Positions 1-46,366 of a stretch of DNA of 46,366 nucleotides are shown piece by piece. The position numbers and the translations under genes were made by a program. Every line of letters begins with the position of its first letter. Within the stretch, counting starts at the first letter, position 1. The stretch is from Flavobacteriaceae bacterium (lineage in GTDB: Bacteria > Bacteroidota > Bacteroidia > Flavobacteriales > Flavobacteriaceae). The notes under the pieces are model-generated. The model made no database searches. It worked only from the letters and a program-made list of their open reading frames with translations, and was not told the DNA's origin. Where the stretch lies: NCBI GenBank assembly GCA_018623195.1, contig JAAZVY010000009.1, positions 1 to 46,366 of the forward strand, given 5' to 3'.

Positions 1-2
1 GT

Positions 3-2027
3 CGAATTTTACTAAAACAGGTTTCCTATGTTAATAATGCAGAAGCTTCAGATCCTATTTATCAAAGTGTGGTTAACAACCACCTTAACCCTATTCTAGC
101 CAGCTTTGAAAAAGAGAATGTTGAAGAAGGTGAGAACCTCATTGATGTCAGCGAATTTTTCTCCAAAGATTCTCCAAGCTTTAATGTAGTAGGAGAAACC
201 CAGAAGAAGTCTTTTAAAATCGGAGGACTAGATAAAAAACGATCGTTTATTGATAAGGCCAGGAGTTATCCGAGAAATACAGAGATCATACATACCCTAA
301 CCTTTCCTGCAGGCAGTCCGCCTCGAGGCAATCGTTCAGAGACCCTAACGTTTCAGATGAATCATTCGATCATTGCGCTTCCAGAAAATCCAATGCCCAT
401 TCGATATACCGATCACAGAGTGGGTTGGTTTTCGCTCGAGAAATACAATTACTCCTCAGAGGCATTAAAGTCTGACAACTATCGTGTAGCTGTACGCTGG
501 AGAATGGAGCCTAAGGATGAGGCTGCCTATCTACGCGGTGAACTCGTTGAGCCTAAAAAACCGATTGTTTTTTATTTGGACCCTGCTACACCACTAAAAT
601 GGAGGCCTTATTTCAAAAAGGGGATTGAAGACTGGAACCAAGCTTTTGAAAAAGCAGGGTTCAAAAACGCTGTGATTGCCAAAGATCCTCCGAGTAAAGA
701 AGAAGATCCAGACTTCAGCCCTGAAGATGTAAGATATTCGGTGGTACGTTACGTAGCCTCAACCACGCGAAACGCTACAGGGCCTAGTGTTAAAGATCCT
801 CGTACGGGAGAGATTCTAGAAAGTGATGTCATCTGGTACCACAACCATTTACGCTCGTATCGAAACCGATATCTACTTGAGACCGGAGCCGCCAACCCTA
901 AGGCACGAACCTTAAACACTCCTGAGGAGGAAATTGGAGAAATGATGCGCCGGGTGATTGCTCATGAAGTGGGTCATGCGCTCGGTTTACCCCACAACAT
1001 GAAGGCAAGCTCTGCTTATCCTGTAGACTCTCTTCGCTCAGGTAGTTTCACTCAAAAGATGGGAATAGCGGCGACCATTATGGATTATGCTCGTTACAAT
1101 TATATCGCTCAACCAGGAGATGAGAATATTCGATTCGTCCGCCAAATGGGACCTTATGATGATTATGCGATTGAATGGGGGTATCGCTACTTTCCAGGCC
1201 AAGATCCTGATGAAATTAAGTCAAAGCTGGCCGCCTTTGTCAGTGAGCGTAACCTCAACCCTATCTATCAATTCGGAAGCGGAGGATCCGACCCTGATTC
1301 ACAAACCGAAAATATTGGGGATGATCCGATCAAAGCAACTGCCTACGGACTTTCGAACCTTAAAATTGTTGCAAAAAATCTAGAAGATTGGACCACTGAA
1401 GACGGACAAAACTTCGACGACCTCAAAGAGCTCTATTTAGAAATGATAAGCGTTTACCGCCGATATATTTATCACGTTGCGAATCTTGTAGGAGGAGTTC
1501 GTGAAACCCGTGCAGTTAAAGGTCAGATTGAACAGGTGTATGAAAATGTTCCTAGATCAGAACAACTAATGGCACTCAACACCCTACAAAGAGAAGTGTG
1601 GAATAGCCCAATGTGGCTCCTCGACCCAGCCCTAATTTCACAATTCGAAGACAAGGGTCGATTACCTCTTATAGGCAACCTACAAAAAGCACTAGTTTAT
1701 CGACTATTGAGCACTAATAAACTCAATCAGATGATTTCAAGCGCGGCAAGTGTAAAAGGAAACCCCTTGAGCACCAAGGATCTGATAAACACCCTCATTA
1801 ATCAAATCGTTAAAGAGGCAAAATCTTTAGACGCACTTCAGAAGGGATTACAGATCTCCCTTGTCGAACGACTCATCGAATTAAAAGAGGATGAAAAAGC
1901 CAACCCTGTAGTAAGGGCTGAAGCCTTCGATGCTCTAAGTGAACTTAGATCTCATTTTAAATCCAGACAAAAAAGCAGCGATCATTTTCGCTTTGCATTT
2001 TATCTAGCGGAGAACGCTCTGAAGTGA
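3..2027 (+). CDS. Zinc-dependent metalloprotease (DUF5117/DUF4953 type), 5' end missing
   Basis: This is the C-terminal part of a large secreted or periplasmic zinc peptidase. The frame is open from base 3 with no stop, so the true start and signal peptide lie upstream of the window; the GTG at 69 is internal. Near bases 957-995 the protein reads HEVGHALGLPHN, an HExxHxxGxxH site with three zinc-binding His and the catalytic Glu. About 30 residues later comes TIMDY, which looks like the Met-turn of metzincins. The rest is mostly helical and matches the Bacteroidota family annotated as zinc-dependent metalloprotease with DUF5117 and DUF4953 domains. Its end overlaps the convergent SGNH hydrolase gene by 24 bases. 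The substrate is unknown. Family placement is from memory of the motif context; peptidase activity is likely. Confidence 0.85.
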   Translation, partial: RILLKQVSYVNNAEASDPIYQSVVNNHLNPILASFEKENVEEGENLIDVSEFFSKDSPSFNVVGETQKKSFKIGGLDKKRSFIDKARSYPRNTEIIHTLTFPAGSPPRGNRSETLTFQMNHSIIALPENPMPIRYTDHRVGWFSLEKYNYSSEALKSDNYRVAVRWRMEPKDEAAYLRGELVEPKKPIVFYLDPATPLKWRPYFKKGIEDWNQAFEKAGFKNAVIAKDPPSKEEDPDFSPEDVRYSVVRYVASTTRNATGPSVKDPRTGEILESDVIWYHNHLRSYRNRYLLETGAANPKARTLNTPEEEIGEMMRRVIAHEVGHALGLPHNMKASSAYPVDSLRSGSFTQKMGIAATIMDYARYNYIAQPGDENIRFVRQMGPYDDYAIEWGYRYFPGQDPDEIKSKLAAFVSERNLNPIYQFGSGGSDPDSQTENIGDDPIKATAYGLSNLKIVAKNLEDWTTEDGQNFDDLKELYLEMISVYRRYIYHVANLVGGVRETRAVKGQIEQVYENVPRSEQLMALNTLQREVWNSPMWLLDPALISQFEDKGRLPLIGNLQKALVYRLLSTNKLNQMISSAASVKGNPLSTKDLINTLINQIVKEAKSLDALQKGLQISLVERLIELKEDEKANPVVRAEAFDALSELRSHFKSRQKSSDHFRFAFYLAENALK

Positions 2028-2672
2028 TTCTAAAATAATAGGCTCTAGAACCTTATAACCGCTTTCATTGGGGTGAACCGTATCGTATCCAAGTTCGCTT
2101 ATTAATCCCCCTTCTGCATCCACAGTTGAGGTATAGTAATCGACGTAGGTTACCTGATGTTTCTCAGTTAGAGCTCGCAATAGTTCGTTGAGCTTGATGA
2201 CTTTTTCACGAGGTAGAATTTCGGGTCTCCACGGAAAGTTATTGGCAGGCAATACAGAACACACTAGCGGGTGTATTCTATGAGCAATAGCCAATTCAAC
2301 CATCGACTCGATGTTGGCTGCAATCTCTACTAAAGAAATAGGACCTGTATTTTCGGCAATGTCATTGATGCCGGCGAGGATGACCACCGCTTTAGGTTTT
2401 AAATCGATGACATCTTGTCTGAATCGCAGCAACATTTGCGGGGTGGTCTGGCCGCCAATCCCTCGATTTACAAAAGAGTTCTCTGCGAAAAAATGAGATC
2501 GCATATCGACCCATCCTTGGGTAATTGAATTTCCCATAAAAACGGCATCGATAGTCTTTCCTTCTGCCATTACCTGCCGATTCTTCTCTTTAAAAAAGTT
2601 CATATTCGCCCAATCTTGTGAAAAGCCCAATAAACCACTCACTAAACAGATACACAGAAAAAGATTTTTCAT
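2004..2672 (-). CDS. SGNH/GDSL-family hydrolase, secreted
   Basis: A 222-residue protein with a Sec-type signal peptide (about residues 1-18, ending GFSQ) and the four SGNH blocks: GNSIT with nucleophile Ser49, Gly73 in RGIGGQ, Asn103 in AGIND, and Asp197/His200 in DTVHP. These enzymes hydrolyse esters, often acetyl groups on sugars; the closest well-known type is the PAF-acetylhydrolase IB-like group common in Bacteroidota. It is the last gene of a four-gene minus-strand operon, and its ATG directly abuts the stop of the oxidoreductase gene before it. In that context deacetylation of a glycoside or glycan is a reasonable guess. The 3' end overlaps the metalloprotease gene on the other strand. 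The fold call is firm, the substrate is not. Confidence 0.85.
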   Translation of the reverse strand: MKNLFLCICLVSGLLGFSQDWANMNFFKEKNRQVMAEGKTIDAVFMGNSITQGWVDMRSHFFAENSFVNRGIGGQTTPQMLLRFRQDVIDLKPKAVVILAGINDIAENTGPISLVEIAANIESMVELAIAHRIHPLVCSVLPANNFPWRPEILPREKVIKLNELLRALTEKHQVTYVDYYTSTVDAEGGLISELGYDTVHPNESGYKVLEPIILESLQSVLR

Positions 2673-4010
2673 TTAAAAAGATCTATAATTTCCAGACAAG
2701 AATTCATTCACCTCAGCCTCTTCAAAAGCAGAATTCACTTTATCGTAGTGCAGCGTTCGGCCTGGGAATCGGCCTGCAATTACTCCAAGTAAAATGGTCT
2801 CTGTCAGTCTAGCGCCATACTCAAAAGGCGCAGTGCAATCAGTCTTACCTAAGCAAGCATCTATGAACTGACGGTAGTGCAGGGGTGACTCTTCAGCATA
2901 GTTGCGAATCGGTTCTCCCAAACTGTTCTCAGGGTCGTATTCAGCGATCTCATAATCTTTATAGGCGCCATCGATAATCCAACGAGGTAACTCCATGAAG
3001 TGAGGTAACAGTAAACGTTCACCATTTTCTCCGATAAACATAGCCCCTTGATCTGGTAATTGATCGCCATTAGGAAGTTCGAGAAGTTCAGAAGCCTCAG
3101 GGCCTTCAACTCCGTCATACCATACCCATTCGAACGAAGGTGTGGTATAATTAGTTCCTTCGAAGGTGTAGTGAACAATGTTTCTTTCTGGATATCCATA
3201 ACCGTTCGATGGTCTACAATTATTGGTAATCGTCGAAGGCACTCCTAATTCGAGGGCGTTATACGGAGTATCGAAAATATGGACACCCATGTCTCCCAGT
3301 GTGGCACATCCGTAATCCATGAGTTTTCTCCAATTCATCGGGTGATAATAGCCCTCCTTGTAGTCTCGCTGCTTCGAGGTCCCCAACCACAGGTTCCAGT
3401 CTAAATTGGCAGGAACTGGGTCAGAACCTTCAGGAACTACCCCGTCATATCCCCAGTTTTTATTCGACCAAGCGATCACTTTTGACACCTTTCCGATGAT
3501 TCCGCCGCGAATAAGCATAGTAGCAAGCTTATAGTCGTAAAAAGAATGTACCTGAATTCCCATCTGAGTAACCAACCCTTTCTCTGATGCCACCTTGCTC
3601 ATTTCTCTTGATTCAGAAACGTAATGTGACAAGGGCTTTTGACAATACACTGACTTATCATACTCCATGGCCAGTAGTGAGGCGGGGGCATGCGTATGGT
3701 CTGGGGTTGAAACAACCACGGCATCGAACCCATCAGAAAATTCACTCATCATTTGACGGTAATCAGAGAACAACTTCGCCTCTGGAAAAAGCTCGGCCGC
3801 AGCCTGAAGGTTATTCTGGTCTACATCGCACAAGGCAGACACTACTACTTGCGGATGCGTAGCAATCGCCTTCAAATCTTCAAACCCCATATTTCCAACT
3901 CCGATATGTGCCGTTCTAATTTGTTTTTCTGCTCCAACACAAGACCACACTGGCAATACTGCTGCACCAGCAAGCAAGGTGGATGTTTTTAAAAATGTTC
4001 GTTTATCCAT
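2673..4010 (-). CDS. Gfo/Idh/MocA-family oxidoreductase, exported
   Basis: A 445-residue NAD(P)-dependent oxidoreductase. The N-terminus (MDKRTFLKTS, then a hydrophobic stretch to about residue 22) is a Tat-like export signal with a single Arg preceded by Lys; VWSC at 21-24 could also be a lipobox. The Rossmann motif GVGNMG lies at 37-42, STPDHTH at 101-107, and QKP with the conserved Lys125 stands where the family has EKP. Exported Bacteroidota members of this family oxidise sugars or glycosides, often at C3, with a tightly held cofactor. It sits 2 bases after a DUF1080 gene and directly before an SGNH hydrolase gene, so the operon probably oxidises a glycoside and then cleaves the keto product. 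The substrate cannot be read from the sequence. Confidence 0.88.
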   Translation of the reverse strand: MDKRTFLKTSTLLAGAAVLPVWSCVGAEKQIRTAHIGVGNMGFEDLKAIATHPQVVVSALCDVDQNNLQAAAELFPEAKLFSDYRQMMSEFSDGFDAVVVSTPDHTHAPASLLAMEYDKSVYCQKPLSHYVSESREMSKVASEKGLVTQMGIQVHSFYDYKLATMLIRGGIIGKVSKVIAWSNKNWGYDGVVPEGSDPVPANLDWNLWLGTSKQRDYKEGYYHPMNWRKLMDYGCATLGDMGVHIFDTPYNALELGVPSTITNNCRPSNGYGYPERNIVHYTFEGTNYTTPSFEWVWYDGVEGPEASELLELPNGDQLPDQGAMFIGENGERLLLPHFMELPRWIIDGAYKDYEIAEYDPENSLGEPIRNYAEESPLHYRQFIDACLGKTDCTAPFEYGARLTETILLGVIAGRFPGRTLHYDKVNSAFEEAEVNEFLSGNYRSF

Positions 4011-4012
4011 GA

Positions 4013-4765
4013 TTATAGTTCTTTAATTTTTACGGTTTTAAACCATAGCTCACTTCCGTGATCTTGTAATCCAATAAACCCCTTCTTGTATTTGCCATAA
4101 TCTTTGGCCATTCCCCACTTACCCTCATTCTTTCTTTGATTCCAATCTTCTGACCAAGGAACAAATTCGAGCATGACCTCTCCGTTCAAATAATAGGTAA
4201 CTTTTTCAGGAGTGAATCGAATGGTAGTGCTATTCCATAAACCTGCCGGATGTAAAGTCTTGCCTTCTTTAGGGGTATACATTCCATAATCTGCGCCCGT
4301 AGATTGAATAGGCTGTAATTTTTCAGGATGATCGGTAACACCTATACTTCGATTGTAGTCTTCAATATCATGAAAGTCGGTATAATGCAAATCATCGATC
4401 AGCTGATACTCAGGAGCAACCTCAGGAATTCCAGAATATCCCTCTTTGATGTGATAAAAAATACCGCTGTTACCGCCAGGAGGAATTTTCCACTCTACAT
4501 AGAGCTCGAAATTTTCGAATTCTTGGGCACCGTAAATCAAATCTCTGCTCCCCTTGTAGTCGTAATCTGATTCAGAAATAAACTCTGTTTTAAAGGTCAT
4601 CAATGAATCTACCACGGCCCACCCGGGAGGTAAGCCTTCTCCGTTATAGGCACGCCATCCATCGAGGCTCGAACCATCAAAAAGGTAGGTCCATTCTGAA
4701 GTTTTTGAAGGCCCTGAACATGAGTACAATAACCCAATACATATCAGTGCAACTACCTTTTTCAT
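4013..4765 (-). CDS. DUF1080 protein (3-keto-glycoside hydrolase family), lipoprotein
   Basis: A 250-residue lipoprotein: signal MKKVVALICIGLLYSC with lipobox Cys16, then a single concanavalin-like DUF1080 domain that opens with LFDGSSLDGW and contains GGNSGIFYH, both typical of the family. DUF1080 is now named 3-keto-disaccharide hydrolase after members that cleave 3-keto-glycosides made by Gfo/Idh/MocA dehydrogenases. The start overlaps the end of the preceding DUF1080 gene by 4 bases (ATGA), indicating translational coupling, and the oxidoreductase gene follows after 2 bases. It is about 55 residues longer than its tandem neighbour, so the two probably differ in substrate or in lyase versus hydrolase role. 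The domain is clear; the reaction is inferred from the family and operon. Confidence 0.87.
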   Translation of the reverse strand: MKKVVALICIGLLYSCSGPSKTSEWTYLFDGSSLDGWRAYNGEGLPPGWAVVDSLMTFKTEFISESDYDYKGSRDLIYGAQEFENFELYVEWKIPPGGNSGIFYHIKEGYSGIPEVAPEYQLIDDLHYTDFHDIEDYNRSIGVTDHPEKLQPIQSTGADYGMYTPKEGKTLHPAGLWNSTTIRFTPEKVTYYLNGEVMLEFVPWSEDWNQRKNEGKWGMAKDYGKYKKGFIGLQDHGSELWFKTVKIKEL

Positions 4766-5349
4766 AGTTCTGTGATTTTAAGGTTTTTCCAAAGTACTTT
4801 GATTCCTCCGCCTGAATGAATTTGAAGCGCAATACCCCCCTTACCATTTCCTATTTTCTCATCGGTGATATCTACCATTTCATGCCCATTCAAGAAGGTT
4901 TGGACGCGGTCTCCAATGCATAGAATCTTCATTGTATTCCATTCTCCCATTTTAAGGTACTTGTCCTTTTCAGGATCAGGTTTGATAAGCCATCCCCTGC
5001 CATAAGATTCATAAATACCTCCCGTATCACTCCCGGGTGGAGCAACCTCAACTTGCCATCCGTTCACTATAGTGCCGTCGACGGTTGATCGAAAAAAGAC
5101 CCCACTATTACCATCAGCCTCTTGTTTGAATTCTAACTCTAATAAGAAATCATCGTAGAAAGCGTCTGTGGTCAGATAACCGTATTCAGCATCAGGACCA
5201 CTTTCGCAAATCAGTAGACCGTCAGAGACATACCATTTTTCGGTACCATTAATCGTCCAGCCCTCGAGGTCTTTACCATTAAAAATAGGTTGCTGGGCAA
5301 ACCCGTAAAAGGTGGTCAGAATTATTAAAAAACTAAGAAGTCGTTTCAT
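4762..5349 (-). CDS. DUF1080 protein (3-keto-glycoside hydrolase family), secreted
   Basis: A 195-residue protein with a Sec signal peptide (about 1-18, ending FYGFAQ) and one DUF1080 domain: FNGKDLEGW near the N-terminus, then DGNSGVFFRS and GGIALQIHSGG. It has no lipobox Cys, so it should be soluble in the periplasm, unlike the lipoprotein encoded next. It is the first gene of the four-gene operon reading toward base 2004, and is divergent from the nagB-lmbE gene across a gap of about 125 bases. With the downstream oxidoreductase it fits stepwise cleavage of a 3-keto-glycoside. The domain is clear; substrate and exact chemistry are not visible. Confidence 0.87.
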   Translation of the reverse strand: MKRLLSFLIILTTFYGFAQQPIFNGKDLEGWTINGTEKWYVSDGLLICESGPDAEYGYLTTDAFYDDFLLELEFKQEADGNSGVFFRSTVDGTIVNGWQVEVAPPGSDTGGIYESYGRGWLIKPDPEKDKYLKMGEWNTMKILCIGDRVQTFLNGHEMVDITDEKIGNGKGGIALQIHSGGGIKVLWKNLKITEL

Positions 5350-5408
5350 TGGTTTAGGGTTGAATAGTTATAAAATTGACAAAAACTGGGAAAGAAATTA
5401 AAAAAAAG

Positions 5409-5439
5409 TTTGTTCCGAAGCGATTAAAATTTACATTTC
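5409..5439 (+). promoter_or_regulatory. Predicted Bacteroidota-type promoter for the nagB-lmbE gene
   Basis: TTTG at 5409-5412 is followed after 19 bases by TACATTTC at 5432-5439, which matches the TAnnTTTG -7 consensus at all but the last base. Spacing and sequence fit the flavobacterial vegetative promoter. Transcription would begin near 5445, about 30 bases before the ATG at 5475, which also argues against the earlier in-frame ATG at 5376. Confidence 0.5.
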
Positions 5440-5474
5440 TGCAAAATACCTACCCAATAATTGAGACCACATTT

Positions 5475-7382
5475 ATGAGTATTTCTTACCAATCTCCAGG
5501 AATTTTTGAAGAAACAAGATTTGAAAAAATTCATAATATCATATTTGACTCTGCTAAAGAAGCCTCGATTGAAGTTGCCCACGAAATCGCCGAACTCATT
5601 CGAAAAAAACAAGAAAAAGGAAAGACTTGTGTGCTGGGACTAGCCACCGGTTCTTCGCCAATTTCAGTCTACCAAGAACTCGTCAGACTTCACAAAGAAG
5701 AAGGCTTAAGTTTTAAAAATGTAGTCACTTTTAATCTAGATGAATACTTTCCGATGGAAGCCGATAGCATCCACAGCTATCACTACTTCATGTATGAGCA
5801 TCTGTTTAGTCACGTAGATATTGATTCTGAAAATGTAAACATCCCTGATGGCAGTATCTCAGCGAAGAAAGCTCGAGAGCACTGTCTAGAATACGAGGAA
5901 AAGATTCGATCCTTAGGTGGGCTAGACTTTCAACTACTAGGTATCGGGCGTACAGGACACATCGGTTTTAACGAGCCGGGATCAAATCTCAATTCAAGAA
6001 CCCGAGTCATTACCCTAGACCACATCACAAGAGAAGATGCTGCTAAATCTTTTCAAGGCATAGAAAACGTGCCACGAAAAGCCATCACCATGGGGATTGC
6101 AAGTGTGATGAGTGCGAAACGAGTGGTGCTTCTTGCTTGGGGACAAAAAAAGAGTTTAGTGGTGAAAGAAGCCATCGAAGACGCCATTAGCAGTCAAAAC
6201 CCCTCTACCTATCTCCAAGGTCACAAAAACGTCACCTTTATTTTAGATGAAGATGCTGCCTCTGAACTGACCCGAATCAAAACCCCTTGGGTAGTTCAGC
6301 AATGTGAATGGACGAAAGAATTAAAATACAAGGCCGTAGTTTGGCTTTGTCGTCAAACTGAAAAATCAGTTTTGAAATTAACCGAGAGTGATTACAACGA
6401 GAATTCACTCTCAGATTTATTAGAAACCCAATCGGTCTATGATTTAAATATCGAAATCTTCAATCGATTACAACATACCATCACCGGATGGCCAGGCGGA
6501 AAACCTGACGCCGATGACACCCACCGTCCCGAAAGAGAACGACCTAAACAGAAAAGAGTCATTGTATTTAGTCCTCACCCTGATGATGATGTGATCTCTA
6601 TGGGCGGAACACTCGATAGGCTTATTTCTCAAGGTCATGAGGTGCATGTGGCTTATCAAACTTCGGGTAGTATTGCCGTTTCAAATGACGAGGCGAGAAA
6701 ATTTGTAGAGGTTGCTTATGACTTGTGTGACGGTGCTCCAAACCAAGGCCTTGCAGCAACCAAAAACCTGCTATCCGAATTTGAAGGGAATCCACACGAA
6801 TCGCTAGAGCTTCGGAAAATCAAAAAAATCATACGACAAAAAGAAGCCTTAGGAGCAACTCGATATTTAGGGTTACCCGATTCTCAAGTGCACTTTCTTA
6901 ACCTCCCGTTTTATGAGGCCGGAGGAATCAAAAAAGCACCAATTACCCAGTTTGACATCGACATTCATACGAGTTTAATTAAATCGATTCGTCCGCATCA
7001 AGTATTCGCTGCCGGAGACCTTGCTGACCCTCATGGCACTCACAAACTATGCCTTGAGGCGCTTCTTGAAAGTCTCAAATCTCTCAAAAAAGAATCCTTT
7101 ATGAAAGACTGTTGGCTATGGTTGTACCGAGGGGCTTGGCACGAATATGAGCCTTACGAAATCGACATGGCTGTACCGATGAGTCCTGCTCAAGTAAGAC
7201 GTAAGCGCAAAGCGATCTTCTATCATCAAACTCAAAAAGATGGGGTGATGTTTCAAGGAAACGACCCAAGAGAATTTTGGGTGCGCGCCGAAGATCGCAA
7301 TCGTGAAACAGCCTCTATCTATCGCTCATTAGGTTTGTCTGATTATGCTGCCATTGAAGCATTTAAACGTTATTTTTATTGA
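5475..7382 (+). CDS. nagB: Fused NagB-like deaminase and LmbE/PIG-L deacetylase
   Basis: A 635-residue cytoplasmic protein. Residues about 20-290 are a glucosamine-6-phosphate deaminase (NagB) domain with LATGSSP, NLDEY (Asp89) and GHIGFNEPG (His162, Glu167). Residues about 358-600 are a PIG-L/LmbE de-N-acetylase domain with HPDDD at 368-372 and DPHGTH at 518-523 as zinc ligands. NagB turns GlcN-6-P into fructose-6-P and ammonia; the LmbE domain could remove the acetyl group first, replacing NagA. This fusion is common in Bacteroidota. The position of E. coli NagB Asp141 is Thr160 here. I chose the ATG at 5475 because homologues begin just before the FEETRFEKI block and a promoter-like site lies upstream; an in-frame ATG at 5376 would add 33 residues. 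The GH20 gene follows after 11 bases. Confidence 0.88.
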   Translation: MSISYQSPGIFEETRFEKIHNIIFDSAKEASIEVAHEIAELIRKKQEKGKTCVLGLATGSSPISVYQELVRLHKEEGLSFKNVVTFNLDEYFPMEADSIHSYHYFMYEHLFSHVDIDSENVNIPDGSISAKKAREHCLEYEEKIRSLGGLDFQLLGIGRTGHIGFNEPGSNLNSRTRVITLDHITREDAAKSFQGIENVPRKAITMGIASVMSAKRVVLLAWGQKKSLVVKEAIEDAISSQNPSTYLQGHKNVTFILDEDAASELTRIKTPWVVQQCEWTKELKYKAVVWLCRQTEKSVLKLTESDYNENSLSDLLETQSVYDLNIEIFNRLQHTITGWPGGKPDADDTHRPERERPKQKRVIVFSPHPDDDVISMGGTLDRLISQGHEVHVAYQTSGSIAVSNDEARKFVEVAYDLCDGAPNQGLAATKNLLSEFEGNPHESLELRKIKKIIRQKEALGATRYLGLPDSQVHFLNLPFYEAGGIKKAPITQFDIDIHTSLIKSIRPHQVFAAGDLADPHGTHKLCLEALLESLKSLKKESFMKDCWLWLYRGAWHEYEPYEIDMAVPMSPAQVRRKRKAIFYHQTQKDGVMFQGNDPREFWVRAEDRNRETASIYRSLGLSDYAAIEAFKRYFY

Positions 7383-7393
7383 AAACTAACCCC

Positions 7394-8872
7394 ATGAAAT
7401 ACTCGATAAGCCTCTTTTCACTGCTACTTATTATCTCCTGTGCGACACCTGTTGAAGAGTTGAATACCTCTGTAGTCATCCCTGAAATCGCGAATACCAG
7501 CAGTGGAGAAGATGAAATTTCACTAGCCAAAGAATGGGTAACGGTAGCTCCCGATATATCCGACCGACTACTAGAAACTTTGGCTTCGCAAGTCACTGAG
7601 CTAGGAATAGAAATTTCGAAAAAGGAAGAAGGGTCAGGGAATCTGATTCTAAATTTGGATGATACACTCGATGCAGAATCTTATCGACTTGGGGTATCTG
7701 AAGAGCATATTGAAATCACCGGGGGCTCTGAAGCAGGGGTGTTTTATGCGTGGCAAACCTTAAGACAGCTACTTTACAATCACTTGTGGAGTGAAGAGAC
7801 TTGGAGGGCTGTTGATCTTTCTGATACCGCCAAGTATATCTATCGCGGCTATATGCTTGATGTTTCAAGACATTTTTTCAACGTTGAAACTATTAAATCG
7901 GTTATTGATCAAATCAGTTTATACAAGATTAATCACCTGCATCTTCACCTTTCTGACGATCAAGGATGGCGGATAGAAATCAAGAGCTGGCCAGAACTCA
8001 CCACGACCGGAGGTGCAACCGAAGTGGGCGGAAGCGAAGGAGGCTATTTGACTCAAGAAGATTATAAGGAGCTTCAACGTTATGCGCAGGAACGATTCAT
8101 CACAATCGTTCCAGAAATAGACATTCCTGGACACACCAATGCGGCTCTGGCGAGCTACGCTGAACTGAACTGCGATGGCAAGGCCACTGAGCTTTACACG
8201 GGTATTGAAGTTGGTTTTTCGACGCTATGCGCCGAGAAGGAAGTCACTTACACGTTTTTGTCTGACGTATTTACTGAGCTCGCAGAACTGACCGAAGGCC
8301 CTTATCTGCATATCGGAGGGGATGAGTCTCATGTCACCTCTGATGAAGATTACGTGAAAATCGTTGACTTTGCCCTTGAAAAGGTAATAGCACTAGGGAA
8401 AACTCCTATTGGATGGGATGAAATCGCCAATGCCAATCTCGATGAACGTGGGATATCGCAGTACTGGGCAAGTAGCGAGAACACCAGTCTCGCAGCAAGT
8501 AAAAAGGCTTCTGTAATTATTTCTCCAGCTGCCCATGCCTATCTAGACATGCAATACGATTCGCTTACGCCTCTTGGTCTTCACTGGGCAGGATATTTGC
8601 CGGTGAAAAAATCATATGACTGGAACCCCGAAACCCTTGTAGAAGAGCTCGATCCCGAACAGATTATTGGTATTGAGGCACCACTATGGTCAGAAACTCT
8701 AGAAAATCTACAAGACATCGAATACATGACATTTCCTCGCCTACCCGGGCTAGCAGAAATTGCATGGAGCACCAAAGACCGAAGATCTTGGGAAGCTTAT
8801 AAGCAAATTCTAGAAAGACACATCGAATGGTTCGAGAAAAAGGGGATAAACACCTATAAGTCTCTCGAATAG
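7394..8872 (+). CDS. GH20 beta-N-acetylhexosaminidase, lipoprotein
   Basis: A 492-residue lipoprotein: signal MKYSISLFSLLLIISC with lipobox Cys16, a small N-terminal GH20b-like domain (to about residue 145), then the catalytic TIM barrel. The barrel shows RGYMLDVSRHF, HLHLSDDQGWR and HIGGDESH, whose Asp310-Glu311 pair is the substrate-assisted catalytic dyad of GH20. It releases terminal beta-linked GlcNAc or GalNAc from glycans at the cell surface or in the periplasm. The ATG at 7394 gives a proper lipoprotein signal; a TTG five codons earlier is less likely. It lies 11 bases after the nagB-lmbE gene and is probably cotranscribed, linking hexosamine release to its catabolism. Length is normal and no key residue is missing. 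Confidence 0.95.
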   Translation: MKYSISLFSLLLIISCATPVEELNTSVVIPEIANTSSGEDEISLAKEWVTVAPDISDRLLETLASQVTELGIEISKKEEGSGNLILNLDDTLDAESYRLGVSEEHIEITGGSEAGVFYAWQTLRQLLYNHLWSEETWRAVDLSDTAKYIYRGYMLDVSRHFFNVETIKSVIDQISLYKINHLHLHLSDDQGWRIEIKSWPELTTTGGATEVGGSEGGYLTQEDYKELQRYAQERFITIVPEIDIPGHTNAALASYAELNCDGKATELYTGIEVGFSTLCAEKEVTYTFLSDVFTELAELTEGPYLHIGGDESHVTSDEDYVKIVDFALEKVIALGKTPIGWDEIANANLDERGISQYWASSENTSLAASKKASVIISPAAHAYLDMQYDSLTPLGLHWAGYLPVKKSYDWNPETLVEELDPEQIIGIEAPLWSETLENLQDIEYMTFPRLPGLAEIAWSTKDRRSWEAYKQILERHIEWFEKKGINTYKSLE

Positions 8873-8878
8873 TAAGGG

Positions 8879-11800
8879 CTATTTATCGTAAATCACCAGT
8901 TGATCGTTGTTCTGAGAAGCAATGTATCGATACCCGTTATCCGCCTTTTTGATTCGTATGAGATCACGGGCATTACCCGTCACATAAAAGTTTGAGTGCT
9001 TATTAATTACCCATTGGTCATCAATCAAATCTAGTTGAAGCCCGTTTAGGGCATCAAGCGGTCCAAAGAAAGGTTCGTTTCCGAAGTCATTTCCAACAAC
9101 CAAGATAGAAGTCTGGTCTTGGTTTGCTACTTTCTCAAATCCGTAAAGTGGAGCCCACTGCGCTTGATCGGGTAGCTCTTGAGCAACAACACTGGTGTCA
9201 CCTTTATTTTCGAGGACCACTGAAGAATCATAATTAATTTCATAAAGTTCGAAGGCGTCCAGCTCAGCTGTAATACTTTCCAAAGTGGCTGTGGCAAAGT
9301 CATGATACGATTCAAATCGATTTCTAAAATAGGGGCTTTGCCCATAAAGATTCCCCCAAAAACTAACGGGATAAGAATCCCAATCACCTTCTAGGTTCTT
9401 ATTCGGAGCGAAGAGTATGGGTTCCTCGAAACCATTTCGATCAAAGTCTTTAACTAAAAGATTTAGTGGCTTATCAGTATCGATGTGATAATTGTGATTT
9501 TGACCGATGTTTCCTAGAAACAAATCTTGGTCTCCATCGTTATCGTAATCGATCAGGCTTAATGATCTCCACCATCCGAGCTTATTCTCAAACCCTTGAA
9601 TCGGTTTTGCTACGAACGACTCACCGTTCTGATTATGCATCCACTCAATCGGTCTAAAAGGACCTCCTATAAATAAATCATCAAAACCATCCGAGTCGAA
9701 GTCATAAGCCTCAGCGAAGGCTAACCCTAATTTTTGATTGCCATAATCTAACTTACTATCATCGAGTTTTTGCCAGCCATTCTCTTCCTGAACCAATAAC
9801 ATAGAAGGGTCTGGATGCGGATATTCAAAGATTTTCACCTTACCGCTTAGAAAAAGTTCAACGATCCCATCACCATTCATGTCAATGGGAGTAACATCAC
9901 TCACCTGGGTATCTAAACGATGACTTTTAGAACGTTCAAAGCGATCCCCTTTATTGATCAAGAAGTGTAAAACAGAATAATAGCTATTGGTTTGATACTC
10001 ATTGTGAGTAGAAACAATAATAAGATCGATGAGACGGTCGTTGTTTAAATCGGCTAAATTCCCCGTTTCAATCAGCAAGTCATCAGAAATCAATTCGTTC
10101 AAACCATGCGTTTCAAAAGAACCGTCTGGCTGTTGTAAATTCCACTGAACGTCTTCTATCATTGAACCAAAAACGATCCAGTCGTCTAAGCCGTCTTGAT
10201 TGAAGTCTGCTTTTCTTAGTCTTGGTCCCTCTTCAGATATCTTAGCGCCTAACAGTCTTTGAACCTGAAAATCTCCTAGTTCAGGTTGTTTGTGGGTGTA
10301 GGTAGATGCTACGGCTGTGAATGTAGTTTCACTGCTATTCGGGTTAAGCATAAATTCATTAGGCTCTATTTGTTCAAGCGTATCCGAATAGTTAACTAAC
10401 AAGCTGCTATTAGGGGTGACCTCATCTATTCTCTGATACTTTCCGTCAGGCCAAAGCACCTCAACAGTGTAGGTCTTCTGTTCCTTTCCTAAACCAAAAA
10501 AGAGGCGATCGTCAACGCTAGACATGTATCCTCTTGTATGATAGTTGGTTTGTTGCTGAAACGATCCGTCTTGTGAGCGAAGCACAACCTTAGCCCCAAT
10601 TCCTGTTGGATTGTTGGATGGTCCTTCGAGATCAACGGTTATCGATTGATTTTTCTTATCGCTCTTATTTTCAAAGACAAACGCCTCATCGTGAATGTTA
10701 TTTACCACGTAATCTAGGTCGCCGTCGTTGTCTAAGTCTGCAAAGACCGAGCCGTTCGAGAAAGAAGGCAAGCCCAATCCCCAGTCATCGCTTTTATTTT
10801 CGAATCGCTGTCCTTCAATGTTTTGATAAGCGTAGTTTTTTTGTTTGATCACCGGTACCTTGGTTAATAAAATCTCAGCGCTCACAAAATTCTCAACCCC
10901 TTGTCTAAAGTTGGTAAAGTCTTTGTCGGTCACATCTCTCGGGAACCCATTAGTAATGAAAAGGTCTCGATATCCATCGTTGTCTGCGTCAAAAAAGAGC
11001 GGTGACCAGCTCCAATCGGTTTGGTAAACATCGTAGAACATTCCTACCTCAGGAGAAGGTAAGCCGTCAGGAGTTCCTAAATGCAGCATGTTTCTAGAAT
11101 GCTGAGATTCGTAATCCCAGCGCTGATCGAGCAAGGTCTTTTGGTAATTACTAAGGGTGATCGTTGTCTTTTTGCGATAATTAGTCTCTCCGAGCATATC
11201 TAAGAAGATAATATCATCGTAGCCATCGTTATTTACATCAGCAACATCTACGCCCATCGAGAACATACTCTGGTGCTTAAATACTTCGCGGGCTGCGGTT
11301 CTAAATGTTCCGTCTTTTTGATTGATATAAACAAGGTCATTGGAGATGTAGTCATTCGCAATAACAATATCTGGCCAAGTATCATGATTGACATCACTTA
11401 CTACAATACCTAAACCAAAACCTTCAACCAAGATTCCAGCATCCTTGGTAACGTCTGAAAAACTTCCGTCTCCGTTATTCTTAAAAAGTGCATCATTACT
11501 AGGAGCGCTTCCGTCCACTACCTTGTTGCGATAATTCATAGGAATTGACTCAGACTGCTCGTTATTGATCACATAGAGATCTAAAAATCCGTCTTTATTA
11601 TAATCAAAGAACACGGCTCCCATGCTATTACCATGGTGTTCAAGACCAAAGGCCTCGGTCTGATCTGAAAAAGAAATGTTTCCCTCAGTATCGAGACCTT
11701 CGTTGATCCATAGGATGTTGCGACGATTATCCGTATTCATAGCCGTGCAGACATACAGATCTAACCAGCCGTCCCCATTTACATCCGCATAAGTAGCACC

Positions 11801-12124
11801 CGTAGCCCAATGTTCAGACATTCCAATTCCAGAAACCTCAGTTTGATCTTCAAATACTAAACCTCCCTTATTGATGTAAAGAGCATTGCCGACCTGATTT
11901 CCAGTAAAAAACAGATCTCTATAGCCATCATTAGTAAAGTCGGCACTAACCACACCACCCCCATTAAAGATGTATTCTTCAGTCAGAATATTGAATGACC
12001 CGTCTTCAGTAATGGTATTTGAAAAATGTATACCGCTCTGATCAGAGGCAACCCTCTCAAAAAGATGGTCTGAAAAAGAACAAGAGGAGAAAAATATTAG
12101 AGTAACAAGGAGGATAATTCGCAT
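8879..12124 (-). CDS. FG-GAP/VCBS-repeat lipoprotein with ASPIC/UnbV domain
   Basis: A 1081-residue lipoprotein: signal MRIILLVTLIFFSSC with lipobox Cys15, then many beta-propeller FG-GAP/VCBS repeats with calcium-binding DxNxDGxxD loops (for example DVNGDGWLDL and DADNDGYRDL). An ASPIC/UnbV segment near residues 490-585 includes GIGAKV and RGYMSS, followed by a second set of repeats. No catalytic site is visible. In Bacteroidota these large surface proteins often sit beside SusC/SusD genes and are thought to bind glycan or protein. Here it is transcribed away from susC, 162 bases apart, and converges on the GH20 gene with 6 bases between the stops. A role as surface glycan-binding protein is inference from context. 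Confidence 0.88.
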   Translation of the reverse strand: MRIILLVTLIFFSSCSFSDHLFERVASDQSGIHFSNTITEDGSFNILTEEYIFNGGGVVSADFTNDGYRDLFFTGNQVGNALYINKGGLVFEDQTEVSGIGMSEHWATGATYADVNGDGWLDLYVCTAMNTDNRRNILWINEGLDTEGNISFSDQTEAFGLEHHGNSMGAVFFDYNKDGFLDLYVINNEQSESIPMNYRNKVVDGSAPSNDALFKNNGDGSFSDVTKDAGILVEGFGLGIVVSDVNHDTWPDIVIANDYISNDLVYINQKDGTFRTAAREVFKHQSMFSMGVDVADVNNDGYDDIIFLDMLGETNYRKKTTITLSNYQKTLLDQRWDYESQHSRNMLHLGTPDGLPSPEVGMFYDVYQTDWSWSPLFFDADNDGYRDLFITNGFPRDVTDKDFTNFRQGVENFVSAEILLTKVPVIKQKNYAYQNIEGQRFENKSDDWGLGLPSFSNGSVFADLDNDGDLDYVVNNIHDEAFVFENKSDKKNQSITVDLEGPSNNPTGIGAKVVLRSQDGSFQQQTNYHTRGYMSSVDDRLFFGLGKEQKTYTVEVLWPDGKYQRIDEVTPNSSLLVNYSDTLEQIEPNEFMLNPNSSETTFTAVASTYTHKQPELGDFQVQRLLGAKISEEGPRLRKADFNQDGLDDWIVFGSMIEDVQWNLQQPDGSFETHGLNELISDDLLIETGNLADLNNDRLIDLIIVSTHNEYQTNSYYSVLHFLINKGDRFERSKSHRLDTQVSDVTPIDMNGDGIVELFLSGKVKIFEYPHPDPSMLLVQEENGWQKLDDSKLDYGNQKLGLAFAEAYDFDSDGFDDLFIGGPFRPIEWMHNQNGESFVAKPIQGFENKLGWWRSLSLIDYDNDGDQDLFLGNIGQNHNYHIDTDKPLNLLVKDFDRNGFEEPILFAPNKNLEGDWDSYPVSFWGNLYGQSPYFRNRFESYHDFATATLESITAELDAFELYEINYDSSVVLENKGDTSVVAQELPDQAQWAPLYGFEKVANQDQTSILVVGNDFGNEPFFGPLDALNGLQLDLIDDQWVINKHSNFYVTGNARDLIRIKKADNGYRYIASQNNDQLVIYDK

Positions 12125-12286
12125 TACTTCTATTGGTTTAGTTATCGGTTAGGACAATATAGCACCATTAATTTCAATATCCGAAAATTATCAAATGTGT
12201 AAAATTGATATACTTTTTTTGTTAAAAAATCAACAGAAGACACGAAAAATTATTATACTTAAAATCAAATTAACTAACTCTTAACC
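12125..12286. other. Divergent intergenic region between FG-GAP and susC genes
   Basis: A 162-base, A+T-rich gap that should hold both divergent promoters. The best plus-strand -7 candidate is TACTTTTT at 12211-12218 (seven of eight to TAnnTTTG), which would give a leader of about 60 bases for susC, but no TTTG lies 19-20 bases upstream of it. I found no convincing minus-strand promoter and no clear operator repeat. No regulator gene (SusR-like, HTCS or sigma/anti-sigma pair) is next to it. Confidence 0.35.
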
Positions 12287-15200
12287 ATGATGAACAAGAT
12301 CAAATTACTTTTGATAGCTCTTCTTCTGGGTTCAACTAGCGCGCTATTGGCCCAGACGGTTACGGGAACTGTTAGCAGTGCTGACGGTCCTTTACCAGGA
12401 GCTACAGTGTTAATTAAGGGGACCGCAATCGGTACATCTACCGACTTTGACGGTAACTTTAGTATTGAGGCTTCAAGTGAGGATGTTCTGGTAATTTCTT
12501 TTATCGGATACACCACCAAAGAAGTATTAGTGGGCAACCAGAGCGAGATCAATGTGATGCTCGACTCTTCAAATGTCCTAGATGAGGTAATCGTAGTAGG
12601 TTACGGTACGCAAACTAGAGGAGGGGTTACCGGATCGGTTGCCACTGTTGACATGTCTGAGGCTGTCAAAACTCCGGTAGTTAATGCGGCTGAAACCCTA
12701 CAAGGACGTGTTACTGGGGTAAACGTTGTAACTAACGCGAACCCAGGTCAAGCTCCGAAAATTACGATCCGCGGTTTCGGTACAAGTAATAGTACCAACC
12801 CTCTTTACATTATTGATGGGGTACAAACCGATGATCCTTTAGTACTGAACAACATTAACCCTAACGACATCGAACAGATGAACGTTTTAAAGGATGGAGC
12901 TGCAGCTATTTATGGTGCTCGAGCTTCTAATGGGGTTGTTATCATTACTACCAAAGGGGGAGGTTACAACATGTCAAAACCTGCTATCTCTGTTGACCTT
13001 TATACAGGATATCAGCAATTATCGAATGCTCCTGAGATGCTAAACGCTCAGCAGCACGCCGACATGATTTGGCAGAGTTATATCAATGACGGTATTACAC
13101 CTTCACACCCACAATACGGTTCAGGAGCCTCTCCTGTAGTACCATCAAGTATTGTTGGTTACCGTCGTGTAGTTTCTTATGACCCAATCACGTTCTCCGA
13201 GCCAGGGGTGTTTACTGCAAATGTAAACCCAGGTGGAACTGATTGGATCGATGCTATTAGCCGTGATGCTCAAGTAACCAATGCTGCATTCTCAATTGCT
13301 AATGGTAACGCGACATCTAAGTACTACTTCGGATTAAACTTCTTAGACAGAGAAGGGGTATTAGACTATACCGGCTTCAAAAGAGGTAGTATCAAGTTTA
13401 ACAGCGAAGCAAAATCAGGTAAGTTCACTGTAGGTCAACACATTAATGTTTCTTACACGAATACTATGCCAGGTAATGCTGAGGCTATTGAAGGCGCCAT
13501 GCGTATTACGCCACTTCTACCTGTAGTGGACAATGATGGAAACTACACTGGGGTAGCTGGACCAGGTTTGAGTAACACTCGTAACCCTGCTGCACAGCTT
13601 TATCGTACAAGAAATGACTACTTCAAGCGTTTCAATCTTATTGGAGACATCTATGCTCAAATGGAGCTAGCTGACGGATTAACAGCAAAAACTACTTTTG
13701 CTGGAGGGTTCAATACTTTCGATGCTCGTCAGTTCACTTCTTTAGATCCTGAGCACGGTGAACCTATTTCAACAAATACCTTAACCGAGCAGAACCAAAC
13801 TTCTTATAACTGGAACTGGACGACTACACTGAACCTGAACAAGAACTTTGGATCACATTCATTAAATGCGATCGCTGGTATCGAGTGGGTGAAAGAGTCA
13901 GGTAAAGGTCACGGAGTATCTCGTCAAGGATACCTATTCGAAGACCCAACGTTCTATTTATTGAGCAATGGTTCGGGAACACCAAACGTAACTTATGCTT
14001 ACGATGGATTCAGTTCTCTTTATTCTCTTTTCGGAACCGCGAACTACTCTTATGACAGCAAGTACTATGCTACTTTAACGGTACGTCGTGATGAGTCGTC
14101 ACGTTTCATGGGAGATAATAAGAGTGATATTTTCCCATCGGCTAGTGTAGGTTGGGATTTAAGCAACGAAGATTTCTTTAACGCTGACGGTCTGATCAAC
14201 AGAATGAAGATTAAGGCTTCTTGGGGTCAGTTAGGTAACCAAACTTTACCCGCAAACAACCCAACAATTAACATCTCAAGTCTTAGTGAAAGTTTAGCGA
14301 ACTACTCGTTCAACGATAGCGCTATTTCACAAGGAGCCTACTTACAGCAAGTAGGTAACCCTAACCTTCGTTGGGAGACTTCAGAGACTACGAACTTCGG
14401 TGTTGATTTAGGTCTATTAGACTATAAACTATCGATTTCTGCTGAATACTTTAATATCAAGACTAAAGACCTTATCACTAGAGATAACAGTCTAATCAGT
14501 ACCACAGCTATCGATGCAGGTGCACCATTAGTAAACCTTGGAGATATCGAGAACACTGGTTTTGATTTCTCGTTAGGATATGCTGACGAAACAGCTACAG
14601 GTCTTACCTATGACTTAAGCGTAAATCTATCGCACTACAAAAACAACGTAGTACGTTTGATTGGAGATGCGCCAGTTGCAGGTAGAGGAGATCTGCGTAA
14701 TGGTTCAGTTACTCGTACAGCCGTAGGAGATGAAATGTCTTATTACTTCGGTTTAAAACAAACTGGTCTTGATAGCAATGGTCGTATGACTTTTGAGGAT
14801 CTAAATGGCGATGGACAAATTACTGCTGACGACCGTCAGAAAATTGGTTCTCCTCACCCAGACTTTACTTATGGTATCAACCTAAACTTAGGATATAAAG
14901 GTTTCGACCTTGCAGCATTCTTCAACGGATCTCAAGGAAACGATGCTTACAACTATAATAAAGTATTTACTGACTTCGGTTACTTCTTCTTAGGTAACAG
15001 AAGCGCGAGAGTATTAGACGCTTGGACTCCAAGCAACACGGATACTATGATTCCTGCTTTATCTAGTTCGTATCCGCTTAATGAATCATCAGCGAACAGC
15101 TATTTCGTAGAAGATGCGTCATTCCTAAGACTGAAAAACCTTCAGATTGGATACACACTTCCTGACAGTGCTATTCAAGCTATTGGTGCAGACAGTGTAA

Positions 15201-15355
15201 GATTCTATGTACAGGGTACTAACCTGTTCACCCTTACTGATTACACAGGATTTGATCCTGAGGTTGTAGCTTACGACAACTTAAGTTTGGGTATTGACAG
15301 TAGAGTTTATCCATTTGCTAAGACCATCACTTTAGGTACAAATATTAAATTCTAA
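12287..15355 (+). CDS. SusC/RagA-family TonB-dependent outer-membrane transporter
   Basis: A 1022-residue outer-membrane transporter. It has a signal peptide (about 1-23, ending ALLAQ), a carboxypeptidase-regulatory-like domain at about 24-105, DEVIVVGYGTQ (the conserved SusC segment before the plug), a plug with GFGTSNSTNPLYIIDGVQ, and a long beta-barrel ending in ITLGTNIKF. With SusD it imports oligosaccharides using TonB energy. The susD gene follows after 11 bases. Neighbouring GH20, glycosylasparaginase and hexosamine-catabolic genes point to GlcNAc-containing glycans. Codons differ from most neighbours, with many CGT, AAC and TTC codons, as in highly expressed genes. Two ATGs are adjacent at 12287 and 12290; either may be used. 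Confidence 0.96.
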   Translation: MMNKIKLLLIALLLGSTSALLAQTVTGTVSSADGPLPGATVLIKGTAIGTSTDFDGNFSIEASSEDVLVISFIGYTTKEVLVGNQSEINVMLDSSNVLDEVIVVGYGTQTRGGVTGSVATVDMSEAVKTPVVNAAETLQGRVTGVNVVTNANPGQAPKITIRGFGTSNSTNPLYIIDGVQTDDPLVLNNINPNDIEQMNVLKDGAAAIYGARASNGVVIITTKGGGYNMSKPAISVDLYTGYQQLSNAPEMLNAQQHADMIWQSYINDGITPSHPQYGSGASPVVPSSIVGYRRVVSYDPITFSEPGVFTANVNPGGTDWIDAISRDAQVTNAAFSIANGNATSKYYFGLNFLDREGVLDYTGFKRGSIKFNSEAKSGKFTVGQHINVSYTNTMPGNAEAIEGAMRITPLLPVVDNDGNYTGVAGPGLSNTRNPAAQLYRTRNDYFKRFNLIGDIYAQMELADGLTAKTTFAGGFNTFDARQFTSLDPEHGEPISTNTLTEQNQTSYNWNWTTTLNLNKNFGSHSLNAIAGIEWVKESGKGHGVSRQGYLFEDPTFYLLSNGSGTPNVTYAYDGFSSLYSLFGTANYSYDSKYYATLTVRRDESSRFMGDNKSDIFPSASVGWDLSNEDFFNADGLINRMKIKASWGQLGNQTLPANNPTINISSLSESLANYSFNDSAISQGAYLQQVGNPNLRWETSETTNFGVDLGLLDYKLSISAEYFNIKTKDLITRDNSLISTTAIDAGAPLVNLGDIENTGFDFSLGYADETATGLTYDLSVNLSHYKNNVVRLIGDAPVAGRGDLRNGSVTRTAVGDEMSYYFGLKQTGLDSNGRMTFEDLNGDGQITADDRQKIGSPHPDFTYGINLNLGYKGFDLAAFFNGSQGNDAYNYNKVFTDFGYFFLGNRSARVLDAWTPSNTDTMIPALSSSYPLNESSANSYFVEDASFLRLKNLQIGYTLPDSAIQAIGADSVRFYVQGTNLFTLTDYTGFDPEVVAYDNLSLGIDSRVYPFAKTITLGTNIKF

Positions 15356-15366
15356 AAAAGATTAAA

Positions 15367-17052
15367 ATGAAAACAAGAATTAGCTTTTTATTTGCGCTTC
15401 TACTTGTCATCGCATGTAGTAAAGACTTTACGGAGTCGCCTGCAGTCGGTGCATTAAGTGATGACGCTCTAAAGAATGCAACCGGTGTAGATCTAATGCT
15501 TACCGGTGCTTACTCGGCACTAAACGCTGTACGTAACGGAGGTTATGGAAACGGATGGGGTCGTGCTGCAGATGACTGGGTTGCTGACGTATTATCTGAT
15601 GATGCTCACAAGGGGAGTACCGATGATGACCAAGGTGACCTTAAAGAAATTGAATTGTATAACTGGGATCCAGGAAACGGATACTGGGCTGCTCGTTGGG
15701 GAGTTCTATTCGCTGGAGCAAACCGCGCAAATGCGGTAATCGCCCTTATCAACTCTATCGAGGGTGGTGACTTCTCAGCGCAACTTGCTGAAGCGCGTTT
15801 CCTTCGCGGACACTTTAACTTCCAGCTTCAAAGAATGTGGGGTAATGTACCTTACATTTCTGAAGAAAACTATGCAATGACAGAGTTCAACCAGCCTAAT
15901 CCAGGACCAATTTGGGACAAGATCGAGGCAGATTTTACCTATGCTAAGACTAACCTACCCGCTAGTCAAGCTGAGCCAGGCAGACCAAACAAATGGACTG
16001 CAACTGCCTATTTAGGGAAAGCCCTAATCTACCAATCGAAGTATGCAGCCGCGCTTTCAGAATTTGAAGCAGTAATTAATAGTGGTGCCTATGCCCTACT
16101 ACCTAATTACGTAGATAACTTCAAAGCAATGGGTGAAAATGGAACAGAATCAATTTTTGCTATTCAGTTTACCACTGACAGTGGTCAATCATTCAACGCT
16201 AACAGCACTGGATCACTTAACTTCCCTAACCCGGGGCCTTTTGGATCTTGTTGTGGATTCTACCAACCAACTCAGGATTTAGCCAACGCTTTCCAAGTAG
16301 ATGCTAATGGATTGCCTTTACTAGACACATACAACGATCAAGATATCGCGAATGACTATGGAGTTACTTCTGATGAAGCATTTACTCCACACGCTGGCGC
16401 TCTAGATCCACGTATTGACTATACGGTTGGTCGTAGAGGTATTGACTACAATGGATACGGTGTACACATCGGTAAAGATTGGATACGAGCTAATTTCAGT
16501 GACATCTCTGGTCCTTACTTGCCTAAGAAAAATGTTTACTATGAAGACGAGGCGTCTATTACCCAGGCTACTGGTGGATGGGGACAACAGCTTTCAGGGC
16601 TAAACTACCACATCATTCGCTATGCCGATGTGATCTTAATGGCAGCTGAAGCCGCCGTTGAAACAGGTCAATTAGACAAGGCACTAGACTATGTGAATCA
16701 GATTCGTTTAAGAGCTAAGAACTCAGACGTGGTTCTTGACGAAGATGGAAATCCAGCTGCTAACTATTCAATAGAGCCTTATGCATCATTTGCATCTGCA
16801 GACTATGCTAGAAAGGCTGTTCGATTCGAGCGTCGACTTGAATTAGGGATGGAAGGTCAACGTTTATTCGACCTTCGTCGTTGGGGAACACAAGTTGCCA
16901 CAATGAACGAATACTTCGATAACGAGGCACGTACGATCACTAATATTGCTGAGAAGAAAAATACGGTTCAAGACAAGCACACGCTTCTACCAATTCCACT
17001 TCAAGCAATCGACTTAAGTGCCGGAGCACTAACGCAAAACCCAGGATACTAG
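15367..17052 (+). CDS. SusD/RagB-family glycan-binding outer-membrane lipoprotein
   Basis: A 561-residue lipoprotein with signal MKTRISFLFALLLVIAC (lipobox Cys17). The N-terminal SusD part has LMLTGAYSALNAVRNGGYG, followed by the helical TPR-like region (AEARFLRGHFNFQLQRMWG) and a C-terminal RagB/SusD part with LRAKN, RFERRLELGMEGQRLFDLRRWG and LLPIPLQAIDL, all hallmarks of the family. It forms the lid of the SusC barrel and captures oligosaccharide at the cell surface. It is cotranscribed with susC and followed by a strong terminator. Codon use is as biased as in susC, which fits high expression. Confidence 0.96.
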   Translation: MKTRISFLFALLLVIACSKDFTESPAVGALSDDALKNATGVDLMLTGAYSALNAVRNGGYGNGWGRAADDWVADVLSDDAHKGSTDDDQGDLKEIELYNWDPGNGYWAARWGVLFAGANRANAVIALINSIEGGDFSAQLAEARFLRGHFNFQLQRMWGNVPYISEENYAMTEFNQPNPGPIWDKIEADFTYAKTNLPASQAEPGRPNKWTATAYLGKALIYQSKYAAALSEFEAVINSGAYALLPNYVDNFKAMGENGTESIFAIQFTTDSGQSFNANSTGSLNFPNPGPFGSCCGFYQPTQDLANAFQVDANGLPLLDTYNDQDIANDYGVTSDEAFTPHAGALDPRIDYTVGRRGIDYNGYGVHIGKDWIRANFSDISGPYLPKKNVYYEDEASITQATGGWGQQLSGLNYHIIRYADVILMAAEAAVETGQLDKALDYVNQIRLRAKNSDVVLDEDGNPAANYSIEPYASFASADYARKAVRFERRLELGMEGQRLFDLRRWGTQVATMNEYFDNEARTITNIAEKKNTVQDKHTLLPIPLQAIDLSAGALTQNPGY

Positions 17053-17082
17053 TTTGAGTAAAGTTTTAGCATCCTAACCAAG

Positions 17083-17112
17083 AGGCACTCTTTCATTAGA
17101 GTGCCTTTTTTT
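17083..17112 (+). terminator. Rho-independent terminator after susD
   Basis: AGGCACTCT at 17083-17091 pairs perfectly with AGAGTGCCT at 17098-17106 around a 6-base loop, and a run of seven T follows (17106-17112). It lies about 30 bases after the susD stop and should end the susCD transcript before the gene at 17133. Confidence 0.9.
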
Positions 17113-17132
17113 ATTTTTATAATAAAAAGGCT

Positions 17133-18368
17133 ATGAGACCGATTTTATTCTGTTGTGCACTAATACTTACCACATTTTCGTTTGCTCAGAAACGAATTAG
17201 TGGTCAAGTACTTCACACTTATACTAAAGAACCTGTCGAAGGAGCGCTAGTAGAGCTTGAAGGAACGTCTGTGGTAAGAATTGTAACCAATTCAGAAGGA
17301 GGCTTCACGATTCCTCTTCGCACTCAAGGAAACAGCTTTCAACTTCGAATCGGAGGAATAGGATTCAATCAGACCAGTTATAACTACAATCAAAACGACG
17401 CTACAGAAAATCTCGTCTACTATCTAGAACCTAGAGAGATCCGCTTAAAAGAGATTAACGTAGAGGGCTATCGCGAACCTCAGCAACTTATAGAGAGAAT
17501 GCTTAGCAGACGCAAAGAATACGAGAGCAAAAACTCTATTCAAGCACTAGGCTTTTTTCGAGAACGTATTCAAAAACGAGGGAAGAATTTATCCTTAGCT
17601 GAAGCGGTGATAAGTATTGTAAAAAGACCTAACACTAGTGATCTCAATGACCTAGTATTTTTGAATCAGCTTCGAAAAGCAAATAATTATCGCTCTATCG
17701 ATTCAGTAGCCGTGAAATTGCAGGGCGGCCCCTTTAATATTCTTTACACCGATTTAGCCAAATACCCTGAAATTGTATTTGACGAGAATAACTTGGAGTT
17801 TTACAAATTCACTTATTTGGGTACCCTTGATTACAATAAACAAGAGGTGCTTCAAGTAGCCTTCGAACCAAGGAGTAGCTCTAAAAACCCTAACTTCTCT
17901 GGAGTATTATTCATTAATAAATCTTCATTTGATTTAGTTCGAGCAGATTTAGACCTAGACGTTACGAACAGGGATAGAGCCTCCAAGATCTTTGTAAAGA
18001 AGAAACCTGAGGGGATGGATATTTGGCCGACCCAGATGCATTATCAAATCGATTACGCTCCAAAAGGCGATCACTGGCTACTCCAGTATGGTAAAATTGA
18101 TTTAGAGTTTCGGGTTAATTGGAAATCTCGTCTGTTTAGAAGAACCTATCAGATAGAAGCTGAAATGGCGATTACCGATTGGCTCGAAGACCGCAGTAAG
18201 AATCTAATTAATGACAAAGCAAGACTTAGACCCAATAAAGTGCTCATTGAATCTCTTGAAGGTTTCTATGATCCGCTTTTCTGGGAAAACTATACCATTA
18301 TTGAGCCCGATTCAGAAATCGAAAAGGTTATTGCCAAAATAGAACGTCAATTAAGACGTTTAAAGTAG
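17133..18368 (+). CDS. Carboxypeptidase-like regulatory domain protein, exported
   Basis: A 411-residue protein with a Sec signal peptide (about 1-18, ending TFSFAQ) and an N-terminal CarboxypepD_reg-like beta-sandwich (residues about 20-105; GQVLHTYTKEPVEGALVEL, then VTNSEGGF). The remaining 300 residues carry a helical block (IERMLSRRKEYES) and beta-rich sequence resembling the region after this domain in Bacteroidota surface proteins of unknown role. It has no TonB plug or barrel. It starts 81 bases after susD, past a terminator, so it is probably separately transcribed. Its stop overlaps the convergent glycosylasparaginase gene by 9 bases. The function is unknown; an envelope role is likely. 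Confidence 0.75.
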   Translation: MRPILFCCALILTTFSFAQKRISGQVLHTYTKEPVEGALVELEGTSVVRIVTNSEGGFTIPLRTQGNSFQLRIGGIGFNQTSYNYNQNDATENLVYYLEPREIRLKEINVEGYREPQQLIERMLSRRKEYESKNSIQALGFFRERIQKRGKNLSLAEAVISIVKRPNTSDLNDLVFLNQLRKANNYRSIDSVAVKLQGGPFNILYTDLAKYPEIVFDENNLEFYKFTYLGTLDYNKQEVLQVAFEPRSSSKNPNFSGVLFINKSSFDLVRADLDLDVTNRDRASKIFVKKKPEGMDIWPTQMHYQIDYAPKGDHWLLQYGKIDLEFRVNWKSRLFRRTYQIEAEMAITDWLEDRSKNLINDKARLRPNKVLIESLEGFYDPLFWENYTIIEPDSEIEKVIAKIERQLRRLK

Positions 18369-19322
18369 CGTTTTTGGGGTTAAAAGAGTCTTTCCTTTTG
18401 AGTCGCCGATAGTGTAATTAAATCCCGGGTGAATTGCGAATCCTCCTGTTTCTCCATCTTTTCTAAGGGCTACAAATCCGGCTTGAAAATCCTTGACACG
18501 ATCGCCACCTTTCTTAGCGATTCGACGAACGGCTTCTTCACAAGCCTCTTGAGGATGCATGCCCTGGCGCATAAGTTCGACGATTAAGAAACTTCCGACA
18601 CTTTTCAAGATCTCCTCTCCCATTCCCGTAGCTGTAGCTCCACCTACTTCATTATCAATAAATAGTCCTGATCCAATGATCGGTGAATCACCGACACGGC
18701 CGCGCATCTTGTAAGCTAGACCGCTGGTGGTACATCCGCCTGAAATATTACCTGAATTATCAATAGCCAACATACCAATGGTGTCGTGATTTTCGATATT
18801 AATGATCGGCTTATACTGGGCGGTTTCTAACCACTTTTCCCAGGCCGCCTTTGAAGACTCTGTTAGCAAATTAGTCTTTTCAAAACCCTGCTCAATTGCG
18901 AATTGTTGTGCACCTTCACCGGCAAGAATAACATGGGGTGAATTCTCCATTACCTTTCGGGCTACCGAAATAGGGTGTTCAATCTCTTCCAAAAACACTA
19001 CAGAACCTGCATTGCCTTGCGCATCCATGATACAGGCATCAAGGGTAACTCTTCCTTCTCGGTCTGGGAGCCCTCCTTTACCGACAGAGCTATTTGATAT
19101 ATCCGATTCTTCAACCCTACATCCGGCCTCAATAGCGTCTAAAGCACTAGCCGATTGGTTTAACTGTTCAAGCGCTGCGTCTACCGCATTAGGCACATTC
19201 CATGTAGCAATCACCTTAATGCCACTGCCTTGATACTGTCTTGCAGTATTCGTTTTTGATTTAGCAAATAATAGACTTGCCGAGCCCATGGCAGATAAAG
19301 AAAAGAAGGTTCTGCGTTTCAT
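18360..19322 (-). CDS. Glycosylasparaginase (N4-(beta-N-acetylglucosaminyl)-L-asparaginase)
   Basis: A 320-residue Ntn-hydrolase precursor. It starts with a twin-arginine signal (MKRRTFFSLSAMG) and is probably periplasmic, as is the Elizabethkingia (Flavobacterium) meningosepticum enzyme. Autocleavage should occur before Thr181 in NHDTIGMLAID, making Thr181 the N-terminal nucleophile of the beta chain. WNVPNA at 41-46, RGRVGDSP and GGATATGMGE are further conserved substrate-site blocks. The enzyme cuts the GlcNAc-Asn bond of glycoasparagines left after proteins with N-glycans are degraded, giving aspartate and 1-amino-GlcNAc. It is divergent from cutC (54 bases) and lies in the same region as GH20 and the NagB-LmbE fusion, which fits use of host- or algal-derived N-glycans. 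Confidence 0.93.
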   Translation of the reverse strand: MKRRTFFSLSAMGSASLLFAKSKTNTARQYQGSGIKVIATWNVPNAVDAALEQLNQSASALDAIEAGCRVEESDISNSSVGKGGLPDREGRVTLDACIMDAQGNAGSVVFLEEIEHPISVARKVMENSPHVILAGEGAQQFAIEQGFEKTNLLTESSKAAWEKWLETAQYKPIINIENHDTIGMLAIDNSGNISGGCTTSGLAYKMRGRVGDSPIIGSGLFIDNEVGGATATGMGEEILKSVGSFLIVELMRQGMHPQEACEEAVRRIAKKGGDRVKDFQAGFVALRKDGETGGFAIHPGFNYTIGDSKGKTLLTPKTLL

Positions 19323-19327
19323 ATTTA

Positions 19328-19357
19328 TTGATTTAGATCTAAAAGTTACTACATTGA
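19328..19357 (+). promoter_or_regulatory. Predicted promoter for cutC
   Basis: TTG at 19328-19330, then 19 bases, then TACATTGA at 19350-19357, which resembles the flavobacterial -7 box TAnnTTTG at six of its eight positions. The ATG of cutC is at 19377. The site lies in the short divergent gap shared with the glycosylasparaginase gene. Confidence 0.35.
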
Positions 19358-19376
19358 AGCTAATAATAGCTATCTA

Positions 19377-20087
19377 ATGATCGTTGAAATCTGTGTCGAT
19401 TCTATCGATTCTGGACTTATTGCTGAAAAATCAGGAGCTAATCGAATTGAGCTTTGCTCAGCATTAGCTCTCGGAGGTATTACTCCTTCATGGGGCTTAA
19501 TCGAAAGGGCCATCCAAAAACTGTCTATTGGCATTCATGTATTGATACGTCCGAGAGGAGGAGATTTTACCTATTCTGAAAGCGAAATCGAACTGATGTT
19601 GGCGGATATAGAAATGGCAAAATCTTTGGGGGTAAGCGGAATTGTCTCTGGGGCGTTAACTAGTGATCACACCCTTGACATCGAAAACACCAAGCGATTA
19701 ATTAACGCTGGAGGGGGCTTACCCTTTACCTTCCACAGAGCCTTCGATTGGATTCCAAATAAAGAGGAAGCCATCGGTCAGTTAGATGGTCTCGGGGTGC
19801 AAAGGATTCTCACATCGGGCGGATGCACCAAAGCCATCGATGCACTAGAGACTTTAACCAGCTGGAATAGAAATTACACCACCACTATTTTACCGGGCGG
19901 TGGGATAAATTCATCCAATTACCTATCATTTCAAACCGCCGGTTTCAAAGAAATTCACTTGTCTGCAACCAAAATCATCGACATGGGTGAAGTCGAAATT
20001 CCTATGAACGCCCCAAAATATCTTGTTGAAAACGGCCATATTTTATGCAACAGCGAAGAAGTTTCGATCATTTGCAAGGGTGACTAA
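19377..20087 (+). CDS. cutC: CutC-family TIM-barrel protein
   Basis: A 236-residue cytoplasmic protein of the CutC family, of normal length. Conserved blocks are EICVDS at the N-terminus, GANRIELCSAL, VLIRPRGGDFTYS, FHRAFDW and RILTSGGC. CutC was named for copper tolerance in E. coli, but a direct copper role is disputed and no enzyme activity is settled. Here it is divergent from the glycosylasparaginase gene and lies within a GlcNAc-glycan locus, which suggests a sugar-related role; that is inference. No copper-export gene lies nearby. The family call is firm; the function is open. Confidence 0.9.
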   Translation: MIVEICVDSIDSGLIAEKSGANRIELCSALALGGITPSWGLIERAIQKLSIGIHVLIRPRGGDFTYSESEIELMLADIEMAKSLGVSGIVSGALTSDHTLDIENTKRLINAGGGLPFTFHRAFDWIPNKEEAIGQLDGLGVQRILTSGGCTKAIDALETLTSWNRNYTTTILPGGGINSSNYLSFQTAGFKEIHLSATKIIDMGEVEIPMNAPKYLVENGHILCNSEEVSIICKGD

Positions 20088-20152
20088 CTTACTTATATTC
20101 ACATGTTTCAATTATTTGACTTAATTTTATAGCATAACTATACTAAAATCAC

Positions 20153-20716
20153 ATGAAAACAATCAAAACATTAATGACTCTTGTAGCGATTCTTGCGCTA
20201 TCATTTGGGGTACAAGCTCAAGATGCGGATAACCGCTACACCTTCAGCGTAGGTTTTACTGGGGTTGACGCGTTCCCAACGAACGCAACAAACGACTATG
20301 CTGGAGCCTTATTTCAAGACTTCTTCAAAGCTGCAGATAACTGGAATGTTGCTCCATCGGTAACCTACATTCAGGGGACTTACTACCTAGAAAATGGATT
20401 TTCTGTTGCTCTTAGAGGTAGTGCTAGTTCAATTTCTAAGTTAGGAACACAGTCTGTTAAAGAAAGTTACATTGGTGCTGATGCATCAGTTCGTTACAAC
20501 TTCTTAAGCGACACTAAGTTTGATCCTTATGTATTAGCTGGTGCTGGTAAATACTGGATGGGAGATTTCTCTTCAGGAACTGTTAACCTTGGAGCTGGTT
20601 TAAATGTTTGGATTACTGATCACTTAGGCCTTACCTATGACAGTACGTTCAAACACACTCCTGCTTCTTACGGAGTTTCTCACTTCCAACACGCATTTGG
20701 TATCGTAATCAGATAA
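20153..20716 (+). CDS. Small outer-membrane beta-barrel protein
   Basis: A 187-residue protein with a clear Sec signal peptide (about 1-22, ending GVQAQ) and alternating amphipathic beta strands rich in Gly, Tyr and Phe (VALRGSASS, YIGADASVRYNFL, DPYVLAGAGKYW, HLGLTYDSTFKH), ending FQHAFGIVIR. This is the pattern of OmpW/OmpX-like or OMP_b-brl proteins with about eight strands. It stands alone between cutC and a strong terminator. Codon use resembles susCD, suggesting high expression. The specific function is unknown. Confidence 0.8.
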   Translation: MKTIKTLMTLVAILALSFGVQAQDADNRYTFSVGFTGVDAFPTNATNDYAGALFQDFFKAADNWNVAPSVTYIQGTYYLENGFSVALRGSASSISKLGTQSVKESYIGADASVRYNFLSDTKFDPYVLAGAGKYWMGDFSSGTVNLGAGLNVWITDHLGLTYDSTFKHTPASYGVSHFQHAFGIVIR

Positions 20717-20735
20717 TCCAATCAGGAATAAAATT

Positions 20736-20762
20736 AAAAACCCGCCAATGGCGGGTTTTTTT
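20736..20762. terminator. Rho-independent terminator, probably bidirectional
   Basis: AAAAACCCGCC at 20736-20746 pairs with GGCGGGTTTTT from 20750 around a 3-base loop (AAT), with a T run on the plus strand and an A run upstream. It lies between the convergent outer-membrane protein gene (stop at 20716) and the cytochrome gene (stop at 20767), and can serve both. Confidence 0.9.
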
Positions 20763-20766
20763 GTGT

Positions 20767-21822
20767 CTATTTTTTCTTGGTCATTTGATAGACCTCTTTG
20801 TAATATTCAGCGATCGGCGGGTACGGCCCATACTTATGCTGCTCAGAAGAGAAATCATCTACATAAGGCCCATATGGGGTAGACATTGGCTTTCTTTTAC
20901 GGTCAGGAAAGTCCAAATCTAAATGATCTCTCAAAGGACGGTGGTGGCTATTCATATATCCGGCAACATCATAGGCATCTTCATCACTAAGTATCGCAGA
21001 CTCATGTGTAATACCAAAAGGCATGTTATACTTGATAAATTGCGCAGCAGTAATCACTCGATGCATTCCGGCTCCATTATTATAAGAGTAATCGCCCCAA
21101 AGCGGAGGATATGTATACGAAGCCCCAGAAGTATCTGAACTAGCAAGACCTTGGCCATTCGATTGATGACAAACCGTACATTGCTGATTAAAGATGGCCT
21201 CACCTTTAGCTAAATCGACGGCTCTATTAGGCAATTCAATCGGCTTTAAACCTGGAGCGACCGAAGAAGCATCTTCTCCAAAATAATCATCTAACCAAGA
21301 AATGTATGCGAGCATCGCTTTCATTTCTTTCCCGTTCTCAGGCAGTGGTATACCGTTCATACTTCGGGTCATACACCCGTTAATACGTTCAGACAAGGTG
21401 CCTTCTTTATTCTCTCGACCCCTAAATTGAGGAAATCGATCGGTGACACCTACTAGAGCGATTCCATAAGACTGGGTACCGCCTTGAAGATGACAACTAG
21501 AACACCTCAAAACATTACCCGTATATCTCATTGACTCATCATCAACGGTCATGCCAATAAGCTGATCGGTGTTGGTGATTAATTCATATCCGTACTGTAT
21601 ATCCTGAGATTGATATTCAACAGCATTTTCTAAAGTCATTTTTTCGCTCAAAATGACGTCAGGAGATTCTACATATAAGCTATGCCAATCTTCTGTAGGA
21701 CCTGAGGCCAATACCCCGATAAAAATCACAGCAACCATGAGTAACAATACCGTAGTTGTGATAGCAATTAATCGAGAAATTTGCCCTAGAACTTCTTTAA
21801 AATCAGGTTGGTTTATACTCAT
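20767..21822 (-). CDS. Membrane-anchored dihaem cytochrome c, thiosulfate dehydrogenase (TsdA)-like
   Basis: A 351-residue protein with one N-terminal membrane anchor (about residues 18-40) and two CxxCH haem sites: CSSCH at 107-111 and CTVCH at 215-219. The block RINGCMTRSMNG contains Cys150, where TsdA-type enzymes have the unusual Cys haem ligand. PLWGDYSYNNGAGMHR and NMPFG are also TsdA-like, the latter giving a likely Met ligand to haem 2. TsdA joins two thiosulfates into tetrathionate or runs the reverse, in the periplasm. The ATG at 21822 is preferred because homologues begin near here; an upstream in-frame ATG at 21861 would add 13 polar residues. No Sox or other sulfur gene is nearby, so the activity is probable but unproven. 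Confidence 0.8.
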   Translation of the reverse strand: MSINQPDFKEVLGQISRLIAITTTVLLLMVAVIFIGVLASGPTEDWHSLYVESPDVILSEKMTLENAVEYQSQDIQYGYELITNTDQLIGMTVDDESMRYTGNVLRCSSCHLQGGTQSYGIALVGVTDRFPQFRGRENKEGTLSERINGCMTRSMNGIPLPENGKEMKAMLAYISWLDDYFGEDASSVAPGLKPIELPNRAVDLAKGEAIFNQQCTVCHQSNGQGLASSDTSGASYTYPPLWGDYSYNNGAGMHRVITAAQFIKYNMPFGITHESAILSDEDAYDVAGYMNSHHRPLRDHLDLDFPDRKRKPMSTPYGPYVDDFSSEQHKYGPYPPIAEYYKEVYQMTKKK

Positions 21823-21942
21823 TCGGCATCTATTTATGGTTGTTACAAGAAAAATACACAATAGTATTTAATTCATTATAGATGATTTGCAACCTAGGTA
21901 ACTCAACAAAATTTGGGTAACTTAAGTGGTAGAAAACGAGCT

Positions 21943-23814
21943 ATGGAAACACGCTTACAATCGTTTCAAAATCAGCTAGAGCAACAACTTGAGAGAGAAT
22001 TCAAAACCTATGCGGAGTTGCACCAGTACAGTGTGAATAATCTGGGCGAATTCTGGCAATTTCTTGCTGAATTTTTCGAAATCAAATTTTTTGACCAACC
22101 TCAAAGAATCCTAGAAACAGGGGGTCACCTCATTGATACTCGATGGTTCACTGGAGCAACTTTAAGTTACACCTACGAGGTCTTTAAGCACTTTAGACCA
22201 GATGGTATTGCGGTTCATTACTCTGACGAAGAAGGTAATTCCCTTTCGGTGAGTTGGCCCTCACTTCTCGCAAAAGTTCTGCACTATAAAAATATATTCG
22301 ATCAATATGGACTTAAGAAAGGAGATCGAGTAGCGGGTTATGTACTTAACCGGCCCGATACCGTTGCTGCCTTTTTAGCCACCAATGCTTTGGGAGCGAT
22401 TTGGGCCAGCTGTCCACCAGAATTTGGAGATAAGGCTGTTCAAGATCGATTTGAACTCATCGAACCCAGACTACTGGTTGCTCATACGGGCTATACTTTT
22501 CGAGGCAAGTATTTTGATCGTTCAGAGGTTCTTAAAAAATTAGAAGAGAAAATCCCTAGTATTGAACATTCGATTATACTCGACCTCGATTTTAAAGAAA
22601 AGTCCTGCGAATTAGATCAACTAACCTTTGAAAAAGTAGGGTTTGACCATCCGATCTGGATTTTATTTTCTTCAGGTACCACAGGCAAACCTAAGGCTAT
22701 AACCCATCGCACCGGCGGAATGATTCTTGAGCACTGCAAAGCTCTAGGGTTGCATCAAGATGTCCATAGTGGTGACCGTTATTTCTGGTACAGCACTACC
22801 GGATGGATGATGTACAATTACAGTCTAGGCTCACTACTTCTAGGTGCAACCTTATGTTTATATCACGGAGATTCATTCTACCCCAACCCTGATCGATTAT
22901 GGGAATTCGCTCGTGAATTTAAGATCAATCACTTTGGTCACGGGTCAGTGTATTTCAGCCACTTGTTATCAAAATCCTCGAAGCTTAGTAGCGCAGCCCA
23001 TCAGCCTCAGCTAAAAAGTATCGGCGCTACAGGATCAGTTTTACACAAAGAGGTTGCAGCCGCTTTAAAACAGCGATTCCCAAAGACCCATATCATCTCG
23101 CTTAGTGGAGGAACAGATGTCTGTTCTGCTTTTCTGGGAGGCCTACCCGGATCAGAATCAAAGCCTGGAGAATTACAATGCAAACTCTTAGGAGCCGCTG
23201 TCGAAATCTTTGATGAAAAAGGCGAGAAGATCATCAACACCCCGGGTGAACTCGTACTAACCGCTCCACTAATTTCTATGCCCCTATATTTTTGGAATGA
23301 CTCGAAGCATTCTAAATATCTCAGCAGCTATTACGCCGACTACCAGAATGTCTGGAGACATGGAGACTGGGCAGAGGAGACTACTCAAGGTAGTTTCATC
23401 ATTTATGGCCGATCTGACGCTACCCTCAACAGACACGGAGTACGTATCGGCACCGCAGAAATTGATCAAAGTTTAAAGCAAATAGACGGTGTAGAAGATA
23501 GTCTAGTCCTTCACTTCAACCACAAAGGCCAAGACGAACTATTACTTTTCGTTAAGACGGCTAAGGACTTATCTACTCAGGAGATCAATCAGCATCTCAA
23601 AACCAAATTATCGCCAAGACATCAGGCTGATCGAATTTGGCAAGTCGATGACCTACCTTATACTCTGAGTGGGAAAAAACTAGAAATTCCTATCCGAAAA
23701 ATTCTCGAAGGGCAATCCCCTGCAGAAGTCGTCTCGTTAGAGGCTCTTAGAAATCCTGAGGCAATTCAATTTTTTATTGATCTGAATAATACGCTCTATG
23801 AAAGCAAACACTGA
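21943..23814 (+). CDS. aacS: Acetoacetate-CoA ligase
   Basis: A 623-residue member of the acyl-adenylate (ANL) family. The N-terminal ACAS_N region (SVNNLGEFWQFLAEFF) is followed by the AMP-binding signature LFSSGTTGKPKAITH, and the C-terminus has TLSGKKLEIPIRK with the catalytic Lys. The length and the GWMMYNY and HGDWAE blocks fit acetoacetyl-CoA synthetase. It activates acetoacetate to acetoacetyl-CoA with ATP in the cytoplasm. The next gene, a thiolase, overlaps its end by 17 bases, so the pair should convert acetoacetate to two acetyl-CoA. The ATG at 21943 is chosen over a TTG ten codons earlier. Confidence 0.92.
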   Translation: METRLQSFQNQLEQQLEREFKTYAELHQYSVNNLGEFWQFLAEFFEIKFFDQPQRILETGGHLIDTRWFTGATLSYTYEVFKHFRPDGIAVHYSDEEGNSLSVSWPSLLAKVLHYKNIFDQYGLKKGDRVAGYVLNRPDTVAAFLATNALGAIWASCPPEFGDKAVQDRFELIEPRLLVAHTGYTFRGKYFDRSEVLKKLEEKIPSIEHSIILDLDFKEKSCELDQLTFEKVGFDHPIWILFSSGTTGKPKAITHRTGGMILEHCKALGLHQDVHSGDRYFWYSTTGWMMYNYSLGSLLLGATLCLYHGDSFYPNPDRLWEFAREFKINHFGHGSVYFSHLLSKSSKLSSAAHQPQLKSIGATGSVLHKEVAAALKQRFPKTHIISLSGGTDVCSAFLGGLPGSESKPGELQCKLLGAAVEIFDEKGEKIINTPGELVLTAPLISMPLYFWNDSKHSKYLSSYYADYQNVWRHGDWAEETTQGSFIIYGRSDATLNRHGVRIGTAEIDQSLKQIDGVEDSLVLHFNHKGQDELLLFVKTAKDLSTQEINQHLKTKLSPRHQADRIWQVDDLPYTLSGKKLEIPIRKILEGQSPAEVVSLEALRNPEAIQFFIDLNNTLYESKH

Positions 23815-24982
23815 TATTTATTTATTAGCTGCAAAGCGCACACCTATAGCAAGTTTTGGATCTGAACTGGCTTCACTTACAGCAACTGATCTGGCCTCAG
23901 AAGCCATCAAAGCAACTCTTCAATCAGCAGGTGTTTCAGGACGAGATGTAGAGGAGACCTTCTTGGGAAATGTTTGCGCTGCAGGTGTTGGTCAGGCCCC
24001 AGCCCGACAAGCGGCTCTAAAAGCAGGTATTTCTGAAAAATCACCTGCCACCACTATTAATAAGGTTTGTGCTTCTGGTTTAAAATCAATCATACTTGCA
24101 ACCCAAGCACTACAATTGAATCAAAGAAAACTGGTGATAGCTGGCGGAACTGAGAGCATGTCAAACATTCCCTACTATGATCGGGCGGCTCGTTGGGGGA
24201 TTAAATTTGGAGATCAGAAACTCATTGACGGCCTTGCCTATGATGGGCTTACCGATGCTACCGAAGGGGTCGCCATGGGAGTTTTAGCCGAGAGCATTTG
24301 CAAAGAAAAAGGGATCAACCGGGAAGCTCAAGACCAGTACAGTATAGACTCGTATAAACGTGCTCAAAGGGCCTGGGAAGAGAAGTCCTTTCGCAATGAA
24401 GTTTGCCCCATATCGATTAGCAGCAGAAAAGGAGCGGTTCTTATCGATAAAGACGAGGAGTGCTTCAGAGTAAATTTTGAAAAAATATCACAACTAAAAC
24501 CAGCTTTTGACCCTAACGGAACGATTACCGCAGCTAATGCTTCAACGATTAATGATGGTGCAGCAGCAATTCTACTGGCAAATAGTGAAGGGCTTAAAAC
24601 AATTTCATCTAAGCCTATTGCTAAGATTATTGGTTACAGCGAAACCGCCCTTACCCCTGCCGAGTTTACCCTTGCTCCGATTGAGGCTACTAAAGCTTTG
24701 TTGGAGACTACAGGCATTCCTTTAGAAGAGGTTGATCTTTTTGAGATTAACGAGGCCTTCGCAATGGTTCCTCTCGCATTTGCTCAAGCCTTAAACGTAG
24801 GGTTAGACAAGATTAATGTCAATGGTGGTGCGGTATCATTAGGGCATCCGATCGGTTGTTCAGGGGCTCGCATCGTTGTAACGCTTGTACATGCCTTAAG
24901 GGCTCGCAAGATGCGATACGGTATCGCGGCGATTTGTAACGGAGGCGGAGGCGCATCGGCTATACTTGTCGAAGCACTATAG
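23798..24982 (+). CDS. Thiolase (acetyl-CoA C-acetyltransferase)
   Basis: A 394-residue thiolase with all catalytic blocks: INKVCASGLKS with the acyl-accepting Cys, NEAFA, GGAVSLGHPIGCSGAR with the catalytic His, and CNGGGGASA with the second Cys. Length and sequence fit biosynthetic-type acetoacetyl-CoA thiolase, which splits acetoacetyl-CoA into two acetyl-CoA or does the reverse. The ATG at 23798 lies inside the end of aacS, so translation is likely coupled. The sua5 gene starts 17 bases downstream and may share the transcript. Confidence 0.93.
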   Translation: MKANTDIYLLAAKRTPIASFGSELASLTATDLASEAIKATLQSAGVSGRDVEETFLGNVCAAGVGQAPARQAALKAGISEKSPATTINKVCASGLKSIILATQALQLNQRKLVIAGGTESMSNIPYYDRAARWGIKFGDQKLIDGLAYDGLTDATEGVAMGVLAESICKEKGINREAQDQYSIDSYKRAQRAWEEKSFRNEVCPISISSRKGAVLIDKDEECFRVNFEKISQLKPAFDPNGTITAANASTINDGAAAILLANSEGLKTISSKPIAKIIGYSETALTPAEFTLAPIEATKALLETTGIPLEEVDLFEINEAFAMVPLAFAQALNVGLDKINVNGGAVSLGHPIGCSGARIVVTLVHALRARKMRYGIAAICNGGGGASAILVEAL

Positions 24983-24999
24983 CACCTATCTTTGTGCAC

Positions 25000-25968
25000 A
25001 TGAAATTAGTTTCAATAGAGGCAGCAGTAGATTTTTTACAGCGAGATAAGGTAGTTGCTATACCTACCGAAACGGTATACGGATTGGCGGCCAATGCTTT
25101 TTCTGAAACGGCAGTTTCACGGGTTTTTGAGACCAAAGATAGACCGAGCTACAACCCTTTAATTGTGCATATTGCCAACTATGAGAGATTAACTGATCTG
25201 GTTTCATTTTTTCCTGAAAACGCAAAAATATTGGCCGACAAATTCTGGCCTGGTCCACTGACCCTATTACTTGCCAAAAGAGATAGTGTATCAGATCAAA
25301 TCACCGCAGGTAAACCAACTGTGGCGATTCGAATGCCTAGTCATCCGATTGCTCAAGATTTGTTGAAGAAACTAGACTTTCCTCTGGTTGCGCCAAGTGC
25401 GAATCGATTCAAACACATCAGCCCTACTAAGCCTTCTCATGTTTTTGACAGTTTGGGCGCTGAGGTACCCATTATTGACGGTGGTGAATGTAAGCTAGGG
25501 TTAGAATCTACCATCGTTGGATTCGATGATCAGGGCAGACCAGTGGTTTATAGACAGGGAACTATTTCATTAGAGTCTTTACAAGAAGTTTTACCCGAGA
25601 CTTATCTATTGCACCAATCATCAAGTGCTGAAGTATCGATTGTCGCCCCGGGAATGATCAAAAGGCATTATGCGCCGAATACCCCATTGAAAATTGTCGA
25701 TTCTATCGAGAAGCACCTAGAAGAATTCGGGAGTGAGAATAAAATTGGTGTCATCTATCCGGCCCATACGAAACCACATCAACTTGCCGCGCAGACCATA
25801 GCACTTTCAAGAGGAGGAGACCTGAATGAAATAGCCGAAAAGCTCTATGCCGCATTTCATCAATTAGATAAACAGAACCTAGACTATTTGGTCATTGAGC
25901 GTTTCGAAAATATCGGATTGGGTAGAACCTTAAACGATAAAATCACCAGAGCCTCTAGCGAAGACTAG
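25000..25968 (+). CDS. sua5: L-threonylcarbamoyladenylate synthase, long Sua5 form
   Basis: A 322-residue cytoplasmic protein. The N-terminal YrdC domain (residues about 5-195) shows PTETVYGLAANA, KDRPSYNPLIVH, FWPGPLT, VAIRMPSH and VAPSANR. A linker with GMIKRHYAPNTPL leads into the C-terminal Sua5 domain. It makes threonylcarbamoyl-AMP from Thr, bicarbonate and ATP for the t6A modification of tRNA position 37. The ATG at 25000 is preferred to a GTG two codons earlier. It begins 17 bases after the thiolase gene, and the CDF transporter starts 22 bases later, so the block may be one transcript without functional linkage. Confidence 0.95.
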   Translation: MKLVSIEAAVDFLQRDKVVAIPTETVYGLAANAFSETAVSRVFETKDRPSYNPLIVHIANYERLTDLVSFFPENAKILADKFWPGPLTLLLAKRDSVSDQITAGKPTVAIRMPSHPIAQDLLKKLDFPLVAPSANRFKHISPTKPSHVFDSLGAEVPIIDGGECKLGLESTIVGFDDQGRPVVYRQGTISLESLQEVLPETYLLHQSSSAEVSIVAPGMIKRHYAPNTPLKIVDSIEKHLEEFGSENKIGVIYPAHTKPHQLAAQTIALSRGGDLNEIAEKLYAAFHQLDKQNLDYLVIERFENIGLGRTLNDKITRASSED

Positions 25969-25990
25969 GATTTCTTAACTTCATTTTGAA

Positions 25991-26887
25991 ATGAGCCACG
26001 ACCACAGCCACCATAACTCCTCAAAAAAACTAGGATTAACTATTTTATTAAACCTAGGTATTACCGCATCTCAGGTCATCGGTGGTATTCTATCTGGAAG
26101 TATTGCGTTACTTACCGATGCCGCCCACAATTTCAGTGACGTGATTTCATTGGTGGTGAGCTACACCGCCAACCGATTAGCGAAGAAACGAGCAACTTCT
26201 GATAAAACATTTGGCTACAAGCGAGCCGAAATTATTGCTGCATTCATCAATTCAATTGCTCTAGTGCTACTCTCGCTTTGGCTTATTATCGAATCGATTC
26301 AACGATTATTAGATCCTCAACCCGTTGAAGAAAAAACCGTTATTCTACTATCTCTAATTGCCATAGCAGGAAATGGTCTGAGTGTGTTTTTACTGCACAA
26401 GCAAACTGAAAATAACATTAATCTGAAATCCGCATACATTCATCTCTTGTCAGATCTAATGGCCAGTGTGATTGTTTTAGTTGGTGGTATTGCTATTTAC
26501 TACTTTGATGTGTACTGGATTGATCCTTTATTGGGGATTTTAATTTCTATCTACCTCATTTATATCGGATATGATTTATTGAAAGAATCGATCCAAATTT
26601 TAATGCTGTATACTCCCGTTGAAATTAGTCTTGATGAGGTTGTTTCAACTGTCGAGAAATTACACCCCAATACACGTCTGCATCATATCCATATCTGGAA
26701 GCTAAATGATACCGAAATTCACCTTGAGGCACATCTTGACCTCAACGAAAATTTAAGTCTCCTAGAATTTCAAGAACTACAATTACAGATCGAAAAACTT
26801 CTTTGGCAACAGTTCAAGATCAACCATGTTACCATTCAGCCAGAATATAATCGCGGTGATGAGAAGGATCTGATTGTGCAAGACTAG
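25991..26887 (+). CDS. Cation diffusion facilitator zinc exporter (CzcD/ZitB-like)
   Basis: A 298-residue inner-membrane protein with a His-rich N-terminus (MSHDHSHHNS), six membrane segments and a C-terminal cytoplasmic ferredoxin-like domain (HHIHIWKLNDTEIHLEAHL). The transport site is HNFSD in TM2 and HLLSD in TM5, the HD-HD set of zinc/cadmium transporters. It exports Zn2+, and perhaps Cd2+ or Co2+, in exchange for protons. It follows sua5 by 22 bases and its stop is 2 bases from the stop of the convergent DoxX gene. No metal regulator is adjacent. Length is typical. Confidence 0.93.
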   Translation: MSHDHSHHNSSKKLGLTILLNLGITASQVIGGILSGSIALLTDAAHNFSDVISLVVSYTANRLAKKRATSDKTFGYKRAEIIAAFINSIALVLLSLWLIIESIQRLLDPQPVEEKTVILLSLIAIAGNGLSVFLLHKQTENNINLKSAYIHLLSDLMASVIVLVGGIAIYYFDVYWIDPLLGILISIYLIYIGYDLLKESIQILMLYTPVEISLDEVVSTVEKLHPNTRLHHIHIWKLNDTEIHLEAHLDLNENLSLLEFQELQLQIEKLLWQQFKINHVTIQPEYNRGDEKDLIVQD

Positions 26888-26889
26888 AT

Positions 26890-27267
26890 CTATCTAGTGC
26901 GCTGGTCTATTGAATATCTCCCTGCTCCCATTAAGGCAACACATAGAAATCCGACTAAATAAAGTAGCGCCATTTCTTTCTTTGCTAGTGGATCGGCACC
27001 ATGGGCAATAAACGCAGCAACGGCCATAGCAAAAGAGGTGATCAATGCCATGATGCGGGTTTTAAAACCAATAATGATAAAAATTGGGGCAACTAGTTCT
27101 GCAAAAGTTACTAGGTAAAGAGACAGTGTACTACCTAACCCTAAAGGATCCCCAAAACTCAAATTCCCTTCAAGAATGCGTTCAAACTTTGACCACCCAT
27201 GAGTCATCATAAGTAATGAAAATACAATACGTAAAAGGGCCAATGAACTGTCTTGAAATCGAGCCAT
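26890..27267 (-). CDS. DoxX-family membrane protein
   Basis: A 125-residue protein with four predicted membrane helices and the DoxX start pattern (LALLRIVFSLLMMTHGWSK), then LVTFAELVAPIFIIIGFKTR and FAMAVAAFIAHGADP. DoxX-like proteins are found in many bacteria, sometimes as quinol-oxidase subunits or in redox-stress complexes, but the role of this small form is not settled. It is a single minus-strand gene converging with the CDF gene and divergent from the small lipoprotein at 27317. Confidence 0.88.
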   Translation of the reverse strand: MARFQDSSLALLRIVFSLLMMTHGWSKFERILEGNLSFGDPLGLGSTLSLYLVTFAELVAPIFIIIGFKTRIMALITSFAMAVAAFIAHGADPLAKKEMALLYLVGFLCVALMGAGRYSIDQRTR

Positions 27268-27270
27268 CTA

Positions 27271-27302
27271 TTTGAAAAATTAATTGTTGGTGCTTAAATT
27301 TA
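27271..27302 (+). promoter_or_regulatory. Predicted promoter for the 51-residue lipoprotein gene
   Basis: TTTG at 27271-27274, then 20 bases, then TAAATTTA at 27295-27302, matching TAnnTTTG at all but the last base. The predicted start of transcription near 27308 leaves a leader of about 9 bases before the ATG at 27317. This supports the small gene being real. Confidence 0.45.
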
Positions 27303-27316
27303 TAGAAAAAGAGAAA

Positions 27317-27472
27317 ATGAAAAGATTTATAGTTGTTTTATTCGCCGGCCTATTCGTTAGCAGCTTACTGATCTCATGTAAAGCAATGAACACCTCAAAG
27401 ATGGGTGAAGATGCAGAAATTACAACTCCCCCAAATGTAGGTTCAAACAAGCTCTCTAAAAAACGTCAATAA
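27317..27472 (+). CDS. Small lipoprotein of unknown function (51 residues)
   Basis: A short exported protein: MKRFIVVLFAGLFVSSLLISC is a textbook lipoprotein signal with lipobox LISC (Cys21), leaving a mature tail of only about 30 polar residues (KAMNTSKMGEDAEI and onward). I do not recognise a family. The ATG at 27317 gives the ideal signal; an in-frame ATG at 27284 would add 11 charged residues before it and overlap the predicted promoter. The gene has its own promoter-like site and is followed 70 bases later by the PLP-enzyme gene, possibly as a short operon. Confidence 0.65.
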   Translation: MKRFIVVLFAGLFVSSLLISCKAMNTSKMGEDAEITTPPNVGSNKLSKKRQ

Positions 27473-27542
27473 ACAGACGTTGAAACACCACAAGAATCTT
27501 AACAAATTCACTATCTTTTCATAGCTAAAATCACATTTAGTT

Positions 27543-28784
27543 ATGAAAAAACCTGAGTCGTTAATGATGTCTCTGGGCTATGTTCCTGAATGGAGCGAAG
27601 GCTCAGTTAAACCCCCAATATTTCAAACCTCAACCTTCGGATTTAAAACCGCCGAAGAGGGCAAGCGATTTTTCGAAATAGCCTACGGCAAATCATCCCT
27701 AGAGCCAGGAGAACAAATGGGTCTAATTTATTCTCGACTCAATAACCCAAACATGCAAATTCTCGAGGAGCGCCTGGCTGTCCTTGAGCACAGTGAAGAA
27801 GCAGCAGCGTTTGTAAGCGGGATGAGTGCAATCTCTACGGTTATGCTTGCCTATCTTAAGCCGGGTGATACACTCATTTTTAGCAATGAAGTCTATGGAG
27901 GAACGCACCACTTCGTTCATCATTATCTCAAATCTATAGGAGTAAACGTTCTCTCTATCCTAGATTGGAGCGACCCCAAACAAATCGAACAAACGCTTGA
28001 GTCTAAAGGACTCATCGAAAAGGTTGCCATGATTTATTGCGAAACACCTGCCAACCCTACTAATACGCTGGTTGATTTAGAAGCTGTAGTTCAATTAAAG
28101 AAAATGCTCGAATCACGACTAGAGAAAACGGTGATCATGGCAGTAGACAATACGTATCTCGGGCCTATATGGCAAAAACCTTTGGAGTTCGGAGCCGACC
28201 TAGTCTGTTACTCTGCCACTAAATTTTTGAACGGGCACAGTGACGTGATTGCAGGGGCGGTAATGGGAAGTAGAGAAGCTATTGGTCCGGTTAAAGGGCT
28301 AAGAACCTTTCTAGGCGGGATGATTGCGCCTTACACCGCATGGTTATTAACCAGAAGCCTAGAAACCCTCCATGTGCGAATGAATTACCAAACTGAGAAT
28401 GCACAAAAGCTCGCTCAGTTTTTAGAGAACCATTCTAAAGTCAAGAAAGTTTTATTTCCCGGCTTGGAGAGCATGTCTGATAGCCAGAAAGAAATTTATC
28501 ATAAGCAATGCAAATCGCCCGGTGCAATGATTAGTATTGTCCTGCATGGAGGTGAGGGTGAAGCTTTTCGCTTTCTAAATGCACTTAAACTAATCAAACT
28601 TGCGGTGAGTCTAGGTAGTAATGAAAGTCTAGCCCAACATCCACATTCAATGACTCACTCCGATGTGCCTGATGAGGAAAAGGCACAGATGGGTATCGAG
28701 CTCTCTTTAGTGCGAATCAGTGTAGGAATCGAGCACGCTGATGACCTCATTGAAGATTTAAAACAAGCCTTAGAAAACGTGTGA
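27543..28784 (+). CDS. Cystathionine gamma-synthase-family PLP enzyme
   Basis: A 413-residue cytoplasmic enzyme of the Cys/Met-metabolism PLP family (fold type I). The PLP Lys is Lys227 in SATKFLNGH. YSRLNNPN near residue 63 and DNTYLGP at 202-208 are standard. At the position of the methionine gamma-lyase Cys (YGC), this protein has Gly120 in EVYGGTHHF, so cystathionine synthase or lyase chemistry is more likely than methionine lyase. An insertion around residues 48-60 (GKSSLEPGEQMG) and the segment ESLAQHPHSMTH fit a Bacteroidota subgroup annotated only to family level. A lipoprotein gene overlaps its end by 4 bases. No SAM riboswitch or methionine operator is visible upstream. Confidence 0.85.
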   Translation: MKKPESLMMSLGYVPEWSEGSVKPPIFQTSTFGFKTAEEGKRFFEIAYGKSSLEPGEQMGLIYSRLNNPNMQILEERLAVLEHSEEAAAFVSGMSAISTVMLAYLKPGDTLIFSNEVYGGTHHFVHHYLKSIGVNVLSILDWSDPKQIEQTLESKGLIEKVAMIYCETPANPTNTLVDLEAVVQLKKMLESRLEKTVIMAVDNTYLGPIWQKPLEFGADLVCYSATKFLNGHSDVIAGAVMGSREAIGPVKGLRTFLGGMIAPYTAWLLTRSLETLHVRMNYQTENAQKLAQFLENHSKVKKVLFPGLESMSDSQKEIYHKQCKSPGAMISIVLHGGEGEAFRFLNALKLIKLAVSLGSNESLAQHPHSMTHSDVPDEEKAQMGIELSLVRISVGIEHADDLIEDLKQALENV

Positions 28785-29470
28785 TCAATAGAATCGTACT
28801 TATTGTCTTGTTAGCTAGCCTTGGCGGATGTTCGACCCAAAAATCTCAAGGGGAGTCATTAGTCGAAGAATCTATTCTTGCCCATGGAGGTTTGAGAAAC
28901 TATACTCATCTCCAAGATTTCAGATATGAAAAAACGAGCTATCCCCTAGACGCCGAAGAAAAAATCAATGATACACTCGTTCAGCTATTCGAGATACCCA
29001 GATTGGGCACAACTATTTTAATCACAAAGGATTCACTCCGAATAACACTCGAAAACGAGGTTGTTCAGACCTCAAAACCATTGGTAAGTGACCAACAGAC
29101 CTACAAGGGTATTATCGAGGGAGCGAATTTTGTTTTTTTTCAGCCTTTTAAATTAAAAGACCAGGGAGCTCAAATTGAATACTTGGGATTGAGAAGTCCA
29201 AGCTTTTCAAAAAAACCCCTAGAGCAAATAAGAGTGACCTACCCCAATTCGAATGATACCTGGTATTTCTTCTTTGAACCCGAAACAAAATATGTCTTGG
29301 CTAATGCAGTAGATCACAACGGAAAGATAAGCCTCATTCTAAACGACTCGCTACAATGGCATAAAAATCTATTCGTTCATAGCCGACGCAGAAGCTTTTT
29401 GAGCAATTCAAATTTTGAGCTAATTCGGCTTCAAGCGAGCTACAAATACAAAATGCTGAGCGTAGAATAA
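28781..29470 (+). CDS. Lipoprotein of unknown function with GTG start
   Basis: A 229-residue lipoprotein: signal MINRIVLIVLLASLGGC with lipobox Cys17. The mature part is beta-rich and begins ESLVEESILAHGGLRNY, a pattern seen in Bacteroidota lipoproteins with a LolA/LppX-like fold, some under DUF6503; I am not sure of the family. The start is GTG at 28781, overlapping the stop of the PLP-enzyme gene (GTGTGA). No ATG lies in frame before the lipobox, so GTG is required to keep the signal peptide. Translational coupling to the upstream gene is likely. A role in envelope lipid binding is only a guess. Confidence 0.75.
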   Translation: MINRIVLIVLLASLGGCSTQKSQGESLVEESILAHGGLRNYTHLQDFRYEKTSYPLDAEEKINDTLVQLFEIPRLGTTILITKDSLRITLENEVVQTSKPLVSDQQTYKGIIEGANFVFFQPFKLKDQGAQIEYLGLRSPSFSKKPLEQIRVTYPNSNDTWYFFFEPETKYVLANAVDHNGKISLILNDSLQWHKNLFVHSRRRSFLSNSNFELIRLQASYKYKMLSVE

Positions 29471-29491
29471 CCACAGGTTCGGCAATTATAA

Positions 29492-29499
29492 TACCTTTG
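29492..29499 (+). promoter_or_regulatory. Predicted -7 box upstream of trkH
   Basis: TACCTTTG is an exact match to the flavobacterial -7 consensus TAnnTTTG, about 47 bases before the trkH ATG. No good TTG or TTTG lies 19-20 bases upstream, so the promoter call is moderate. Confidence 0.4.
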
Positions 29500-29519
29500 A
29501 TGTCAATAAATTGATTGAA

Positions 29520-29539
29520 TCTTGAGACTTTACTCAAGA
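29520..29539 (+). repeat. Inverted repeat in the trkH leader
   Basis: TCTTGAG at 29520-29526 is perfectly inverted as CTCAAGA at 29533-29539 with a 6-base spacer. It ends 7 bases before the trkH ATG at 29547 and has no T run after it, so it is not a terminator. It could be an operator or an RNA hairpin that affects ribosome access. Confidence 0.45.
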
Positions 29540-29546
29540 AAATAGC

Positions 29547-31292
29547 ATGCTATTTAACCCTAAATACTTCTACAGACTTTCGTTTTGGACGAGTTTGTTC
29601 TGTTTTCTTCTTCTGATTTACGATTTCGGATTTCACTCGTCGATAACAGAAAGTTTCGACCTAGATCTTTTCTATTACTACGCTTTACTGGTAGGATTAG
29701 TAAGTTCTGTACTTACCTATATCAACGATCGCAAAAGAATCTATCAGCGAATTGCAATTCTTGATGGTCTTTCTGGCCTCTTCTCGGGAGTTCTCTTAGC
29801 GCTCCATTTTTTTACTCCAGAGAATTACGAATTCAGACAGGTCTCTGAGCATTTCAGCCTAGAAAAATTTGCCGCTGCCCTTCTTTTTTTCAAAGGGTTT
29901 CTAGACTTAAGAGTAAGCTATAAAAGAACTGCTCTGAACCCGGCCCAACTCTTCTTGATTAGTTTTGTTGTGATCATTCTAGGGGGCACCTTATTATTGT
30001 CATTGCCCGGAGCTACTCATGAGGGTATTGGTCTACTTGATGCACTTTTTACGGCAACTAGTGCGGTTTGTGTTACGGGGCTAATTGTGGTAGACACGGC
30101 TACACACTTCACCTTTTTTGGACAATCAATCCTTCTTTTTTTGATTCAAATTGGAGGTCTCGGAATACTAACTTTCGTCAGCTACTTTAGTTATTTCTTC
30201 AAAGGTGAAATCAGCTACGAAAAACAAATTGCCATCAATCAGATTAATAGCTCGGGAGCTATTGGCAAAGAATTGGGCTTACTAAAGAGCATCTTAATCA
30301 TCACGCTAAGTATTGAAGCCTTTTCGGCTTTACTTATCTTTTACAACACTGATCCGGCTGCTTTTACAAGTGTTTCTGAACGCGTGTTTTTCTCTGTTTT
30401 TCACGCAGTCTCTGCCTTCTGTAATGCAGGTTTTTCTACCCTCAGTGATTCGCTGATGCAAGGTGGTTTTCAGTTTAATTATGGGCTACAACTTGCCATT
30501 ATTTTGACTTTTATTCTAGGGGGGCTTGGATTTCCGATCGTATCTAATATCGTCTCTTATTTAAGTTATAAGACAAAAGGGGTGTTTTCGTTTTTTGACA
30601 AGCCGAATTATCGTCCGTGGGTATTAACACTAAACAGTCGAATTGCGCTAATTACCACCATTGTATTAACCGTCGGAGGAACTCTGGTTTTTTTCGGGCT
30701 TGAAAAAGACGGCGTACTCTCTACACACTCAGGATTTGGCAAACTAGTCACAGCACTATTTGGTGCCACCACACCGCGTACAGCGGGCTTCAATACCGTA
30801 GATGCCAGTCATTTCAGATTTCCAACGTTACTACTCACGATGTTTTTAATGTGGGTAGGAGCCTCACCAAAGTCAACAGGAGGAGGTATTAAAACCAGTA
30901 CACTAGCCATTGCTATCTTAAACATCCTAAGCTTAGCCAGAGGTCGTGAACGAATCGAATTATATCGTCGAGAAATCGTTGAAGTAACTGTAAAAAGAGC
31001 ATTTGCAATGATCTCCCTATCTATTATCGTTATTGCCATCGGGGTATTAGGTATATCCGCCTTTGAACCTGATCTTACGATGATTGAAATTGCCTTTGAA
31101 AGTGTTTCGGCCTATAGCACCACTGGGCTTAGTATGGGAATCACCTCAAGCCTTAGTCCTATCAGTAAATTCATTATCATTATATTAATGTTCGTTGGCC
31201 GCGTAAGTGCACTGACGGTGCTCATTGCGATATTCCGCAATGTGATTAACCAAAACTATCGCTACCCGAAAGAAGAAATTACAATCCACTAG
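29547..31292 (+). CDS. trkH: TrkH/KtrB-family potassium uptake channel subunit
   Basis: A 581-residue inner-membrane protein. After about 130 N-terminal residues with extra helices come four MPM repeats with their selectivity-filter loops: ATSAVCVTGL, VSAFCNAGFS, GATTPRTAGFN and VSAYSTTGLS, each with the filter Gly. It forms the K+ path (and probably Na+-coupled K+ uptake) of a Trk/Ktr system. The trkA-type gene follows after 2 bases. The leader holds a -7 box and a perfect 7-base inverted repeat. The extended N-terminus is usual for Bacteroidota TrkH. Confidence 0.94.
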   Translation: MLFNPKYFYRLSFWTSLFCFLLLIYDFGFHSSITESFDLDLFYYYALLVGLVSSVLTYINDRKRIYQRIAILDGLSGLFSGVLLALHFFTPENYEFRQVSEHFSLEKFAAALLFFKGFLDLRVSYKRTALNPAQLFLISFVVIILGGTLLLSLPGATHEGIGLLDALFTATSAVCVTGLIVVDTATHFTFFGQSILLFLIQIGGLGILTFVSYFSYFFKGEISYEKQIAINQINSSGAIGKELGLLKSILIITLSIEAFSALLIFYNTDPAAFTSVSERVFFSVFHAVSAFCNAGFSTLSDSLMQGGFQFNYGLQLAIILTFILGGLGFPIVSNIVSYLSYKTKGVFSFFDKPNYRPWVLTLNSRIALITTIVLTVGGTLVFFGLEKDGVLSTHSGFGKLVTALFGATTPRTAGFNTVDASHFRFPTLLLTMFLMWVGASPKSTGGGIKTSTLAIAILNILSLARGRERIELYRREIVEVTVKRAFAMISLSIIVIAIGVLGISAFEPDLTMIEIAFESVSAYSTTGLSMGITSSLSPISKFIIIILMFVGRVSALTVLIAIFRNVINQNYRYPKEEITIH

Positions 31293-31294
31293 TT

Positions 31295-31987
31295 ATGAAA
31301 TACATCATCATCGGACTTGGAAATTTTGGAGCTTCACTCGCTGAGAAACTAACCGCTCAGGGGAATGAAGTCTTCGCTGTAGACACAAGTAAAACAAAAG
31401 TCGACGCTTATAAAGAGAAGATCACCTATACCGTTCAACTTGATGCTACAGATGAGCTCGCAGTTGCAGGGCTTCCACTCAAAGAAACAGACATAGTAAT
31501 CATCGCTATTGGAGAAGATCAGGGAGCCAATGTGATGGCGACTGCACTATTTAAAAACATGCAGGTAAAACGATTAGTGAGTCGTGCGATCAATCCGCTC
31601 CACGAAAAAGTATTGCAAGCTATTGGGGTAGACGAGATCGTTCACCCTGAAGAAGAAACTGCTGAAAGATGGGCCAAAAAACTATGCCTAGTAAACGTAG
31701 TAGACTCTTTTGAACTCAGCGACGACTTCAGTATCATCGAGGCTACCGTGCCTAATGAATACGTAGGTAAAACGCTGAAAGAGGTTGGATTCAGATCGAA
31801 ATACAACCTACTTGTGCTTACCATCATTAAACAGGTTACGGTTAACCCGCTACTCGGTAGTCCTAAGACCGAAAACCAAGTTCAAGGGGTTGCCTCTGCA
31901 GAACACGTGCTTGAGGAAGGAGATATCCTAGTACTTTACGGTTCAAACAAAGACCTTCAGCACTTCCTGAAACAAAAGGTACGCTAA
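31295..31987 (+). CDS. trkA: TrkA/KtrA-type potassium channel regulatory subunit
   Basis: A 230-residue cytoplasmic protein with one RCK unit: an N-terminal Rossmann domain with GLGNFG (residues 7-12) and acidic AVDTSKTK for NAD(H)/ATP binding, then an RCK_C (TrkA_C) domain from about residue 145 (EATVPNEYVGKTLKEVGF). As a single-RCK protein it should form an octameric ring under TrkH and gate K+ uptake in response to nucleotide. It is 2 bases after trkH in the same operon and overlaps the end of the convergent SDR gene by 4 bases. Confidence 0.94.
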   Translation: MKYIIIGLGNFGASLAEKLTAQGNEVFAVDTSKTKVDAYKEKITYTVQLDATDELAVAGLPLKETDIVIIAIGEDQGANVMATALFKNMQVKRLVSRAINPLHEKVLQAIGVDEIVHPEEETAERWAKKLCLVNVVDSFELSDDFSIIEATVPNEYVGKTLKEVGFRSKYNLLVLTIIKQVTVNPLLGSPKTENQVQGVASAEHVLEEGDILVLYGSNKDLQHFLKQKVR

Positions 31988-32739
31988 GATTCTCTGTTGA
32001 TTACATACGCACTGGCCTGACGGGTCGGAAGAATCACTAGATCAGCAATAGTAACCGATTTAGGAGCTTCAACCATGTAAACGATTGCGTCGGCAACATC
32101 TTCAGCCCGAAGTGCATCTGCTCCTTGATAAACCGTTTTTGATCGATCAGCGTCTCCCTTAAAACGAACCATGGAGAATTCGGTTTCAACTAGACCTGGG
32201 TGAATCGCACTAACTCTTATTAATTCAGGGTTGAGATCTAGACGCAAACCATCAGTGAAGTACTGAACAGCTGCCTTAGAAGCACAATACACACTGCCCT
32301 TGGGGTAAGCCTCCTTTCCTGCGATGGAGCCGACATTAACGACATGACCCCAACTACTTTCACGCAGCAATGGAAGAACAGCTTTGGTAACGTACATGAG
32401 TCCCTTGACATTTGAGTCAATCATGGCATCCCAGTCATCGAGGTTCGCTTCTTGAACCGTATCTAATCCGTGAGCATTACCTGCATTATTAACCAAGACA
32501 TTGATCGACTTCCACTGCTTTGGAAGACCTTCGATGGCCTGAAATACAGCTTGTCTATCGCGCACATCAAAAATAAGTCGATGGGTTTCAACCTTTACTG
32601 TATCTGAGAGTTGCTGGAGTCGCTCACCTCTTCGGCCGCAAAGAATTAAATCATAGCCCTTTTCTGCAAGGGCTAAGGCCGTAGACCAGCCTATACCACT
32701 ACTTGCACCGGTTATCAGTGCAATTTTTCTTTCGTTCAT
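31984..32739 (-). CDS. Short-chain dehydrogenase/reductase, YdfG-like
   Basis: A 251-residue SDR with GASSGIG (residues 11-17) for NADP, NNAG, and the catalytic YCASK. Segments such as DVRDRQAV, MIDSNVKGLMYVTKAVLP and FSMVRFKGD are very like E. coli YdfG, the NADP-dependent 3-hydroxy acid dehydrogenase that also reduces malonic semialdehyde. It follows the pterin dehydratase gene after 3 bases, so they share a transcript. A pterin-reductase role, known for other SDRs, is possible from that context but the sequence favours YdfG. The stop overlaps trkA by 4 bases. Confidence 0.9.
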   Translation of the reverse strand: MNERKIALITGASSGIGWSTALALAEKGYDLILCGRRGERLQQLSDTVKVETHRLIFDVRDRQAVFQAIEGLPKQWKSINVLVNNAGNAHGLDTVQEANLDDWDAMIDSNVKGLMYVTKAVLPLLRESSWGHVVNVGSIAGKEAYPKGSVYCASKAAVQYFTDGLRLDLNPELIRVSAIHPGLVETEFSMVRFKGDADRSKTVYQGADALRAEDVADAIVYMVEAPKSVTIADLVILPTRQASAYVINRES

Positions 32740-32742
32740 AGC

Positions 32743-33036
32743 TTATTTGAATGTATTATAAAGTGCGGATAGTTCTTTGGCTAGGGCAAAATCTAATTCG
32801 GTAAGACCACCTACATCATGCGTCCAGAGTGTGATCGTAATTTCATTGTATCGGTTACACCAATCGGGGTGATGATTCAGACGTTCAACAAAAGGGACCG
32901 CTTGGTGCATAAAATCAATAGCTCTTTCAAAATTTTCAAATTCAAATCGAGCAACAATTCGATCCGATCGAAGTCCCCAATGACTTTCTAAACTTTTATG
33001 TTGCGTTTGTGCCTCGCTAACCGTCAATCTTTTCAT
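32743..33036 (-). CDS. phhB: 4a-hydroxytetrahydrobiopterin dehydratase (pterin-4a-carbinolamine dehydratase)
   Basis: A 97-residue cytoplasmic enzyme of typical length with the PCD signature: NHHPDWCNRYNEITITLWTHD, then D in LTELDFALAKEL. The His pair and the later His dehydrate 4a-hydroxytetrahydropterin during pterin recycling for aromatic amino acid hydroxylases or other pterin monooxygenases. It is the first gene of a two-gene operon with the SDR and is divergent from the penicillin-acylase gene across only 26 bases. No phenylalanine hydroxylase is in the window; the AGMO-like gene at 43024 is a possible distant client. Confidence 0.93.
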   Translation of the reverse strand: MKRLTVSEAQTQHKSLESHWGLRSDRIVARFEFENFERAIDFMHQAVPFVERLNHHPDWCNRYNEITITLWTHDVGGLTELDFALAKELSALYNTFK

Positions 33037-33062
33037 AACTTCAAGGTACTAAAATCAATCGA

Positions 33063-35120
33063 ATGAAAAGAAGACTCTTCAGTCTAGCAGCGATGGTTCT
33101 GTTTTATTCAGGAATCGCGCAAATCGACCCAGAAAACATCGAAATCATTAGAGATTCCTTCGGCGTGCCACATATTTATGCGCCTACTGACGCCGAGGTA
33201 GCCTATGGTCTTGCCTGGGCACATGCCGAAGATGACTTCGAAACGATTCAATTAGGTTACCTCGCCGGCGACGCAAAGCTTTCAAGACACATCGGTTTAA
33301 AAGGAGCAGGCGCTGATTTCCTCGCTCAACTTATTGAAGCAGAACGTACTGCAGCCGAGCAATTTAACACTCTAAGTGATGAATTTGTAGCGGTCATTGA
33401 AGGGTATGCAGCTGGCTTGAATGCTTATGCCGAAAAACATCCTGAAGAAGTATTAGAGAAGAGCCTATTCCCTGTCACTCCTGTAAAAATGGTGGCATAC
33501 TCCCAGTTACAACTCTTCGTATCTAATGCTGCAGATCAGCTAGTGAAGCAAATTGTATCCAATAAAACTCCAGAAATCGCGACCCCTAAAGACGACTCAA
33601 ATGGTTCAAACCTCATCGCATTATCGAGCATAAAAACAGGACAAGAAGCAAGTTTCTTAACGATCAACACCCACCAACCTTTAGAAGGACCAACCTCGTG
33701 GTATGAAGCTCATCTGGTAAGTGAAGAAGGAACCAATATTATCGGAACGTTGTTTCCCGGAGCTCCTTGTATTTTAACCGGTGCTAACGAAAACCTTGGG
33801 TGGACACATACCGTAAATTTTCAAGACAAAGCCGATGTGTTCCAACTCGAAATGGTCGATCCTAAACAACTTACCTATCAATTCGACGACGAGGTATTAA
33901 TGCTCGAAGAAAAACGAGCTAAGGTTTATCTGAAACTTCTCGGATTTAAAATTGGGATTAACAAAAAATATTACACCAGTGTTTACGGGCCTACTCTAAA
34001 AAACAGAAGCGGATTTTATTCAGTCAGAACGCCTAGCACCACTACGGTCAAAGCCCTTGAGCAATGGTGGAGGATGAATAAAGCCAACAACTTCAATGAA
34101 TTCTATTCAACGCTTCAAATGAATGCACTACCCGGGTATAACATTGGATATGCAGACAAGTTTGATACCATATTCTACATCTCAAATGGTAAAATGCCCA
34201 AGCGAAATCCGGCCTATGATTGGACCAAAACAGTACCAGGAAATTCTAGTGAAACCCTTTGGGATTCCTACTACAAAACAGAAGAGCTTCCTCAAGTGAT
34301 TAGTCCAGCTTCTGGATTTGTTTACAACGCTAATCACAGCCCATTCAAGTCTTCGGGTATCAAGGACAGCCCCGACCCTAAAAAATTTGCCAGTGCTATG
34401 GGTTATGAACTTTATGACAATAACAGAAGTACCCGACTTTATGAACTGCTCAGTGGAGATGACCAGATCACCTTTGAAGAGTTCAAGACCATCAAGTACG
34501 ACCATACACTACCTACTCCGCTCAATTACAACTATGTCGATTTTAACGCAGTATTTGAGATGAACCCCTCCGATTATCCAGGGGCTGGAGCGTTATTACG
34601 AAAAATCCAAAGTTGGGACCGAGTAGCAGACATGAACTCTGAAGGAGCAGGTGTTTTTGCGATTCTTTACTACCAACTTCAAAAACTTTATGGGGAGCGC
34701 AATTCTGATAATAGCTTCAGCAAAGAAGTGATCTACAAGGCGTTGAAAAAAACCTCTCGCTATTTAAAAAAGCATTTCAAGACCCAGTCGGTTACGTTGG
34801 GTGAGTTTCAACAGCTGGTTAGAGGCGAGAAGGCGATTCCGATCTGGGGAATGCCTGATGTGGTGACTGCAATGCGTGGGGTTCAGCATAAAAACGGTCG
34901 CTATCGAATTACCAATGGAGAATCTTATATCGGTCTCATTCAATTCACTCCTGAAGAAACGATTTATCGTTCTGTGATGTCTTACGGTAATAGTGAACGC
35001 CCAGAATCTCTGCATTACGACGACCAGATGAAACTCTATCAGAATTTTCAAACAAAACTCATGCATTTTGATAAGCCTAGCGTCATCAAAGATGCAGTGC
35101 GACGTTACTCTCCTAAATAA
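33063..35120 (+). CDS. Penicillin acylase-family (S45) Ntn-hydrolase, exported
   Basis: A 685-residue precursor with a Sec signal peptide (about 1-19, ending SGIAQ). The N-terminal block IEIIRDSFGVPHIYA is typical of the family's alpha chain. The predicted autocleavage and nucleophile site is Ser182 in SNGSNLIAL, and the oxyanion-related NLGWTHTVNFQD follows. These enzymes hydrolyse amide bonds of acylated amines, including penicillins and acyl-homoserine lactones; the substrate here is unknown. It is the only gene of its transcript, and its 3' end overlaps pxpC on the other strand by 16 bases. Signal, alpha chain and beta chain all appear intact. Confidence 0.9.
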   Translation: MKRRLFSLAAMVLFYSGIAQIDPENIEIIRDSFGVPHIYAPTDAEVAYGLAWAHAEDDFETIQLGYLAGDAKLSRHIGLKGAGADFLAQLIEAERTAAEQFNTLSDEFVAVIEGYAAGLNAYAEKHPEEVLEKSLFPVTPVKMVAYSQLQLFVSNAADQLVKQIVSNKTPEIATPKDDSNGSNLIALSSIKTGQEASFLTINTHQPLEGPTSWYEAHLVSEEGTNIIGTLFPGAPCILTGANENLGWTHTVNFQDKADVFQLEMVDPKQLTYQFDDEVLMLEEKRAKVYLKLLGFKIGINKKYYTSVYGPTLKNRSGFYSVRTPSTTTVKALEQWWRMNKANNFNEFYSTLQMNALPGYNIGYADKFDTIFYISNGKMPKRNPAYDWTKTVPGNSSETLWDSYYKTEELPQVISPASGFVYNANHSPFKSSGIKDSPDPKKFASAMGYELYDNNRSTRLYELLSGDDQITFEEFKTIKYDHTLPTPLNYNYVDFNAVFEMNPSDYPGAGALLRKIQSWDRVADMNSEGAGVFAILYYQLQKLYGERNSDNSFSKEVIYKALKKTSRYLKKHFKTQSVTLGEFQQLVRGEKAIPIWGMPDVVTAMRGVQHKNGRYRITNGESYIGLIQFTPEETIYRSVMSYGNSERPESLHYDDQMKLYQNFQTKLMHFDKPSVIKDAVRRYSPK

Positions 35121-35959
35121 TTCGATAAGTCAGTAAGCTCCAATTGAATCGTTGACCCTTGACGCATTTGAGCAATATGATTTAAACCTTTTTCGTTGGT
35201 GAGTAAAACTCTCGGGTATCCGCCCGTAACTTGACAATCGCGATGAAGAACAATCAATTCTCCTGATGGAGTCAACTGCACAATGCCAGGAAAAACGACC
35301 GAAGACTTGATCGTAGAATGCCTTTTATGAAGATAAGCCGAAGGGAGTACTCGAATCCCCATTCGATTATGAGAAGCTACTTTTAGAGGCAGATCGCGCA
35401 GTTGCTCAGGGGTTTTTAGACAAAAAAACTCTGGTCCTGGGTAAACAACTATCTTCGAACAGAGACTGACATCACTAGTATTACCAACCATCTTGTTAGG
35501 GGCAGTATCTGTTGGGAGATATTCAATCACATCCCCTTCTTTTATCCGTGATACACCAAACAAGCTCGGATGCATCGAACGGCTTCCCATTCGAATCGAA
35601 GATTTAAAACCGCCCTTCACCGCGAGATAGGTGTAAACCCCTTCCGATGCCTGGCTAAATTCAATTTCATCATCGGGTTGAACACGAATCATACAGTTCG
35701 ATTCCCCTTTATTACCATTTAAGGTAAACTTCATTGGAGCACCCGAGACACAAACCAATGTGGGCGAATCAAATCGGTAGATCCCTCCTTGAATACTCAT
35801 TTCTAAAACCGCATCATTTGGATCATTTCCCAAAATAGTATTCGCTCTTTTTGCCGACTGGGCATCCATAAAACCAGACCTCGGAACTGCATATTTAAAG
35901 AATCCCGTACGACCTGAATCTTGAATGGTATCTAAAAGACCGGCTCGTTTAACAAACAT
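35105..35959 (-). CDS. pxpC: 5-oxoprolinase subunit C (PxpC/KipA)
   Basis: A 284-residue protein of the biotin-dependent carboxyltransferase AHS2 (KipA) family, recognised by GLLDTIQDSGRTGF at the N-terminus, SGAPM, LAVKGGF and GYPRVLL. With PxpA and PxpB it forms the prokaryotic 5-oxoprolinase, which opens 5-oxoproline (pyroglutamate) to glutamate with ATP. It is the last gene of the operon; its start overlaps pxpB by 11 bases. Length is slightly short for the family but the conserved blocks are present. Confidence 0.93.
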   Translation of the reverse strand: MFVKRAGLLDTIQDSGRTGFFKYAVPRSGFMDAQSAKRANTILGNDPNDAVLEMSIQGGIYRFDSPTLVCVSGAPMKFTLNGNKGESNCMIRVQPDDEIEFSQASEGVYTYLAVKGGFKSSIRMGSRSMHPSLFGVSRIKEGDVIEYLPTDTAPNKMVGNTSDVSLCSKIVVYPGPEFFCLKTPEQLRDLPLKVASHNRMGIRVLPSAYLHKRHSTIKSSVVFPGIVQLTPSGELIVLHRDCQVTGGYPRVLLTNEKGLNHIAQMRQGSTIQLELTDLSNYLGE

Positions 35960-36644
35960 GACTCAATAGTTTTTCCCGGTCAGAGCTAGTCTCCCAAATA
36001 AGCTGTAACGCTTTAAAATGAGACTCGTCAATTTCATAAAAACGCAGTCGATCTCCAGCCTTAACGATCACAGGGGGGTTCTTATTAGGATCAAAGAACT
36101 GGTAGGGTGTGGTACCTAGAATATTCCATCCTCCACTCGTTTCAAAAGGATAAATAGCCATCTGTGCGGCCGCAAAAGCGACACTTTGAGCTGGAACTCT
36201 AGCCCTAGGAGAAGATCTACGAGGTAAATCGAGAGACTCGGGCACCCCTGAGGCATAAAAAAAGCCAGGTAGAAATCCATAGCCTACAGCGGTGTATTCT
36301 TCTTTTTGATGGATCTCCTTTATTCGGTCAATACTTATTCCCTTTTTCTCTGCAATCAACTGCAAGTCGAGTCCATTGTACCAAATAGGGACGTACCATG
36401 TCCTGAAACTCGACTCATAGGTTTCGTCCATCGAATCAAAAAAAGACGCTAACTCGTCTAAAATCAGGTTTAATTCAGCAGAAAAAACGGTGATCACTCC
36501 GTTCAAAAAGACCACGTCTTGAATCGATGAAAATTGAGACTCAAGCTGCTCGGCAACATAGGAAAGCTCGGCAGCAGAGGTCTCCTCTAGTTCTATGGAG
36601 AGTACCTCCGGGCTTATTCTATGAAAACGAACCTTAACACCCAT
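35949..36644 (-). CDS. pxpB: 5-oxoprolinase subunit B (PxpB/KipI)
   Basis: A 231-residue AHS1/KipI-family protein: YTAVGYGFLPGFFYASGVPE, PRRSSPRARVPAQSVAFA and GGWNILGTTP are the family's conserved blocks. It pairs with PxpC to activate and hydrolyse 5-oxoproline. The ATG at 36644 is chosen because homologues start here; the frame stays open to an ATG at 36737, but those 31 residues lie inside pxpA and have no family counterpart. Overlaps with pxpA (11 bases) and pxpC (11 bases) indicate tight coupling. Confidence 0.93.
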   Translation of the reverse strand: MGVKVRFHRISPEVLSIELEETSAAELSYVAEQLESQFSSIQDVVFLNGVITVFSAELNLILDELASFFDSMDETYESSFRTWYVPIWYNGLDLQLIAEKKGISIDRIKEIHQKEEYTAVGYGFLPGFFYASGVPESLDLPRRSSPRARVPAQSVAFAAAQMAIYPFETSGGWNILGTTPYQFFDPNKNPPVIVKAGDRLRFYEIDESHFKALQLIWETSSDREKLLSHVC

Positions 36645-37353
36645 AAGCCTTTGTGATTTCAGCAATGATTTGTGGGGTCGCCTGATGATCTGAGTGTATA
36701 CAAAAAGTGTGAGGATCAATAGGAACCTCAGCACCATCCAATAGCTTCAAAGATTTATTGTCTACCATAGCGTGCAGATGATCTAACGCTTGTTTCGGAT
36801 CAGAAATCACAGCATTCTCTTCGCTCCTAGGAACTAGTCGGTCAATTGCAAGGTAATTGCGATCAATAAAATATTCATGAGCCACTTTAAAGCCAAGTTC
36901 TTTGGCTTTAAGAGCAATGATAGAAGACTCTTGCAAATAAAGTGTCTTCTCCTTGTAAGACGCTAGAGCACTTAGAAAAACCTCAGCAAGAGATGCGTTT
37001 TTGGCTAGGTCATTATAGAGCGCTCCATGGGGTTTTATGTGAGACCAAGTAGTACCCAAATCCTCAGCCACTCTTGCAAAACATTCGATTTGATCGACGA
37101 CTGAAGCAGTGAGTTCTTCAGAGCTTAGTTCTAACGAGACTCTACCAAAGTTTTCTTTGTCTGGATATGAGGGGTGTGCCCCAAATTCAATTTCATGGGG
37201 AATCGCATGATTTAAAGTTTCAAAGATGGTACGCTCATCTCCATAATGTCCGCCACAGGCAACATTGAGGGCATTGACAAAAGGGTAAAGCTCATATTCT
37301 CCTGTCACCCCTTCGCCAGCATCCATATTGATGTGTGGTTTCTTCAAACTCAT
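36634..37353 (-). CDS. pxpA: 5-oxoprolinase subunit A (PxpA, LamB/YcsF family)
   Basis: A 239-residue protein with the LamB/YcsF hallmarks: INMDAGEG at the N-terminus, NVACGGHYGD, FGAHPSYPDKENFGR, HIKPHGALYND and CIHSD near the end. It is the likely ring-opening subunit of the PxpABC 5-oxoprolinase. The start overlaps the Nramp-like gene by 4 bases (ATGA) and the end overlaps pxpB by 11. Position 8 of the operon's usual INxDxGE motif is Met (INMDAGEG), within family variation as far as I recall. Confidence 0.94.
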   Translation of the reverse strand: MSLKKPHINMDAGEGVTGEYELYPFVNALNVACGGHYGDERTIFETLNHAIPHEIEFGAHPSYPDKENFGRVSLELSSEELTASVVDQIECFARVAEDLGTTWSHIKPHGALYNDLAKNASLAEVFLSALASYKEKTLYLQESSIIALKAKELGFKVAHEYFIDRNYLAIDRLVPRSEENAVISDPKQALDHLHAMVDNKSLKLLDGAEVPIDPHTFCIHSDHQATPQIIAEITKAYGC

Positions 37354-38546
37354 AAACCAAGCGCTTTACTAAGCCCCATAAGACCTAGAATTAAGGTAAA
37401 GAGCACTAAAATGATGCCCAGAATGTTTTGACCCTTTGTGTTCGCTAACTCTCCTAACAAACTCCTATTTCGAGATAAGATGAATAGCGTGATTGCAACA
37501 ATAGGTAGTAGAATCCCGTTTGCAATCTGAGCAAATTTGATGATTTCAATTGGAGCACTTCCGACCATCGTAACGACCCATCCAATGGCAAATACAAGTA
37601 TGGCGGCAAGCTTCGAAAACCGTTCAGAGACCGCACCTTCTTTTGATCTAAAAACAGAAGCTGTTACTAAGCCTGCAGCTAGTGGAGCCGTAATTGAAGA
37701 GGTAAACCCCGCTGCGAATAAGCCAAAACCGACAATGTACTTACTCCATTCTCCGAGTGAAGGTTTGAGAATAGCGGCTAGATCGATGACCGAACTTATT
37801 CCTTCGCTACCTGCAGAAGCCGCAGTTACAAGAATAGCCATAGAGATCAGACCTCCAATAAGGATGCTAAACAAGGCGTCTTTTTTTAGAAGTCGATGAC
37901 TAGAAATTTCTGAGCGACTCTGCTTTACTAGCGCCGTATGAAGAAAGAGATTGTACGGCACAACGGTGGTACCAACTAATGCAACGATCATAAGGGTATT
38001 TGATCCTTTGAAAGCAGGGATGAAAGCAGCCTTTAAAAGGTTTAGAATCCCTGGCCCTAGGTAGATAGCTGTAAATAAAAAGCTTATACCCATCAAAACC
38101 ACTAAGAGCATGAGCAATCTTTTAATTAGTTCAAATCGACCATTCCACAGCATGGTAAGAACCCCTAGACCGATAAGAATCATCAGTGTGGTCTTTGAAA
38201 TAGATTGGTCTGAAAGCAGTTGTAATCCCATTAAGGTACCACTCAAGTTACCACCTTGATAAGCTGCGTTTCCGATAAAAATAGAAGAGACTATCAGACC
38301 AAGGATCGTAAATCGTAGCGGTGGCTGTTTGATCCCTCTCATGATAATTTGATCAAGATCTTCATTTAGAACCCATCCTAAACGAGCAGCTATTTCTTGA
38401 AAATAATAGGTAATTACAATCGAAATGGTCAGCGCCCAAAGTAGTTCAATCCCAAAGTCTACTCCGGCAAGTGTACAGGTGGTAACCGTGCCAGGGCCAA
38501 TAAAAGCTGCGGCAATGAAGACTCCGAGATGTTTTTGTTTCGACAT
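37350..38546 (-). CDS. Nramp-fold transporter lacking the usual metal ligands
   Basis: A 398-residue inner-membrane protein with about 11 helices and an Nramp fold. TM1 aligns well (AGVDFGIELLWAL with the family's AGARYGYSLLWVV), but the metal motif DPGN reads GPGT (residues 17-20), and the TM6 motif MPH reads VPY (196-198, in TTVVPYNLFLHTAL). The Asp, Asn and Met that bind Mn2+ or Fe2+ are therefore gone. It is the first gene of a four-gene operon with pxpA, pxpB and pxpC, linked by a 4-base overlap. A role in uptake of 5-oxoproline or another organic substrate is inferred from this; databases are likely to label it a divalent-metal transporter. The fold call is firm, the substrate unknown. 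Confidence 0.88.
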   Translation of the reverse strand: MSKQKHLGVFIAAAFIGPGTVTTCTLAGVDFGIELLWALTISIVITYYFQEIAARLGWVLNEDLDQIIMRGIKQPPLRFTILGLIVSSIFIGNAAYQGGNLSGTLMGLQLLSDQSISKTTLMILIGLGVLTMLWNGRFELIKRLLMLLVVLMGISFLFTAIYLGPGILNLLKAAFIPAFKGSNTLMIVALVGTTVVPYNLFLHTALVKQSRSEISSHRLLKKDALFSILIGGLISMAILVTAASAGSEGISSVIDLAAILKPSLGEWSKYIVGFGLFAAGFTSSITAPLAAGLVTASVFRSKEGAVSERFSKLAAILVFAIGWVVTMVGSAPIEIIKFAQIANGILLPIVAITLFILSRNRSLLGELANTKGQNILGIILVLFTLILGLMGLSKALGL

Positions 38547-38586
38547 ACCTATCAGAATACTTACTAACTTAGAGAAATTTTAGCTT

Positions 38587-39357
38587 ATGGAAACAAAACA
38601 AGAAATTGTCAGTGATTGGTTGCACCGATACACAGGGAAGCCTTCACATGAATTTGGCAAGTATATTCTTCTAACTAATTTTTATAAATACGTTTCAAAA
38701 TTTGCAGAGATAACAGGAACCACAGTGGAGGGGAAAGACCGAGTAATGGCATCTGCTACTCACGACGGTATAAGTATTATCAACTTTGGTATTGGTAGCC
38801 CTAATGCAGCCTTAATAATGGATCTATTAATGGCAGCTGAACCTGAAGCCGTTCTATTTCTAGGTAAGTGTGGCGGACTTAAAAAAAGAAATCAAATCGG
38901 AGATTTTGTTCTACCCATCGGGGCGATACGAGGTGATGGTACTTCAGACGATTACTTACCTAAAGAAGTACCCGCTTTACCTTCCTTTGCCCTTCAGAGA
39001 GCGATTTCTTCAACGATCAAAGACAGAGCTCAAAACTATTGGACAGGTACCGTGTTCACCACTAACCGAAGAGTGTGGGAGCACGATAAGAAATTCAAAA
39101 ATCATCTCAAGAAGGTAAGAGCTTATGCCATTGATATGGAAACGGCTACCCTATTTACGGTTGGTTTTCACAATAGAATCCCAACAGGGGCTCTTCTACT
39201 AGTCACCGATCAGCCTATGGTTCCTGAAGGAGTGAAATCGATGGCTCAAGATGAAGAAAACAAGCGAATCTTTGATACGAATCACGTTCAAATTGGAATC
39301 GATTCATTGAAACAGCTGAAAGATAAAGGCGAAACGATTAGACACTTAAAATTCTAA
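38587..39357 (+). CDS. amn: AMP nucleosidase, short Bacteroidota form
   Basis: A 256-residue cytoplasmic enzyme of the nucleoside phosphorylase (PNP/UDP) superfamily, without the extra N-terminal domain of the E. coli enzyme. ATHDGISIINFGIGSPNAA, FLGKCGGLK and AIDMETATLF are the phosphate/ribose and base-binding blocks, and VTDQP closes the catalytic region. It splits AMP into adenine and ribose-5-phosphate. It is divergent from the Nramp-like gene across 40 bases and is followed 36 bases later by a sterol-desaturase-family gene, with no obvious functional link. Confidence 0.9.
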   Translation: METKQEIVSDWLHRYTGKPSHEFGKYILLTNFYKYVSKFAEITGTTVEGKDRVMASATHDGISIINFGIGSPNAALIMDLLMAAEPEAVLFLGKCGGLKKRNQIGDFVLPIGAIRGDGTSDDYLPKEVPALPSFALQRAISSTIKDRAQNYWTGTVFTTNRRVWEHDKKFKNHLKKVRAYAIDMETATLFTVGFHNRIPTGALLLVTDQPMVPEGVKSMAQDEENKRIFDTNHVQIGIDSLKQLKDKGETIRHLKF

Positions 39358-39393
39358 TATTTAGTATCTTCGGGAGGCTGTGAATTAGATATT

Positions 39394-40212
39394 ATGGACT
39401 CATTTCTATTATTTTTTGAAGAGATGCCCGTCTGGATGAAGGCGGCTTGGATCTTTTTTGTATTAGGTATTTTCTGGATCGCCGAAGGCTATTACGCGCA
39501 AACCAATTTTAATTACAAGAAATGGAAACACGCTCGAGTTAATGGTTCACTACTCGCCATGGTGATGATTATTAATGTCGGTTTTGGTGCACTTACTGCC
39601 CTTCTTTATCAGTGGCTTTCTGACACCAACTTCGGACTTCTTAATCTAATCGAATTACCTACATGGGCTGAACTCATTATTGCGTTAGTTATACTCGATT
39701 TAATCGCGCAATACTTTGTTCATTATCTCTTGCATAAAGTACCTGTCTTATGGAGGCTTCATTTAGTGCACCATAGCGATAAACACGTCGATGCAACTAC
39801 AGGTACACGGCACCATCCCCTAGACTTTCTGCTCCGAGAGACCTTTGCATTAATCGCAATCGCAATTACTGGTATGCCGATCGCATTTTATCTATTTTAC
39901 CGAATCTTAAGTGTTGTATTTACTTACTTCACCCATGCAAACATTGCCCTACCTGTCAAGGTTGATCGTGCCATAAGTTACCTATTCGTAACGCCGAACA
40001 TGCATAAGTTTCATCACCACAACGAACTTCCATGGACCGATTCTAACTACGGAAACATGCTGTCTATTTGGGATAGACTATTCGGAACATTTGTCTACGA
40101 CGACGTGAAGAAGGTAGTTTACGGTGTGGATATCGCAGATCACAAGAACGACGAAAGCTTACTTACTCAATTGGGGCTTCCGTTTGATCAATCCGTAAAG
40201 TCGAAAAGCTAA
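39394..40212 (+). CDS. Sterol desaturase/fatty acid hydroxylase-family protein
   Basis: A 272-residue integral-membrane di-iron protein with four or more helices and the His clusters of the family: HYLLH, HLVHHSDKHVD, TRHHPLD and HKFHHHNE. Members hydroxylate or desaturate lipids, sterols or carotenoids; the tail TPNMHKFHHH and DSNYGNMLSIWDRLFGTF are typical. It follows the amn gene by 36 bases. A TATCTTCG site at 39365-39372, one mismatch from the -7 consensus, may be its own promoter, though without a clear -33 box. The substrate is not visible from sequence. Confidence 0.88.
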   Translation: MDSFLLFFEEMPVWMKAAWIFFVLGIFWIAEGYYAQTNFNYKKWKHARVNGSLLAMVMIINVGFGALTALLYQWLSDTNFGLLNLIELPTWAELIIALVILDLIAQYFVHYLLHKVPVLWRLHLVHHSDKHVDATTGTRHHPLDFLLRETFALIAIAITGMPIAFYLFYRILSVVFTYFTHANIALPVKVDRAISYLFVTPNMHKFHHHNELPWTDSNYGNMLSIWDRLFGTFVYDDVKKVVYGVDIADHKNDESLLTQLGLPFDQSVKSKS

Positions 40213-40356
40213 AAATCCAGACCTCTCTCGATAGTTATCATAACAAACAAAACTAAACGATAGCTACTTATGAAAAGGCCTGGATAGGTTGTATCTACTG
40301 CAATCGCTAACTATACTTTGTTAACGACTGAAACGCTATTTTGTTACAAAGCTTGT
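40213..40356. other. Convergent intergenic region with several inverted repeats
   Basis: A 144-base gap between two convergent genes. ATCCAGACCT at 40215-40224 and AGGCCTGGAT at 40276-40285 pair with one mismatch around a 51-base loop. Within the loop, GTTATCATAAC at 40234-40244 is a palindrome. Further on, TTTGTTACAAA at 40340-40350 is another, and CTTTGT at 40316-40321 can also pair with ACAAAG at 40346-40351. No T run follows, so these are not standard terminators. I see no ORF here. The structures may end both transcripts or form a small RNA. Confidence 0.4.
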
Positions 40357-41802
40357 TTAGAGGGCCCAAAAATAAGGCAACAAATAGAATACCCAAAACG
40401 TTACCAAAAGAATAGAGATCAAATTGAGGCCTATTCCGACCCTAATCATTGAAGACATACTAACATAGCCTGATCCAAAGACCACTGCATTGGGTGGAGT
40501 CGCCACAGGCAACATAAATGCACAGGAGGCAGCAAGCGTAGCTGACACCATAAAAATATAAGGGTGAACTCCCATAGCCGCCGCCAAAGGAGCTAAAACG
40601 GGTAAAATCATTGCTGTAGTAGCTAAATTCGAAGTCACCTCTGTCAAAAAATTAATCACCGCCACCAAAACTAAGGTCATCACAAGTAGCGGAAGAAAGT
40701 CGAGCTGCGTAAGTTGCTCCGCTAACCATTTGGCAAGACCAGTATCTTTAAAACCTTGTGCTATCGCAAGTCCTCCACCAAAGAGAAGCAAAATACCCCA
40801 AGGAATTTTTTTGGCGTCATCCCATTGAAGTACGCCATCTTTGGTTCCGCTATTGGGGATCACAAAGAGGGCTATTCCCGCAATTAGCGCAATTAAGGTA
40901 TCGTCGATTGCCGGAAGAATTGGGCTTAGAAGAAAAGACCGGGTAATCCACGCAAACGCAGTGAGCACAAATACCACAAGCACTCGCTTTTCATTCGAAG
41001 AAATCTTTCCTAGTAATTTTCGTTGTCTTTTGATTTCTTCAACTCCACCGGTAAAATTATCTGCCTTGAGCTTCACAGCAAATCGGGTGAGGTAAACCCA
41101 ACAAATAATTAATAGTAGTGCAGAGAGCGGAAAAGCAAAAAGCATCCAATCTAAAAAGTTGATTTCTACTTCATAGAGCTCTTTAACAATACCTGCTAAT
41201 ACCAGATTCGGCGGTGTTCCTATAAGCGTTGCCATACCTCCTAAGGAAGCGCTGTAGGCGATGGCGAGCATCAACATCTTTCCGAATTCTTCATGCTCGT
41301 TTTCAGGAGTGTCTGGATGATCGCGAAACTGCGCGACAATGGCAAGCCCTATGGGTAGCATCATCACTGAAGTAGCCGTATTCGAAATCCACATCGAAAG
41401 AAAGGCGGTTGCCACCATGAAGCCTAGAACAATCATTCGCATCCGAGTCCCGATTAGTGAAATAACGGCAAGAGCAATTCGTCGATGAAGGTTTACTTTT
41501 TCGATGGCAATGGCTAGAAAAAACCCTCCGAGATATAGAAACACATATTTGTGACCGTAGGATACTGTGGTAGCCGCTAGATCTAAAGCTCCTGATAACG
41601 GAAAGAGTATGATAGGCAATAATGCCGAGACCGCAATTGGAACCGCTTCGGTAACCCACCAAGCACCCACCCATAGGGCTACGGCAAGAGCCGAAACTCC
41701 TTGTTCAGAAAGCCCGTCTGGTCTCCAGAAGAATTGAACTAAAAAGAAGAGTAAGGGTCCCAGAGCTCTCCCGATTGCTGCAGGTCGGAGCCACTTATTC
41801 AT
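40357..41802 (-). CDS. DASS/SLC13-family sodium-coupled transporter
   Basis: A 481-residue inner-membrane protein with about 11 helices. It shows both SNT-type sodium/substrate motifs of the DASS family: SNTATSVMMLP in the first half and TSNLATTAMILP in the second, plus GTPPNLV and ATPPNAVVFGSG. Members import di- or tricarboxylates such as succinate or citrate, or sulfate, with Na+. It overlaps the end of the AGMO-like gene by 8 bases, so the two are cotranscribed with AGMO first. Use of Na+ fits a marine organism. Dicarboxylate is the default guess. Confidence 0.9.
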   Translation of the reverse strand: MNKWLRPAAIGRALGPLLFFLVQFFWRPDGLSEQGVSALAVALWVGAWWVTEAVPIAVSALLPIILFPLSGALDLAATTVSYGHKYVFLYLGGFFLAIAIEKVNLHRRIALAVISLIGTRMRMIVLGFMVATAFLSMWISNTATSVMMLPIGLAIVAQFRDHPDTPENEHEEFGKMLMLAIAYSASLGGMATLIGTPPNLVLAGIVKELYEVEINFLDWMLFAFPLSALLLIICWVYLTRFAVKLKADNFTGGVEEIKRQRKLLGKISSNEKRVLVVFVLTAFAWITRSFLLSPILPAIDDTLIALIAGIALFVIPNSGTKDGVLQWDDAKKIPWGILLLFGGGLAIAQGFKDTGLAKWLAEQLTQLDFLPLLVMTLVLVAVINFLTEVTSNLATTAMILPVLAPLAAAMGVHPYIFMVSATLAASCAFMLPVATPPNAVVFGSGYVSMSSMIRVGIGLNLISILLVTFWVFYLLPYFWAL

Positions 41803-43024
41803 GGGTTAAAGAAACTTTAGTAGCAATTGCAGACAAAGAACTCACTCCAATTAATAGCGAAAAAGGCAGGGCTAGATCACTAAAAAATGTCGGTACTAAA
41901 AGGTATAATGCCATTAGATAAAGCAACCGAATCCCTTCAAAAAGTAAGGCCCATTTTGAACCGTCCATCAGCGAACTGTACCCCATCACCATCAAAAAAA
42001 TCAGACCTCCAGTGAGAAGCTGAATTTCTGTTCCCAAGCTCGAAAATTGCGAGAAAAAATAGAGCAGCAATCCTATGGCCAACAAAAACTGGGTGAAGAC
42101 AATAATCTTTCTACTGCTGGTTTCTTTCGGATGATACTTCTGATACGCATAAACATCTTCAATAATCGAACGCTCGAAGCGGGCTGCGACATCAGCCGGT
42201 CTCCACCCGGTAGGCATGAACCAAATTCTCAACTTATCGATCCATGATTTCGCATGCCAGGCATCGAAGGCCAAATTATAGAAATGCTGAAAATTGATCC
42301 AAAGTGGGTTGTAGGTAAGCGCAGGTTTGAGCACTCCATATCTCGGAGGAACTTCATCTAATTCTTCTTGAAAAGTTCCAAAAATTCGGTCCCAAACCGA
42401 AAAGATTTGTCCGAGATTTTTGTCGATATACTCCTTATTAATGGCATGGTGTACTCGGTGTTGTGAAGGGGTTACCAAAATATACTCTAACCAACCCAAC
42501 TTTCCGATGTGCTGGGTATGATACCAAAACTGACCAAATAAATGTAAAGGAGCCAGCACAGCGATCACCTGATAAGGCACTCCTAACAGCGCTGCAGGGA
42601 GTAAAAGGATAGCCGTATAGCCGATTAGATTCGAGATCGATTGTCTTAAGGCACAAGCTAAATTGAATTCTTCACTTGAGTGGTGAATGACGTGGGAGTT
42701 CCAAAAAAGATTGACATGATGGCTGAGGCGATGGTTCCAGTAGCCAGCAAAATCAATAGCGATAAAGGCAATCACCCAAGTAGGCCACCCCGATGGAGTT
42801 TGTGTCAGCGCAAGCTGGCTGACTAAATAAGGATAGCTAATCAGCACTAAGGCCAGTCCAAGGCTGTCTTTGAGCACGTTGGTTACCCCACTGCTGAGGC
42901 TACTGAGTGTATCAAAAAAACGATACTTCTGATTCTTGATAAAATGCCCATATGCGATCTCAATTAATACTAAGACCACAAAGGCAGGTATCGCATATAA
43001 TAAGGCGTTAGCATATGCATTCAT
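41795..43024 (-). CDS. Sterol desaturase-family protein resembling alkylglycerol monooxygenase
   Basis: A 409-residue integral-membrane di-iron protein. The His motifs HRLSHH, HVIHHSSEEFN and HRVHHA fit the family, and HHSSEEFNLACALRQS closely resembles the signature of animal alkylglycerol monooxygenase (TMEM195), which cleaves ether lipids using tetrahydrobiopterin. The C-terminal 130 residues add about four more helices, also as in that group. It is the first gene of a two-gene operon with a DASS transporter. The fold is firm; the AGMO-like reaction is an inference from motif similarity. Confidence 0.85.
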   Translation of the reverse strand: MNAYANALLYAIPAFVVLVLIEIAYGHFIKNQKYRFFDTLSSLSSGVTNVLKDSLGLALVLISYPYLVSQLALTQTPSGWPTWVIAFIAIDFAGYWNHRLSHHVNLFWNSHVIHHSSEEFNLACALRQSISNLIGYTAILLLPAALLGVPYQVIAVLAPLHLFGQFWYHTQHIGKLGWLEYILVTPSQHRVHHAINKEYIDKNLGQIFSVWDRIFGTFQEELDEVPPRYGVLKPALTYNPLWINFQHFYNLAFDAWHAKSWIDKLRIWFMPTGWRPADVAARFERSIIEDVYAYQKYHPKETSSRKIIVFTQFLLAIGLLLYFFSQFSSLGTEIQLLTGGLIFLMVMGYSSLMDGSKWALLFEGIRLLYLMALYLLVPTFFSDLALPFSLLIGVSSLSAIATKVSLTHE

Positions 43025-43074
43025 CGCATTAAAAATACTAAAATTTGTAGCGAAGCCATCTTGTTTTAGAGCCT

Positions 43075-43082
43075 TACCTTTG
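43075..43082 (+). promoter_or_regulatory. Predicted -7 box upstream of the pentein hydrolase pair
   Basis: TACCTTTG exactly matches the TAnnTTTG consensus and lies 20 bases before the ATG at 43103. No TTG sits at the expected 19-20 base distance upstream, so this is a partial promoter match. Confidence 0.4.
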
Positions 43083-43102
43083 CCTTACAAATAATCGGGT
43101 TT

Positions 43103-44020
43103 ATGAAATCATTTTGTATCAAAGATGAGACCGCGCCTTTGAAGGCAGTAATTGTGGGTAAAGCGACAAGCAACGGCCCTACCCCATCTATTGATGAAGC
43201 TTATGATCCTAAATCGATTGAGCACTTGAAGGCGGGTACTTATCCCGTTGAGGCGGATATGATTCGCGAGATTGAAGGGCTTGCAGAGAAATTAAAGTCA
43301 TTGGGCGTTGAAGTTTATCGCCCTGAGCTTATTGAGAATTACAATCAGATTTTTTCACGAGATATCGGTTTTGTGGTCGATGACACCTTTGTGTATTCGA
43401 ACATTCTTCCTGACCGCGAAGACGAACTTGGGGCAGTGAAACCGATTCTCGATTTATTCGATCCTACAAAAATTCTGAACCCCCCAGAAGAGGTTCATGT
43501 TGAAGGAGGTGATGTGATGCCTCACAAGGAATTTCTATTTGTAGGTACCTACCTTCAAGAGGATTACCGAAGCTATATTACCGCTAGAACGAATAAGGCA
43601 GCCGTGGACTGGCTCGGCGAAACTTTTAACAAGCGAGAGGTAAAAGCTTTTGAGCTTAAAAAATCAAACACAGACCCTTACACCAACGCCTTACATTTAG
43701 ATTGTTGTTTTCAGCCTGTTGGGGAAAAATATGCCATCATTCATAAAGAAGGCTTTCTTCATGAGCAAGACGCCGAATGGCTCATCAATTATTTCGAAAA
43801 GGAGAATGTTTTTGAAATCAGTGCAGAGGAGATGTATGCCATGAATAGCAATATTTTTTCAGTGGCTCCTGATCTAGTAATTTCGGATGTTAGATTTAAT
43901 CGATTAAACCAATGGCTCAATGATAAAGGTATTCGGGTTGAAGCCATTCCCTACGAAGAAATCGCTAAACAAGAAGGGCTTCTTCGTTGCAGTACCTTAC
44001 CACTGATACGTCACTACTAA
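43103..44020 (+). CDS. Pentein-fold amidinohydrolase, DDAH/amidinotransferase-like
   Basis: A 305-residue cytoplasmic enzyme of the guanidine-modifying (pentein) superfamily. The likely catalytic set is Cys296 in LLRCSTLP, His198 in LHLDCCF, and the acidic EGGD at 134-137; SRDIGFV at 85-91 is the family's substrate-binding block. Relatives hydrolyse or transfer the amidino group of arginine derivatives (dimethylargininase, arginine deiminase, glycine amidinotransferase). The exact substrate is unclear; databases usually call this group dimethylarginine dimethylaminohydrolase-like. It lies 4 bases before the ctlX gene, and the two are surely one operon. Confidence 0.85.
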   Translation: MKSFCIKDETAPLKAVIVGKATSNGPTPSIDEAYDPKSIEHLKAGTYPVEADMIREIEGLAEKLKSLGVEVYRPELIENYNQIFSRDIGFVVDDTFVYSNILPDREDELGAVKPILDLFDPTKILNPPEEVHVEGGDVMPHKEFLFVGTYLQEDYRSYITARTNKAAVDWLGETFNKREVKAFELKKSNTDPYTNALHLDCCFQPVGEKYAIIHKEGFLHEQDAEWLINYFEKENVFEISAEEMYAMNSNIFSVAPDLVISDVRFNRLNQWLNDKGIRVEAIPYEEIAKQEGLLRCSTLPLIRHY

Positions 44021-44024
44021 TTCT

Positions 44025-44951
44025 ATGCAATACACTTCTAATATCTTAATGATTCGTCCAGCAAGTTTCAGAATGAATGAAGAAACGGCGGTGAACAATT
44101 ATTTTCAGAGCGAAACGCAGCTAGACCCACGCATGGTGGTTGGAGCTGCTCAAAGAGAATTTGATGAGTTCGTTGCTCTTTTAAGAGCGAATGGTGTGAA
44201 TGTGATTGTCGTCGAAGACATCAAAGAAAATGATACCCCAGACGCCCTATTTCCGAACAATTGGATATCGATGCACGAAGACGGAAAAGTAGGCCTCTAT
44301 CCGATGTTTGCTGAGAATAGACGAAGAGAACGTCGTGAAGATATTCTAGATGTGCTTGAAGAAAATGGTTTCGAAATCAGCGAAGTCATCGACTATAGTT
44401 CTGCCGAAGAAGAGGAAGTTTTTCTAGAAGGTACCGGTAGTTTAATTCTTGATCGTGAAAATGGTATTGCCTATTGCGCGCTTTCAGATCGAGCAAATGA
44501 AGAATTACTCATTGAGTTTTGCGAAGACTTTGAATATACACCTATCATTTTTGGTGCTTATCAAAGCACTGATAATAAGCGCTTGCCTATTTATCATACT
44601 AATGTCATGATGTGCGTGGCAGATCGATTTGCAGTTATTTGTCTAGACAGTATTGACGACAAAAAAGAGCGTAAAGCGGTCAAGGAACAATTAAAATCCA
44701 ATGGTAAAACGATCGTAGCCATTACCGAAAAACAAATGCACGAGTTTGCAGGCAACATGCTACAGGTAAAAGCAAAGAATGGCCCAGCGCTAGTGATGAG
44801 TGATCGTGCTTATCGTTCCCTGCAACCTGATCAGATCAAAACCCTTGAAAGTTTCTGCCCTATTATTCACCCAAAGTTAGATATCATCGAAACTTGCGGA
44901 GGTGGTAGCGCTCGATGTATGATGGCTGAGGTTTTTCTACCTCAAGGCTGA
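44025..44951 (+). CDS. ctlX: Citrulline utilization hydrolase CtlX (pentein family)
   Basis: A 308-residue cytoplasmic pentein-fold hydrolase. IRPASFRMNEETAVNNYFQ at the start, TPDALFPNNW at 71-80, EGTGSLILDR at 135-144, YHTNVMMCV with His191, and CGGGSARCMMAEV with catalytic Cys298 are hallmarks of the CtlX group. CtlX is linked to citrulline use by deiminase-type hydrolysis. It follows another pentein hydrolase gene by 4 bases, so the two may act in succession on arginine or citrulline. The stop overlaps the M24 peptidase gene on the other strand by 10 bases. Confidence 0.9.
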   Translation: MQYTSNILMIRPASFRMNEETAVNNYFQSETQLDPRMVVGAAQREFDEFVALLRANGVNVIVVEDIKENDTPDALFPNNWISMHEDGKVGLYPMFAENRRRERREDILDVLEENGFEISEVIDYSSAEEEEVFLEGTGSLILDRENGIAYCALSDRANEELLIEFCEDFEYTPIIFGAYQSTDNKRLPIYHTNVMMCVADRFAVICLDSIDDKKERKAVKEQLKSNGKTIVAITEKQMHEFAGNMLQVKAKNGPALVMSDRAYRSLQPDQIKTLESFCPIIHPKLDIIETCGGGSARCMMAEVFLPQG

Positions 44952-46267
44952 TTTACAAGAATTAGGCGAGTTTGACGACCATCAATATACCTTACTGATT
45001 CCCCGTCAAAAAAGGCTTCTTCTTCGAGCATAATTCGCACATCTTTACCCCACTCCTCTATGGTCACCGAGGCATTCAATTCAATCGAATAGGCGGTATT
45101 CGCATGTAATGGGTAATCTCCGGTATAAGGCACCCCGCCTTGAGAATCCCACATACCTAGAGTGGTCCCAGCAGCATGTCCGTGATAACCAATAGGATGT
45201 GTGTAAATAGAAGGAGTAATACCCTCGCCGATGGCAGAGGCTCGACTCATCGAAAGAACCTCATTACCCGTGCGTTTCAGCTTGAAGTTTCCTGTGAAAA
45301 TATCCTGTAAGCGATTGCCTGTGGCTAATGCTGAAGTTAAAAATTCTGGGGCCTCTGTTTCACCCGAACGAAGCACATAGGCATGTTGCTGTTGATCAGT
45401 GTTTAATCGTAAATAAGTGATTCCGAAATCGCAATGAAGTAGATCGCCAGGCTGAATTACTTGAGTATCTGGTCGCTTCGAAAACGTTCTTAGGTGATCA
45501 AACCTTTCTGGGTCAGCTCTTTGGATATCAACTGTCGGATGAAACCAGGTTTGCAAGCCAAGTTCTCTCACCTTATCTCGCATCCACCAAACCACATCCT
45601 CGGTAGTTGTAACCCCAGGGGTAATCACCTTTTCTGAAAATGCCTCCTTAATAATATTGTGGCTAATTCTTACAATGTGCGGATAAATCGCCATCTCTTT
45701 GTCTGTTCGAGTCTCTAGCCACGAAAGGGCGAGTGGTTCTGCTGAAACGATTCGACTCGCAAAGCGTTTTCCCAAGGCCTTTACTAATGCCGCTTTATCT
45801 GTAGCCACAATACCGTCGGTTAATCCGAAATGTTCAGACTGATTAATTCCTATTCTTCTAGGGTTTCGTTCGGCTACAATTTCGCTAAGTCGCTCCCATT
45901 GATCCGGTTGTTTTTCTTTATCCCATGCACTCTTAAAAGAAGATCCCACATTGTAACGGGCCACGGCAAGGGTTTCTACCTCTTTTCCATTGTCATAAAA
46001 AACCAAGATAGTACGTCGTCTAGCGGCTAACCACTCTGCTGGGAGCATAGTTTTTATGATCGGGTCTTCATTGTATTCCCTTGAAACTACAATCCACATA
46101 TCGATATCCGCAGTACGCATCATCTCTGGGAGATAATTTTCGATCTTATCTTCGAGTAATTCATTGATTACTCGTGCGCGTTCTTTCATGGGTAAAATGG
46201 AGCCATAATCTTGGGCTGAGACTAGACTCACCACTAAAGTCAAAAGAAAAGATGCAATGAATTTCAT
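44942..46267 (-). CDS. Exported M24-family metallopeptidase (Xaa-Pro aminopeptidase-like)
   Basis: A 441-residue protein with a Sec signal peptide (about 1-18, ending VSLVSAQ), an N-terminal creatinase-like domain and a C-terminal pita-bread M24 domain. The metal ligands can be traced: Asp in HCDFG, Asp in LNTDQQQHAYV, His in GYHGHAAG, Glu in YSIELN and Glu in MLEEEAFF. M24 peptidases of this kind remove N-terminal residues ahead of proline; the exported form common in Bacteroidota has not been assigned a precise substrate. It is convergent with ctlX (10-base overlap). Length and ligands look intact. Confidence 0.9.
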   Translation of the reverse strand: MKFIASFLLTLVVSLVSAQDYGSILPMKERARVINELLEDKIENYLPEMMRTADIDMWIVVSREYNEDPIIKTMLPAEWLAARRRTILVFYDNGKEVETLAVARYNVGSSFKSAWDKEKQPDQWERLSEIVAERNPRRIGINQSEHFGLTDGIVATDKAALVKALGKRFASRIVSAEPLALSWLETRTDKEMAIYPHIVRISHNIIKEAFSEKVITPGVTTTEDVVWWMRDKVRELGLQTWFHPTVDIQRADPERFDHLRTFSKRPDTQVIQPGDLLHCDFGITYLRLNTDQQQHAYVLRSGETEAPEFLTSALATGNRLQDIFTGNFKLKRTGNEVLSMSRASAIGEGITPSIYTHPIGYHGHAAGTTLGMWDSQGGVPYTGDYPLHANTAYSIELNASVTIEEWGKDVRIMLEEEAFFDGESVRYIDGRQTRLILVNQP

Positions 46268-46366
46268 ACCTTACAATTCTATAATTTGACCTTAAGATAG
46301 GGCAATTTTTATTCAAGTTTCAATTGAAAACTGGCAAACTCTATAGTATCGGATATGGTCTAAGAA
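46268..46366. other. Upstream region of the M24 peptidase gene, to window end
   Basis: An A+T-rich 99-base tail that should contain the minus-strand promoter of the M24 gene. I found no good TAnnTTTG box. A perfect 12-base palindrome, TTTCAATTGAAA, is at 46318-46329 and could be an operator or chance in A+T-rich DNA. No coding sequence is supported. Confidence 0.3.

Follow-up and report, generated by a model that had tools for sequence, protein, structure and literature searches.

A NagB-LmbE fusion protein of Bacteroidota as a candidate bifunctional GlcNAc-6-phosphate deacetylase and GlcN-6-phosphate deaminase

The window analyzed here, a stretch of 46,366 nucleotides from a Flavobacteriaceae bacterium (contig JAAZVY010000009.1), encodes a protein in which a NagB-type deaminase domain and an LmbE/PIG-L deacetylase domain are joined in one chain. 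The best-supported reading, towards which we lean with modest confidence, is that this protein is a bifunctional GlcNAc-6-phosphate (GlcNAc-6-P) deacetylase and GlcN-6-phosphate (GlcN-6-P) deaminase. As a metal-dependent hydrolase, the LmbE half at the C-terminus would take the acetate off GlcNAc-6-P and thereby do the job of NagA, an enzyme to which it is unrelated. The GlcN-6-P so formed would be converted to fructose-6-phosphate and ammonia by the NagB half at the N-terminus via Asp89, His162 and Glu167, with Thr160 at a position that is Asp or Asn in working NagBs. The analysis shows the two domains with their folds and catalytic residues, how widely the family is spread and which genes lie near it; that the halves have these activities, act on this substrate in this order and replace NagA is inferred. 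GlcNAc-6-P is the entry point of chitin, mucin and cell-wall sugars into central metabolism. If the LmbE half is such a deacetylase, many Bacteroidota genomes seemingly without nagA have a complete pathway, their annotation needs correcting and the LmbE superfamily gains a function in central metabolism. Whether an LmbE half replaces a textbook enzyme, NagA, in a large bacterial group is a better question than Thr160, the common family trait with which the first-pass annotation was concerned.

Domains and active sites of the window protein

The open frame contains no internal stop, and its translation gives a product of 635 residues with the following features.

5475 to 7382, plus strand: NagB-LmbE fusion, 635 residues, member of family NF002557 (frame translation, Pfam, NCBIfam)
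5529 to 6278, plus strand: NagB-type deaminase half, residues 19-268 (PF01182 and TIGR00502 above cut-off; model match to 2bkv)
5739 to 5741, plus strand: codon of Asp89 (E. coli Asp72), present in 152/155 fusions
5952 to 5954, plus strand: codon of Thr160 (E. coli Asp141), from motif and alignment
5958 to 5960, plus strand: codon of His162 (E. coli His143), present in 153/155 fusions
5973 to 5975, plus strand: codon of Glu167 (E. coli Glu148), present in 155/155 fusions
6045 to 6047, plus strand: codon of Lys191 (E. coli Arg172), a position where only 2/155 fusions have Arg
6150 to 6152, plus strand: codon of Lys226 (E. coli Lys208), present in 155/155 fusions
6549 to 7379, plus strand: LmbE/PIG-L deacetylase half, residues 359-635 (PF02585 above cut-off; structural matches)
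6576 to 6587, plus strand: HPDD motif, with metal ligands His368 and Asp371, plus Asp370 (motif; ligand pattern from the available text of PMC4101496)
7041 to 7043, plus strand: codon of His523, third metal ligand (motif and alignment)

The whole chain matches NF002557 over residues 6-633 with 1009.4 bits (cut-off 384), a score well outside what chance would give. Pfam places PF01182 at residues 26-252 and PF02585 at residues 363-531, each above its cut-off (64.8 bits against 28.2 for PF02585), and the NagB model TIGR00502 scores 271 bits against a cut-off of 236.9; a match to the NagA model TIGR00221 was not found at E 0.001. The motifs GRTGHIGFNEP, HPDDD and DPHGTH begin at residues 158, 368 and 518, respectively. 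In an alignment with E. coli K-12 NagB, residues Asp89, Thr160, His162 and Glu167 correspond to Asp72, Asp141, His143 and Glu148, all of which are among the catalytic residues given for NagB 1CD5 in the available text of PMC3234256. The catalytic set Asp72/His143/Glu148 is therefore matched by Asp89/His162/Glu167, and Thr160 replaces the Asp expected at position 141. The first-pass annotation had read the motif, the Thr at the Asp141 place and the three remaining residues in this way from the letters alone, and translation and alignment bear it out; the intact LmbE/PIG-L domain that it reported in the same chain is likewise confirmed by the PF02585 score and by the HPDD and DPHGTH motifs. The metal ligands of PIG-L are His49, Asp52 and His157 according to the available text of PMC4101496, in which no deaminase is mentioned, and the same H/D/H site is present in the window protein as His368, Asp371 and His523.

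In a predicted model of the protein (36 sequences, mean pLDDT 85.2, pTM 0.76), the NagB and LmbE/PIG-L domains are connected by a mostly helical linker. The NagB half superposes on the solved structure 2bkv with Z 37.5 and rmsd 1.0 over 242 aligned residues, and E. coli NagB matches the model with Z 36.8. We take 2bkv to be the monomeric glucosamine-6-phosphate deaminase of Bacillus subtilis. It is 43% identical to the NagB half, has the motif GIGRxGHIGFNEPG in common with it and, like it, has no Lys at the place of E. coli Lys160; it differs in carrying Asn rather than Thr at the Asp141 place, in keeping Arg172 and in being a solved chain without an LmbE half. For the LmbE half, diacetylchitobiose deacetylases and BshB match the model with Z about 21 over 206-234 residues; the fold and the HPDD...H metal site are common to them, at only 21-24% identity. 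The protein scores far below the BshB1 model (25 bits for TIGR04001 against a cut-off of 182.5); BshB1 is a separate gene in the window's genome (L166, 287 bits), one of three further PIG-L-family matches there, which could deacetylate something and so count against the two-step reading. NagA, whose reaction the LmbE half is proposed to catalyze, belongs to an unrelated domain. Thr160 and Lys191 excepted, the two active sites appear complete, which argues for the two-step reading.

Variation within the fusion family

The fusion itself is not new: it is catalogued as NF002557 (PRK02122.1), which we matched in 121 of 296 Bacteroidota genomes, including that of the window, several of them with two or three copies. 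The family has a two-domain architecture identical to that of the window protein, with no difference in kind; its name is silent on the deacetylase half and on the f11 members described below, whose NagB site is broken. PGN_0606 is assigned to the family in one table row of the available part of PMC3764172. Residue counts refer to 155 distinct fusions (158 before identical rows were removed), which comprise the window protein, 80 and 28 from two sets and 46 from hand-picked regions, an assembly that skews the sample towards the window's relatives, and to 44 unfused NagB-type sequences (45 unfused matches minus E. coli).

At the Asp141 position, the fusions carry Thr (103), Asn (32), Ser (18) or Val (2) and never Asp, and the unfused sequences carry Asp (22) or Asn (22) and never Thr. 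The idea that an Asp-to-Thr change might track the fusion is not supported by this alignment, with Asn in 32 fused and 22 unfused sequences. Thr160 is ruled out as a mark of the fusion because some fusions have Asn or Ser instead and the unfused NagBs are divided between Asp and Asn. Asn at this place is taken as compatible with activity, since the title of the 2bkv entry reports kinetics; given the Asn of 2bkv and of half of the unfused sequences, Asp141 is not defining for the wider NagB family. In a tree from a quick search, in which the tool flagged long branches meeting, the fusions form one clade (support 85) that contains a single unfused row, 22 of the 23 Asp rows fall in a clade of their own apart from it, and a group of seven Asn fusions is the first branch within the fusions under midpoint rooting. 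Asn being found both fused and unfused, as well as in 2bkv, and the Asp rows being a separate clade, Thr (with Ser) seems to be derived from Asn; most likely the change took place inside the fusion clade, perhaps via Ser, rather than from Asp. One genome, G170, has an Asn fusion (L192) and Thr fusions (L193 and L194) in different neighbourhoods. Distribution and tree thus argue against a special fusion-linked role of Thr160, which might still affect the reaction rate or, as the first-pass annotation proposed, ring opening.

Two rows of the tree deserve separate mention. The unfused row within the fusion clade, L211:2-883 (G030), is a NagB frame cut by the contig start and near-identical to the NagB half of L173, the fusion of the same genome, with Asn where L173 has Ser; it is a truncated copy or an assembly effect. 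L031, a fusion labelled Limnohabitans (Pseudomonadota), groups with Flavobacterium-type fusions, and contamination of its assembly is likely.

The phosphate site holds a more surprising change. E. coli Arg172, which we take to be a contact for the 6-phosphate, corresponds to Lys191 in the window protein, which in this respect departs from the NagB phosphate site; Arg is found at this position in 2 and Lys in 16 of the 155 fusions, compared with Arg in 40 of the 44 unfused sequences. The first-pass annotation noted neither this substitution nor the prevalence of Thr at the Asp141 place in the family. The neighbouring Asn170 and Phe173 are likewise mostly lost in the fusions. The stretch around Arg172, presumably a lid over the sugar phosphate, is remodelled in the fusions, so substrate binding may differ from that in E. 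coli. Of the arguments from sequence, this one speaks most strongly against plain GlcN-6-P chemistry, and the near-complete loss of Arg172 counts against the two-step reading. The loss favours an alternative that we regard as unlikely, in which the LmbE half deacetylates another substrate, such as free GlcNAc, chitobiose, GlcNAc-1-P or a sugar of the cell wall. The NagB half would then use either GlcN-6-P made otherwise or a related amino sugar that lacks the usual contact through the 6-phosphate. That diacetylchitobiose deacetylases are among the solved structures nearest to the LmbE half also fits that alternative; against it, Lys208 (155/155) and most of the phosphate loop are retained. Arg occupies the place of E. 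coli residue 167 in 140/155 fusions.

The LmbE site is nearly invariant: His368, Asp371 and His523 are present in all 155 fusions, and Asp370 of HPDD, which we take to be the base of this half, in 154. The exception, L204:7602-9515, has Asp370 replaced by Ala (HPAD) and is a possible pseudo-deacetylase, in a genome (G108) that has a second copy.

Gene neighbourhoods, MurQ and nagA

Two features downstream of the fusion in the window may bear on its substrate.

7379 to 8872, plus strand: GH20 beta-N-acetylhexosaminidase directly downstream of the fusion (PF00728, 287 bits)
12287 to 17052, plus strand: SusC/SusD-type outer-membrane uptake pair, further downstream and possibly of the same unit (TIGR04056, 781 bits; the SusD-type protein has only weak matches)

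By eye, the GH20 gene more probably starts with the ATG at 7394, which precedes a lipoprotein-like leader. Beyond the SusC/SusD pair, 18360-19322 (minus strand) encodes a member of the Asparaginase_2 family (PF01112, 229 bits) that may be a glycosylasparaginase and may hint at glycoprotein glycans as a food source. Farther along, at 35105-37353 (minus strand), three adjacent frames resemble by eye a 5-oxoprolinase set (LamB/YcsF and two partner subunits), and beside them, at 37350-38546, lies what looks like an NRAMP-like transporter.

Among the 155 fusion loci, 113 span at least 12 kb and 42 are shorter, where absences mean little; neighbours are labelled by one representative per cluster, and the representatives of MurQ, AnmK and GlmM pass the NCBIfam cut-off but those of AmpG, GH3/NagZ and NagP do not. 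In the loci of at least 12 kb, MurQ with at least one of an AmpG-like protein, GH3 and AnmK is found with the fusion in 31 (all four in 26), and AnmK and MurQ occur together near it in 27. GH20 accompanies the fusion in 18 of these loci and is its immediate neighbour in 27 of all 155, a NagP-like transporter is found in 13/113, and an APH-type kinase with a nucleotidyltransferase or GlmM in 8/113. At least one of these neighbourhood types is present in 61/113 loci and none in 52/113. MurQ makes GlcNAc-6-P, and AnmK plus MurQ lead to GlcNAc-6-P in the cytoplasm. The chitin, cell-wall-recycling and amino-sugar-kinase loci all lead to GlcNAc or GlcNAc-6-P, which favours the two-step reading, and the loci with both AnmK and MurQ speak against the other-substrate alternative.

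In one genome, G206 (L223, L243), the row reads SusC-SusD-fusion-GH20-protein with two GH18 stretches. This order agrees with the locus tags that the available text of PMC5127042 gives for the chitin utilization locus of Flavobacterium johnsoniae (GH20 Fjoh_4556, nagB Fjoh_4557, cusC I Fjoh_4559), and by gene order Fjoh_4557 is probably a NagB-LmbE fusion. In the same text Fjoh_4557 is called only a deaminase, its expression in E. coli failed, and its deletion left growth on chitin unaffected, for which the authors propose redundancy; with Fjoh_4557 probably such a fusion, the deletion result counts against the two-step reading. The available text of PMC5583593 uses nagB as a pathway marker and mentions no fusion. 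A literature search that covered mainly papers outside subscription found none on the function of the fusion, whether under NagB with LmbE/PIG-L, under an LmbE/PIG-L GlcNAc-6-P deacetylase or under the Bacteroidota pathway.

The window's genome comprises 1.7 Mb in 96 contigs and is 87% complete. It has MurQ and one partial ROK-kinase match. A search with PF01182 found no second nagB in it; the only other match is a 6-phosphogluconolactonase beside zwf (TIGR01198, 165 bits, cut-off 124.45). The frame list and the nagA searches detected no nagA either in the window, in agreement with the first-pass annotation, or in the rest of this genome, whose 87% completeness leaves the absence short of proof. 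Eight frames with amidohydrolase or nagA-like patches were considered as a hidden nagA and score, where listed, 32-60 bits for nagA against a cut-off of 225.65: two are pieces of dihydroorotase, one is closest to Xaa-Pro dipeptidase, though below the cut-off of the dipeptidase model, and the remaining frames have no family above cut-off among the matches listed. The dihydroorotase is split over two contigs (L160:2-1141 and L235:1435-1938), a sign of how broken the assembly is. Separate nagA and nagB genes, which the first-pass annotation had named as evidence that would tell against its proposal, were thus not found in the 87%-complete genome, and the fusion is the only candidate found there for both steps after GlcNAc-6-P.

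Across the sample, MurQ is present in 120 of the 121 fusion genomes and in 92 of the 175 others (raw counts that ignore shared descent). As a specific partner of the fusion MurQ is weak taken alone, since those 92 genomes have it without the fusion, and its being common in the phylum anyway counts against the two-step reading; 21 of the 92 have nagA. Two nagA queries, the second built partly from the matches of the first, found the same 50 of 296 genomes; each scored at most six candidates per genome and may miss genes, and the B. subtilis control was missed in the first nagA search and in the f11 nagA search. By both queries nagA was undetected in 92/121 fusion genomes and found in 29, compared with 19 of the 28 fusion-free genomes in which NagB is matched (shared descent ignored); counted by genus codes, the contrast is 21/64 against 16/24 (Fisher p 0.007). 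A NagB match here means TIGR00502 at E 1e-40 or better, which 149 genomes have, three of them below the TIGR00502 cut-off. The contrast is confined to the comparison with fusion-free genomes that have a NagB match: over all 296 genomes a negative association was not seen, nagA being above cut-off in 23/121 genomes with and 19/175 without the fusion.

The first-pass suggestion that the two domains may remove acetate and ammonia from GlcNAc-6-P thus finds support in context: the MurQ count, the 92 fusion genomes in which nagA was undetected and the loci support it, and the 29 with nagA, which adjoins the fusion in two loci (L062 and L121), count against it. Those nagA genes favour the other-substrate alternative, and MurQ in 120/121 fusion genomes speaks against it.

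The f11 family and its altered NagB half

The family of genome G238, termed f11, was sampled with 61 genomes, of which 29 have the fusion above cut-off. In these fusions (L244-L271 and L118) His143 is lost in all 29 (24 Asn, 4 Gln, 1 Ile), Asp141 in all 29 and Asp72 in 25, and all four residues of the LmbE site are present in 29/29. A separate NagB-type gene was found in most of the 29 genomes, strong-scoring in 25 and weak in two, with none found in two; one stand-alone copy of G238 scores 420 bits for nagB. In seven genomes the separate NagB lies within 120 bases of the fusion, and those seven copies have the full NagB active site. The simplest reading of these sequences, and a point in favour of the two-step reading, is that the f11 proteins retained the deacetylase and that deamination passed to the separate NagB.

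Domain conservation, measured by identity to the window protein, points the same way. In the 29 f11 fusions the mean identity is 43% for the NagB half and 50% for the LmbE half, whereas in a comparison set of 23 other fusions with similar LmbE identity it is 57% for the NagB half and 53% for the LmbE half (Mann-Whitney p 2e-9 for the half-by-half comparison, in which rows are not independent). The broken f11 site, together with the departures of Thr160 and Lys191 from E. coli, lends something to a further alternative, that the NagB half of the window protein does not work as a deaminase and instead guides the LmbE half by sensing or binding the phosphate of an amino sugar. We consider this improbable: Asp89, His162, Glu167 and Lys226 are present in the window protein, and no other NagB was found in its genome. 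Asp72, His143 or Glu148 is missing in only three of the 155 fusions, two of which belong to f11, and in the 151 fusions outside f11 the NagB half has the higher mean identity to the window protein, the reverse of f11's 29.

For the window protein we keep to the two-step reading. A wider proposal, that across the Bacteroidota a NagB-fused LmbE-type hydrolase displaced the amidohydrolase NagA as GlcNAc-6-P deacetylase in chitin use and cell-wall recycling and that the f11 NagB half is by now a pseudoenzyme, retained only to carry the LmbE half or to sense for it, is offered tentatively, and we are slightly inclined to doubt it. Within f11, nagA is found in 13/29 fusion genomes and 6/32 others, so these counts do not support NagA replacement there, and nagA is also found in five of the seven genomes whose NagB adjoins the fusion; both counts weigh against the two-step reading. 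With its broken NagB site, f11 provides a natural single-domain test of the LmbE half alone.
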